A program made the position numbers and the translations under genes. DNA of 64,000 nt from contig NC_083513.1 of assembly GCF_032362555.1 (NCBI RefSeq), positions 9,300,001 through 9,364,000 on the forward strand, written 5' to 3'. Of this stretch, positions 1 through 64,000 are shown piece after piece; position 1 is the stretch's first letter; the number at the start of each line of letters is the position of its first letter. This DNA is from Amyelois transitella (lineage: Eukaryota; Arthropoda; Insecta; Lepidoptera; Pyralidae). The notes under the pieces were generated by a model. It made no database searches. It was not told the DNA's origin and saw only the letters and a list, made by a program, of their open reading frames with translations.

Positions 1-276
1 CGTATATGTACATAGAAATATCAAATACATGATTGAGTAACAAATGATACTTATCCAACTTATACATGTTCTGCCACAAATGGTTTTATCTTCTTTATTA
101 TATAAACATTTCATACATTGAAATTTGAAGGGATTCTTCTTTGGTGTGATTATGTTTATTGGTTTTAACCGTGACTTAGCCGATGATGTACCAGGATGTG
201 CTGGGTCTGTTGAAGTTGTTGGGCGTTCTTCAGGTGTAATTTGTTTCACTCCAGATGGATCAGAGAACGTCGCCAT
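1..276 (-). CDS. Na+/K+-ATPase beta subunit-like, N-terminal part (cut by window edge)
   Basis: An open frame of exactly 92 codons runs from an ATG at 276 to base 1 with no stop. The first ~55 residues form a polar, Pro/Ser/Thr-rich tail. Next comes a stretch reading FKFQCMKCLYNKEDKTICGR, then TCISWISIICYS and a hydrophobic run to the window edge. The order LYN, then GRT, then SW, then a single membrane segment is the known signature of Na+/K+-ATPase beta subunits (nervana in insects): type II membrane proteins that help the alpha pump subunit fold and reach the plasma membrane. The large extracellular domain lies outside the window. The Cys-rich spelling is unusual, so a diverged beta paralogue is likely. 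No splice donor is needed within the visible part. The family call is by motif only. Confidence 0.62.
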   Translation of the reverse strand, partial: MATFSDPSGVKQITPEERPTTSTDPAHPGTSSAKSRLKPINIITPKKNPFKFQCMKCLYNKEDKTICGRTCISWISIICYSIMYLIFLCTYT

Positions 277-1280
277 TTCAGTATTGGTTCAATAGAAAAT
301 AGTTTTGCGGAGATTGAATTTTGATAACACATGTCAAAAGCATTGATATACGTTATGTCATTGTGAAGTCAATCATTATTTACTTTTTTAATTTATCTTG
401 AGGTGGAATAGTAATATGACTTTAGCCATAGCCATAGTTATAAATATAACCAGCGTTCATACTAAGGTACTTCTGTCTGATTTAAATAAAAAAATGAATA
501 TATTCAAAGCAATGAGATAAAGTTTTATTCTACCTCGGGGTGGTTATGTTATATTTTATAAATAATATTACCTCGAATATGGCATCGAAAACTTAAACCT
601 TTGAAAATAAGAAAAATCTTTTCCGACCTTAAGAATTGAATCACGGACCTTCATTTTAGCAAACTATCACAATAATGACCATTTTTTAATTGTAAGTATA
701 CTTGCAATAGCAGTCGATTTATTACAATTTTCGAATCATACACCTGAACGCTTTTCAGGACTGTTGGCTTTTTCAACCCCTTAATATTAAAGACGTAATA
801 AGTATGAAATACTAAAAAGCGTTTATCTTGCAATCTTAGTAGAGCACGAATTGACTAAAGTTGTATTGATATTTGCTAACTGCACACTGTACACAGAGCG
901 TAAAGTTCAATGTTTACATTCTATTCTGGGAACTATGGGCGTTGGGTCACGTGTTGCACGTGACGTTGTACAAACTGAAATGCAGTTAGATTTCTAACAT
1001 TTTATATCGTCTGCATCAGTCTCTGCGTCCCTATAGGTACGCCTATAACCAAAATCTTAGAGTAAGTCAGGTTTTTGCACGCCGTGACTCCCGTCTGACC
1101 TCACTATCTTTCCAAGGGAATGTGGCCCAAACTGAAATATATTTGCAGACAAAGACATTTGAGGCACTTATTTGAGAAAACAGTATCTTAACAAGGAAAG
1201 GTTTGCGGTCTCTTGAAATTTAATAGGAAAATGAAAACTGCTTGCGGTAGTATGAAGTAGTAGGCAAAAGCTACCATATG
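277..1280. other. Gene-poor upstream flank of the beta-subunit-like ORF
   Basis: No coding exon could be supported. The stretch is AT-rich and would contain any promoter and 5'UTR of the leftward gene at 1-276. Around 1028-1140 it carries a fragment of repeat family B, recognised by its 'agtaagtcaggtttttgcac' block. Confidence 0.4.
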
Positions 1281-1403
1281 CATACATACCTACAAATAAT
1301 CATGTCTATATACCTTGCGGAGAAGACAGAGCCAACAGTCTTGAAAAGACTAAAAGGCTACGTTCAGCTGTTCCGGCTTAAGGTAGAATTGAGATTCAAA
1401 TAA
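1281..1403 (+). repeat. SINE-like family A, 5' part
   Basis: Begins in a tacata microsatellite, then carries the diagnostic order: 'gtctatat..cttgcgg', 'agacagagccaacagtcttg', the AAGACT hairpin, 'acgttcagctg' and 'attgagattcaaat'. The 3' half is missing. The long reverse-frame ORF over 1364-1771 is just this repeat and neighbouring DNA read backwards. Confidence 0.75.
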
Positions 1404-2555
1404 ATAAAAATAAAACTACCAAATAGGAACATATAACCGAACCCAAACATATGAATGTTGAAACTGAAATTGAAATTCCAAATTGATAACAAGAAAACAA
1501 ATATTCTCTTGTCTCGGTTTGTGTAGAATTGCGATTGGACAAATTGTACAGTTGAGCATCCTATGCCGGCAAAAGAGGTTTTACAATAACCGATCTGTCT
1601 CTTATTAAATCGTATCTCTGATCTGACTCTTACTGACTGACTAGGATGTAGTAAGCTACTTTCCAAGCTCAGTGGCCCTAAAGATCTCTTTGAAAATATT
1701 AGGTGAGTAGCCAGGTGCCTCTGCCTAATCATCTGACCTAGGATTTTCAGTTGAAACTCATACGACATCAAGGTTTAACTATCACTATGCCAAACATCAA
1801 GTATTTTCGTTTTCAGTAAATTTTATTTGTGTTCCCAGGTTTCGATAATCCATTGATAGTTTTCTTTGTCAATAGATTTGGTTAGTGTATATTATATGTA
1901 TGTATGTATGTAGATAATGGTATTACAATATTATTTTTAAGGCCGGTTGTTATGGGCGCTCGCTGCATTCACAAACAAATTAATTAAATTTTTGCGGTGT
2001 ATAAACACGGCGGCGGACAAAGTGTATATCCCATCACACGAAAACTACTTGCTAATTCCGATTTGATTTATATTTGGCAAAAGACAAAAAATACCAACGT
2101 AAAGTAAGCACCGCGTAAAAGCTTGTATTTCATAAAGGTCGCGCTCTTACTTAACAATACTAACAAAGATCGTGTCGTTCCTTATAAATGACGCTCCATG
2201 TCGACTTGACACTTCGATTTTATCGTCCAGCCGTCTCGGGCAGCGTCGGCAATCTGTTATAATGGACACGTTTGAAATAGTTTCCACTTTCAACGTGAAT
2301 AGCTTCAGTTCAAAACTGAAACTGTTTACTTTATGCAAGATAATCTTATACCGTAACTTAGGTACTAAGAAATGTTGAATTATCAGAAGAAGGCTTCTAA
2401 TCTTTGGATATGTTGGCGCGAAAAATCTTCTTCCTCTTCGTGTTAATCCTGGTTACATCCTCATCTCTCTAGGGACGACCCTGGGCTGTGTCTTTGGACC
2501 ATGATTCTCAATTGTGCAAGTAAATTTTTTAAACAAAGCTCTGAAGTTTACGGGC

Positions 2556-2740
2556 TCTGTGGCGATAGTGCGCTTGTCTGTGACACTTGAGGTCTCGAAT
2601 TGGAATCCCAGTCAGGCCATAATGAGAAACGAACTTTCTCTGATTTGGATGTTTATCTGTATAAGTATTTGTTATAAAATATAGTATCGTTAAGTTCGTA
2701 TCTCGTAACACAAGTCTCGAAATTACTTCGAGGCTATTTT
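2556..2740 (+). repeat. tRNA-headed SINE (family C), diverged copy
   Basis: Starts with a tRNA-like head: box A-like 'ctctgtggcgatagtgcgc' and box B-like 'ggtctcgaattggaatccc'. It continues into the tail shared with the copies at 11285-11525 and 35145-35385 ('gtttatctgtataagtattt', 'atagtatcgttaagttcgta'). The head lacks a pairing acceptor stem, so it is not a functional tRNA gene. Confidence 0.7.
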
Positions 2741-5154
2741 TTTCATCGCAACCTTACTCATATTGGATTATGTCAAAAGCCACTTCTACTACACAAGAAT
2801 GAGGACACAAAACTGTTGTTGCAATAGGAATAAGTTCATGGCAAGGGTCATTAAAATCGTAATAGTACCTACCTATTGAACTGAATTTTCTGTTTAAGAA
2901 AGATTATTTAATCTTTTTCACTAATCAGAAACTTAAGCTATCAAATCATTTTTCACATTTTTCTGAGACAAACACAAACAATGATTACGATCAGGGATTC
3001 GAACCTACGAACCACTTGTACCAAAATTTACTTTGATGTGCCACGATAACTAAGAAGAACTATAAAACCAAATGAAAATCGCTTGCAATTATATTACATA
3101 ATCTTTGCACTCAGAAATGCCCCAAGGCTATGAGATATAAGCTTAACTTTGTAAAAGGATGACTGTCGATAGTGCCGGACACTAGTGTCCATTTGTCCCC
3201 TGACACCAGATATGCCATTCTCTGTTCTGTCCATAGAAATCGGAATGTTATTAGACTATAGAAGTGGTAAGTACTAGTGAACTTTCTCTCATCTTTGCGT
3301 TTTCCGGGTTGCACCCTCCACAGCAATAGAGGTCTATCTTCCGATTTTTCTCTTTTTGTTTTGTCCGATTTTCGTCGTACTCAACTTTCAGTCCATAGGC
3401 TCACGTCATCTTTTTTGACACCGAGTCAGGATTTCGCGTGTTGGGGGTAAGCACTGATGCTTAAGAGCATAATTTATTAACTAATAGTTTTTACATTGCA
3501 CCTCAATCCTATGTTTTATTTGATAGGAAAACGACGATACATACTTATACGGTAAAGTACAAAATGGCAAGTCTATTATCTAATATTATTCCTAATTCTA
3601 CAGTTTGACCAAATCTAATAACATAGTACTGTAGTAACAAGATGTCATGGAATTACTGTATTATCAAGAGATTATTTTAAGAGAGAGATTAAATTGTATG
3701 GATTTGGATTTAATTATTTAATATTAAAACCGGTGTCTCTAATAGTGCAATTTCCATCATTATTCAGAACTTTAACCCGCAGGAAGTCGCGATCAGAAGA
3801 CCAAATATGTAGCCAAATAAAGACTCTGCATTTGCCGTTCTTTCTATATCCTGTCTGACGTCATGATCTCGGGCCGGATATGGAATATCCGGTTGCTGGG
3901 AACAACTTCTCAAATCGTAAGTACCATTCTCATCCCTGACCAAAAAGGAATGTACTTTATGTAACATTGTCACAGTCAACTTTCGAGAAATATATGATCA
4001 AAACAGCCAAACGATTTTAATGTGAGAAGATGCGGAGAAACGACAAGTTTATTCGTAAAATAATTCTTAGTTATGTAATATTTTATTAAAGAGTCTGTCT
4101 GTTTATATTATGAAATCATAGTGCATTCAAAGTTACAAAAAGAAATCAGGGGTTACCCAAAGTATGAAACTATGCCGTAATGCTTAAAATATTTTTTTTT
4201 TTCCAAAATCTTGTTCCTCATTCAGTTCTCTTCTTAAACCTAGTTCAATCATACAAAAATATTGGATATTAAAAACAGGGCTTTATGGGTTTTATAACTG
4301 ACAAATACGCTTATAATAACAGAAATCTGACTAGCTTGTAGATTTTTAAGTACACAATAATTTTGTTTCTTAAAATGCGAATCTCTACATTATCTATATA
4401 TTTCAAAAGGATGGCTATCAAACTTTTATGAATATTATTACCATAATACCATATACATCACCATAAACACCTCTATGTATTATATCGAGGAAGTCAAGTT
4501 TTCCGCCAAGCTAGGTGTTATGCCTGGAGAACCACGGAAACTCTGATTGCGCGATTTAGACTCTTCGCTAAGTATGGCTGAGCTCGTCACATAGTTCGCT
4601 GTGATTGGCTGATGGCGTGTTACGTCGGCAATGTCGCCCTAGCTTAATCATGGATTGCGATTAAGGTAGTAACAGGTACGTAAAAGAAGAATTTCGAGTT
4701 TATAAGACTTTGATTGATTGATTTATTGATTTTAAAGAATGCACCAGACTTCGTTATTGTGAGACTTATTCGGTTTCTACTTTATCGGTAAAGAATTAAG
4801 GGAGACTTGGTGGCAATCAATCTTCTTTAAATCTTGACGTTTTGTTAACTGGCTAATAAATTAGGATCTCCTTGCATTTGTTTTCAAGAAAAAATTGAGA
4901 GAAACACGTTCCTTTTATTAAAATTTATAGTTTTATAATTAATGACTTTACTGTCTATTTTTATTCGTGTTTCTCGAAATATTATAATTGTTAAAACCTA
5001 ATTAAAGATACGATAAGATTACTTCTCCTCTGAATAAATAAAACAAATTTAAATATCGGCAAATATTTATTGTTCACATATTACGTGTACAATAATTTGT
5101 TGCAACCGGAAAAAAAATATATAAATATCATGCATAATATGTATGTTAAATAAT

Positions 5155-5278
5155 GCCTCCCATTTACAGAGGCGAAGGCAGAGACTATATTTTTCCACCT
5201 TACAAAATCCATCTTTTGTCTCATCCACTTTCATCACTCTCCTCATGCAAGTTATACGGATTATGACCTGACCCAAAT
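5155..5278 (-). repeat. LINE 3'-tail fragment (family D)
   Basis: On the minus strand it reads as the 'gaggagagtgatgaaagtgg..aaggtggaaaaatatagtct' block that recurs, with different decay, at 21530-21690, 42060-42185 and 57395-57515. The best copies translate to a D-R-x-K-W-K-type C-terminus typical of insect LINE ORF2 ends. Confidence 0.5.
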
Positions 5279-6710
5279 ATAAATTAATTTTAGGTATTTT
5301 AAGTTAGTAAACAAACTATAAATAGAATATATAAAGCTTAAACTGAAACACATAACGAGTGAGCGAACTAATGGTTTATTAATGCCAAGGGACTTATTTT
5401 ACGATGCGGCCGTTAGCCTTTTAACATCAAGGATAGCCTGATTAATCATTTGCAACACTGATAAGGGCTAGGTTATTCTATAAATATAAACGGGTAAAGT
5501 CATACACTTTGAATCAGCTTAAAAGTAAGTTTATGACTTGTATTATGATAGAAACTCAACGATACTACATTTTAAAATAAAATAAAAAAAATAAATTCAT
5601 TTGTATAATCACGTCTATATCCCTTGCAGGGTAGAGCAGCAGTCTTGAAATATCCAAGACGCCTGACCGATCAGATATATTTTGCATTACGATCTAAGTT
5701 TAAGTATTTTAGACAAATCTTAAAATCAGATGTATAAACATTGTCCACAGAATTCGGAATATTTAAAAGTGGTTAGTATATTTAGAAATGATAGTGACAC
5801 CATAACGTTTTCATATTGCATTTGATATCTGCGACATTTTGATAGCTTTGCAATTCAATCGATTCAACGAATCGACGACGGAATCGAATCGAATTCGATT
5901 CGAGATCTCTACATACTTGTAAACTTCTTTTTGTACCTATATCAGCATAAGCTGGCCATCTCAATAAGTCTGAAAAGCACGGGTCTTGTTATTTGACCTA
6001 TTTAGGAAAGTCAGACAAATCAAATCAATCCTATTGTAGCTGAGAATAGCCAACAGCAAGTCAAAACAAAAATAACCACTTCAGCCTTTGAAGATTTCCT
6101 CTAAATTCATTTTAGCACACAGACTATGAATGAATAAGTAGATTTAAAAGAGTCCTAGTTAAAATCTGCAAATTTTCCGCACAAATTTTCAGTAAACGTG
6201 ACTTACCTAAATAACTCTATATTATTACAAAAATAACCTAAAGAAAACAATACACCGCCTTATTATCTATCAATAACCCATAATTCTCGGCATAAATAGC
6301 AATAATATTTAGGATCGTTTATCAAACTAATACAAGCAATAACATACCAAAGTCTCAATAAACTTTACGATGGTCGAGCTTGTGGCGAGTTGAATGAGCG
6401 AGTGATAAATTACTTTCGTCATTAAATTACATTATATGTTGGCCGTGACATGAGCTAATATCAGATGTTTAATTTTAGGAAATTTCATGCAATTCAGATA
6501 CAGTGAACACCTACAATACAAAACTATGATGTCTAGTTTAATAAATACTAAGGAAAATTTGATTTTGGGCAAAAACGATTTACGGCTACCGTATCATGGG
6601 ATGTAGTGACTTGCTCAAGAATATTAATCTCCACAACTCTGGCTTTGTTTAGAGCAAGACAAAAGAGAGTAAAAGAATATCCAAAACAAAAAATGGAAAT
6701 TGTAGACTCC

Positions 6711-6952
6711 ATCCATCCATATAATCACGTCTATATCCCTTGCGGGATAAACAGAGCCAACAGTCTTGAATGATTATCAATCTTTTGGCCACGTTCAGCT
6801 TAATGTTAGAATTGAGATTCAAATAGTGACAGCTTACTAGCCCATCGCCTATTAGAAGAATACCTTAGTCACCTTATACTACATTCCATGGGAGAGAGAT
6901 GGAGATGGATATGGAGTGGTCTTTTTTATATTGGTGCCGGAAACCACACATC
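6711..6952 (+). repeat. SINE-like family A, near full length
   Basis: Follows a (catc)n run. Carries all family blocks from 'cacgtctatatcccttgcgg' through 'agtgacagcttactagccca' and 'catgggagagagatggagat' to the terminal 'ggtgccggaaaccacacatc'. The terminal GTGCCG/CGGCAC hairpin is degraded on its 3' side. Confidence 0.8.
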
Positions 6953-7107
6953 ATGAAAAAAACAAATTGTAGATTTAAAACAAAATATATAACCACGCCG
7001 TTTATATGCGTTCATTAAGTATTACATTCTTTATTATTAGTTTAAGGCTCATTGTAAGTGAATTTATATATCTTTATGGGTCAATAAAACTACTTCAAAC
7101 CGAAACC

Positions 7108-7262
7108 GAAAACAATCGCTATTTCGCTTTTTATGATAACACAAAACGAGACAGCGATAGTTTTTCGCGATATAAAATCGACATCGCGCGTGCCACGCTA
7201 CAGAGGCATGTTTTGGATTTGAGTTGCTTACTCGTCACTCGCCTCGTCACTCGACCAATATA
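7108..7262 (+). repeat. Unclassified repeat shared with 32960-33075
   Basis: Contains 'acagcgatag', an 'atcgcgcgtgc' block and nearby inverse 'caatcgctat', in the same order as 32960-33075 ('ctatcgctgt', 'gacagcgatag', 'gacgtcgcgcgtgc'). The 85-codon ORF here runs across the repeat and resembles no protein I know. Confidence 0.5.
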
Positions 7263-7649
7263 ACAACTATAGGAACAGCTTGTAGGGATAAAGTGTTGGG
7301 ATTTTCAGTGCCGTTTCAGACGCCACACGGGATGAGCGTCTGTTCCCGCGGGGAAAGTTTTCGATGTTATTTCTAGTTTTTCTGTACTGTTAACTAAAAT
7401 TGTAGTTCCAGTGGCAATGAATTGAAATTAATTGAGATTCTTTCAAATGTGACAACGAATTTGTGATTTCAATGCCTGGTAATATTTTATTTCTTACTTT
7501 ATTATACTTGTTACAGGACTTAATTTTGACTGAAATTTTAAGAAAAGCTTTCATTACATTTTCAGTAAGGATATAAAAGGCAAGTTGCAGTTACAATTCT
7601 TGATTTATGGAAAATCTTTATAATTCCTTTTAAATTATGGATTTTCCTT

Positions 7650-7785
7650 TATATTTTCGTTGACTCGAAGAAATCCGATTGGGAATAAGTCCGCCATTGT
7701 ACATATTCTTCTAAATCCAGTAACTGTTTTGTAATTTGTTATATTTATTTTTATGTGCAATAAAGAGTTTACAAACAAACAAACA
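7650..7785 (+). repeat. LINE 3'-terminal fragment
   Basis: The block 'gggaataagtccgccattgt' is followed, about 80 bases on, by 'tgtgcaataaagagttt' and a tandem (caaa)n tail. A related 'gggataagtccgccattgc' block occurs near 15484. This is the typical 3' end of an insect non-LTR element; no coding part remains. Confidence 0.5.
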
Positions 7786-8534
7786 ATTCCTATAAATCCT
7801 TTCTACTTTCTAAGTACAAACTATTGTACTAGTTAAAAAAGTGAAAGAATATGTGGTTTGTGTCGGACGTGTGTGTCGTGTGGTACTATCTCTCTCTCCA
7901 CTAATATTATAAATGGGAATGTTTGTAAGGATGTGTGTTTGTTTCAAGCAAAAACTACTACTAAATATAATATGTACTTTTATCACAAAATTTCTACGGG
8001 AGCGACGTCCTGGGGCGCAAAATCTTAAAAAGCATGATATTTATATATAAATAATAACTATTAATAAATATAAATAAAAACAATTATTATTTTTTTATAA
8101 TAAGATTAATTAAATTATTATATTTTAAACGGGTTTTCAATGATACCTTTATATAAATATGTTTTATTCAAAATGATAATTAACCAATGCTGTGATGAAA
8201 TGTTGCATTTTTATACTTACCATACGCAATTTCCCTTCACAATTTTTCTTCGTCGCCTCAGCTAATTGAATTGGCAGAAAGTTTCAGAACGCTTACAAAT
8301 TCTATCGCAAGTCGTAATTAAAGCCCCGCCCGACGTGGTACTCCACTGCATATTATTATTATTCAAATTTAATTATTTATTAAAATTTTCAATCATTTAT
8401 TCAATTAGTTTATTGAACTTGCCTAGCACTCTACTTGCCTTATCTATACTTATATTATAACGGTTAAAGAAATTTATTCTCATAAAAGAATCTACAAAGA
8501 ATTCACTTACAATGAGAACTTCAAATATTAACAT

Positions 8535-8766
8535 TTAGTGGACGCTTATATGATATTATAAAGCTGAAGAGTTTGTTTATTTGTATGAACGCGCTAATCT
8601 CAGGAACTACTGGTTCGAACTGAAAAATCACGCTGCAACTATGAGGAGCGAAGAAATAATAGAAAATGTGAAAAAAAATCAAGGAAAATTATTCATCCTT
8701 GAGGGCTTTAATGATGCCCAAAATAACTATTCCACGCGCACGAAGTCGCGGGCACAGCTAGTCAAG
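8535..8766 (+). mobile_element. Non-autonomous Helitron-like element
   Basis: Shares long blocks with 62520-62813: 'gctgaagagtttgttt', 'aacgcgctaatctcaggaac', 'gaggagcgaagaaataatag', 'gtccttgagggctt'-like and a terminal 'gcgggcacagctagt'. The CTAG end after a GC-rich short hairpin is the usual Helitron 3' signature. The ORF in it is a chance frame conserved because both copies share the repeat. Confidence 0.6.
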
Positions 8767-8804
8767 TTATAATTCTTGTGTGATAACGTGGAAGTTTTAA
8801 AAGA

Positions 8805-8900
8805 CTTATGAACTTGCGTTCTCATCATGCCCTGGCCGGGATTCGAACCCGGGTGTCATAGACAAGCGTACTACTGCTACGCCACAGAAGCCGTCGTTTT
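8805..8900 (-). repeat. tRNA-headed SINE (family C), head
   Basis: The minus strand reads a tRNA-like head with box B 'gggttcgaatcccggcc' and box A-like 'tgtggcgtagcagtagtacg'. It is near-identical to the head at 11440-11520. Confidence 0.7.
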
Positions 8901-9255
8901 ACTTATATTATTTGTACAAAAAACATAGTTAAAGCCTTCCCTGAGTTAATTAGTTAGGACCCTTTATAACATACCTTTCCCCAATACATATGTATGTTAC
9001 GAAAGTGATTGAAATAACATATGGCTTCATACGTCGACCTTACGGACCGAAAAGTTAATTTCTTTTTTGTAGGTATCACAGAAATCGGCGATTTCTTTGA
9101 TAATATTAAAGTAGTTATTCCATTAATGTAACCTACCTGTACGTATTATTGAATAGAAATAGATTAATTTACGAAATAGGATACGCTAAAATGACGTCAA
9201 CATACATATCTTTAAAGTATGTACCTAGATATTATTTTATTTTCACAAGTTTAGG

Positions 9256-9421
9256 TATACATACATACATATAGTCGCGTCTATGTCCCTTGCGGGGTAG
9301 ACAGAGCCAACAGTCTTGATAAGACTGAAAGGCCACGTTCAGCTTTTTGGTTTGATGATATAATTGAGACTCAAATAGTGACAGGTTGCTAGCCCATCGC
9401 CTTAAAGAAGAATACCAAGTT
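9256..9421 (+). repeat. SINE-like family A, 5' two thirds
   Basis: Begins in (acat)n, then 'gtcgcgtctatgtcccttgc', the CAGTCTTGATAAGACTG hairpin and 'tgacaggttgctagcccatc'. It breaks off into a short family B-like fragment near 9425-9470. Confidence 0.8.
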
Positions 9422-9767
9422 TAGTGGTGAGGATGCAACCGGTACTAAAGCCAGGAGGAAGAAGATATGTACGTATGTAGTTATAACACTATTGTTTGGT
9501 CAAAAGCGTCATAAATATGAACCGTAACTTTGAAACGTAAAAAGTAACGATAAAGTCAACAAATTCGTGACTCGATGAAATTTTGAACTTTATTTCGTGC
9601 TGACAAGGTTGTTTGTGCAATGAAGCACGAGTTTAATTTAAATAATCAAATGACCCGTGTGATGTCAAATAACTAATGGTTTGTGAAATGGTGTTACTCT
9701 TTGAAAATTATAGAAAGTGATATGAGGGGTTGTTTTTTTTTTTTCAATTGCCTAAATTGAATAAAAA

Positions 9768-10564
9768 TTGTTTTTTTTTTTAATTTTAGAAACTTTATAT
9801 ATGAAAAATTTACATTGTGACAGAAAAGAATACATTTATTTTCAAAATTGGATACAAGGTGGTGTAGAAGAAGCGGCGGAACAAACTACACTGCAGCATG
9901 CTGCTGACATTGATTATAACGCGGTGTTGTTATACCTACTTTATAACATATCTATCAAACTGTTGCTATCAAATTTTAATTATTCATAACTTAGTCTTAA
10001 ACTTTTATATGGAACAAGACAATCACTTTTTAGAGCTCACCGCTATTTCCTCGTTTGGAACTAAAACTTCTTTCATTAAGAGTCAGGCAGTTTTACAATT
10101 TAAATTATATGGACATTCATTTCAAAATGATCAGACACAGATATCGAATTTGTTTGAGACCAAGCCATCTTTAGGCAGATTAAAGATTTTATCTATCAGA
10201 GCTTAAATTGGACGATTGAAGTTTATCCTTTCCGTCATTAATGCATTCCTGACTGACAAGAGTCGTTTGGAAATGCCTGCACAAACTAATATATGTAATA
10301 AATATAATTTTGGGATTGTTCAAATTGATATTAATTAGACTCAATGGAGTTACAAGATTCACAACTAGCGGTAAAAAATATCAACAAAAATCAGAAAATG
10401 TTGTGCCTATTCCTGAAGGAAAAACAATAAAAATATCGGATTTTATGAATATTAGCTGGCAACATCGTAAGTACTTTCACCCTTTACTCAATAACATAAA
10501 GCCTAATGGTATCCCATTAAATGATCCTTATTACGTTCCGCTCAATTTCACAGTCCTTAAGTAA
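9768..10564. other. Open frames of unknown nature
   Basis: Three overlapping plus-strand frames (9768-9989, 9898-10206, 10310-10564) have protein-like composition. The first includes a block, 'agaagaagcggcggaacaaa', that recurs in similar form near 30325, so it is probably repeat-derived. The last frame contains a GTAAGT at 10467 and another at 10561 that could be splice donors. I recognise no domain and found no matching acceptor set, so no gene is called. Confidence 0.25.
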
Positions 10565-11284
10565 GTAAGTAGTACTTCAAAGAAAGGCTTCTCGCTAATT
10601 TTCTAAGATTCAATCGTTACTTATTGTCAAAATTTCGGGAATTTGCAACAAATATCACAAATATCTACACATTAAATCGTAAATATTATCCATTATCTGT
10701 GACTGTATTCTGTCAGATAACATCAATTAAAAAAAGAAGTGACATTTTCCGAGTTGACGTAATGTTTTTTAATCTATAGCTTCCATGCTGGCCTGGTAGA
10801 GGCAAAAATATCGTCCGTGCCAGCTTCTTCTCTACCCAAGCAGATTGTAAAAGTCAATTAAGGGAAAAAGCTTATAAATTTGAGATGAGAGCCAGCAGTT
10901 TCGAAAAGTCTGTAAGACCACGTTTAGTTTTGGTTTCATGATGGAATTGAGATTCAAATAGTACAAGAGGAATCCCGTTTATTCCTTAGTCGCCTTTTAC
11001 GACATCTATGGGAAAGATATGGAGTGATTCTATTCTAAAGTGCAAGAAACCACACGGCACAAGTATTTATTTGTATTTTTGTCGAAGGCGACAACGACAA
11101 ATTTTGTTTGCCATCGGTTACATTTTAAGCCTTCCTTACTGGGGGGAAACGTTTTACATACTCGCCATTACAACCCTTTTTGGGCATGTTTTCGTTACCC
11201 AAGATATAAGTGCTTGTTTTCTTAGCCCAAAGCCTATTACAACATACACGATAAACAGTCAGAATAATAAATAAATACATATGT

Positions 11285-11525
11285 ATATACGGGACAAATA
11301 ACGTAGATTGAGTTAGTGTCGAAGTAGGTTCGAGACTTGTGTTACGAAATACTAACTCAACGATACTATATTTTATAATAAATACTTATATTTATAGATT
11401 AACATCAAAGACCCAGGCCAATCAGAAAAAGTTCTTTTCTCATCATGCCCTGGCCGGGATTCGAACCCGGGACCTCCGATGTCAAAGGCAAGCGTACTAC
11501 CGCTCCGCCACAGAGGCCGTCAAAA
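11285..11525 (-). repeat. tRNA-headed SINE (family C), full copy
   Basis: On the minus strand it starts with 'ggcctctgtggcggagcggt' (box A region), then box B 'gggttcgaatcccggcc'. The body ends in 'ttgagttagtatttcgtaac' and 'tctacgttatttgtcccgta'. The ORF at 11339-11584 is this element. Confidence 0.8.
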
Positions 11526-12794
11526 TGTCTTTATTCAAAACATATCTGGTAACGAAACGGCGTAAGAATAACACAACATTTTAACTGTGAACGTTATTTG
11601 AGCAACGAAACCTAAATGAGACCCAAAGGCCTCCCTTCCTGCAATAAAAACACGTTTTCAATTTTGCACATCGTGGGTTTGGTCCAGTCTTGTTTATTCA
11701 CGCAACGTTATTAGTTTCGGCTGTAGACGAAACGAAAATAGTTATTGAACTAACCTCTCACTTTGAGATGATATTATAATGTTGTCTGTGAACTTATTAG
11801 AATTTTAACGTAGTGGAATAATTTTATATACATTCATAAAATCACGCTTCTTTCCCAGGAGGGGTAGGCAAAGATTTAATCTAATAATAACATCATGTAT
11901 GTATTAATTGTATGTACAGATTTATTGGACGAAAATAAGAACGTTGGTGATCCATCCAACGAGTCCTTAAAGTACCTAAATAAAATAGCAAGAGGTCTAA
12001 TTATAGCGAAGAACATGCTTCTATTAAATAAAGACTAGCTATTGCCCACAACTCCGCCCACGTGTTTTTAATAGAGCGTCAGTAGTCGAATCTATGCACA
12101 TGGGCACAGGTTCCTATCCCACCGCGGCCATGTACGAATGATTACTTTCGTATGTACATTAGTTTGATAACTAACCGATGCTCTTACGGTGAGCAGGAGG
12201 GAAGTAAGGGATATGAGTAAGGAATATGTGATTATAATCTCCTTTTCTAGGGACGCAACTGGAACTAAAGTAAAAATTGGTTTTAATATTGGATACACAA
12301 TTGACACCGCTTTGGCAGTTTTTTAAGTGACTAAGTTCTTCTTCTACAACTTTCACGGAAATAGAAGAGTCATATCTCTTCTGATAGAGTATTTGCACCA
12401 TACCTAAGAGTTTCGCATTCATTAGTCAACGTTTATTAAAGTTAAGGCATCTTATATAATTTCTCACAAAGTTTAGCCAACTTTCAAAGATCAAACTAAC
12501 AAAACTTATAAGGGCCTTTTACTCTCACAGCTAGACGTTTATTGTATGTATTAGAGGTTAAACTTGAACTTACTTTGATATATATGTATTCATGGGTTTA
12601 ATTACTATAATTTTTGTACTAAGACTATTCGGCTGTTCTAGATTATATGAATAAATGGGTAACTAAATAGTGGTAAAGTTGCATCAAACATGTTTTAAGA
12701 TGATTCTATAAACATTTTCAAGTACACTCCATTTTTCTCCATGCTTCTCTCCACTTTATATAATTCGTCTTAACTTTCAATACAATATTACAAT

Positions 12795-12858
12795 ACAGAG
12801 CCAACTGTCTCGAAAAGACAACGTGGACGTTCAGTCTTTTCGAGACTGTTGGCTCTGT
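12795..12858. repeat. 25-nt near-perfect hairpin from SINE-A sequence
   Basis: Arms at 12795-12819 and 12834-12858 differ at one position. Both come from the 'agacagagccaacagtctcg' block of family A, placed head to head around a 14-base loop. Confidence 0.8.
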
Positions 12859-13435
12859 CTACCCTAGGTAGATAAGTAGATAAGGTATGCATGTTACTAT
12901 GTATCATTGTTCTCAAATGTCCTACTGATTAATACATTCTGTTATCGATAATATTTCATATCCAAAAGATATCCGGTATACCGAACTAATTCCAAAAATA
13001 ATTAGTTTCGATCTCACCCATAGTATCTCATGTCATGTGAAATTAAACTCATTACCGCAACGTGCTTCGCAAACAATTAATTCGAGCTTCCATTATAACG
13101 CTGATAACAATAGATAAGGTTGTCATTCAGTCTGATATGTGTGCTGAGAATTAGTGTTCCTAATTGGCAAAGTACTTATTCAATGCAAAATTAAGTCCTC
13201 TCAAATTTTCCTCTTGTATTACTCCCGTGGACTAGACACGCATTAGTGCATCGCTAGACTGCGTTGACATGTCAGTCGATCAGCGTTTAGTTTTCAATAT
13301 ACGAGGTGAATTTTTATAGGTTAAGAAATTATTTTTTCAGCATATTTGGACGACAATACTTAGCAGGTTTTCATAAAAACAAAAAGCAAGAAGTGGAAAA
13401 CAAAAAATCTCTCATGTCAATTAGTTGTTTAGCTG

Positions 13436-13730
13436 ATACATACATACATATATATGTTCACGTCTATATCCCTTGCGGGGTAGACAGAGTCAACAGTCTT
13501 GAAATTACTAAATGGCCACGTTCAGCTATTTGGCTTAATGATAGAATTGAGATTCAAATAGTGACAGGTTGCTAGCCCATCGCCTAAAAAAAGAATCCTA
13601 AGTTTGCAAGCCTATCCCTTAGTCGCCTTTTATGACATCCATGGGAAAGAGATGGAGTGGTCCTATTCTTTTTGTATTGTTGCCGGGAACCACACGGCAC
13701 TTTGTATTGGTGCCGGGAACCACACGGCAC
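13436..13730 (+). repeat. SINE-like family A, full length with doubled tail
   Basis: Starts in (acat)n, has every family block, and ends with two tandem copies of the terminal unit 'tattggtgccgggaaccaca' plus CGGCAC (13675-13700 and 13704-13730). Confidence 0.9.
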
Positions 13731-13821
13731 GTTTAGCTGATAGGTGTTAGTATGGAAGGGTAAAAAAAAATAACGAGAATATATATTTTGTTATCTTGTT
13801 CCAGTGCTGAATGCGTCGGCG

Positions 13822-16800
13822 ATGTGGTCTCGCAAGCACTCGGTATGCAGTGCTGTGAGCGGGGCCTCTAAGTGTGACGACGACCTGGTCAATGGGGTAC
13901 AGCTGTACCCCTTCGCAATCGCCTTAAGAGTCAGGGTGCTGCAGGTAATTTTATGAATGACTTCTTTCTTCCTCCTGGCTTTAGTCCCGGTTGCATCCTC
14001 ACCTCTCTGGAGAGGAGCCCGGGGTATGCATTTGACAATGAATCCTAGATTGGGTGAGTCAAGGTTTTTACACGAAGCGACTTCCATCTGACCTCTGCAA
14101 CCTTTGCAGGTAAATCTAACCCGTATTGGATCCATGGTTACACATCCAGTTGCCCGAATGTGCAGGTTTCCTCACGATGTCTTACCGTAAGGTTAGTATA
14201 CAAACTAGTATACATAACTAAATATTCATTGGTTCATGGAGGATGTGTGATTTGAACCTGTGCCTTTCTGCGCATCACGCATTTTTACCAGGCACCTTAC
14301 CAATTCGCCTACCGACGCTCTCAATTATCTTATTTTATAAAAGACTATCACTAGTATTCCTTCTTTCCCTTGACATTAATCCCGGTTACGTCCTCACCTC
14401 TAAAGGGGAGTCCCGAGATGAGCCTAAGACAACAATTATGTATTTGGATATGTCAGTTTTTCATACTACGAAGAAGTGATCTCGCGAGCACTCTGTGAAC
14501 AGTGCTATGAGCATGGCTTCTAAACGTGACGACGACCTGGCTGGAGTGCAGCTGTGAAAGTAAACCCTGGGCCTAAAAACAATGCGGTGGAGCTATAACT
14601 GAGATAACGTTAAGAAGAAAGAGAACTGTCGGATCCGAGCAAGGAGTAATCTCTTAATGGGATTTTCCCCTCGAGATACTGCTGGGAACGTAATGAATCT
14701 TTATACATTTAGTTACCACATTGTACAGCATTCTGAACAATTCACGATGATTTCACCACCATATTTACTTTTGATAATTACCACGTAGTTTTAGTGGAAC
14801 ATACATACATATAGTCACTTCTATGTCCCTTGCGGAATAGCTGTTTGGCTTAGTGATAGAATTGAGACTCATAAAGTGACAGTTTTCTAGCCTGTCGCAT
14901 AAAAGAAGAATCCCAAATTTATAAGCTTTAGTCGCTCCTTACGAAATCCATGGGAAAAAGATGAAGTGGTCCTATTCTTTTTTTCTATTGGTGCCGGGAA
15001 CCACACGGCCCAAAATAAATATTGACACGTCATATAACATAGTATCAATAAAATTATCTTTGCATGTTTTGCGTTTCGCTCTCATCAGTTAAGCTTCGGA
15101 CCTACTATACGATAGGTATGCTAAAATCATTTCTTCAAAACTTACAACAAATTATATAGATCCAATTGCGACACCTATACGAACCTATGAAGACTTATTA
15201 TAGAAGAATTCAATTAAATCCTCTATCATCTCGAAACACTAGGAAGCTGTGAGAACAATTCAGTACCTACCGAACAATGGGCTCTCGTTACAGGTTAAAC
15301 TAATCAATAAATCAGTCCTTTACGAAAGCCCTCTTCCACATTTATCTCGGTCTCCCAGCCCTCCATTCGTCAGAGTTAATTTATATTGTGTTTCAGTAAA
15401 TACAATTAGTACAATTACGTTAATATGAACACAATTTTGTAATAGATTTTAAACTTTCGCATTTCATTGTACTATTTCTAAATGGGATAAGTCCGCCATT
15501 GCAAGTGATTTGTTTCTTTTATAATTATACTATGTACCTACTTATTATTAGTATCTACCCTTATTTTATCTCGAACATTGTAACATGATTCTAAACGTTC
15601 AAGTAACGAAACGTAAAGGTACTTTTTGTACGCGTTTAATACCTATATTATTTATAAATTTTGTGACAATTTCTTATGAATGAACAGAGTTAGTCGATAC
15701 ATTAAAATTTAGGTAATTTTAATTTTTGCTTCAATTATTTTAAATACATAATTTCGGCATTAAGTAAATGATAATTAGGTTAAGTATATTTTTTTTTTGA
15801 TAATATGGATAATATTCTTTGTCGTCACAGTATAAACTTACATATACCTATCGCTGTTAACTTCTAACCTCGAGGTACGCTAAAAATAGCCTACTAGTAA
15901 TACTGTACGTACATTTTGGCAATATATTTTTTGCTGAGAGCACGCGAGCAAGTCAGACGTGTCGCAAGTTTAATTTAAATTCACTAAAAGAGCCACTAGT
16001 CGATTTTGGACCCTAACTTTAAAGTGTATAAACACATATTGGCGAGTAAGTCACGAGTGAAATACAACTAATTACCACTGAGCAACACACCGCATTACCG
16101 GAGTCATCGTCAGTGCCCCGCCCCTCAATCCTCTCGAGCAAGCGAGACAGGCTCCGTGCTGTCTACACCGGACTAATAAGTAAGTGATCTGCAACGACAC
16201 ACTAACACAATGAATGAGCACCGATCACCAACCGGCTGCGGTCACAGTGACAGACTCGGCGGATCTCAACCAAATCTGTCCGAACTTAATCCAAACTATG
16301 ATACCACTCCGATTCGTATCACTCAACGTGTTAAGCGAAAAGTACTCGATGATGATGCCTGGATAAAAACAGAGCTTTCAGATTTAAAAAAACAGGTGTC
16401 TGAAATAATGGTAATATTGAAAGCTACTAGCGTTTCCCAAGCTGAAAATATCAATAAGCTTCATGAAGACGTCACTACTATCAAAACTCATGTAAATAGT
16501 ATTGGTGACACCATCGAAAGTATTAAATTAGATCAGAGTAATACAAAACTAAGACTTAACGAGTTAGAAACAAAAACAGAGAATATTGAAAAGAAAATTG
16601 AGAATTTAGAAACAGATTTAAACCAATTTAGGGAAACCACAACGTTGAGTACTATAACTACAGCTACTGAACCATCTATAAGTTATGAAGAAATTGTAAA
16701 TGAAGTTCACGAGCGACACCAACGCTCTAAAAATATAGTGATATTGGGTATTCCAGAGCCAACTAGCCCAATCAACCGTTTCACTTACAATAAGGTTGAG

Positions 16801-19800
16801 ATTACAAAAATCACAAAATCTATTTATCCAGACTGTCCTGAACCAAATAAAACCTTCCGACTAGGAAAATATAAACCTGGTATAAATCGCCCCATCAAAG
16901 CCTGCTATACATCGGAAAATACCGTAAAAACTATATTACGCAATAAGAGCAATTTACAAATGGACACCATTAAAATATTCTCTGACAGAACGCCCCTGCA
17001 AAAACAGCACTTTCAAAAATTAAAAGAGGAATTGAAAAGTCGGAAAACAGAGGGAGAGACCAATTTAGCCATAAAATATATTAAAGGAGTTCCCAAAATT
17101 ACCCAAACAACGGGAGAGAAGCAAGGAAAAGAGACATCCAAGTCAAAAAACTAGCAGCCCCCTCCAGGGGGAAGATAACACACAAGTTCATCAAAAACTA
17201 TAATGACATAAAAAGTTCTCATAAATCTTTGAAATGCTTATATATAAATGCTTGCAGTCTTGTCAAGAAAGGTAAACTGGATGAACTTAAATGCATAGCT
17301 GCCCAGATAGAACCGCATATAATTGTTGTGACTGAAACATGGATAAAAAATGAAACCGACGTCCAAAAACTCAACATTCCATGCTACACCCACTATAACA
17401 ATTTCAGACAAAATCGCAAAGGAGGCGGTGTTTCAATCTTTGTTCACAACAACTTAAAGCACAGGATGATTGAAGACCATTGTATAGCTGACAACAACCA
17501 CTACCTTTGGATACATCTTGAAAAGCAGTCTCTGGACATCGGTGCTATATACAACCCCAACAAGAAGAACGTTGACAACTTTCTTGAACTATATTCACAA
17601 CAACTGGAAAAAAGGAAAAGAGCTTTGGTTTTTGGGGACTACAATTTTGACTTACTGGTACCTGACAAGGAAACTCGAAAATATAAAGATATTTTAAAAG
17701 AGAACAACTTTACGATAATAAACAAAGTCCACCGGAAGTACTCCACGCGTGTAACAGAATCCACAAACACGATTATTGATCATGTATGCACTAACCTAAA
17801 AGACAACAATTTTAATTTTAGTCTTATTGAATCATCGATGTCCGACCATCGACAAATATACTTAGAAGTTGAAAACCACTATAGTAAACCTGTTCAAAAA
17901 ATTTATTACACAGCAGTAAACTATAAAAAGTTACACGACTCAGCAGAACACAATATAAGGAAAGACGAAAGCGCATATGAAATGTTGGAAGAAAGTATTC
18001 TAAAATGTCTATCTACAAGTAAAGTCACTAAATCTAAGTACCTAAACCCACCACGTCAAGACTGGATTAAAAATGATATTATTCAAGACATCGACAAACG
18101 AAATGAAATTTGGCATAGATACAAAACAAATAAAGAAGACATAAAACTAGAACAGGAATTTAAAGAAGCTAGAGCCAGAGTATATAAGAAAATTCAAACA
18201 ACCAAAAAAACATACTACTTCAAGTTCTTTAAAAATCACATGAGCAAGCCTAAAAAAATGTGGAAAGCCATTCATGAATTAGCTAGTAACAACATCAAAC
18301 ATACAGCAGTACCGGACAAAGTCATCCTGAACTCGAAAATAATAACGGATATGCAAGTAATTTGCGAGAGTTTCAATAGTTATTTTTCTACTGTAGGCTC
18401 AACACTTGCAAGCAAAATCCCAAACAAATACCAAAAAGTTGACCGAAACGATACACAATCACCGAACATAGTTAAAGCGACTGAGCTAACAAGTTTTGTG
18501 CCGGCAACCGTGGACGAAATTATTCAAATAATTAATGACTTAGACCCAAATACTAGTTCAGGCATAGATGGTATCAGCACCAAAATGATCAAATGCATTA
18601 AAAATATAATTGCCATCCCGCTCACCAATAGTATAAACAATTGTTTAAAAATGGGAGTCTTCCCGCAGTCTCTAAAAATTGCCAAAGTAACACCAATTTT
18701 TAAGAACGGTAATAAATCAGATCCGTGCAATTACCGTCCAATTTCAGTCTTACCAGTCATTTCTAAGATTTTTGAAAGAGTGATGTACTCTCGAATAGAG
18801 AAATACTTAAAATCAAAAGATTTTTTGTACAACAAACAATACGGGTTTAGACCAAAATCAAACACACTTTCAGCAACAATAGACCTTGTGACTAAAATAA
18901 AAAATAAAATCGATGAAAAACAAATAGTACTCGGTGTATTCATAGATCTCAAGAAAGCGTTCGATACAATCAGCCACAAACTACTTCTTGCCAAATTGTC
19001 TAATCTCGGTATCACTGGTAAGGCACACGACATATTCAAATCATATTTCCAAAACCGTAGGCAGATAGTGAAAATAGGACAACATCAAAGTACCCCAACT
19101 TTAATGACTTTCGGCATTCCTCAAGGCTCCATTTTGGGGCCTCTTTTATTTCTAATTTATGTCAATGACATAAAAAATTTGGGCCTTAAGGCTGACATAT
19201 CTCTTTATGCAGACGACACTTGCTTATTTTATTATGGCCACTCATGTAAAACTTTAAAATTAAAAGCACAAAGAGATCTTAACAAATTAAACGATTGGTT
19301 TTTGTCGAATCTCCTCACTATTAATACTGAAAAAACTAATTTCGTTATATTTGCTGCAAAAAACAAAAATCTCGACGATATAATAAAACTTAAAATAGAT
19401 AATGATGAACTAAAACAAAAATCTAGCGAAAAATATCTTGGCATTATCTTGGACCATTACCTCGATTTTAAACAACATATACATAAAATTAAGACTAAAT
19501 TGACATCCTTGTCAGGTGCCGTTCGTGCGGTTTCGAACTGTCTTCCACGTAAAATCAAATACATTATATATAATTCATTAATAAAACCACACATAGATTA
19601 CCTAATAGAAATCTGGGGTACAGCCGCAAAATCTAATTTAGAACCACTACAAAGAGCACAAAATAAATTTATTAAAACACTTTTTAACTATGATTATAAT
19701 ACGCCAACCATAAAAATATATACAGACACTAAAATAATGAACATAAACCAGACATATAAGTACTACACATGCACGTTAATCTATAAAATTCTTAATAATA

Positions 19801-22800
19801 AAATACATACTGTTCTAACATTCCAAAAAAAAAGCCAAACCCAAAGAATGAAATTGCGTAATGCAAATCATTTGGTATCTCGCGCCCCGAGGACAAAATT
19901 TGGTTCAAAAAACATCCAGTTTGAAGGTGTGAGAATGTATAACCAACTGCCTATAGAAATAAAAGAAGCAAATTCACTAGGTACTTTTAAAAGAAAATTA
20001 AAATCATATATCTTGGAAAATCAAAATTGAATAAATTGAATAAAGGTATATTTAAAAACAATATTGTAATAAATAAACGTACTTTATTTAGATAAATGAA
20101 GAAAAATAAAAATACTTAATTAAATAAAGTCAAATATATAACATAACACTATAAACATTTATATTAAATTCACAAATAATAAAATAGTAGTAACAACCAA
20201 ATATACATTCTACTATTAACTCGCTACTTATCCGCTAATCGCCTGCGTCTATGATCGCAACCTTAATAAACATCAGCAGCGTAAACGTGTGAAGTACCCT
20301 CACTCCTGCGCTGCGTACCGGTTGCCGGTATTACTTACTACGGCAATCTACCCTACTTATAAAATGGCTTGTAATTTTTGTTTTATTTTCGAAACTTATG
20401 TCAATATCTTTTATTGTTAACTTGCGACTTATATACGTATATGTACTTAGCTCGCCGTCACATTAATTACTGTAAGTAGTTAGTATTATTATTTCTCTGT
20501 AAGTGAATGAAATGTAATTATTCTTTTTGAGAAATAAATAAATCTTTAACCGTAAATCTTTAACCGTATATATTCGGCTGCCTACTAATAAAGATAATAT
20601 AATCTTTAATATTGTAAAAGTAAACAAAGAAATCTTGGTAATCTTTTTTTATTTGTTTTCTTTCGTAACAAAAGTAACAAGGATTTAATTTCATTACTGA
20701 TGGCTATAAAATTAAATCAACAATGAACAAGAAGCTACTAAATTCTGATATTACGATGGTAATTCTTGTATCTTAAATAGAAATGACCACGGAATGTCGA
20801 CATTTGCATATTGAAACAGTCTTTATCCAATTTTGTAAAAAGAATTTTTGCTGTGAGTAAAGTCACGACCAATTTACTTTACTTAGATTTTGCTTAAGTA
20901 AGTAAAAATTCTTACAGTGTATACTTTATTTCACTTTCATCTCAAGATATGTATTAAATTGTACCAAACTAGAGGAATCAACCAAATATTAGGTATATTT
21001 GGTTAAATTATATTATAAATATTATATTTTAAATTCACATACATACCTATGATAAAAAAATATATAGTATTTGGGATCTACAAAATTAGATTATAGGCGA
21101 TGGGCTAGCAACCTGTCACTATTTGAATCGCAATTCCATCATACAGCCTTTTAGTCTTTTCTTGACTGTTGGCTCTGTTTACCCCGCAAGGGATATAAAC
21201 GTGACTTTATATATGTACAAATAGAGGATTAAAAAAATTATGGCAGAAAACAATAATGATATTAACAATAATGATATTAAGTCCATTGGATCATTTACAG
21301 CAAAATTATTCTGCTTAAACTGCACATAATCATAAACGCTTACAGCGGTCTCAATCCAATTTTGTGAGAAGAATCTTTCCTGTGAATAAAGTCACGGTCA
21401 ATTTGCTTCCCTAAGGTCTTTAAGCGCTCAATATGGTGTGTGTAATCATCATTATCATTATCTATCCTTATCTTATCATTCTGTAATTCACATCTTCAGT
21501 TATTAGCTTCTATGGCAAAGGGTCAGGTCAAGAGTACCTACCCGAAACCACCGAGCTTGCATGAAGAGAATTTTGAATATGGATGAAGCGAAGGAAGTGT
21601 GCAGAGATCGTGGCAAGTGGAAAGAGGTAGTCTCTGCCTACCCCGCCGGGAAAGAGGCGTGATTTTATATATGTATGTATGGTGGTTATTAGTTCTTGGG
21701 TCCCCCGATGACATGATTTTTACGTGCGTTCAACATTCATTTGCCAAAGATTGAATAGTCGTTTGCTTTTACCAACCCACGTCATTAATTTTCTTTATGA
21801 GAATGTTTTCATGCCTTTGTTGTTAATATTTTTATCTTATAAACCCCATCAACACATATATCCTATTCCGTTTTGCCTGACACCACACGGGAACAACATC
21901 AAATGAGTGTTTTATACATAAATACTATAAAAATGTTATCTGCATTGTGGTTACCTTCCTCTGTGGACTTGGGAACTTAGGATTCTTCTTTTAGTCGATG
22001 GGTTAATAACCTGTTGAAATATGAATCTAGATTTTTTCATCAAGCCAAAAAGCTCAACGTGGCCTATCAGTCTTTTCTACCTCACAAGCTGACTGCTGAC
22101 AAGACTGCTTGCTCTGTCTACCCCACAAGAGATATAGACTTTACTATTTGTATGTAAGTATATTGTAAAATATATTTTGTTTTGTTCAGTACAAAAATAC
22201 GTAAGCACTTATTTTGATAATATCTGGCACAGAGCAGACAAGGCACAATCTTTTTCTAGAAATTTCCTCGAAAGTATAGCTCCGCGCAAAAGTTAGTCAA
22301 AGAATGTAGTGATAAGGAAATGATAGTTAATATTATTCTAGATCGTGTGCGGGATCGCTGGACTAGTCGTCGGAGCAGTCGGCTGGCTGGAGGAGAGGCA
22401 GAAGCTGGAACTGGGGTTGGGAGTTCCAGCTGGAGCCATCACGGTGCTTGCTGCAGGTAGCTATTTCGACTCATAATTTATAGAGAATACACATTATTAC
22501 AACAATATAGGATAGGATAATAACCCTCGCGGGGTAGACAGAGACAATCTTGAAAAGACTGAAAGTACATGTTCAGCTGTATGGCTTAATGATGGAATTG
22601 AGATTCAAATAGTGACAGGTTGCTAGCCCATCACCTAAAATAGTAAATAATTTAATGTAATTTCCTCGAAGTCCCGATAAATAGCTTGGCGCAAGCGCCA
22701 AGGGTAATAAAACTATAGTAAACTGTATGAAAATTCAATTAATTAGCATGGCTTGTTCATTCGAAGCGGACTATGTTTTGCATGCGAGCGACACCCATGT

Positions 22801-25800
22801 TTATACGTGCATGTTAAATAAATTCACTAGAGGGGAATTAATTTTAACGTTAAACATTTTCGATTGTTAGTTTAAAAACCCACTGACTCTTATAACAGCA
22901 GTAAGTATTGTTTATTTTAACCTTTCGACAACAGTCTTTAGATTACATAAATAAATATTATCACGTTTTCATCCCACAAAGCATACGAGGTAGACAGAAC
23001 CAATTCTTGGGAAAACGACTGAAAGGCCACGTTAAAACGCTGAAAATTCAAGTTTATTATAGAAAAATCGAAACCCATCTCTCTACGAGGGTTAATAAAG
23101 TTATGTGAAGTGCAAGACATGAAAGGGAAGATATCTAACTCTCATTTACATTTGAAAGAGGGGTGGTATTATGGGACTGATTATCATGCGCATTTAGTAA
23201 ATAGAATATATGTATGTAGGTATATAATCACGTCTATATCTCTTGCAGGGTAAGCAGAGCCAGCAGTCTCGATAAGACTGAAAGGCTACGCTCAGCTGTA
23301 AGGCTTAATGATGGAATTGAGATTCAAATAGTGACAGGTTGCTAGCTCGTGCCTACAAGAAGAAAACCAATTTTTTAAGCGGAACAGATAATTTATCGAA
23401 AATACAATTTGTGTAGAACCAAGACGCATGTTAGAAGAAGACCACCATTTTCCATATTTAACTGACTGATTGCACCAATAAAATCTAGTTTCAACTGTAA
23501 TTATGATGGTAGATTTTTTATTAAGATATGACGATCTCACATTTCAATATCTCAATAAAAAAATCTGATAACTGATGTAATAATGAGAACGTATCCAATT
23601 TTAGAAATCTTTTCATCCGCGGGATTACTTCGCAGGAACAAATATAATTTAAGTAGAATTGAAGGGAGCAAGTGACTTACATTTCATATTAATAACTTAC
23701 CTTACAGAATAACTTATAACTTAACCCGTATCTAATACACGTCTACTAGGCGTATATTAAACGTTACATTTACAAACTATTTTAATTATGTACGGAGTCA
23801 AGTTGAAACGATGAGAAATATATCCTACTAATATTATAAATGCGAAACTTTGTGAGTATGTCAGTATGGATGTTTGTTACTCTTTCACGCAAAAGCTACT
23901 GAACCGATTACGATGAAATTTGGTATGTAGGTAGCTGAAGACCCAATAACATATAGGCTTCTTTCATCCCGGAGTGGTCGCGGGATTGATAGGATTTCTA
24001 TGCGGGCGAAGGCGCGGGCGGCCTCTAGTATAATATAAATGTGCATAGGTAATTGTAAATATATATTTATTAGCTATTGCCCGCCACTTTTTCCGCTTTT
24101 AATCCCACTAAATTTTAATTTAGTATGTAATTAAAATGTATAAGCTACATACATACATATAGTCACGTCTGCCTCTGCCTCGATCGGCTTTTTGGCTTGA
24201 AGATTATTTTAATAGTAACAGGTTATTAGCCAATCGCCTAAAAGAATATACGTCTATATCAAGTAGACAGAGCCAACAGTCTTGAAAAATGACTGAATGG
24301 CCACATTTAGCTGTTTGGCTTAATGATAGAATACATACATACATATAATCACGTCTATATCCCTGGCGGGGTAGACAGAGCCAACAGTCTTGAAAAGACT
24401 TACAGGCCACGTTCAGCTGTTTGGCTTTATGATGGAATTGAGATTCTAATAGTGACAGGTTGTTAGCCCATCACCTAAAAGAAGAATCCCAAGTTTATAA
24501 GCCTATCCCTTCGTCGCCTTTTACGACATCCATGGGAATGAGAAGGGGTAATCCTATCTTTTATTTATTAGTGCCGGTAACCACACTGCAAAGTTTCATA
24601 TAAATCCGTTCTAGCGTCAAACTTACACATCCTTACAAACTATCGCATTACAAAATTCGCATTCTGTACAATAAATACATAACAAACAAACGAACAAATT
24701 GACTTCGAATTGTTAGGATATTATAATTCAGAAGCGTATCAATTCCAAAGTACACATATTCGTATAACTGTACGAGACACACACTAAGCTAATGAAAGCT
24801 GTTAAGATGAGGAAAAACATCATGTCATTTTAGTTATTAGGTGCTTATAAGGTTAATCCCTTGGGTTAGACATGTAATTTTGTCCCTTAGGAACTAGTGC
24901 AAGCTTCCATGTTGCTCTGATAGTGAAGAAAAATCGTTATATGATTGTAAAAGCCGATAAAGGGGAATCCTCGTAGACTCAAATTTTTCTTCAGGTGATA
25001 TCATTTTCTGAATCTTAATTCCATGATCAGTCATCCTTCTACCAAACATGGGATATAGACATACATAAATATATGTATGTATATATGCCATCCTTATAGT
25101 AACAGAATAGATTTTAGTCTTGCGAGACTATTAAGCAATCTATCGAATATTTTCAAAGCTATTGACTCTGCGACGTTTTACCAATCTTTCAAATATGTTC
25201 AAGTCTGCCACGTGATCCTTAATGTATGTTGTATATAAGAATAAGGGCTAAGTCTATAATCTTGCCCTCGTAACCTACCGTACAAACTGCGTAACAGAAT
25301 CGATATGCATTTGTTATCGCTCTTCCATCACGACTCGGTCCACCGGACTATTGATCCACATCCCTGCTATAGAAATCTGTAGAGCTTACCATTATTATTT
25401 AAATTCGTGTTACAGAAATCTGTAGACCTTATCATGTTTAATTATCTAACCTCTTGTTATATTACTTGAGAAAAGACTCATTGTCATCCATACATACAGT
25501 CACATCTTTATCCCTTGCGGGGTAGACATAGCCAGTTTTTAAAAGACTGAGAGGCCTCATTCAACTCTATGGATTTATGATGGAATTGAGATTCAAATAG
25601 TGACAGATTGTTGGCCCATCGCCTACAAGAGGAATCCAAAGTTTATAAGCCCAGCTCTTGGTCACATCCATGGGAAAGATAGAGTGGTTATATTCAAAAG
25701 TTCCAGGAACCACCCAGCACGATACCTACTTAACTACCTACCCATGTTATGGAAATAATCTTACCTGGTTTTGATTACGATATAACCTGCACTGAATACA

Positions 25801-28800
25801 CACAACGTTTTTCCTCAGTGTATAAATAGTTTAAACACGCTGATGCCCATTGCCTAAAATAAAAACACCAGAAACAGCTGAACGTGGCCTTTTAGTCTTT
25901 ACGAGACTGATGTATATACCCCGTTAGGGATGAAGACCTGTTTATGTTTTTTTTTATTTTTTTGTCTCTCTGTCTGTATATTTGTACGCGCATCACGCAA
26001 AATCTACCGAACGGATCTGAACGAAATTCGGCACAGATATAGTTAGTAACCTGGATTAGAATAAAGGCTACTTTTTATCCTGAAATTCCAAGGGGATGAA
26101 ATAGGAGGTGCAAGTTTGAATGGAACTTTATGTACGGAGTCAAGTTGAAACGACATAGTATGTATGTATGTATCTTATAAATCAGTAATTCTAGTAGGTA
26201 CACCTGCAAAAGCCTGACCTACCTGATCCAGGACCATAGTCATAGGTGCATCTCGGGCTCCTCTCCAAAGAGATGAGACGCTTCTGGGACTAAGGGATGA
26301 AGCTAAAATGATTTGACTTAATTTTCTCTTATCGCTATTTTTCTCTACAGCAACATCAGTATACTACAGCCGTGGGTTCGGCGGTTGGGTGTCAGCAAGG
26401 TCCCGGTCCACCAGGGCCTGGGGCGCCCCGTGGCGGGCCCTGGGCCCCTCTCCCTGCGCAGCTGTACCACTGACATTACTGTGGACAGCAGCTGTTGGGG
26501 CCCACGCTGCTATGCTCGCGTTTTGTATAAGATCCCTTATGAATATTGGGTAAGATGGTATTCTACTTCGTTCGCCATCAGCCGTCATGTAAATTTTTAT
26601 TTGAAGCCTCTACTGATTACTTTATAATTCGCAGTCTTCAAGCAATAAGACAAGATTCGGCATGTTCACATTCTGTTCTGCACCTTAGCTTTGAATCACG
26701 CTAATTTTTCGTTTAAAACAAACCATATATTGACTTGAAGTAATACCCAAAGTAAATTTTCGATGTCACGATTTAAATTTTTAAACCTCTGACAATTAGG
26801 TACATATCGATAAGAGAAAGACGCAAACACTCTCCTTCTCTCTTTGATTTCCAGTTCTCAACCATTCAGATTACGTAATTCACTTTCCACCAACAGCTGT
26901 GGAAGTACCACGTGTATAGGCGTGGCAGGCGCCCAGCTGTCAGTCTCCATCACGACCCTGGCTGCAGCAGTATTTATGCTTCAACTGGACCTGAGGTTCG
27001 ACGCGTCGCTATCCCCACCCCCGAGGCAGTCTGACACACACATATTCACTGCTGTATCTATGGTAAGATTTTTACGTTAGGTAAGACGAAAGCGTTTAGG
27101 TTAGGTTGAAAGCTGCCAAAGAATAGTACATCACTATCTCCACCCTCGAGGCAGTCTTCTGAACGTAAGCTACCAAAGAATGGTACCTCACTATCCCCAC
27201 CCTCGACGCAGTCTGACACACAAATATGCACTGCCGTGTCTATAGTAAAGTCTTCTGCTGTTGCCTTAAAGTATGCTTCTTCGATAGCTTCCATTAAAAC
27301 CTTAGCTGCAGCAATATTTGATATTGGATTTGAGGTTCGAAGCCTCACTGTGCCCATTTCCGAGGAAACTGACACACATATGCACTGCCATGTCTATGGT
27401 CTTCAGCTCTTAACTTGGGGCTTGCTTCTTCGGTAGCTTCCGCCTCCATCACAACACTGGCCACAGCAATAAAGATTGCTGCATGATAAGTTTTTTAGGC
27501 GAAGCGCTGTGAAACACATATCACGTTGGCTTATAAAGTATAGGAGAGTAGAGGCCGCCCGCGACTTCGTCCGGGATAAAAAATAGCCTATATGTTATTC
27601 TGGGTCTTCGGCTACCTACATATGTACCAAATTTCATCGTAATCGGTTCAGTAGTTTTTGGGTGAAAGAGTAAAAAAACATCCATACTGACAACCTGACA
27701 TACTCACAAACCTTCGCCTTTATAATATTAGTATGATGTGGTAGCATTATAGAAAGAGAGAGGTTATAACCATGTTCATTAAAATGTCAGGGGTAAGGTT
27801 TCTCAGCGGATTTTTTGCTTTAACAAAAAGGTAAAAAGTTGTCTTTATGACTCGATCAAAAAATATATATAACACTGTTTATTTATGAAATCGCGAAACA
27901 AAATAATGAGATAAGTTTTCGAGAGACACAAATATTAGGATTCGCTTTGAATGTGTACAAAAGAAATTTCCCTCTCGTCTGCAGTATGGAAACAAAACAA
28001 TATCCACTTTGCACTCACGCGTGCTGAATAAAAATGTCTGCATATTCTGACACACTTTCTCTTAAAAATCTTTGTTCTTTAGCAAATCTTTAAGCACGAT
28101 TTCGTATGTTAGCGGAGCAGAAAATAACATAATTGTGTACCATTTTCTTTTATACCCTTAACCGTTCAAAATGAACAAAAGCATTGTTTTGGAGCAGAAA
28201 ATTCTGTATCTGTACGTACATTAAAATGGACCTAAAATTCTTTAGAGCTGAGATTCCAACTTGTACCAAGAAGAGATGAGAGAGAGATTTCAATTGGCCA
28301 CAATATTAATAAACATGGCTTTTCAATTAAATCTTATTGTAAAACTGGGCGGCTACTATAACCTCTAGTTTACTCACCTTCATTACTAATTGGTAACATG
28401 ACCTCCAAAGACGAGCTATTTAAGCCGCAGCATTAATAAATCGTTAACCTGTTTTTACAAGAAAATCTCTAGATACCCAGGATCCTATTAGTAGTAAATC
28501 TTTAATACATACAAAATATACATACATACAGTCACGTCCATATCCTTTGCTGGGTAGACAGAGCCAACAGTCTTATAAAATACGGAAATACTGATAGGCC
28601 ATGTTCAGTTTGTACCTATATGATGATGAAATTGAGATTCAAATAGTGACAGGTTGCAAGCCCATCGCCTACAAGAGGAATCCCAAGTTTTTAAGCCTAT
28701 CCCTTAGTCGCCTTTTACGACATCCATGGGAAAGATATAATACAAAATATAACATCAGAATAAACAATATTTTATGGAATAACTAGTGATGAAAAAATGT

Positions 28801-30501
28801 CTCTTTCCTACAACCATTGCATATATTAACTTACTTTTCAATATAGGTATTTATCTTCCTTCTTACCTAATGTAATGCAATTCCATCTTAAAAAGACATC
28901 ATCTGATCAGATCTGACAAAGATGTTACATACCTTACCAAAAGATCATTCATTCCGACATTTCATTCCACATCAGGTAGGCAGGCAGTTCATTCCACATC
29001 TTATGATATCACACATAATATTTCAAATTCCCTATACCTACTCATTGAAGTCTCTTATAACTTACTAGCCTATTTACAATTGAACGAAGCAATTTCTTTA
29101 AAATACGAAAGATAAATTTTCCTCTCATTCTTATTTGTATATATTATTTGTATAATTTTAAGGGACCATTTATAATCTGTCCTCGACCAGTATTCCAAGC
29201 ACGTACGTCGTCGCCTGTTATCTGTCGCGCCCCAAGTTCAAATCCTGACAAACAAAATAAAACTAAATGGACTCACGATTTCGGAATATTCAAGGAATAT
29301 TCTTCGAAAATCGTTTGATGTACAGATCTGAGAATAGATAGATAGATAGATAAACTCTTTATTGCACCATAAGAGAAAGAAAACAAAAATTAAGAGGATA
29401 TATCTTTTTTTTTATTGACTTAGCATGTGTTTTCTTTTTCTGTTATCAAAGCGTATTTTCAAGAACTCATTAGAAAATTTACTTATAGGAAGTTTTTATT
29501 AGTATGAGTTTTATTTTTATCAAGAATTTTTTTCTTTATAATTACTTTAAATATTAATTTTAGCTACTTCTAATGCTAAAATTTCTGAAAGTCATAATAC
29601 ATATAAAACTTGAATACTCCAATATTAGCAGTGTTAGGAACCTTAATTAGTTTTATAAGTCGGCGGTTATAAGCCCTTCAGCTTTTGAGGGTCGATGTAG
29701 TTTTTAAGTACTTTAATCTTATTTATAGGCTTTTAAGAGCGATTTCGTCAGTTAATCGCCACAGATATTTAATAACAATCATCGCTTATTGTCTGTTAGT
29801 TTGAATAAAATGCTACCCCAGGAAATATTCCATTCAAGTGTTTCATTTCAGCACAGCACTCCTTAAACAGCTGCATTTTTCTCAGAATATTTTTGAAGGA
29901 ATTCTGTAATTGGCCTTTCATAACTGTTATCATGTTTTCTAAGCATTGTTTGTTTTTATACATGTCTCTTATCCCTTGCAGGGTCGACAGAGCCAACAAT
30001 CTTAAAAAACTAAAAGGCCATGTTTAACTGTATGGTTTTATGATGGAATTGAGATTCAAATAGTAACAGGTCGCTAGCCCATCGCTTACAAGAGAAATCC
30101 CAAGTTTATAAGCCTCTCCGTTGGACGCCTTTTACGACACCCATGGACATGATATGATATGAAGTGGTTCTATTCTAAAGTGGCGGAAACCACACATGAT
30201 AAATTTAAATTCAAATTAAAAATTTTTATTCATTATTATAAGATACTTCATATCGCTTAATAATTGTCAAAACGTATGGTTTAACATCATAAGTTTACTG
30301 CCGCTTCCAAGGCGTCAGTGCAGAAGAAGCGGTAACAAACCGATTTATATTTTTTCAATAAGCGGTTTTTGATTTCCACAGGTACCTTTAACATCAGTGG
30401 CCATCAACAGTGGTAACAGTGGGGATGGTGGTACCGACCCCACCAACAGTCCCCTGAACAAGGAGAAGGACCTCCAATTACCCAACGACCCGAACTCCTG
30501 A
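13822..30501 (+). CDS. Predicted four-pass membrane protein, five exons, family unknown
   Basis: Five exons with GT-AG borders and agreeing phases: 13805-13944 (ATG at 13822, open upstream), 22342-22456, 26351-26549, 26855-27062 and 30382-30501 (TGA). Joined, they give 254 residues with no stop. Hydrophobic spans sit near residues 31-56 (ALRVRVLQIVCGIAGLVVGA), 65-85, 116-140 and 165-189, which suggests four membrane passes with both ends in the cytosol. The ~65-residue C-tail is polar, with SGNSGDGGTDPTNSPLNKEK. A short loop has Cys at 161 and 166. I do not recognise the family; tetraspanin CCG is absent, and a claudin- or TMEM-type protein is possible. The start could instead lie in an unseen upstream exon, since exon 1 has an acceptor-like 'ttgttccag' before it. 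Decayed copies of exons 1, 4 and 5 follow their parents (see findings). An intact LINE sits in intron 1. Confidence 0.72.
13955..14195 (-). repeat. SINE-like family B, most complete copy
   Basis: Plus-strand blocks: 'tagtcccggttgcatcctca', 'cctctctggagaggagcccg', 'tttttacacgaagcgacttc', 'catctgacctctgcaacctt' and 'gtgcaggtttcctcacgatg'. Pieces recur at 1028-1140, 2435-2500, 14355-14425, 34350-34475, 36730-36860, 37275-37450 and 48599-48800. The 114-codon ORF on the minus strand spans exon 1 of the host gene plus this repeat and is not a gene. Confidence 0.65.
14466..14555 (+). pseudogene. Decayed copy of exon 1 of the four-pass gene
   Basis: Aligns with 13820-13905 over about 85 bases. Shared blocks include 'gtgacgacgacctgg', 'cagtgct.tgagc..ggc.tctaa' and 'gtgcagctg'. 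The frame is lost by small indels and there is no clean donor. It lies about 520 bases past the end of the parental exon. Confidence 0.7.
14800..15010 (+). repeat. SINE-like family A with internal deletion
   Basis: Starts in (acat)n and 'tagtcacttctatgtccctt'. It jumps from 'gcggaatag' straight to 'ctgtttggcttagtgataga', missing the AGTCTT hairpin, then runs to a 'gtgccgggaaccacacggc' end. Confidence 0.85.
16210..17154 (+). CDS. LINE ORF1 protein, coiled coil plus FP25K-like domain
   Basis: This 314-residue protein should coat the LINE RNA as a chaperone-like nucleic-acid binder. Residues ~1-45 are disordered and basic. Residues ~50-142 form a long heptad-rich stretch (WIKTELSDLKKQVSEI, then NELETKTENIEKKIENLETD) expected to trimerise as a coiled coil. 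From ~165 on comes the conserved ORF1 core: SKNIVILGIPEP, then FRLGKYKPGINRPIKACYTS, IKIFSDRTPLQKQHFQKLKE and KTEGETNLAIKYIKGVPKI. No CCHC zinc knuckle is present. The last sense codons are TCA AAA AAC before TAG, which form the frameshift signal described separately. Confidence 0.88.
   Translation: MNEHRSPTGCGHSDRLGGSQPNLSELNPNYDTTPIRITQRVKRKVLDDDAWIKTELSDLKKQVSEIMVILKATSVSQAENINKLHEDVTTIKTHVNSIGDTIESIKLDQSNTKLRLNELETKTENIEKKIENLETDLNQFRETTTLSTITTATEPSISYEEIVNEVHERHQRSKNIVILGIPEPTSPINRFTYNKVEITKITKSIYPDCPEPNKTFRLGKYKPGINRPIKACYTSENTVKTILRNKSNLQMDTIKIFSDRTPLQKQHFQKLKEELKSRKTEGETNLAIKYIKGVPKITQTTGEKQGKETSKSKN
17085..20030 (+). CDS. LINE ORF2, endonuclease and reverse transcriptase
   Basis: The frame is open from 17085 (after a TAA at 17082-17084) to TGA-terminated 20030 and overlaps ORF1 by 70 bases in the -1 frame. 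It nicks target DNA and copies the LINE RNA. Counting from a TTG at 17229, the APE-type endonuclease has VTETW (~34-38), GGGVSIFVH, GDYN (136-139) and SDH (205-207). The reverse transcriptase has NYRPISVLP (~501), DLKKAFD (573-579), PQGSILGPLLF (~631) and the catalytic YADD (660-663). The first in-frame ATG is codon 80, inside the endonuclease, so AUG initiation cannot give a whole enzyme. Entry from ORF1 by -1 frameshifting is the favoured reading. No RNase H domain is evident. Confidence 0.9.
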   Translation, partial: RSSQNYPNNGREARKRDIQVKKLAAPSRGKITHKFIKNYNDIKSSHKSLKCLYINACSLVKKGKLDELKCIAAQIEPHIIVVTETWIKNETDVQKLNIPCYTHYNNFRQNRKGGGVSIFVHNNLKHRMIEDHCIADNNHYLWIHLEKQSLDIGAIYNPNKKNVDNFLELYSQQLEKRKRALVFGDYNFDLLVPDKETRKYKDILKENNFTIINKVHRKYSTRVTESTNTIIDHVCTNLKDNNFNFSLIESSMSDHRQIYLEVENHYSKPVQKIYYTAVNYKKLHDSAEHNIRKDESAYEMLEESILKCLSTSKVTKSKYLNPPRQDWIKNDIIQDIDKRNEIWHRYKTNKEDIKLEQEFKEARARVYKKIQTTKKTYYFKFFKNHMSKPKKMWKAIHELASNNIKHTAVPDKVILNSKIITDMQVICESFNSYFSTVGSTLASKIPNKYQKVDRNDTQSPNIVKATELTSFVPATVDEIIQIINDLDPNTSSGIDGISTKMIKCIKNIIAIPLTNSINNCLKMGVFPQSLKIAKVTPIFKNGNKSDPCNYRPISVLPVISKIFERVMYSRIEKYLKSKDFLYNKQYGFRPKSNTLSATIDLVTKIKNKIDEKQIVLGVFIDLKKAFDTISHKLLLAKLSNLGITGKAHDIFKSYFQNRRQIVKIGQHQSTPTLMTFGIPQGSILGPLLFLIYVNDIKNLGLKADISLYADDTCLFYYGHSCKTLKLKAQRDLNKLNDWFLSNLLTINTEKTNFVIFAAKNKNLDDIIKLKIDNDELKQKSSEKYLGIILDHYLDFKQHIHKIKTKLTSLSGAVRAVSNCLPRKIKYIIYNSLIKPHIDYLIEIWGTAAKSNLEPLQRAQNKFIKTLFNYDYNTPTIKIYTDTKIMNINQTYKYYTCTLIYKILNNKIHTVLTFQKKSQTQRMKLRNANHLVSRAPRTKFGSKNIQFEGVRMYNQLPIEIKEANSLGTFKRKLKSYILENQN
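17145..17171 (+). promoter_or_regulatory. Putative -1 ribosomal frameshift signal
   Basis: The slippery heptamer A AAA AAC (17145-17151) is in the ORF1 zero frame and directly abuts the ORF1 TAG. After six bases comes a perfect hairpin: CCCCCT (17158-17163), CC loop, AGGGGG (17166-17171). A slip of one base back continues into the ORF2 frame through 26 codons with no stop before the endonuclease. Confidence 0.8.
20818..21416 (+). repeat. Direct repeat pair, unclassified
   Basis: About 70 bases at 20818-20887 and 21348-21416 match with scattered changes: 'atccaattttgt', 'agaat.ttt.ctgtga.taaa' and 'gtcacg..caattt'. They flank a family A fragment in intron 1 of the four-pass gene. Confidence 0.6.
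21093..21218 (-). repeat. SINE-like family A, 5' part
   Basis: Plus-strand text 'gcgatgggctagcaacctgt', then 'cttgactgttggctctgttt' and 'ccgcaagggatataaacgtg' is family A read backwards. Confidence 0.85.
21530..21690 (+). repeat. LINE ORF2 C-terminus fragment (family D)
   Basis: One frame reads a C-terminus with MDEAKEVCRDRGKWKEV then a stop, followed by a (tatg)n tail. This resembles the D-R-x-K-W ends of insect LINE ORF2. Shorter copies lie at 33108-33185 and 53915-53975. Confidence 0.55.
21965..22158 (-). repeat. SINE-like family A, diverged
   Basis: Reverse-oriented blocks 'gggttaataacctgttgaaa', 'caacgtggcctatcagtctt' and 'ctctgtctaccccacaagag', ending in tatg repeats. Confidence 0.7.
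22519..22640 (+). repeat. SINE-like family A, internal part
   Basis: Blocks 'ctcgcggggtagacagagac', 'atggaattgagattcaaata' and 'tgacaggttgctagcccatc', 60 bases past exon 2 of the four-pass gene. Confidence 0.8.
23209..23363 (+). repeat. SINE-like family A, 5' two thirds
   Basis: Starts at a tatgta run, then 'atcacgtctatatctcttgc', 'gattcaaatagtgacaggtt' and 'gctagctcgtgcctacaaga'. Confidence 0.8.
23822..24035 (+). mobile_element. Non-autonomous Helitron-like element
   Basis: Blocks 'ctactaatattataaatgcg', 'aagctactgaaccgattacg' and 'atgaaatttggtatgtaggt', then a GC-rich end 'cgcgggcggcctctagta'. Reverse copies sit at 27545-27735 and 49261-49430. Confidence 0.6.
24147..24597 (+). repeat. Three SINE-like family A copies in a row
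   Basis: A shortened copy (24147-24246), a 5' fragment (24247-24332) and a full copy (24333-24597), each entered through its own 'cgtct' start. The last ends at 'gtgccggtaaccacactgc'. The order suggests insertion into or next to earlier copies at their microsatellite starts. Confidence 0.8.
25489..25722 (+). repeat. SINE-like family A, full length, diverged
   Basis: Has 'catacatacagtcacatctt', 'gagattcaaatagtgacaga' and a tail reading 'gttccaggaaccacccagca'. Confidence 0.8.
25945..26150 (+). mobile_element. Solo relative of the foldback element at 39007-39532
   Basis: About 150 bases ('ttgtacgcgcatcacgcaaa' through 'gaaattcggcacagatatag' to 'gggatgaaatagg') match the central part of the later element, without its long inverted arms. 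Confidence 0.65.
27110..27480 (+). pseudogene. Tandem decayed copies of exon 4 of the four-pass gene
   Basis: Downstream of the real exon (26855-27062), at least three partial copies can be read. One is near 27128-27155 ('ctatctccaccctcgaggca'). One spans 27180-27245 ('cctcactatccccaccctcg', 'cagtctgacacaca', 'cactgc.gtgtctat'). One spans 27280-27400 ('agctgcagcaatatttgat', 'gaggttcgaagcctcac', 'gacacacatatgcactgcca'). A further start lies at 27437-27470. All have lost the reading frame. Confidence 0.75.
27545..27735 (-). mobile_element. Non-autonomous Helitron-like element
   Basis: Reverse copy of the family at 23822-24035; the plus strand starts 'agaggccgcccgcgacttcg' and ends 'tttataatattagta'. 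Confidence 0.6.
28517..28737 (+). repeat. SINE-like family A, lacking the terminal hairpin
   Basis: From 'acatacatacagtcacgtcc' to 'tacgacatccatgggaaaga'; the 3' 'ggtgccgggaacc' end is missing. Confidence 0.8.
29961..30198 (+). repeat. SINE-like family A, near full length
   Basis: Blocks 'tcttatcccttgcagggtcg', 'attgagattcaaatagtaac' and a degraded tail 'gtggcggaaaccacacatga', about 180 bases before the last exon of the four-pass gene. Confidence 0.75.
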
Positions 30502-30744
30502 TCCAGCGGATCGGCCTGAAGGAAGTTCAGTGCAAGGATACAACTTATGTGACTTTAAAACCAAATAATATAATAGAGAATATAAATGATACGAGAAACT
30601 TGCATCGAAGATTCATTTTTCGTATAGTCATAGTCAAAAGTTTTAGACCTTTGACCATGTCTAAATGCGGATGAACTAAAAATAACTGGCAAAAGAACTT
30701 GAGTAGATCAAAAGTATTTGGTATCTGAAACGAGGTAATAAGCG

Positions 30745-30880
30745 AGACGGTAGTACTGACACTGCCAACAGTCCCCTGAACCAAAAAAAGGACCTCCAAC
30801 TACTAAATGATCCGAAATCCTTTTCCAGCGGAGCGGCTTAAAGAAAGTTAATTGCGAGATTTTCTGTGACTTAACATAAT
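30745..30880 (+). pseudogene. Decayed copy of the last exon and 3'UTR of the four-pass gene
   Basis: Matches 30427-30555 over about 130 bases: 'ggtagtactgac.c.gccaac', 'agtcccctgaac', 'aaggacctccaa.tac' and 'tccagcgga.cggc'. The stop region is altered (cctgatccag has become ccttttccag). The similarity runs on into what would be 3'UTR. Confidence 0.8.
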
Positions 30881-30889
30881 TATAACGTA

Positions 30890-32560
30890 AACTAAATGGA
30901 ATGGACTTTATAATATTATAAACTTGTGGATCCGTTTGTAATGTGCTGAGAAATTGCAGGCAAATAACTGAAATAATCTCTGGTATCGTCACAGGCAAAA
31001 GTCTTTACACAAAAAAAATTAAGTGACAAAAAGTGGAAACACAGCTTTTGATCACTAAAGGTCAACATTATATACTTTGTCTCGAAGTTGGTAAATAGGT
31101 TTTGTTTGTAAAAATACAAAAGGACAAATATTTTGGTATCGTCATAGTTAAAATTGTTAACCGGTCAATATATTTTTCGACCGTTGAGTTTGACAGAGAT
31201 ACACCACTACCAGAAAGCTTGAGTCGTATAACAAAAATAAATAAAAAATATTTTCTACCCTTGAATGGAAGTTGAGATAAATTTTGACATAAGGCATCTT
31301 TCCAATTCAATATATCGGTGTAGAAGAATATATTTTAATTCGTGTACAAAAAATATATGTAAAAAAGATAACTGCTTTTTTGACTTAAACCTAGTTGAAA
31401 TATTAGTAAAATATTCGATAACTATAAGTGCATAATTATTATATTAGGAATGTTAAATGTTGTCTTCAATTATTAGAAGCTTTTTTATATAAAGTAAAGG
31501 ATTATGTTTTTTTAAATAGATATATATGTATATAATAATAACTTTGTTCCTGATGTAAAAAAAAACAATTATAGGTAATAAATAGTTTTGCGGTTGTATA
31601 TAGTTCCACAATTTATATAAAGGATTGTATATTTTTTAAATTAAAAGGAATAACATTATTAAGTTCATGAAAAAAATACTACAATTTCGCATTAAAAACT
31701 TTACTTGATAAATGTACATACTTTTATTGTAAGAATATTTTTGTAATAAATGTTATAAAAATTATAAAAAATTTATAAAAGTTATAAAAAATAATAAAAA
31801 TTTAAATCTATCACTATTATATTTTTCTTCCACAATTTCGTAATTTTAAATCAATACTTTCATATTTACCTCTTAATAGATTTTGGGTAAACGATTAACA
31901 AAACCGTCAGTAGTGAACAAAAAATTTCATCGAAAAAAATAGGTTAAGGTTATTTTTTCTTCTAAGGCGTAGTAGCAAAATCAGAATTAATCTATGAAAA
32001 CGAGAATCTTGTTGACTTCAAAACTGCTCAATATAAATGTAGATAGCATTCGGAAGATATCAAATGTGACCCTTCACCTTTTCTATGATATTTCCCAAGA
32101 GAAAATTTGATTCGAAAGACGTACGAAATTTGTCCATATCACAGATTTAGAAATATTTCTACTTTATAAGTCTGTGGCCGTATGAATAAGGCACCCCGAT
32201 TGGCCAACGTGGACTTGTTACTGCTGTCTCTGCCTACCCCTATTTATTTAATCTAGTTTTTTGTATTTTGTTTATTTGTTATAATAAATAATTAATGTGG
32301 CCATTTAAAGTCATTATTTCTATGCAAAGATTTTTTATAATTAAGTAGATACTCTAAGGAGATTTCTATCTAAGAGAGATTGAAGTACAATAGAAGAAAA
32401 ACTTAGGCTCTGTCTTTGAAGGTTTTATTCAAAATCCAAAGATATTTTTTTTATAAATATCTGCCATTTTAAAGTCTTCTACAGATGTCTTCCCGTATTT
32501 ATATTTTTTATAAATTTTAAACGTTAAACTTATTTTCATTGCGTAAATTTGTTTGTGAAA
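30890..32560. other. AT-rich intergenic stretch
   Basis: Lies between the four-pass gene and the small secreted gene. It contains (ataaaaatt)-like low-complexity DNA near 31740-31800 and a trace of the 3'UTR-type repeat ('tatcgtcatagttaaaa') near 31140. No exon was found; the minus-strand ORFs here are antisense noise. Confidence 0.4.
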
Positions 32561-32571
32561 AAAAGCGAAAA

Positions 32572-33410
32572 ATGTTTTTGAAATCTTTAATTGTTTTTGC
32601 TGTCGGCATTATGCTTATTGACTGCATAGATCTAGATCCAGACTCGCCTCATTTCGATAGCTACCTATCCGTCATCAAGAATTATGGTGAGTCTTTTGCA
32701 TAATTTGGTTATTGTCAAGGTATGTACACATGTAAAAAATTGAGCGTCGGTAGTCAAAAGAGTAAGGTGCCCGAATAAAGAATGACAATGCCAATGACTC
32801 TACATTCATCAGTTTGTGTGCTAACCGATGCTCTTACGTGAGAGAGAAAACATCCAATGTTCCGGAAGAGAAGACTCTTCCGGAAAAGAGGATTATTAGT
32901 ACAAGTACATATCCCACTTCTGCCCCCAAACTATGGCATGCGCGACACCATTTTTATCACACGAAAGCTATCGCTGTTGCGCTTTTAATAATGACGTGAA
33001 ACGGGACAGCGATAGTATATCGTGCGAAAAAAATGACGTCGCGCGTGCAAAGCTACGCTGGAGCAATAACACTACAATAATCTCAAATTAATTCGCAGGT
33101 ATAATTACTTATGATCGTGGCAAGTGGAAAGAGGTAGTCTCTGCCTACCCCTCCGGGAAAGAGGCGTGATTTTATGTATGTATATATGTAATCCGCAGGT
33201 AGTTTAAAACCTTGTAACAAGTCGCACTGCAGTATACCCTGCCCAAACGCCGCCCCACCCCCCAATTGCCCAGAAGTGGTACCGTACTGTGTGACAGGCT
33301 GCGCATGCGTCTTGGACTGCGAAAACGATCAGAGGATCTGCTTCGAAACGAAGGGCTGCATGAATAGACGGGTGTATTTGAGCGGTAAACAGCAGAGAAA
33401 AAGAGTTTGA
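32572..33410 (+). CDS. Secreted cysteine-rich TIL-like protein, two exons
   Basis: Exon 1 is 32572-32686 (phase 1 donor GTGAG) and exon 2 is 33199-33410 (acceptor 'atccgcag', stop TGA). Joined they give 108 residues. The N-terminus MFLKSLIVFAVGIMLIDCID is a clear signal peptide. The mature part has ten cysteines ending CVTGCACVLDC...C....GC, the spacing style of trypsin-inhibitor-like (TIL) domains, which in insects mostly inhibit extracellular serine proteases. The tail GKQQRKRV is basic. A polyadenylation signal AATAAA lies at 33415-33420, just past the stop. The inhibitory role is inferred from cysteine count and layout only; a structural or antimicrobial role is possible. Frame and splice phase agree. 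The overlapping minus-strand ORFs are shadows. Confidence 0.75.
32960..33075 (+). repeat. Unclassified repeat shared with 7108-7262
   Basis: Contains 'ctatcgctgt' and, 38 bases on, its reverse complement 'acagcgatag', then 'gacgtcgcgcgtgc'. It lies in the intron of the secreted gene. Confidence 0.5.
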
Positions 33411-33797
33411 TAGCAATAAAGGCTGAATACATTTAATAAGTAGTTTTATTAAAATCGTTACTCGATATTCACTTTTTGCCCTTGGTAGGATTTTTTCTCC
33501 GGTTAACTCGATAACAGAAAATATTACCTTCGTAGACCGGTAGACTAATTGGAAGGTAGTATCGGTAGATTAATACTCACAAACTTTCGCATTTATAATA
33601 TTAGTAGGATTATTTTATAGCACAATAACACACCTCGTAGCGTGAGCAATAAAAAATTAATTACCCTGCTCTGGAATCCCTTTAACAAGCTAAATGCATT
33701 AGCGACTTACACAAACAAACATATATACTTTAATGAATAAACCATCTATCTATCCCAACTATAAAGCCGAAAGTAAGTTTGTTTCTTTATTGTTTTT

Positions 33798-33925
33798 TCA
33801 CGTCTATGCCTTGCGGGTTAGACAGAGCCAAGACTGAAAGGCCACGTTCAACTGTTTGGCTTGATGATAGAATTGAAATTCAATTAGTGACAGGTTGCTA
33901 GCTCATCGCCTAAAAGAGGAAGCTC
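33798..33925 (+). repeat. SINE-like family A, shortened
   Basis: Blocks 'cacgtctatgccttgcgggt', 'actgaaaggccacgttcaac' and 'gtgacaggttgctagctcat'; part of the AGTCTT hairpin is deleted. Confidence 0.75.
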
Positions 33926-35002
33926 AACTATAAAAGCCTGAACTCGTATTCTTTTGTGGTTTGCGGATAAAAGCTCTCTCAATTATAAATGCGTAAAATT
34001 TCAAGAAGATTGTTTCAGTAGATAACGCGTGAAGAGACAACAAATTATATACGAGTATAATACAATTCTTATAGCAAAAAAAAAATTAATTAAAAGTAAC
34101 TAGTGCTATCAGCAAGAATCACTCAAATATCTGATTGTAATATTACACGTGTTTATCTTGATGGTAAATCAATGTAACTTTTAATGTAGATAATTTGAAA
34201 CATGATACAAATACTATCATTTTTATGGCATGGAATCTTTTGCATAATGTACAGCATAGAAGATATTGTGGTAATAAAAAATAAATTGAAATCATTTAGG
34301 AGTGAAAATCGGAACTTTTCTCCTTCCGATATACCGTTGTATAAAAAGTAAGTACCTTTATCGTGAGGAAACTTGCACATTCAGGCAACTGGATGAGGTA
34401 CCATGATCCATATTGTTTAGGTTTCCCTACAAACTTACCCCGGGCTCCTTTAAAGAGGGGTGAGGGTGTAACCTGGATTTTATTTTTAGAAGTGTAGCTC
34501 CAAATATGACTTGTTATCGTTGCAGAAGACAGCTAAAGTAACCATTTATTGATAACTATTTTCAAATTTCCGCCGGAAAATTGCCATTTTGCGACTATCA
34601 TACTGTGATCATGATAACTCAAGTCTACTAATAACCGAATCGCCTAGACCAACATATTGAAAAATTAAATTCTTTCATGAATATTAGGTATTTATTATAA
34701 GATCAAATACTAGAAAATTGATGCATTTCAAGATTGCAAGAAGATAAGGAGTTTAGAACATTTAAGCAAAATTATATGACACACTTTAACAACATAAGTT
34801 TTTTATTCAATATAAGATTCAATTCTCTTCCATCATCATCTGATGGTAAGTATATTATAATTTTATATCCGAACATCGTCCTCTTTCCCAAGAGGGATAG
34901 GCAGAGCAGAGACTTCATGTTACCAATTCTGACTTGTTGTAAACTGAAGTTTTAAAGCATATGCGTCCTCACAGCATTCTTAATTGCAGTTACTTTGAAC
35001 AA

Positions 35003-38000
35003 ATGCTTAACAAACTGGATTACTTCGGAGACAATACTTCGCTGCATGGAGTTAAACATGCGTTCTCCCTCTCACATATACCATTTTTTAAAAAGTAAGT
35101 ACTTGCAGTACAATTATTTATGGCTTGGATCATTTTATTTCCATAATAAATACGGGACGAATTACTCCGACTGAGTTAACGTCGAAGTTAGTTAGAAACT
35201 TGTGTTTAACTATACGATACTATATAAACACACGATAAACACTTAGATAAACATACGAGTATAAGTCCCAGGCTAATTAGAAAAAAAATCATTTCTCATC
35301 ATGCCTTGGTCGAGATCCGAACATGGGACCTCCAATTTTACAGACAAGCACTCTACCACTGCATAACATAGGCCGTCCATACGTTCTTATTAAGTGGAAG
35401 CCTGAACAAACTGACTTTTTTCTAGATTATTCTGGATTCTGGTCTTATCAGCAAGTGGATTCGGCGCTTCAGTGATACTAAGGTCACTAATGGCACTATA
35501 TTCTGGTGAAGCTGTGTCCTATGTATTGGACACCAATTATATCGACTTCGAGACGCCTTTCCCGGCCGTGACAGTATGCCAGCAAGTGGACTCGGGTCAA
35601 GCCATGAGTTATATAATAAAGTAAGTAGGAATAAAATTTAGTTATCTTAATTTATAAAAAGGACTGATTAACAGATTTCATGTGGTTTCCGACCATTTAG
35701 AATGGAACCATGTCTTTCTCTTTTTATGGATGTCGTAAAATGCGACTAAGTCATATGTTTATAAACTTGGAGTTGCACTTATAGACACCATCGGCTAGCT
35801 ACCTGTCACTATTTGAATCTCAATGCTATCATGAAGCCATACAGCTGAACGTGGCCTTTCAGTCTTTTCAAGACTGCTGGCTCTGTCTATATATGTATGT
35901 ATGTATTGACAGACACACCAACACACATCCAAATCGCTGGGCTAGAATTGACAATTAAGCATGTTTCATTCTAAATTAGAAATCAAGCATCCTCTATTCT
36001 ATATTAGAAAACTGGCCTCGTCGCCGCTCGCGTGAAATGTAAAATCTTGCTAATTTTAGTTCCTGCGGGAAGTTCTGGAAATCCTCTCTAAATGTACCCC
36101 TAAATTAAAGACATTATATGAAATGGTAGGAACGTGCCTTATTCAAATGTAGAACTTTCTCAGAAGACATTTTTAAACTACCAAATCTAGAGGCTTTAAG
36201 TTAAAGATACTACATACTGACGTCTTGAGCTTTCAAGACTTGACTTCACTTGACATTATTATCATGAAAACAGGAACGGTCTACCCAAAAGCCTGGTAAC
36301 ATTCTACAAGGAGGTCAGTTTTTATTACCTCAAATACTGCAAAACTTGGTGCGACTGTAAGATGAATGTCACCTGTATGGTGGACTTCTTAGATGCTGTG
36401 GAACAGATAAGGTCTCCTTGTAAAGACATCATGACTGACTGCTGGTTTAAAGGAGAGCATTTTCCATGTTGTGACCGGTAAGTTCCAAGAGTCTGAAACG
36501 GTTTATCAACAATCGATTCCACCTATGAATTTCACCCACATACGTTTCGCCAACATCCTGACATTAGTTAAGCCGTTGGTGAAATATTTGTGGGTGAAAC
36601 GTTCAGGGAGTAAAGATTCTGTGGGTCGACCGTTCATGGATCAATCAAGTGTTGGTAAGCAGTTAAAGACTCAAGTTTATACCTGACATCAAAAACATTC
36701 TAGACCGTATAAACTGTTCTACTTCTTGGCGTAAATCCGGTAAAATTTACTACCTCTTTGAAGTGGAGGGGTGCGCGTTCTGACCATGAGCCAGGATTGG
36801 ATTTACACGAAGCGAATCCCATCTCTTCTCGACTAACTAATACTGGATCATAGTAAAAACTGCACTAGATGAATGTGTCTTAAGTGCCTTTTACGGCATC
36901 CATGAAAAAGAGCTGCAGTGGTCCTCATTCTAAAGAACCGGGAACCTTACGGCTCTCCGGACCGAAGAAATTACGCCAAATCTTTACACAGGCATCAGCG
37001 CGGATAATTTACTTCAAAGAATTGCTAATAAGAGAAAGAACGACTATGATTTAAAGATCGACATATGATCGTCCAGAAATTTGAAGCTTAATGTTTTTTA
37101 ACTTTCAACTTATCAGGTTTCTCCCATTGGAAACCGAGTACGGTCTATGTTTCACGTTCAATTCAAGATTGCACGGCCATGTTTTGAAGGCAAGCCGACG
37201 AGATGGACCCTTACTGCCAGCCCTTGTGTTCAACGTCAAAGAAGAAATTGGGGTGAGTTGGCCATCTATTCCTCGGGAACATCTGCTTCGTCCTGGCGTT
37301 AATTGCGATTAAATTCTCATCTCTTTGGAGTGGAGACCGGGGTGTGACCTTTTGACTATATTTCTGGATTGGGTAAGTCAGGTTTTTACATGAAGCGATA
37401 CCTGTTTAATCTCCGCAACCTGTACAAGGGAACCAAACCCATATTAGATAACTAGCTTTTGCCCGCGGCTTCGCCTGCGTTAATTTCGCTTCCATAAAAA
37501 GATTGCTTAGATTAAGAGCCTTGCATTGACATAAACTAATATTATGCAAAAAATAGATGTGCCTACGTGAGTGCGTGTTTGAGGATGCTATTCAATCATG
37601 CAAATTCAACTGGATAGATTTTGATGAAACTTACGTACACGGGAAGAATAATGCCTGGAATAGAACATAATTTATTTTTCCTACAAAAGCAAAGTCCCGG
37701 GGGCGCAGCTGTTAAAAAACGAATAAATTCTAAAGACAAAAAAAGGTAAGTATAATAATGGAAAGTTAAAGTATCTCTTTGTATACAACATTTGCTGTCT
37801 TGCCCATTGGAGACATCACAAATAAACTGTCACAGCTGGTGACCCGTGAGCAAGCGACGTAGAGCTGTCCGTGTGAGAAGCAATTCGTCCTGAGGTCGAC
37901 TCCGGCTGCTCCAAGACTTTGCGATTTGTTAATTGTCATCGCGAAACATATAGCCACTGGAAACTGTACACGCTTAAATTGAAATGGAAAGTTGTTGGGA

Positions 38001-41000
38001 ATGAGGGGAATGCGCGGTATAAAAACAATTTCACCAGCTGCACAACCAGTAAGAATTTTAGCTTCTATAATATTGTTATGAAGCGACCCCACTTTAAGGC
38101 GAGTCCCATTACAACGTTTCGGCGGCGTTAAGTTGCGTAGCAACATAATTGGAATGCCTACTTTTAGTGCAATTGTATGCGCGGACAGTCCAGATGCCGA
38201 AAGTGAATTAAGGAACTCTACCGGATAAGTTGTAGTATCGGTACTATTTAAAACTGTATTTATGGATTGGTATATAATTTTCATATTACGTGTTAGACTT
38301 AATTTCCTAACCTGAGGCCAGAGTATGGATCGTTTGAGACATGCGCTTACTTCATCAGCTCTAGTACCTCGGCTTATTACGGGTAGAGTCTGGCGGAAAT
38401 CACCACAAAATAATACAGTGGTACCACCCATAATGCGATTCCCTGTTATTTTCTCCAAATAAGTAAATGTCTTAACCATGGAAACTAAACCAATGAAAAA
38501 AGAATTTTTAATTAATTAAAAAATTTGCCAGCGGCTACAATCGCGTTATTTCTTAAATTCTCATGTGGCGCCATCTCGTATCGGGTGGTCAAAAAATAAA
38601 TATCTAAAACACGGGAACTAAATCAATGGTGAAACGGTAAGTACTGACGTTGCTATATGTGTGTTATTCCTGCTAATTTTGAGGAACATGGCAACCGTCG
38701 CCGATGCGGGGTGCGTCAAACTACCTACATAAAAAAATCTTCTCATACATAAAAAAAATATTCTTAAAGATGTGGTGAAACAGTAAGTACTGGCGGAACT
38801 AAAATTACTTAATTAAAACTTAATTAATTTAAAAATTTTCCGGCGGCTACAATCGTGTTATTTCTTAAATTCTCATGAGGCGCCATCTCGTATCGGGTGG
38901 TCAAAAAATAAATACCTAAACCACGGGAACTAAATCAATAAACAAAGCATAATGAATTAAATCAATAAAATGCTATTTTTAATCATCATCATCATCATCA
39001 TCATCATCCATATCCATACATATAATAAAACTGTAACTCAACTTTGTCTGTACATTGAAGATATTTAAGAAAAAAAATTATAAGGGGTCTTTTTAGGGTC
39101 AATAGAAGCCAAAACAATTTTTTTTAGAATTTTTGTCTGTCTGTCTGTCCGTCTGTCTGTCTGTATGTTTGTACGCGCATCACGCAAAATCTACCGAACG
39201 GATCTGAACGAAATTCGGCACAGATATAGTTAGTTACCTGGATTAGAATATAGGCTACTTTTTATCCTGAAATTCTATCCCAAGGGGATGAAATAGGGGG
39301 TGCAAGTTTGTATGGAACTTCGTCATTTTTGATTTGAATCAATATAAAAAGCTATAAATTATTATACATACAGACAGACAGACGGACAGACAGACAGACA
39401 AAAATTCTAAAAAAAATTGTTTTGGCTTCTATTGACCCTAAAAAGACCCCTTATAATTTTTTTTCTTAAATATCTTCAATGTACAGACAAAGTTGAGTTA
39501 CAGTTTTATTATATGTATGGATATGGATGGTAAAATCTGCACTTAATCAATGTGCCTATTCTCTAGGTCACTTCAAGCAAGCTCTTGTGTTATCCCAAGA
39601 TGAAATAAATCATTATTATTATATCATCAAGAATGCAGGATCTGTTTACCCCGCAAGGAATATAGACGTGATTATTCATGTAATCAATAAATGAATGGAG
39701 TGATATGTTCTTTTTATGCGATGGTTGTATGGAACAGACATCGACAAAAAAAAAAAGGGGAACATTTTTATTCTAGCTGCAACGCGCTGTCTAGTGGTAT
39801 AATAATCTTAGGCTCGTTATATAGAAACGCTTCCAAGCATTTGACACCTGTCTATGGCGACTGAGGTAGATCCGCCGTATCAAGAATTTTTTTTTATGTT
39901 TTTAGTTAAGAGTTCACTCTCCAGAAGACATGGTCTCAGTCGCGATGGAGAACCCACTGGGCAAGCCGATGTCGGTGCCCCTCATCACTGATCTGGAAAT
40001 CATCTTGAAGGTAGACATTTAGTTTCTTCACATCAGTGTAAGTGCGAGCTCTACTCGATCTCGAATCGAAATCGAATTTGTATGGAATTGGAACATTAGT
40101 GTCGTTGATTAAATCACATACAAATTTGCGTTTACTTACTCGACTCATTCGATTGAGTAAAACTCGTACTAACTCCTCTTAAACATATTATTTATACAAG
40201 TAAATTTGCGTGAAATGTATTGTCTGCCCCTATTTGATATACTTCTATTGCATTTTTATAAATCAATAGGCTATTACACTCTTTTTTGAAAACTGTTTTA
40301 AATCAATCCTGAGACTGTGTTATACCTATAGAATTTTTATTAAAATTTTTTGAAGCCGAAAAGTGCTCTAAAAACGATTTATTATTTATGATTTTGTATT
40401 TTCGCGCGAAAACGCCATCCGCCATGCTGGTTTGACTCGTGACGTCATACTTTTAGTAAACAATACAAAAAATAGGTTATGTTGGATTGGTTGTGTAATA
40501 ATTTACCTATTATAATTGTGTATTGTAAGAGAATGTTTAATACAATAAATACTTACATCGCTGTTTTAACATTTCTTAACTCAGCAGAACAGAAATCGGG
40601 ATTGGACGCAAAAAATTTCGCCACCATCAACGTATTAATCCTCGGTAGATTTATATTGTCTGCTTTCACAAAACCGTCTTCCATGATTCTATTAAATTAT
40701 TAAAGAGTAAAAACCCAAAAACGTGATAGAAATTTTAAAGTTTCAAAATAAACAGAGCCTGACATCATCAATATGTTTTCGATTCGATATTTGTTTACTA
40801 AAAGTATGACGTCACGTCAGTACCCAACATGGCGGATAGCGTTTTCGACTTTTGAAGAACAGATTAAAAAAGAGGATTTTTTAAATTGAATTATAAAATC
40901 CATATTGCACTTTTATGAATAATGATCGATGTTTTTCTTTTATTTTTTACAAAATCTATAACATACGTGCATTTTTATATTTTTTTTTACATGGTGTAAA

Positions 41001-44000
41001 ATAGCCTATTGGTAATGTTCAATAACTCCATACATAAAAAGTATCTTTCTCAAAAAGGTCACTCACTTTCCACTTTCCATCCTTCTTTCGTTTTTTCTTG
41101 CCCCTACTGGCTTTATTCCCGGTCACATCATAACCCATACAGCTAAAGCTGGTGGTGGTTATAGTCTTTTCAAGACTATTGGCTCTGTCTAACTCACAAG
41201 GGATATAGACGTGACTGTATATAACCTCATGACAAAAAGACAATTTCCCAAGCTTACCACAAGAAGATCGATTGATGAATTTGAGGCTGACTTTCCAGGC
41301 GGACCTGATCACGAGCGACCAAGCCGTGACTCCAATGACGCCCGCAGCCCGCAGCTGTCTCTTCCCCTACGAGTGGCCTGAGCACGCGGTCTACTGGAAC
41401 TTCTCCCGGTACACCTACAGCACCTGCATGCTATACTGCAGGGCCATGGCGCAGTACTACTATTGCAATTGCACGCATCATTTGATGCCAAGGATAAGTA
41501 AATAATACAATCATAGTTGAAATTACGATTATTAGGGATAGGCTTACAAACATGGGATTCTTTTTTAGGCGATGGGCTAGCGACCTGTCACTATTTGAAT
41601 CTCAATTCTATCTTGTATTCTTTTATCTTATTTTTCTATCTATAATTTGTGTAATTTGTCCCGTGTATATTTATTATTATTTCTTCACACAGGAATGGGA
41701 AAATCAGGAATTATATATAATTAAACCACAAGCTGCGTTGCAGAGCTCTTCTAAAACTAATTCATACTACCGATACTAACAATATAAAATGAGAAAATGT
41801 TTGTCCGGCTTTCACGTCAAAACCACTCAACCGATCTCTATAAAATTCTGCATACATATAGTGTGGAATACGAAAAAAGAGCTAAAGTACTTTTCATGCG
41901 GACCAATCCGCGGTTGAAAGCTAGTATATATGTATATATATACCATAACTAATCTGACAATGTTTTTAGGAAATCTTCCGTTTTGCAATGCTGACGAAAT
42001 TCAATGTCTCAGTAAAACTAAAGGTAAGTATTTAAATCCGGTTATGTCGTTACATAACACTACAATAACTTATATACTTTCTCGGAGGGGTAGGCAGAGA
42101 CTACATATTTCCACTTGCCACGATCCCTGCATACTTCTTTCGGTACATCCACAACTCGGCGGTTTCGAGTACTCTTGACCTGACCATTTGCCAGGATGAG
42201 TTATTAATATTATCTTATGTTGTTAAGTGTTTAATTAAATATAGTTTTTATGACTTAATTTTTATGACATTATCTATCAACAAATTACTTTTACCTAAAC
42301 TTTACCTGAGGTAAAATCAGTTCATATTTTTTTGTTCTAAAATATTATAGGTATACAAATGAAGTGTTAGAATTTTCGGGAAATTCCCAATAGGTACAGA
42401 GAAATCCATTAAAAATATCTGGTCTAATGTAAACTCAATATTCTGAGTTATTATTGCTTTAACGTTACTGAAAATTGTATTCAAATTAGCTTATCTTTTG
42501 AAGACAGAACGTGATCAATCATAAATTGATAAGAATTTACAAAAAAATAAGACAATCACCATTTAGGAATTGAATTTGTTATGATAAAGTAAATATTTTT
42601 ACTGATTTTTTAAAATGAAAATCAATAAAAACCGCCCGGTGGTTTTCGATACTTAAGAATATAATCACTTCATTTCTTTCCCACGGATGTCGTAAATGGC
42701 GACTAAAGCTAGAATCCTGAATACGAAGGAACCGTACATATATCATAATTATCTTGATTGACATTTACATATATTTACAGAGCAAAAACAGAAACAGCTG
42801 GCCACACACTGTAATTTTCCTTTCTTAACAGACAGTACATACATACATACATACATATAGTCACGTCTATATCCCTTACGTGGTAGACAGAGCCAATAGT
42901 CCCGAAAAGACTGAATGGCCACTTTCAGCTACTCGGCTTAATAATGGAATTTTAGTGACAGGTTGCTGCTAGCCCATCGCCTAAAAAAAGGATCGCAATT
43001 TTACAAGCCTATCCCTTAGTCGACTTTTACAACATCCATGGGAAAGAGATGGAGTGGTCCTATTCTTTTTTGTATTGGTGCCGGAAACCAGACGGCACCA
43101 GACAGTACTTACACTTTTTATTTTTTATAAATACAACTCTTCTTCCTACAGATCAGTTCTCGAGCTACCCATGTAGTTGTCCGATGGCGTGCGAGGAAGT
43201 GAATTATAAAGTGGTCCATATCTTCAATGTGTAAGTGAGACATAGGATCTTAATGTCTTCAATTATTGTTTACATAAATTGAGAGAGTGCCGTGTGGTTC
43301 CCGACTTCAATAAAAAAAAGAGTAGTACCACCTCTATAGAGATAGGCTTATTAATTTGAGATTCTTCTTTTAGGCGATGGGCTAGCAACCAAAAGCCAAA
43401 TTGTTGAATGTAGCCTATCAATCTTGTCTAGACTGTTGGCTCTGTCTTCCCCGCAAGGGATATAGACGTGACTACATGTATTTAGTATGAGAAAATGTTT
43501 ATCCCATCGTCTAACAAAGAATTCCAAGTTTGTAAGCCTATCCCTTAGTCGCCTTTTACGACATCCATGGGAAAGAGATGGAGTGGTCCTATTCTTTTTT
43601 GTATTGGTGCCGGGAACCACACGGCACAAAAATACTATTCTATAATAATTTGTGGCGTTGTTTAACCTATAGTAAAATTTCATAATAAATTTATTTAATG
43701 ATGGAGTCATAAGGCAAATCATTATCTATCTATCTATATGGCAAAACAAACTGCACTCGAAAAAGCAAAGTCTTTGAGAAATTATATTATTCTTTGTGTC
43801 CAATCTTGCCCAAAGTTTTTTAATCTCCTCCATCTGTTTGAGGGCGTAGTTCTGTGATTTGATTGCTAATCTTTGAAAACACGAGTACTAAACGAATTTC
43901 AGTAGACTTGCCAATGTTTTTGCGGTGAAGAAATCTTTGATTTGAATTTCAATACCTACATGAAACTCCGCCATTACTGAGTAATATAATGGATGGTTGA

Positions 44001-45780
44001 AAGTTGAAATTTGGTGAACATACATACCTACACATAATAAAGTCTTGAAAAGACTGATAGTCCACGTTCAGCTGAATGACTATACTATGGAATTGAGATT
44101 CTAATAGTGTCAGGTTTTTCCCTTCGCCTACAACCCACCCCAAGGACCCAAAGGTCCTTTCAAGACTGTTGGCCCTTTCTACAGTCAGATATAGACGTGA
44201 TAGAAAAACAAACATACATAAGTACAGACTGCATGTCATTTTTTGCGCGAAAAAAGCCAAGGTCAAGATCTACAGTTTCATAACTTTGGTAATTCTTCGC
44301 AAACATATTTTTTAGGACAAAAAATACAATAACTCCTAAACCTTATAATGGACTGTCTTGAAAAGGCCGTATTTCATTTCTATGATAAAGGACGAACACA
44401 TGACGCAAAGGGACAAACCCGTAGTCTCCCTAGATGATTTCTAGATGTAACTATGACAACAATTTGTCACTAAAATCACCTCGGAAAGTATATAGAATTT
44501 TATGGAAAATTTTTGAATTTAAATTGTCTTTGAAACTTCCTAACATAGAAACTTAAATAAAATGGTTAACTACATGGTAACATTATATATTTTCAACTCT
44601 TTTATACTAGTAAAAGAGTTGAAAATGTATATGAGGCAGAGCATTAAAAGTAATGAGTAATTAACTAAACAACATGTTCGGGCACGCAAATCATATGGAG
44701 CATGTATCCAATTTCATACATACATACATATAGTCACGTCTTTATCCCTTGCGGGGTAGACAGAGCCAACAGTCTTGAAAAGACTGAATGGCCACGTTCA
44801 ACTATTTGGCTTGATGATAGAATTGAGATTCAAATAGTGACAGGTTGCTAACCCGTCGCCTAAAAAAGAATCCCAAGTTTTTAAGCCAATCCCTAAGTCG
44901 CCTTTAACGACATCCATGAGAAAGAGATGGGTATCTTAATATGATATCTTATAGATGGATGTCCAATTTCATGCCAGCTATAACGTTGCCTATTGTTCTT
45001 CTAGACGCCATACGAAGGATGTTCCGAAGACCTTGTCCGCCAGGGGGTCCAGGGTGGAAATACGCTTGGGAGAACTTCCCAACTCCATGGTCAGAAGGGT
45101 GGCCATACGACACACGCTTGGATTAGTTGGTAATATTTTTTTTTTTTTAAATCTTACTTTTTTTTAGAATTTTAAATATAATAATAAAGATACATTAGTT
45201 GTTGAGTACAAACCAATGCCCTAACGATCATGACTCAAAATGGATTAAGTTTTCCTGCAAAGGCTGCGAAAGATAGGCTTCTCTTTGGAGAGGTGAGGAT
45301 GTCTGAGACTTATACCAAGAGGAAGGTTAAAATATTATTTTTGTACGTTGGCGAATCTTCATCGAAATTTAATGTTTTGGCAATAAAAACGAAAGGACAT
45401 TAGTGTAAAAACTGTGCAGCAACCGTAGATATGATGAGAGTTACTTTTCCATGCTCACTCTTAGATCATAGTACAACAAGGCGAGGTACTTTCCCGAGAA
45501 GGTTTCAAACGGGACAAAGCTAGGATGACGAACATAGATACATACATTATGGTCACGTCTATATCCCTTGCGGGGTAGACAGAGCCAACAGTCTTGAAAA
45601 GACTGAATGGCCACGTTCAGCTATTTGGCTTAATGATAGAATTGAGATTCGAACGAATTCGAATTCTTTTTTTTTAATTTTCCAGTGGACATCGGAGGCG
45701 TCGCCGGCGTGTTTTTTGGAGCTTCTCTTTTGAGTATATTGGAAATATTCTATCTTTTTTTTATACGGCGTGATTCTTAA
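35003..45780 (+). CDS. ppk-like: DEG/ENaC sodium channel (pickpocket family), penultimate exon apparently damaged
   Basis: Amiloride-sensitive-type cation channel subunit with two membrane segments and a large Cys-rich extracellular domain. Exons, phases agreeing: 34990-35094 (NTSLHGVKH; first ATG 35003, an earlier exon is possible), 35426-35620 (TM1, then FETPFPAVTVC), 36274-36477 (CKDIMTDCWFKGEHFPCCDR), 37117-37252 (TEYGLCFTFNS), 39906-40010 (VHSPEDMV), 41299-41497 (CLFPYEW, then STCMLYCRAMAQ, CNCTHH), 41970-42023, 43152-43230 (YPCSCPMACEEVNYK) and last 45686-45780 (GGVAGVFFGASLLSILEIFY, i.e. pore GAS motif and TM2). The exon due between 43230 and 45686 is visible at 44317-44440 but is out of frame twice and lacks a good donor. 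AATAAA lies at 45821. The gene may be a recent pseudogene, or the sequence may hold indel errors. Confidence 0.82.
35145..35385 (-). repeat. tRNA-headed SINE (family C), diverged
   Basis: Same order as 11285-11525: 'acgggacgaattactccgac', 'gaaacttgtgttta', 'ctcatcatgccttggtcgag' and a decayed box B/box A head. Lies in intron 1 of the channel gene. Confidence 0.7.
35690..35912 (-). repeat. SINE-like family A, full length
   Basis: Reverse copy from 'gtggtttccgaccatttaga' through 'ctgtcactatttgaatctca' and 'cttttcaagactgctggctc' into tatgtatg repeats. Confidence 0.8.
37453..38515 (-). mobile_element. Helitron remnant
   Basis: The minus-strand end reads 'ccgcgggcaaaagctagt', a Helitron 3' end with a GC hairpin before CTAG. 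The body carries the helicase fragment at 37766-38479. The Rep (HUH) domain and 5' end are absent. It sits in an intron of the channel gene, antisense to it. Confidence 0.7.
37766..38479 (-). pseudogene. Helitron PIF1-like helicase, C-terminal fragment with internal deletion
   Basis: A 237-residue open frame. It begins in helicase motif II/III (GGTTVLFCGDFRQTLPVIS), passes YPVEFLNSLSASGL and GIPIMLLRNLTPPKRCNGTR, and ends with motifs V/VI (MTINKSQSLGAAGVDL, then GQLYVACSRV). The motif I Walker A GKT and everything upstream are missing. Between RNMKIIY (~residue 68) and the YPVEFLNSL block, intact Helitron helicases carry many more residues, so an in-frame internal deletion is likely. It cannot act alone. 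The frame is otherwise unbroken, which suggests a fairly recent loss. Confidence 0.85.
38507..38938. repeat. Direct repeat pair next to the Helitron remnant
   Basis: About 120 bases at 38507-38625 and 38821-38938 are nearly the same ('ggctacaatcg.gttatttct', 'gcgccatctcgtatcgggtg', 'cacgggaactaaatcaat'). A shorter shared block, 'tggtgaaac.gtaagtact', occurs at 38628 and 38771. Confidence 0.8.
38985..39008 (+). repeat. (ATC)n microsatellite
   Basis: About eight perfect atc units, directly abutting the inverted-repeat element that follows. Confidence 0.9.
39007..39532. mobile_element. Foldback element with ~155-bp inverted arms
   Basis: Left arm 39007-39162 ('ccatatccatacatataata', 'aaactgtaactcaactttgt', 'aaggggtctttttagggtca', then a tctg run). 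The right arm 39371-39532 is its near-exact reverse complement. The ~205-base centre is shared with 25945-26150. Confidence 0.88.
40264..41013. mobile_element. DNA-transposon-like element with ~200-bp terminal inverted repeats
   Basis: The termini read CAATAGGCTATT at left and AATAGCCTATTG at right. The inner arm ends are almost identical inverted blocks: 'cgaaaacgccatccgccatg' and 'gtgacgtcatacttttagta' (to 40462) against their reverse complements from 40795. Each arm holds a CRE-like TGACGTCA. The middle carries a first-exon-like coding piece on the minus strand. Confidence 0.75.
40557..40684 (-). pseudogene. Isolated first-exon-like fragment inside the inverted-repeat element
   Basis: From an ATG at 40684 the minus strand is open for 42 codons. 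It contains INLPRINTLMVAKFFASNPD followed by FCSAELRNVK and ends in a clean GTAAGT donor (40556-40551). The motif hydrophobic-x-x-FF-x-x-NPDF-x-x-AE-x-x-x-VK reminds me of the N-terminus of insect proteins with SWIM-type zinc fingers and YqaJ-like nucleases found in mobile elements; that link is from memory and weak. No downstream exon is present, so the piece is non-functional by itself. Confidence 0.5.
41105..41222 (-). repeat. SINE-like family A, 5' part
   Basis: 'cttttcaagactattggctc' and 'cacaagggatatagacgtga' show a reverse family A head, 75 bases before a channel exon. Confidence 0.75.
41780..41930 (+). mobile_element. Non-autonomous Helitron-like fragment
   Basis: Carries 'cactcaaccgatctctataa', 'aattctgcatacatatagtg' and a 'gttgaaagctagtat' end with CTAG. 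Confidence 0.45.
42060..42185 (-). repeat. LINE 3'-tail fragment (family D)
   Basis: Reverse of the 21530-21690 block: 'gaggggtaggcagagactac', 'ccacttgccacgatccctgc' and 'ctcttgacctgacca'. Confidence 0.6.
42837..43098 (+). repeat. SINE-like family A, full length
   Basis: Starts in (acat)n. It has all blocks through 'tggagtggtcctattctttt' and 'ttggtgccggaaaccagacg', and ends 53 bases before a channel exon. Confidence 0.9.
43270..43627. repeat. Two family A copies in inverted orientation
   Basis: A minus-strand copy (43270-43478) is followed at once by the 3' half of a plus-strand copy (43491-43627, ending 'gccgggaaccacacggcac'). The 123-codon reverse ORF at 43351-43722 is only this repeat. 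Confidence 0.85.
44020..44210. repeat. Family A fragments, plus then minus
   Basis: A plus-strand piece at 44028-44125 ('aaagtcttgaaaagactgat', 'ggaattgagattctaatagt'), then a reverse head at 44150-44205 ('caagactgttggccctttct', 'gatatagacgtga'). Confidence 0.7.
44317..44440 (+). pseudogene. Candidate penultimate exon of the channel gene, broken
   Basis: The acceptor 'tattttttag' precedes 44317 with the phase needed after 43230. Pieces reading LEKAVFHFY and KDEHMTQRDKPVVSLDDF resemble the pre-TM2 strand of pickpocket channels, but they sit in two frames, with stops between. The expected phase 1 donor before the last exon is missing. Confidence 0.5.
44584..44631. repeat. Perfect short hairpin
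   Basis: The arm 'ttttcaactctttta' and its reverse complement flank a six-base loop, tactag, with a near-symmetric tatat extension on both sides. Confidence 0.85.
44716..44940 (+). repeat. SINE-like family A without terminal hairpin
   Basis: (acat)n start, then a full set of blocks to 'acgacatccatgagaaagag'. Confidence 0.85.
44950..45165 (+). repeat. Unclassified coding-like repeat fragment
   Basis: One frame is open and reads RRHTKDVPKTLSARGS and LGELPNSMVRRVAIRHTLG. I suspect a mobile-element remnant but could not assign a domain. It does not fit the channel's exon phases. Confidence 0.35.
45539..45655 (+). repeat. SINE-like family A, 5' half
   Basis: Ends abruptly at 'attgagattcgaa', 31 bases before the last exon of the channel gene. 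Confidence 0.85.
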
Positions 45781-46405
45781 TATATTTTGATGTTCTGTAT
45801 GAAGTGTGATAAATTTTTAAAATAAAACATAAAGTTTATAATTAGTTTTAATGTTAATATTGTAAGATTCAAAAAAGGAAATATATCATTAATAAAATAT
45901 ATAAAAAATATTATCAGAAAAAAGGTTGTAACTATAATAATCATTAAACACCTAAGTATCAAATTGTTTTACGTTTAATGTTTGTGTTTTTGTTGCTTAT
46001 GAATGATTGCTATGAAATGTTCTTATGAACTTAACAAATAACATTTTTCTTTCTTTCAATTCCAAAATTATTTTTTGAAGTTCAATTTAAATTTTTGGAA
46101 ATAAAACCGGACCTCCTTTATAAAATATAAATAGCAATACATGCAACATAACACTGCTAAACTCTTATCGCACGAAACTATAGTAATCTTAATCAAATTC
46201 TATGCACGAAACTTAATAAAATTTACCTTATGATTAAGTTCTTTTTTTCAAATAAATCATATTTGGACGTTTAGTTGTAGATTGAAATACGTACATTATG
46301 TAAATGCGTTAATTAAAACACGTTTCAAGTAAATTGTATTTGTTTTATTTATAAATAGGTACTTACTTCAGGGGTACAAATGTCAGTCCATGTCCGTACA
46401 GAAGG

Positions 46406-46640
46406 GTACATACATATGATCACGTCTTTATCCCTTACGGGGTAGACAGAGCCAACAGTCATGAAAAGACTAATAAACCACGTTCAGCTGTTTGGCTTAA
46501 TGTTTGGGTTGCTAGCCCATCGCCTAACAGAAGAATCCCAAGTTTATAAGCCTATCTCTTAGTCGCCTTTTACGACATCCATGGAAACGAGATGGAGTAG
46601 TCCTATTCTTTTTTTATTGGTGCCGGGAACCACACGGCAC
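46406..46640 (+). repeat. SINE-like family A, full length
   Basis: Starts 'acatacatatgatcacgtct' and ends 'tgccgggaaccacacggcac'; a short piece around 'atgatggaattgag' is deleted. Confidence 0.88.
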
Positions 46641-46820
46641 CGAAGGCACGGCACGGCTACAGAAGGATAGGCCGAAGAAATTCTGGCTTAATGTCGCGAA
46701 AGATAATATGCATGCTAATGCTCTTAGAACTGAATATGCGGTAGACCAAAAGAAGTTGAAAGAGAGAAGTAGGAATCATCAGACGCCAGCCCTCGAAGCT
46801 TTGTGGTGGAGGGTGTAACT
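46641..46820 (+). repeat. LINE ORF C-terminal fragment
   Basis: A frame opening with RPKKFWLNVAKDNMHANALR, continuing DQKKLKERSR, and ending WWRV then TAA, resembles the R-P-x-x-x-W-x-x-x-V-x-x-D-M ends of insect LINE ORF2 proteins. It begins exactly where the SINE tail stops. Confidence 0.5.
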
Positions 46821-47643
46821 GAGAACACCCCAGGATGAGAGAGAGGTATTTACTTTTTGAAATGTTTGTACAAAAGGGAGCATAAGTGGTTGCCTATGTA
46901 TTGATGTAAGTAATATTTTAAAATAAAGGGCGTGATTGAAAGTCGCTGCTGAATGCTTTTTGTAACGGGCTATGCTTGAACACCATAATGTCCTATTTGA
47001 GCGGGAGTGGTATCATCTGTCTGAACTTGCTACAAACAAAAGACTTCTTGTACCAAGGATGTAGTTAACAGTAAGTAGAAGATTGAAAACACCTTTACTA
47101 TCAGAAATAAAAAGATTTGGATTCCATTTTCGAACCTGTCTGACGGATTCATAGTTCGGCTGAGAATGTACTTAATCAGTAACCAAAACTCTATGATAAG
47201 AAACTAAAGTGATGCATCTTACAGGAAATGTATTAAATTATATGTATTGGAATAAAACGTTGCCAACAGTAATAGCTTATGATGAAATTATCATCATGGT
47301 AACAAAACCAGTTGTTTATTTAAAAACAATAATGATAAGATATATCCCCATATCGTGACCTTATCTAACAAATGTTAAGTCACAATATTATCAATTCAAT
47401 TTGTGTAAACAATCGCTTACTGTTACGTGTGTCAGCTATCCTTGTCTAAAATGACAATAATTCCATTAAAATTATCTTGCGTCTCTTTTACAAATAGATC
47501 CAGTGTTGTTCGAAACGCGGAGATACACTCTCGCGCATTATGTTTAAATTTAGAAGTCCTTGACTTTAGAATTTGAATTTCGAATATTTTGATAATGAAA
47601 TAGTGAATTTGTGGTATTAACATTGGGATTGTGAGAAAGAAAT

Positions 47644-50600
47644 ATGTTTGTGTTTAAAGTGGGAGGGAGACAGCTGATGCGATGGAAGAAACGCCGGGTG
47701 TACGAGAGAGTGAAATATCACTCTGGGGCAGGAGTGTTCGGGCATCGACCACAGAGTGTGAATGAAACTGGTAGGTCAATAGGCCATTGTCCTGTATACT
47801 TTCGAAAATAAACTTAGGATATTTTTACAAATAAAACAAAACATAATACAGCTTCAATATTTCATAAACTGCACTCTGAAGCACACATAGGTGTACTACA
47901 ATGTCCAAGCATCTTTTGTCAGAACTTGTGACAGGAATTAAAAAATATAACAAAACGTACTAAGCTTATTATTTTTATAAAAAACGTTTATAAGAAGAAG
48001 AAATTTATTGAAGCGTATTTTTACCTTTATTATTACTATGATGTTACACCTAAAAATTAATAAATAAAAAACTTTGTGTTGTCCCTCAGTTTTATGTCTT
48101 TCCATTATTAATTGCACATATCAAGTTTAATATTTAAAAAAGACGTGTTAACTTTTTGTTTATAGTATTGACTGCCTAAAGTGGTTCCAATATCAATTAT
48201 AAGAGTAATCTGTGTTTAACGATATTGGCGATTAATTAGTAGAGTCATCAAACTTGTTAATTATTCAGACAAGAAATGAATGATTGATATCTGGAAGGTT
48301 GTAATGGAAAACAAGAAAATGCTGATAATACTCGTATGTACATGAAAACAAGATAAATTATTTTTTTTGTATGACAAAACCCACAAAGAATTTAATCAAT
48401 TGGTCCGTAAGGGATTGGTTTATATACTTGGGATTCTTCTTTTAGGCGATGGGCTAGCAACCTGTCACTATTTGAATCTCAATTCTATCATTAAGCCAAA
48501 TAGCTGAGCGTGGCCTATCAGTCTTTTCAAGACTGTTGGTTCTGTCTACCCCACAAGGGATATAGACGTGACCATAGGTATGTATGTATGTATGTTAGAT
48601 TGCTAACCGATGCTCTTACGGTGAGGGAAATCATCGTGAAACCCTACATATCAAGGCAAATTGATGTGTAACATTGACCTCATATAAATTAGTTTCCCCT
48701 GCAAAAGTTGGAGAAGTCAGACGGAGTTGCTACATGTAAGAACCTGACACCCAGGACCATCCCCTCGGACTACATTCCAAAGAGCACGTTACCAGGACTA
48801 TTCAGGAAGGATTGTGACAATTATTCCCGAGTACATTAAAAGTAATACAGTTTGAAAGCCCGTACCAAGATGTAATAACAAGAAACTCTTTGAATTCATC
48901 ACATCAAATTGAAACGGCTGCTCTCGCTCGCACTGTTCTACGCCCACGCCGCGGTGTGACGACTTTGAAGGGTTTCTTGTATTACAACTTGGTGCAGTCC
49001 GATTTCGAGCTACGCTGCTACTGATCTGCTTTTGGTGTACTCAGGACTTTATATTGCACGTGTATTATACAGATATACCGGAAGATGTTATAGTGAGGAG
49101 ATACGAGAACTGCCGCGCGCAGCAACTAGTCAATGCGTACCGTACACACGGTCATCTCAAAGCTACCATAGACAATGTGGACTACAGAAATGAAAATATG
49201 TGAGTAATTATCGAACGTTCTTAAATTTTTCCCTTGTTAAGTTGATCATTATGATATAACTAGAGGCCGCCCGCGACTTCGTCTGTGTGGAATTCCCGCG
49301 GGGACTCCGGGATAAAAAGTAGCCAGTTGTAAGTTATTCTGGGTCTTCAGCTACCTATATAACAAATTTCATCGTAATCGGTTCAGTAGTTTTTGCGTGA
49401 AAGAGTAATAAACATCCATACTGACATCCAGTAAACATCAGCTACTCTGAGTAATAATTATCCATAATATGGCCATACAACATTATGTTGATTATTAAAA
49501 TCGATGCTCTATGACACTGTAGGTACACCGCCCCGTCCTTAGGGGCCCTTAGGGTCTTCTATGGGATGTCTATGGTATAGTATGCAGACTTCACATTAAT
49601 AATGGTATGCTGGTATGGTCTGCTTAGGCCTCAAAAAATCTCTGCTTCCAGAGACAGATATATCCAACATCTGGCGCAATATACGTTAATTGGGTTTGAA
49701 AATATTTTTGCCATAAAATTGAGTTGGAAGATGTTTATCAAACAACGTAACTTTTTCGATCACATCAAATTTGATGATATCGGAATGATGTAAGATTATG
49801 AAAGTAAACACCAAGACAGTAAGAAATAAATTTAAATATTTTGAAAAACACCAACGATAACTCATTTAATTCATTAGTGGACTTTTTACGTTTTTACCTT
49901 AGTTATAAATTTTTAAAGTTGAGATTTCTGCATATCTTTTGTACTTCAAATGTCTAAGTTGTATTGGTGCAATGTTTGTTGATTTCTATCAAAACCTGCC
50001 TGCTTTCCATACTGAATTCCAACGCCGTAGTTTTACGATAAATTCGTATCGCAATCAGTCTATTCTTTATTCTCATTTTTCTTTGATCGTATTTGTGTGT
50101 CATTTAGCTAGTAAATTATTTTATATCTATCATTCAGTATCTAGTTATAAACTTCAGATAGATAGATAGACCTCACTAGTATCTGCGCTAAGAAAATACT
50201 TAGGTACATTTCAAGAGTAAATCCTACACTGACATGCAGAAGCAATAATTCCCATCTTCGTTCGCAGACGGCGTATTTGATATTCACATCCATAAGCATT
50301 ATCTGGGATAAAAGACTTCCATTTCCTTTATATTCTACTTATTTATATCACTTGGAAGCATCTTCCTTTAAGACCCGATTAACTCGTATTTGTGAATTAA
50401 GAATAGAGTAGGTACAGTCACACACAGATGATAATTGGATCAGTTCCATCGTGCGTGTTAAATATCTAAACTATTGTTCTTGTGGGAATTGAAAAAGAAA
50501 TATTTTTTTAATTAACTGTATTCATACTTTCAAATTTCATTGAAATCGGTCCAGCGGTAAAGCCGTATTTTAATAAATATAAGCATGGATATGGATTAAG

Positions 50601-53600
50601 TCACTACCCTATTATTTACATTAAGTATTTTTTTCTTATTAATACTAGCTAAGTATTTTAGATCTACCATTGATATATTGGAACACGTTTTGCAGGAACA
50701 TAAAGGAGCTCAGCCTATCCAGATACGGCCTCCAGATTGAAGATCAGGTGGATTTAGGATTGCTTTACGGGCACGAGGGCAGGCGGACGGCCGGAAACCT
50801 TATCGATGAACTAGAAAATATATATTGCGGACCTATATCTTATGAATTCTCCTATCTCGAGGTAAGGATTTAACGACCAAATAGGTTTAGTACTGAATCC
50901 GTTTAATAGTTTTTATAATATGAAGTAGTGAAGAAACTTTTGCTACAAAATAAAAGAAAAAATCTTATAAACATTTACAATTTTTCGATTTTGTTTTGAT
51001 ACAAAACGAAATTTAACTATCGTTTTCGTAGAGTAATACTCAAATTAAAAAAAAACTAAAAAACTACGCTTTTATTGCTAATCAAACTAAAAAATAGAAA
51101 ATAAAAATTAATGACAAAGGAATTCAGTAGTAGCAAGTCGAACAATCAGTTATAGTCAGTTGTAGTAGTAATTACCTCGGATTAAAATTATAACAAAATT
51201 AAATTTATAAACAAAACAATTTAAATCAGAGTAAAAAGCGTGAGGTGCCTGATGTAGTAAATATTAAAATCATTCTATTAGCATATATTTATGACAAGAG
51301 AGTTATGAAAATGAAGTAAAATGCACCCCACGCTTTTTACTCTGATTTAAATTGTTTTGTTTATAAATTTAATTTTGTTATAATTTTAATCCGAGATAAT
51401 TACTACTACAACTGACTATAACTGATTGTTCGACTTGCTACTACTGAATTCCTTTGTCATTAATTTTTATTTTCTATTTTTTAGTTTGATTAGCAATAAA
51501 AGCGTAGTTTTTTAGTTTTTTTTAAACTATTATTTATTTTCTATTTTTTAGTTCGATTTGCAATAAAACGGGTAGTTTTTTAGTTTTTTTATACAATTAT
51601 TTTTTGGAAGTTAACACTTCTGGTATAACTATCTTACTAGAAAAGACTTTCGCAACCATGCGCCCATCGCCGGAGGTTTTCACAACTAACTTTCTTAAAG
51701 TTATATGTGGCCTGATTGGATTAAATCTCATAATATTCTCATCATCATGATTCTTTTTAAGGCGATGGGCTTGCAACCTGTCACTATTTGAATCTCAATT
51801 CTATCTTAAAGCCAAATAGCTGAACGTGGCCTATCAGTCTTTACAAGACTGTTGGCTCTGTCTACCCCGCAAGGGATATAGACGTGATTATATGTATGTA
51901 TGATGATTGTTAAACCCAGTTGAAAAGAATTGTATAGTGATAAATCACTGTTAATAATATTTTTGACTATCCAGCAAACGTAATTATTTTCGATTGTGGC
52001 CTTGCCAGGAATCAAACCACAAGATTAAGAGGCAGATTGATACAGGAACAAAAATATTTCAAACATACCTCCACTGCCTGTACAACCAGGAACGCAACAA
52101 AGTTTATCTGAAGACATCGTGGCACTTTTGTTGTAAAATCTGTCTTTCACAAAAACAAACACAAACTTGGGACTCCTATCTCAAATAATAAGGTACTTTT
52201 TACAGGAGTCCTATCTCAAAATATCTGCACAACACAGTAAACACAGTCAGAGTCCAATCTCAGATGATAAAATCACACGAATATCCGGAAGAACAAAGCT
52301 CGACTCAACGGAAGATTCCAAACTCCAAATAACGACAAGTTATCAGCACAAAACAAAGTGCAAATAGGTAAATACACAGGCACCGGTAAAAAACAACAGA
52401 AAGTTTACAGGTGTTCGAATCGAATTCAATCAAAACTTACTGCAAAACTTATTTTACATAAATAAACTGTCACTCATTTTCCAAACGAGTATTACAGTGT
52501 TGCTATTATAAATAGGCAAAAGATACCTAATGTTAATTCAAGAATTGCATTAATATGTTAAATACGTATTAAATATCGCAAAGTTCTGTAGGTAGTAACT
52601 TTATTCTTGTATTATTGTTCAATTTAGTTGTTCAATTTTCATTTATTACTTTTGTTTTATTACTTATATATTTTTTATTGTTTTAAAATATTCTACTAAT
52701 TCTACTATTGTTTCTAATGGTAATTCTAAATGGAGCAATGCGATGAAATAAAGAAGCCTCAGGTTAATAGTAACATTATATGAAAATATATTACATCTCT
52801 TTTTGACTCATTATACGTCAGAACTTCTTGGTTTCTTGTATGGAGATTACTGGCACTGGTGCTATCTCTGTCTCTCTTACTCTCATACGAAGGATCTAAA
52901 AATGAATTTATTAATCCTGGCAGTTTTAATAAGGATAATGAGAAACTCTTATCAAAATATTGCATTGTCATCGGTCCTTGATACGTGTGCAAAGTTCCAA
53001 GTTGATCAGACGTTTAGAAATCAGTGAAAATTAAGCTCAAAGATTCCGTTACATACATACATACATACAACCTAAGCTAATAAAAGCGTAGTAAAAATAA
53101 AAGGTTACAAGTTTTTTATAATTTTTTGTTGTATTGTTTCCAATAGGTACACCTAAAATATAAATCGAAATAATCTAATTGCTTACTTATCTGGAAATAA
53201 GTATAAAATGCAGGTTAAATTTAAGAGTTAAGTACCTATCATATAAACTTTTTCATAGAAATTTGGCAAGTTGGTTCACTATATTTATTCTAGGGGGTGC
53301 ACATACATACATACATAAAATCACGTCTATATCCCAAGCGGGGTAGACAGAGCCAAAAGTCTTGACAAGACTGATAGGCCACGTTCAGCTGTTTGGCTTA
53401 ATGATAGAGTTAAGACCGAAAAAGTGTCAGGTTGTTAGCCAATCGACTAAAAAAAGAATATCAAGTTCTTGTTCTAACTTGTTCTCGTTCTAAAGAGGTG
53501 CACTAAGATTTCCCAAATTTTCCGTTGGAGCGGATATAAGGGGCATTTTAAGTCTCACTCACGCTGAGCCTCAGTCGTATGCTAATACATGCATAGGCTC

Positions 53601-56600
53601 TATACAAAAATCATTCAACATACAAACATACATATGATCACGACTTTTACGACATCCATGGTAAAGAGATGGAGTGGTCCTATTCTTTTTTGTAATGGTG
53701 CCGGGAACCACACGGCACAAACACGGCCAAAAATCATTCAAACGTTACTATATTGGATTTGAGAGCAACAATGCTGAATTTTGCTCACGTCACGTCACCC
53801 ACGAGAAGATCATTCATGCTAAATGATTCAATTTCTCTTGAGTATCGGCAATCAGCGTGTATTATTTTGATTTATATTAATTTTATACGCGCGTATGTTA
53901 AAAGATATGTAAGTATGAACTTGTTGTGGCAAGTGAAAAACTCTGCCTACCCTTCCGGGAAAGATAGTTCATGTGTGTAATAAAAGAAGTAATATTAGGA
54001 AAAAGTGGATAGAAAACATTACCTACGAAATTTTGGTTCTGTGTGAGTACTAACACTTTAAAATGGGATATATTTCCCGTAAACGCAGACAAAGGACGGA
54101 AGGAGACGTAAAGGCGACTAAGGGAATGCTTATCCTTCCTTCTTCGTAACCAGTCACTATTTTAATCTCAAATCCGTCATTAATCCATACAGTTGAACGT
54201 GGTCTCTCGATCTTTTCAAGATTGTTCGCTCAGTCTTTTACCTGCAAAACAAAACCGTACGAAATCGTAAACCGTACTCTACCATATAATTCTTTTTATT
54301 TTATCTTCAAAAGTTAAGGACAAAGCTATGTTATAAAACTTTTCTTCCATTACAGAGTAAACCGAGCTAATTAATTATTGAAAACTCGAAGGCTGCGTTC
54401 AACTGGATAGGTGAATATCGGATTTAAGATTCAGACAGCGACCAGTTACTAGCCCATATCCTAAAATAAGAATTCCATATCAATGATTTTCCCCTTGATT
54501 GAAAAATAAAACAAATATTTTATTTACTTTTAGACAGAAAACGAACGTGAATGGTTCGCTCAGCGCGTCGAAAATGGCAAAGACTCTTTGGACAAGGACA
54601 GAAGAGTGGAGATTCTGAAAGAGATGCTGCACTCCCAGGCCTGGGACAAGTTCCTGGGGGTGAAGTTCCCCACGGTCAAGAGATATTGTGGCGAAGGTGC
54701 CGAGTCTCTTCTCACATTCTTCTCCACGCTGTTTGGATTGACTACTTCAGGTAAATTGGAAAGCATTGCAGTGTAATAAAGCCTTTTATGTTAATTATTA
54801 TGTATACAGGTATATATTGTCTTATAAGTAATAGGATTACTACTAGAGTTTCAAAGCTATGTTCTCGTGCCGTGTGGTTCCCGGCACCAATAGAAAAAAG
54901 AATAGGACCACTCCATCTCTTTCCCATGGATGTCGTAAAAGGCGACTAAGGGATATGCTTACAAACTTGGGATTCTTTTTTAGGCGATGGGCTAGCAACC
55001 TGTCACTATTGGAATCTCAATTCAATTATTAAGCCAAACAGCTGAACGTGGCCATTCAGTCTTTTCAAGACTGTTGGCTCTGTCTACCCCGCAAGGGATA
55101 TAAACGTGACCATATGTATGTATGTATATTCTCGTGAAAAATGTTGTGAGAGAAGAGTAAACCAAAAATTAGGAATGTTTCACGATTCGATTACTTTGCC
55201 AATTATCACGCAGTCCAGAAACTTGAATAGTTTCTGAGGTTTTAGTTACATATCTTATTTCAGAGGGTGTCCAGCAAGTGATCCTGGGTATGGCTCACCG
55301 GGGCAAGCTGAACGTCCTCAGCGGCTTGCTGCAGTGCCCCCCGGTCAAGATCTTCAGCAAGTTTTCCGGGAAACCGGAATTCCCGGACGATGCTAATGCT
55401 GTTTGTGATATTTCGACCCATTTGGGTAAGCTGCGATACATTTAAGTCTTCAAGATACCTCCACTATAGATGTCGGAATAATGTAAGACAGATAAATACC
55501 ATTTTGTCGACATCATGACTTTGCATTAGTGCCGTGTGATTCCCGGCACCACTACAAAATCGAATAGGACCACTTTATCTATTTCCTATGGATGTCGTAA
55601 AAGGCGACTAAGGGATAGGCTTACAAGCTTGGGATTCTTTTTTTAGGCGATGGGCTAGCAACCTGTCATTATTTGAATCTCAATTGTATCATTAAGCCAT
55701 ATAGCTGAATGAGGCCATTCAGTCTTTTGAAGACTGTTGGCTCTGTCTACCCCACAAGGGATATAGACGTGACCATATGTATGTATGACTTTGCAAGGTG
55801 AACTCGTCTTGCTTTAGAGCCTAGGGTTTCACTTACTAATCTAGACTATTTGTCGTGGTTAATAGTTTTTAACACAGCGACCAATTGTCGTCTGCCCTGT
55901 AACTGTCGCATTTATAAGTTATGTATGATGTGATGATGTAAAATCCGCCATGATAACAAGTTTTGACATAAAATAACCTTTAAAGCATGTAAATAATGGC
56001 TACAAACATATTAATATTCTGTAAACAAAATATGTTAAGAAAACTTTTGTTACCGGGTACAATTTGATTTCCCGCGGGAAATTGGCGGGGCTTCTATTTG
56101 GGTTGTATCAAATGAAATTGCTGTACAACTAGTATTTGTGTTAGATATCTTTTAAAAGACTATAGTATAATACTTAAACGAAGGCCTGTTTTGCAACTAA
56201 AATATTAATGCATTTGTCTTTTACTTTTCTCAAGCCTTGTGTGAATAAATTTGTAAATTGATTAGAAACGCGGCGTTTCGCTCTCGTGGGAATAACGAAA
56301 ATTAAGTTTGTTACTTCTGAATGTCTAACACCATAATAAAGAAATATTTTTTCTCTATTTAAAATATTATATATTTAAGGTTTAGTATAAGTTTGGTAAT
56401 TAGAAATTAAAAATTGTCAGTTATTCACTTTCTTATTAAGCATCTACTTAACTACGTATAATTTACTTGTACGCATTTAACATAAGGGCGTTTCTTGACA
56501 ATGTCATAGTCAAAAGAAAATCACTTCAAATTCTCCCTAGAATTTACAGACCTACGTTTCTATTTAAATAATCTTATTTCTAACATGTTTTCTGTTATTT

Positions 56601-59600
56601 TAGGCGCTTCAGCAGACATTTTGGTGAATGGAAAAACTGTCAGGTTTTCTTTGCTCAATAATCCATCACACTTGGAGGTGAGTTTATTTGAATGTATTAC
56701 CTTCGTATGCGTGTGTCAAAGTGAATCTCCTTTCAATCTCTCACTGTTTGGCTCTCAGGGTTGACTAAAGGATGTTATTTTTCAATGGGTTACACCCTCT
56801 TAAATACCTGATATTCGTCACCCGTCAAATATTGCGTTTTCTATGCGCATTGTATTTTATTATATACTCATTTAATGTTTCACTCGAACAATTAAGATTT
56901 AATAAACTGACTAACTAACTTCATTTTCGCCACGGGCCCCTAAATAAGGCGATTGGTACGGCTAAAAACATGATTAAAAATACAATATATTTATTTTCAT
57001 CAATATATTTATTTCCTCGAACCGGGCAAATCATGAAGTCATTACGATTCTTTGAAATATGAAGACCATGATCTTATAATAAATACCTATTTATATCATA
57101 TTATATTCAGGCTGCCAATCCAGTATCTATGGGGAAAACAAGGTCCAAGCAGTTGCAGTATCGGGAAGGGCATTACAGCGAGAATAAGACTTCCAAAATG
57201 GGAGACAAGTTTCTGAACGTGCAGGTATTAAAATAGTTTTTTTTTAACGACAATAGTTTTTTCTTCTAAAGAATCAAGCACTATTATGTGCTAAGAAAAT
57301 GATAAATTTACCATTCAACTAAGATATTAAAGAAGAATAGGTGATCTGATGAGGTGAAGTAGATACTAATTTGGTTTAATCTAACATGTAAAACCGCTAA
57401 GCTTGCATGAAGAGAGTTATAAATATGTATGAAGCGAAAAAAGTATGCAGAGATGATATGTACGTGGCAAGTGGAAAAATGAGTATCTCCGGTAAGAGGC
57501 GTGATGTATGTATGATTAAAAATACAAGAAACTGATTAATTTACTGACTAACTGATTGACACTAGCTGACGGTTTATAGATGAATCCCTAAACTACATAT
57601 TAGAAATATGTCATTCCTTATGTATTCATTCTTAACGGTAGGTGTAAAATTATAATTTGTTTTAAATTCTTGAATCAAACGGCTGACGCTGTACATAAAA
57701 ACCAATAAGTACTTCACCTCATCAGATCACCAGGTTAAATTGATTATATTTTAATTTATAAGTTTTCTTGATTTTTTTAATCGGGGTCGAAAGTTGGTGT
57801 TTATTTCTTTAATTTTTTTAAAGGAAAAATGATTACATTTTTATTTACTTGGTTTACCGACAACTTAAGCATTATTTAAACTTATTGCACAACCTCTTAT
57901 ACACATACATACATGTTGTGACAGACTGGCACCCAAATAAGTCAATTTCTAAATACGTTTATGTTCCAGTAATATTTAATGATTAATAAGCGCGTACTGA
58001 AATTAGTAAAATAGTGCAAAAAGAAAGAGAAAAAGAATATCGACAACATAATATGTAATTTCTGAACGGGCCCATTACTGAACGAGCCCGAGTTTTAAAT
58101 AAAATTAATTGTTTTTTTTCTCTCTAATTTTTGCGAGGAACGAAACAAATTAATTGGGCAATACCGCTCGACGCCGCTTAGTTCTATTTTTAAACTTATG
58201 AAAAAAGGCAAGCTATTTTTTTAATCAAAATGCAAATAACTTTATCTTAATTCGAAAACCCATCTTGTGATACCAATCAGGAAAATTTTTCAACATTTTT
58301 TTTCAATTCACTGCTTAACCTGTTGCTGATTAAATGTTACTACTGGAAGAAAATCCCTTGAATTGTTCCTTAGTTCCTTGGGTAATGAAAAACTAAGAAA
58401 AAGACCGTTTACTTTTATCACTACGAAGCTAGATAAACGACATTTTACTTGGCCTTGGTCAAAATTTATTGTGAACGAAATTTATTTTAGTATCATATTT
58501 CACATTTACTTTTAGATCCATGGAGACGCAGCGTTCACAGGCCAGGGGGTGAACCAAGAAACTTTGATGTTGTCTCAAGCCCCGCATTTCAACGTCGGCG
58601 GGTCTCTGCATGTAGTCGTAAATAATCAGGTTAGCTTTATACATACATCCATATGGTCACGTCTAAATAACTTGTAGGGTAGACAGAACCAACAGTCTTG
58701 AATAGGCCACGCTCAGCTATTTGGCTTAATGATAGAATTGAGATTCAAATAGGGACAGATTGCTAGCCCATCGCCTAAAAAACTAATCCCAAGTTTGTAA
58801 GCCTATCCCTTAGTTGCCTTTTACGTCATCCATGGGAAAGAGATGGAGTGGTCCTATTTTTTTTTGTACTGGTGCCGGGAACCACACAGCACCAGTACAA
58901 AATTTAGCTTTATCTATCTATCTATCCTAGCCCATATCTTAAGTAGTAACCGAAATAATGGTAAACAATCTTCATACGTCGTTTGTTACAATAAACATAC
59001 ATACATAAAGTCACGTCTATATCCCTTGCGGTGTAGAAAGAGCCAGCAGTCTGTAAGACTGAAAGGCGACGGTCAAATGTATAGCTTCATGATGGATTTA
59101 AGATTTTAATAGTGGCTAATTTTAGCTAGCACATCGTCGACACGAAAAAAATCTGTAAAGTACCAAAAAAATGGGCTATATTTCCTGGCATTTGTCCTAA
59201 ACATCTTCTTTTAGGCGATGGGCTAGCAACCTGTCACTATTTGAATCTCAATTCTATCATTAAGCAAAACAGCTGGACGTGGCCCATCAGCCTTTCAAGA
59301 CTGTTGGCTCTGTCTACTCCGTAGGGGATAAAGACGTGTTTATATGTATGTAATCTCTCGAGAAGAGCCAAGGGTCTGCCTTTACCCACGATCGTGGATT
59401 AGATAAATCGAGTTTACGAGAAGCGAATCCGGTCCGACCGCAAACTAACAGGGGAATCTTACACATATTGCGTACATACATACATTTAGTCACGTCTATA
59501 TCCCTTGCGGGGTAGACAGAGCTTACAGTCTTAAAAAGACTGAAAGGCCACGTTCAGCTGTTTTTGTACCCATGTTGGACCCAGTTTTGTAGATGTGAAG

Positions 59601-62505
59601 GTTTCTGTGCAATGTATTTTCACAACTTATGTGAAAATAACGAAGATTTTATTGCAATTAATATCTGTAAAAAAGGGAATAACATACTTATTCATTAAAA
59701 CTCATCTTCCTAGTGCTTGTGACCCTATCCTGGTGTGGGAAATTTAGGTCAGTTTCCCGAAACTCTATAAATATATAAAAATTAAATAATTTATTTTAAT
59801 TACGTATTTATTCATTAAATATGTATAAAGTTACTCACGAAAACGTGTTAATAATGCACAGACTCTAAAATAATTTCGCCAAAACACTAATTTTGTGCCG
59901 AAAAGCAAACTTTTAGAAAGTAACCTCTGTCAGTATTACATCGTCACAAAGTTTAGTAGGTACTCGTACTTAGTTGATATTCCTTATAACTTAGAAGAGT
60001 GTCGACTTGACTGGAACTAACTTAAAACGAAGCTACCAAAATTGGATAAAAAGTTACAAACTTCACACGGGTTTTTATTAGTTACATAAACTGGAGAAAA
60101 AGTAAAGACGTCGCGTTTTTTAAGTTATTATAACGCAATTTATGCATGCAACATATGTATGTATGTCAAACATGCATACATATAGTCGCGTCTATATCCC
60201 TTGCGGCGTAGACAGATCCAACAATCTTGAAAAGCCAAAACGGCCATGTTGAACTTCAGTTCATCGTGGCCTTTTTATTCCTATTGTGGCCTATTTGAAT
60301 CTCAATTCTATCGTAAAGCTATGTATAGCTGTGACAATTAGCTAGCCTATCACATTCAAGTAGAATACCAAGTTTGTAAGCCTATCCCATAGTCCCCTTT
60401 TACGACATCCATGGGTTAGATATCGAGTGGTCCTATTCTTATGTGCCGGGAACCACACGGCACTAATTAGCGTATCAATTTATGCGTGATATGTTAATTT
60501 AGCGAAATTACAGAAAAAAAAGATCTGCTTTGGGTATGTAGGTAGATAATACTACAATTACAAATCACTAAACATCACGCAACCTCGTAAACATTATTTA
60601 GTCCTACGAAATCACCCGTTTGATTCATGTACGTAATTATCCTAAACATTTAGGCAAGAAAATGATCATGATCCCGATTCGGTTAATAGGATCGCCATAA
60701 TGATCTGGTACTTGGCTTAATCAAGAGAAAGACGTATAAAAACTAGGGATTCTTAGTTTAGGCGATGGGCAACCTGTCACTATTTGTCTAATCTTAATTC
60801 CATCTTAAAGCCATACTGAACGCGGCTTTCCCTTTTCGAAACTGTTGACGCTGTCTAACCCAAGGCATAAATACAAACAAATTATCATTAAAAAACAGTC
60901 TGAAAAGACTGATAGACCACGTTCAGCTGTTTCGCCTAATGATATATGAATATTAATTAAGAAATAAAGACGTGACTTTCCATGTACCTATGTTGTATAT
61001 AAATGTCATACATACATACATACATATGGTCACGTCTATATCCCTTGCGGGGTAGACAGAGCCAACAGTCTTAGAAAGACTGAATGGCCACGTTCAGCTA
61101 TTTAGCTTGATGATAGAATTGATTTGAGATTCAAATAGTGACAGGTTCCTAGCCCATCGCCTAAAAGAGGAATCCCAAGTTTATAAGCCTATCCCTTAGT
61201 CGCCTTTTACGACATCCATGGGAAAGAGATGGAGTGGTCCTATTCTTTTTTGTAATGGTGCCGGGAACCACACGGTATATAAATGTCATTACCTGACTTT
61301 CCAACTTCTGGTTCGTAATCAAATGAGGGCCCCGAGTTTACTCTGGGAAGATCGACATGTAGCATTTTACAAAACACAGATAACGTTTTCGCGACGCTCA
61401 GCCTTAACTTTCCTGTCACAACAAGTTTTCATCTCATATATTATTTGCAGGTCGGATTCACACTGCCGGCTCTAAGAGGCCGCTCCTGCCGCTACGTGAC
61501 GGACCTGGCAAAAACTATTTCCGTCCCAGTTATACATGTGAATGGGGACTACCCCGAGGTAAGATAAATATTCATTGCGATGGAGGTTGTAAGTGCGCCA
61601 TTTTGTTTTTTTTCGCCATCTGTTCTGGTACTTACTCTCAATCATTCTAGGGTTGACATGGTGATATGTGGTCGATAAGTTAAGCTGTTTGTTTACTCTT
61701 AACCCCCGAAAAAAACAAGGTTTGTTATAATTTTTAAGCGTCTATCAGACCCGATGTATTGTTGCCTGGTTGTGGCATCAAAGCATAGATACACAATAGT
61801 GGACCGATTTTTATGTGAATTATTATTCGGAAGTATTATTTTTCTTAAAAGTTTTGTGCTATGTAACTATCTTAAAAGAGCATATAGTGCATGAAGGTTG
61901 ATATACTGGCCACGAAGAAAAGAAGAAAATATGTTTTTTTAAAAAAGAAATTAATCTTTAAGCGCGTAGTAAATTACTAATTAATGTGTTTCCGAAAGCG
62001 AGGTATACAATTTTGTTTTATACTTACACCATTATTATTACTTTTTTGTTAAAAAAAATGCATTATAGTACAGTTTGATTTTTCCAAGTGCAGTTTTCCT
62101 TCAACCCGAATGTATTTAGTTTTTCATTTTGTCACTTACTTCGATGTAACTTTCTAAAGATCTAAGAGAAAAAAATTAAGTTTTATATTTCTATCAGATT
62201 AGCACACTGATCAAAATGAACTAATACAAGTTCATTGAAATTATTCTATTCTACTTATAACACGATCAATCAATCTATCAACTATATTAACATGGTGTTT
62301 CAAAATGTCGATAACATCACATTACTCAATTTCTTATCACATTTTAGCTCGTGGTGAAAGCAACAAACATAGCGTTCGAGTACCAAAGACAATTCCGGAA
62401 GGACGTGTTCATAGACTACAACTGCTATAGGCGTTGGGGACACAACGAGCTGGATGACCCGACCTTCACCAACCCCCTCATGTATAAACTCATACACAGT
62501 AGAAA
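47644..62505 (+). CDS. DHTKD1: DHTKD1-like 2-oxoadipate dehydrogenase E1, first ten exons (3' part beyond window)
   Basis: Mitochondrial thiamine-diphosphate E1 enzyme of the lysine/tryptophan breakdown route, decarboxylating 2-oxoadipate. Exons, all with agreeing phases: 47644-47770, 49073-49199, 50696-50861, 54534-54750, 55264-55425, 56604-56677, 57111-57224, 58516-58629, 61451-61558, 62348-62505 (phase 2). They encode 455 residues, about half the usual ~920. The basic start [20 protein letters not shown] looks like a mitochondrial presequence and leads into GVFGHRP. Family marks: [53 protein letters not shown], the cofactor site [10 protein letters not shown]...VVVNNQ, and [20 protein letters not shown] with WGHNELDDP. 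The short lead before the E1 core favours DHTKD1 over OGDH. Introns hold many SINE-A copies. Confidence 0.92.
48401..48596 (-). repeat. SINE-like family A
   Basis: Reverse copy from 'aagggattggtttatatact' to 'gggatatagacgtgaccata', ending in (tatg)n; the 3' hairpin end is missing. A family B fragment follows (48599-48800). Confidence 0.85.
48858..49000. repeat. Imperfect inverted repeat
   Basis: 'accaagatgtaataacaaga' near 48867 and 'tttcttgtattacaacttgg' near 48972 are inverted arms of ~38 bases around a GC-rich loop, just before DHTKD1 exon 2. Confidence 0.6.
49261..49430 (-). mobile_element. Non-autonomous Helitron-like element
   Basis: Begins 'ctagaggccgcccgcgactt' and shares 'tttcatcgtaatcggttcag' with 27545-27735. 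Lies just past DHTKD1 exon 2. Confidence 0.6.
51045..51597. mobile_element. Foldback element with ~204-bp arms and duplicated right end
   Basis: Left arm 51045-51248 and right arm 51323-51526 are near-perfect reverse complements ('tttaaatcagagtaaaaagc' against 'gctttttactctgatttaaa'), with a ~74-base loop. A second, diverged copy of the outer ~65 bases follows at 51533-51597. It lies in intron 3 of the DHTKD1-like gene. Confidence 0.9.
51748..51904 (-). repeat. SINE-like family A, 5' part
   Basis: 'ggcgatgggcttgcaacctg' to 'caagggatatagacgtgatt', ending in tatgtatg. Confidence 0.85.
52000..52740. other. Intronic stretch without recognised features
   Basis: Part of intron 3 of the DHTKD1-like gene. 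Holds two short open frames and a small tandem 'agtcctatctcaaa' pair near 52165-52220. I see no domain and no exon that fits the gene's phases. Confidence 0.35.
53298..53465 (+). repeat. SINE-like family A, 5' two thirds
   Basis: (acat)n start, 'aatcacgtctatatcccaag' and 'gtcaggttgttagccaatcg'. Confidence 0.8.
53622..53718 (+). repeat. SINE-like family A, internally deleted to its two ends
   Basis: 'catacatatgatcacgac' joins directly to 'ttttacgacatccatggtaa' and the 'ggtgccgggaaccacacggc' end. About 170 bases of the middle are gone. Confidence 0.85.
54103..54245 (-). repeat. SINE-like family A, diverged
   Basis: 'aggcgactaagggaatgctt', 'accagtcactattttaatct' and 'cttttcaagattgttcgctc'. Confidence 0.65.
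54867..55130 (-). repeat. SINE-like family A, full length
   Basis: 'gtgccgtgtggttcccggca' through every block to 'gggatataaacgtgaccata' and (tatg)n; near consensus. In intron 4 of the DHTKD1-like gene. Confidence 0.92.
55531..55788 (-). repeat. SINE-like family A, full length
   Basis: 'gtgccgtgtgattcccggca' to 'atatagacgtgaccatatgt'; 105 bases past exon 5 of the DHTKD1-like gene. Confidence 0.92.
57395..57515 (+). repeat. LINE 3'-tail fragment (family D), diverged
   Basis: 'gctaagcttgcatgaagaga', 'tatgaagcgaaaaaagtatg' and 'gtaagaggcgtgatgtatgt'. Confidence 0.6.
58640..58888 (+). repeat. SINE-like family A, full length
   Basis: Starts 11 bases after exon 8 of the DHTKD1-like gene ('acatacatccatatggtcac') and ends 'gtgccgggaaccacacagca'. 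Confidence 0.9.
58996..59563. repeat. Cluster of three family A copies (+, -, +)
   Basis: A plus copy at 58996-59150 ('acataaagtcacgtctatat'), a minus copy at 59203-59358 ('ggctagcaacctgtcactat') and a plus 5' fragment at 59472-59563 ('catttagtcacgtctatatc'). All are in intron 8 of the DHTKD1-like gene. Confidence 0.82.
60168..60464 (+). repeat. SINE-like family A, full length with internal rearrangement
   Basis: 'atacatatagtcgcgtctat' start and 'gtgccgggaaccacacggca' end. The centre (60255-60330) contains reversed family text such as 'tatttgaatctcaattctat'. Confidence 0.75.
60745..60880 (-). repeat. SINE-like family A, diverged
   Basis: 'taggcgatgggcaacctgtc' to 'aactgttgacgctgtctaac'. Confidence 0.7.
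61009..61274 (+). repeat. SINE-like family A, full length, near consensus
   Basis: (acat)n, 'ggtcacgtctatatcccttg', the complete body, and the end 'gtgccgggaaccacacgg'. Lies 176 bases before exon 9 of the DHTKD1-like gene. Confidence 0.92.
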
Positions 62506-62519
62506 GTAAGTGGATTTAT

Positions 62520-63070
62520 ATCTATACTAATATTATAAAGCTGAAGAGTTTGTTTGTTTGTTTGTTTGTTTGTTTGTTTGAACGCGCTAATCTCAGGAAC
62601 TACTGGTTCGAATTGAAAAATCCTTTTTGTGTTGAATAGACCATTTATTGAGGAAGGCTTTAGGCTTTATATAACATTACGCTGTAACTATAAGAAGCGA
62701 AGAAATAATGGAAAATGTGAAAAAAAACGGGGAAAATTATTCGTCCTTGAGGGCTTCAATGATGACCAAAATAACTATTCCACGCGGACAAAGACGCGGG
62801 CACAGCTAGTACATACTATACTAGCTGTCCCGGCAGACGTTGTTTTGCCATATTAATAATTTCTAGTTTGCCATATTAATAAGTAATGTCTAGTTAAAAA
62901 AATGTTAAGGGTGGACAACACTTATCACTAAGGGGTATGACAAAATTGATGTTGGCCGATTCTCAGACCTGCTCAATATGCTCACAAAATTTCATGAGTA
63001 TCGGTCAAGCTGTTTCGTATGAGTACGAGAACGAACATTGTGACACCAGTATTTTATATATAAGAGATAA
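62520..63070 (+). mobile_element. Two adjoining Helitron-like / LINE-like repeat pieces
   Basis: 62520-62813 matches the element at 8535-8766, with a (gttt)n run and a 'gcgggcacagctagta' end. From 62815 another piece starts 'ctagctgtcccggcagacgt' and holds 'cacaaaatttcatgagtatc', a widespread lepidopteran repeat block. Confidence 0.55.
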
Positions 63071-63085
63071 ACATAAATATATAAC

Positions 63086-63350
63086 CATGTGGTTTCCATA
63101 ACCTTAGAATAAAACCACTCCATGTTTCTCATCATCATCAACCTTTCCCATAGATGTAGTAAAAGGTGACTAAGGGATAGGCTTATAAACTTCGGATTCC
63201 TCTTGTAGGCGATGGGCTAGCAACCTGTCACTATTTCGAATCTCAATTTCATCATAAAGCGGTTGGCTCTTCAGTTTTTTCAAGACTTTGTCTCTGTCTA
63301 CCCCGCAAGGGATATAGACATGACTATAATTATATATATATATATGTCGC
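63086..63350 (-). repeat. SINE-like family A, near full length
   Basis: 'atgtggtttccataacctta', 'aggcgatgggctagcaacct' and 'ccccgcaagggatatagaca', ending in (tata)n. Confidence 0.82.
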
Positions 63351-64000
63351 AGAGAAATGAGGATATCAGAAATTTCACGAAATCCCTAGGCAAACCACAT
63401 GACTATATTTATACATGTATGTATGTTAAAACATACAGTAAATGACACTATACATAGCACAACCTATGGTTCTTACAAGCTTTCCGTTATAGGAACCGTA
63501 TCATCAGCTAAAATCACGAACTCACAGTTCAATCACTCTATTCTCACGCCAACAGTCAACAGCAGAAAACAACACCATGTTCAAACCAAAACCATAAAAG
63601 AAGTCAGGTACATTTGCTATTGACTGTAAGTGTACATACTTTAAATCTACGGAGGACTAGACTTAAACTATATATTTCCAATTACCGCTTAAATAAATGT
63701 ATAAAATAAAATGGGTTGCGAATAAAAGAAGTGTCAAGAAAAAAATGGCCTTTAATAGCGATACTGCAATGGATTGGACATACATTCGAAGTAAAAGGTA
63801 GCAAACACCTCGGTCTCATCACGTGCAGGAAATAAGTAATCTTTGATAACCAATCATTGAGGAAAAGCCGAGGAAACTAACTTATCCTACAATGTGACAT
63901 TCCAAACGTTTAGGTAAAATTTGAGTTGTATTATCAAGGCTGATAGTTGGTTGATCATGTGAAAAAAGCAATAAAATTTACTAAAAGTCTTTGAGAAAAA
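63351..64000. other. Right-edge stretch, presumed intron
   Basis: The DHTKD1-like exon at 62348-62505 ends in a phase 2 donor, so this should be intron. Two small open frames (63263-63445, 63399-63623) show no domain and no match to the next part of the enzyme. Confidence 0.4.

Follow-up and report, generated by a model that had tools for sequence, protein, structure and literature searches.

How does a LINE whose second open reading frame has no start codon of its own nearby come to translate that frame? The question is raised by a locus in the moth Amyelois transitella (contig NC_083513.1, positions 9,300,001 to 9,364,000), and these 64,000 nucleotides, the whole stretch of DNA that was analysed, are called the window here. 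A first-pass annotation had proposed that ORF1 and ORF2 of an intact LINE in the window are joined by a complete −1 frameshift cassette, consisting of a slippery heptamer, a six-base spacer and a six-pair stem, and that the element makes an ORF1-ORF2 fusion. The features on which the argument turns are as follows (window positions):

15931..20555, plus strand: full-length LINE (non-LTR retrotransposon), its bounds being the stretch common with a full-length copy on contig C3
15931..16209, plus strand: 5′ untranslated leader without ATG (no ATG starts in 15900-16209)
16210..17154, plus strand: ORF1, 314 aa, with coiled coil, RRM and C-terminal domain (L1-type, type II ORF1) in a predicted model
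17085..20030, plus strand: open stretch of ORF2 in the −1 frame (predicted endonuclease and reverse transcriptase)
17144..17152, plus strand: extended nonamer C AAAAAAC T
17145..17151, plus strand: slippery heptamer A AAA AAC, read in the zero frame of ORF1 and phased X XXY YYZ
17152..17154, plus strand: ORF1 stop codon TAG
17158..17171, plus strand: stem-loop CCCCC-UCCA-GGGGG, six bases behind the heptamer, a possible local stimulator
17247..17249, plus strand: codon for N55 of the open stretch, the conserved Asn of the endonuclease; it precedes the first ORF2-frame ATG
17466..17468, plus strand: earliest ATG of the ORF2 frame (codon 128, counted over the open stretch)
20539..20568, plus strand: 3′ tail, TAAATCTTTAACCG x 2.1

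A search of the moth's own genome (327 Mb in 33 contigs) finds the junction of this element at four places, namely in the window and on contigs C3, C15 and C24. The three other copies are 99.7-99.9% identical to the window copy; the one on C3 is full length (99.9% identical over 15931-20555), and those on C15 and C24 are 5′-truncated, with truncation points at 16463 and 16349. ORF1 and ORF2 are both open in both full-length copies, and the first unit of the 3′ tail and part of the next are common to the three other copies, after which the sequences diverge. The window element is a young, intact LINE and by resemblance it is of the CR1/L2 kind; its close database relatives that carry names are all Lepidoptera (Arctia, Pieris, Vanessa and Loxostege). 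Elsewhere in the window, on the minus strand, we observed a tRNA-Val-like sequence at 11446-11517, perhaps a SINE head, and at 37766-38515 a 249-codon open frame that by eye resembles a Pif1-type helicase and is perhaps a Helitron remnant.

In its predicted model (mean pLDDT 80.7, pTM 0.45) ORF1 is a long coiled coil followed by RRM-like and C-terminal domains, and the best matches of this model among solved structures are to human LINE-1 ORF1p (2ykp, E 1.5e-6, and 2yko, E 1.9e-6); the ORF1 sequence profile alone returned coiled-coil matches only, including LINE-1 ORF1p at E 0.021. ORF2 is predicted to comprise an APE-type endonuclease and a reverse transcriptase, as its profile matches human LINE-1 ORF2p (E 6.3e-42) and a Pfam scan finds PF00078 at E 6.7e-32 together with PF03372 and PF14529, both barely over their cut-offs. 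Across 31 aligned sequences the endonuclease residue N55, whose counterpart in L1-type endonucleases is catalytic, is nearly invariant, and E84 is invariant.

The reading frames at the junction are arranged as the first-pass annotation had described them. The stop-to-stop span of ORF1 (16180-17154) and the open stretch of ORF2 overlap by 70 bases, with ORF2 in the −1 frame relative to ORF1, and ORF1 ends in TCA AAA AAC TAG, which puts the heptamer in the zero frame directly before the stop. From the codon frequencies of this ORF1 the chance of finding A AAA AAC as its last codons is ∼0.0006. The downstream frame is open through the heptamer and has no start of its own nearby, again as annotated. 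Its first ATG, at 17466, lies downstream of both N55 and E84, so that a product started there would lack both residues, and eight out-of-frame ATGs lie between the ORF1 stop and that codon.

Copies of the element itself are too young to reveal whether the heptamer is conserved. The comparison across genomic LINE copies that the annotation had proposed also took in more distant ones. A protein search of the own genome returned at least 79 ORF1-like places, 61 of which (30 returned as loci and 31 fetched) were examined at the DNA level; the remaining 18 comprise 17 that stop short of the ORF1 end and one on contig C2 that reaches it (residues 232-300). At 57 of the 61 places an in-frame A AAA AAC is present at the ORF1 end, the later of two in-frame candidates being taken in L047, L058 and L067. 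The same test shifted upstream by 150, 300, 450 and 600 bases succeeds at 2, 0, 2 and 1 of 61 places; at the unshifted position, each of the two other phases scores 3 of 61. Relatives lacking the in-frame heptamer, named in the annotation as evidence that would speak against it, are confined to the other four places: L029, with an insertion considered below; L050, a copy of the L035 family that still has the heptamer, though an upstream indel has put it in another frame than the matched part; L070, from the L040 family, which is truncated short of the site; and L074, with 76% similarity to L065, which stands for the one mutated family and reads A AAA ATC (Lys-Ile).

Single-linkage clustering at 80% over 100 nt sorts the 57 places into 22 junction families, all of which carry the heptamer by construction because they were built from heptamer-bearing places only; with L074 as a 23rd family, the site is held in at least one copy by 22 of 23. 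When one representative is taken from each, the heptamer is preceded by C in 20 of the 22 families and followed by T in 21, the other flanking positions being mixed. A stop codon stands directly behind Lys-Asn in 12 families and not in the other 10, the heptamer being present regardless. The −1 frame was scored as open into the endonuclease motif in 17 families, 13 of which have no ATG before the conserved Asn and four of which have one only at least 32 codons behind the heptamer. The five scored as not open are L028, L063 and L071, which are interrupted, L051, whose frame is open with an endonuclease motif that the search pattern missed, and L044, which runs for 90 codons to a stop with its motif unrecognised. 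All of these DNA counts come from one genome, and since the families, like the database sequences below, are related to each other, they are not independent trials. Within this set, seven near-identical copies (L031-L034, L046, L062 and L069) keep the heptamer and diverge from the ORF2-bearing L043 ∼90 bases behind it (three of the seven were compared position by position), their −1 frame meeting a TGA where L043 has CGA; they look like an ORF1-only derivative family.

Database proteins, a record at the protein level whose underlying codons are unseen, give a similar picture. Of 30 ORF1 sequences, the one from the window included, all but three (P0124, P0130 and P0138) extend to the conserved PKI motif, and 18 of these 27 end exactly in Lys-Asn, compared with a mean of 0.67 and a maximum of 6 in 20000 rounds of shuffled tails. 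The form [SPTAQ]KN, which the heptamer could encode, occurs in 25 of the 27 tails, with S as the preceding residue in 10, P in 9, A in 3, T in 2 and Q in 1. The exceptions are P0125 (PKKS) and P0136, whose PLN would fit U UUA AAC. Positions −6 to −2 of the tails are variable, and the ORF1-core tree has a length of 17.66 substitutions per site; as a control, none of 108 ORF2 proteins ends in Lys-Asn. A predicted start behind the conserved Asn is found in 29 among the best 63 of 108 ORF2 matches, some of which are perhaps cut by contig ends or gene models. Joined ORF1-ORF2 gene models are also in the database (P0041, P0054 and others); we did not count them as evidence because they leave out the junction, in what look like predicted introns. 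P0136 and P0137 are more distant ORF1 proteins with Cys-rich N-termini that end in PLN and QKN; U UUA AAC and A AAA AAC could underlie these ends, in which case the shift site may predate the group.

Viral contigs searched with ORF2, the ORF2 alignment and the ORF1 alignment yielded no relatives, a phage search gave one distant record only, and a plasmid search gave 25 records with no close relative, the 10 listed being mostly group II intron reverse transcriptases. A search of genome contigs gave 8 loci, and in the four longest matches (L001-L004, 28-30% identity) the heptamer is absent from the ORF1 end. Two of these, L001 (∼380-470) and L002 (∼255-345), are distant LINE-like contigs binned as bacterial genomes, in which a TAG closes the upstream frame and ORF2 continues without a change of frame, an arrangement that looks like stop-codon readthrough.

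A 3′ stimulator is usual for efficient −1 frameshifting in eukaryotes, and the stem-loop behind the heptamer was the remaining part of the proposed cassette. Its six-base spacer is correct; the stem itself has five G-C pairs (17158-17162 with 17167-17171) and a UCCA tetraloop, at −9.9 kcal/mol, and not the six pairs claimed, as the sixth, U-A, would leave a two-base loop. Five perfect all-GC 5-bp stems with loops of 3-8 occur in the 64 kb, one being the stem behind the heptamer, and of 1500 overlapping 40-nt segments along the element, 15 fold no worse than the segment there. Measured against shuffled sequences the structure signal is modest and depends on the segment chosen (z = −2.14 for 46 nt, −1.64 for 51 nt, −1.96 for 141 nt and −1.05 for 99 nt). 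When the 60 bases behind the spacer are folded for each of the 22 families the mean z is −0.16, and z falls below −1.5 in five only: the window element, L035, L044, L068 and L072. The stem is thus at most a local helper, one that may assist in the window element and is no general requirement, and we rejected it as a general component of the signal. In this respect the annotation's complete cassette fails, since the stem belongs to the window element and not to the group; its core inference of a fusion made by −1 frameshifting is strongly supported by the heptamer at 57 of 61 places.

Termination-reinitiation at a UAAUG overlap of stop and start, the route taken by the silkworm LINE SART1, would likewise place ORF2 in the −1 register that we observe. 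Such reinitiation is described for non-LTR elements (PMC5902531), and predicted starts near the junction occur in 6 of the 63 ORF2 relatives (P0012, P0016, P0020, P0033, P0037 and P0060). However, the window element reads TAGCAG and not TAATG, and an ORF2-frame ATG within 12 nt of the ORF1 stop is found at none of the 57 genomic junctions, so UAAUG reinitiation is unavailable there and was rejected for these junctions; the AUG-started ORF2 upstream of the endonuclease that the annotation had listed as contrary evidence is, over this distance, missing from all of them. We consider this route hardly credible. Reinitiation behind the ORF1 stop without any AUG, as proposed for mammalian L1, with the A-rich heptamer kept for another reason, is unlikely as well. 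It agrees with reports that L1 ORF2 translation is unconventional and depends on ORF1 translation (PMC2881922, PMC5972666), and it is compatible with evidence that consists, as here, of sequence, but it leaves unexplained both the exact in-phase heptamer at 57 of 61 places and its presence in the 10 families in which ORF1 terminates farther downstream.

An RNA polymerase or reverse transcriptase that slipped on the A run could likewise fuse the frames, by adding one more A in some RNAs or copies, and L029 (C32:11210853-11211728) is what such an event might leave behind: it matches L071 with 99.2% identity over 241 nt, carries an extra A in the run, and reads from ORF1 into the ORF2 frame without a break, as one open frame of 1164 codons. 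Against this, the run is short, with six A in 20 of the 22 families and seven in two (L030 and L071), and it has been kept in one codon phase rather than lengthened, which makes slippage of this kind very improbable. The least believable of the alternatives is that the ORF1 protein requires a C-terminal Lys-Asn, of which the heptamer would be a by-product. While the protein tails that end exactly in Lys-Asn are what this would predict, none of the 61 genomic sites encodes Lys-Asn by other codons, and in the ORF1 bodies AAC accounts for only 107 of 331 Asn codons (AAA for 406 of 524 Lys codons and NCA for 308 of 865 NCN codons); the constraint is thus on the nucleotides. The preceding residue moreover varies mainly among S, P, T and A, whose codons have nothing in common beyond the form NCN, and Lys-Asn is internal in 10 of the 22 families.

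The best explanation is that −1 frameshifting at A AAA AAC would yield an ORF1-ORF2 fusion, to which we assign a probability of about 0.88. In such a mechanism most ribosomes would terminate at the ORF1 stop and release ORF1 protein, and on a minority the two tRNAs would slip back by one base on A AAA AAC, reading then continuing in the −1 frame. The product, if translated as drawn, would be a single chain of 314 ORF1 residues and 959 residues of the ORF2 frame. From the sequence we infer that slippage occurs, what its rate may be and that the fusion is the working enzyme. In keeping with such slippage, a review counts A_AAA_AAC and U_UUA_AAC with the heptamers on which mammalian ribosomes shift most readily (PMC5009743). 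A Pfam scan finds no protease domain in either ORF and inspection by eye finds no 2A-like sequence at the junction, so the fusion protein that frameshifting predicts would probably stay whole and uncut.

That the heptamer is kept in many distantly related copies suggests frameshifting as the way in which a group of LINEs produces reverse transcriptase. We lean slightly towards a broader version of this idea, in which a LINE clade (at least 22 junction families in this genome and relatives in other Lepidoptera) has fixed C AAAAAAC U, produces its endonuclease-reverse transcriptase only as a frameshift fusion and does so with no stimulatory RNA structure that is conserved. If this is true, the ORF1 part would anchor the enzyme both to the trimer of ORF1 and to the RNA that encodes it, which amounts to a built-in cis preference. 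Since the families have no 3′ structure in common, it may be asked what else, apart from C AAAAAAC U, would drive the shift. How LINE ORF2 is expressed, and in what ratio to ORF1, is a long-open question that this junction makes testable with a short reporter.

Among known non-LTR elements, HeT-A, the telomeric element of Drosophila, has no reverse transcriptase of its own, and its shift therefore lies within gag and not between ORF1 and ORF2. A frameshifting event is needed for this gag (PMC5009743), and the Dictyostelium elements TRE5-A and TRE3-A require a −1 frameshift for ORF2 translation (PMC5911963). The latter are LINEs of an amoeba, and the accessible description of them contains no conserved heptamer, a distinction that is made by description and not by sequence. 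Frameshifting in LINEs has thus been stated before (HeT-A, TRE), and what appears to be new is a retroviral-type heptamer conserved across a group; the literature searched, mostly without subscription papers and seen in part, yielded no description of a LINE with a conserved slippery heptamer. Reinitiation has been described for LINEs (PMC5902531, PMC5972666, PMC2881922), and for the LINEs of Paramecium the options given are +1 frameshifting, reinitiation or readthrough (PMC5405496). SART1 resembles the window element as a two-ORF lepidopteran LINE with coupled ORF2 expression and differs in using UAAUG reinitiation with a downstream structure (PMC5902531, PMC5972666); the window element has no ORF2-frame AUG near the stop. 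LINEs of the CR1/L2 lineage with a type II ORF1 share with it an ORF1 of coiled coil, RRM and C-terminal domain and an ORF2 of APE endonuclease and reverse transcriptase (PMC4120745); we found no statement on frameshifting for them in the accessible part of that paper, from whose main text the word "overlap" is absent.

The closest parallel to the proposed mechanism is the −1 frameshifting of retroviruses and LTR elements (X XXY YYZ), which shares with the LINEs here the heptamer A AAA AAC, its phase and the downstream −1 frame and, in the window element, also a six-base spacer and a stem-loop. Unlike in retroviral and LTR frameshifting, the host here is a non-LTR element with no protease domain seen by the Pfam scan, and most of the related families have no evident 3′ structure. 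Retroviruses and LTR elements have been described as reaching Pol by frameshifting, in contrast to non-LTR elements, which reach ORF2 by reinitiation (PMC5902531). A retroviral-type shift site kept in a group of LINEs, in frame at 57 of 61 places, would break this contrast.
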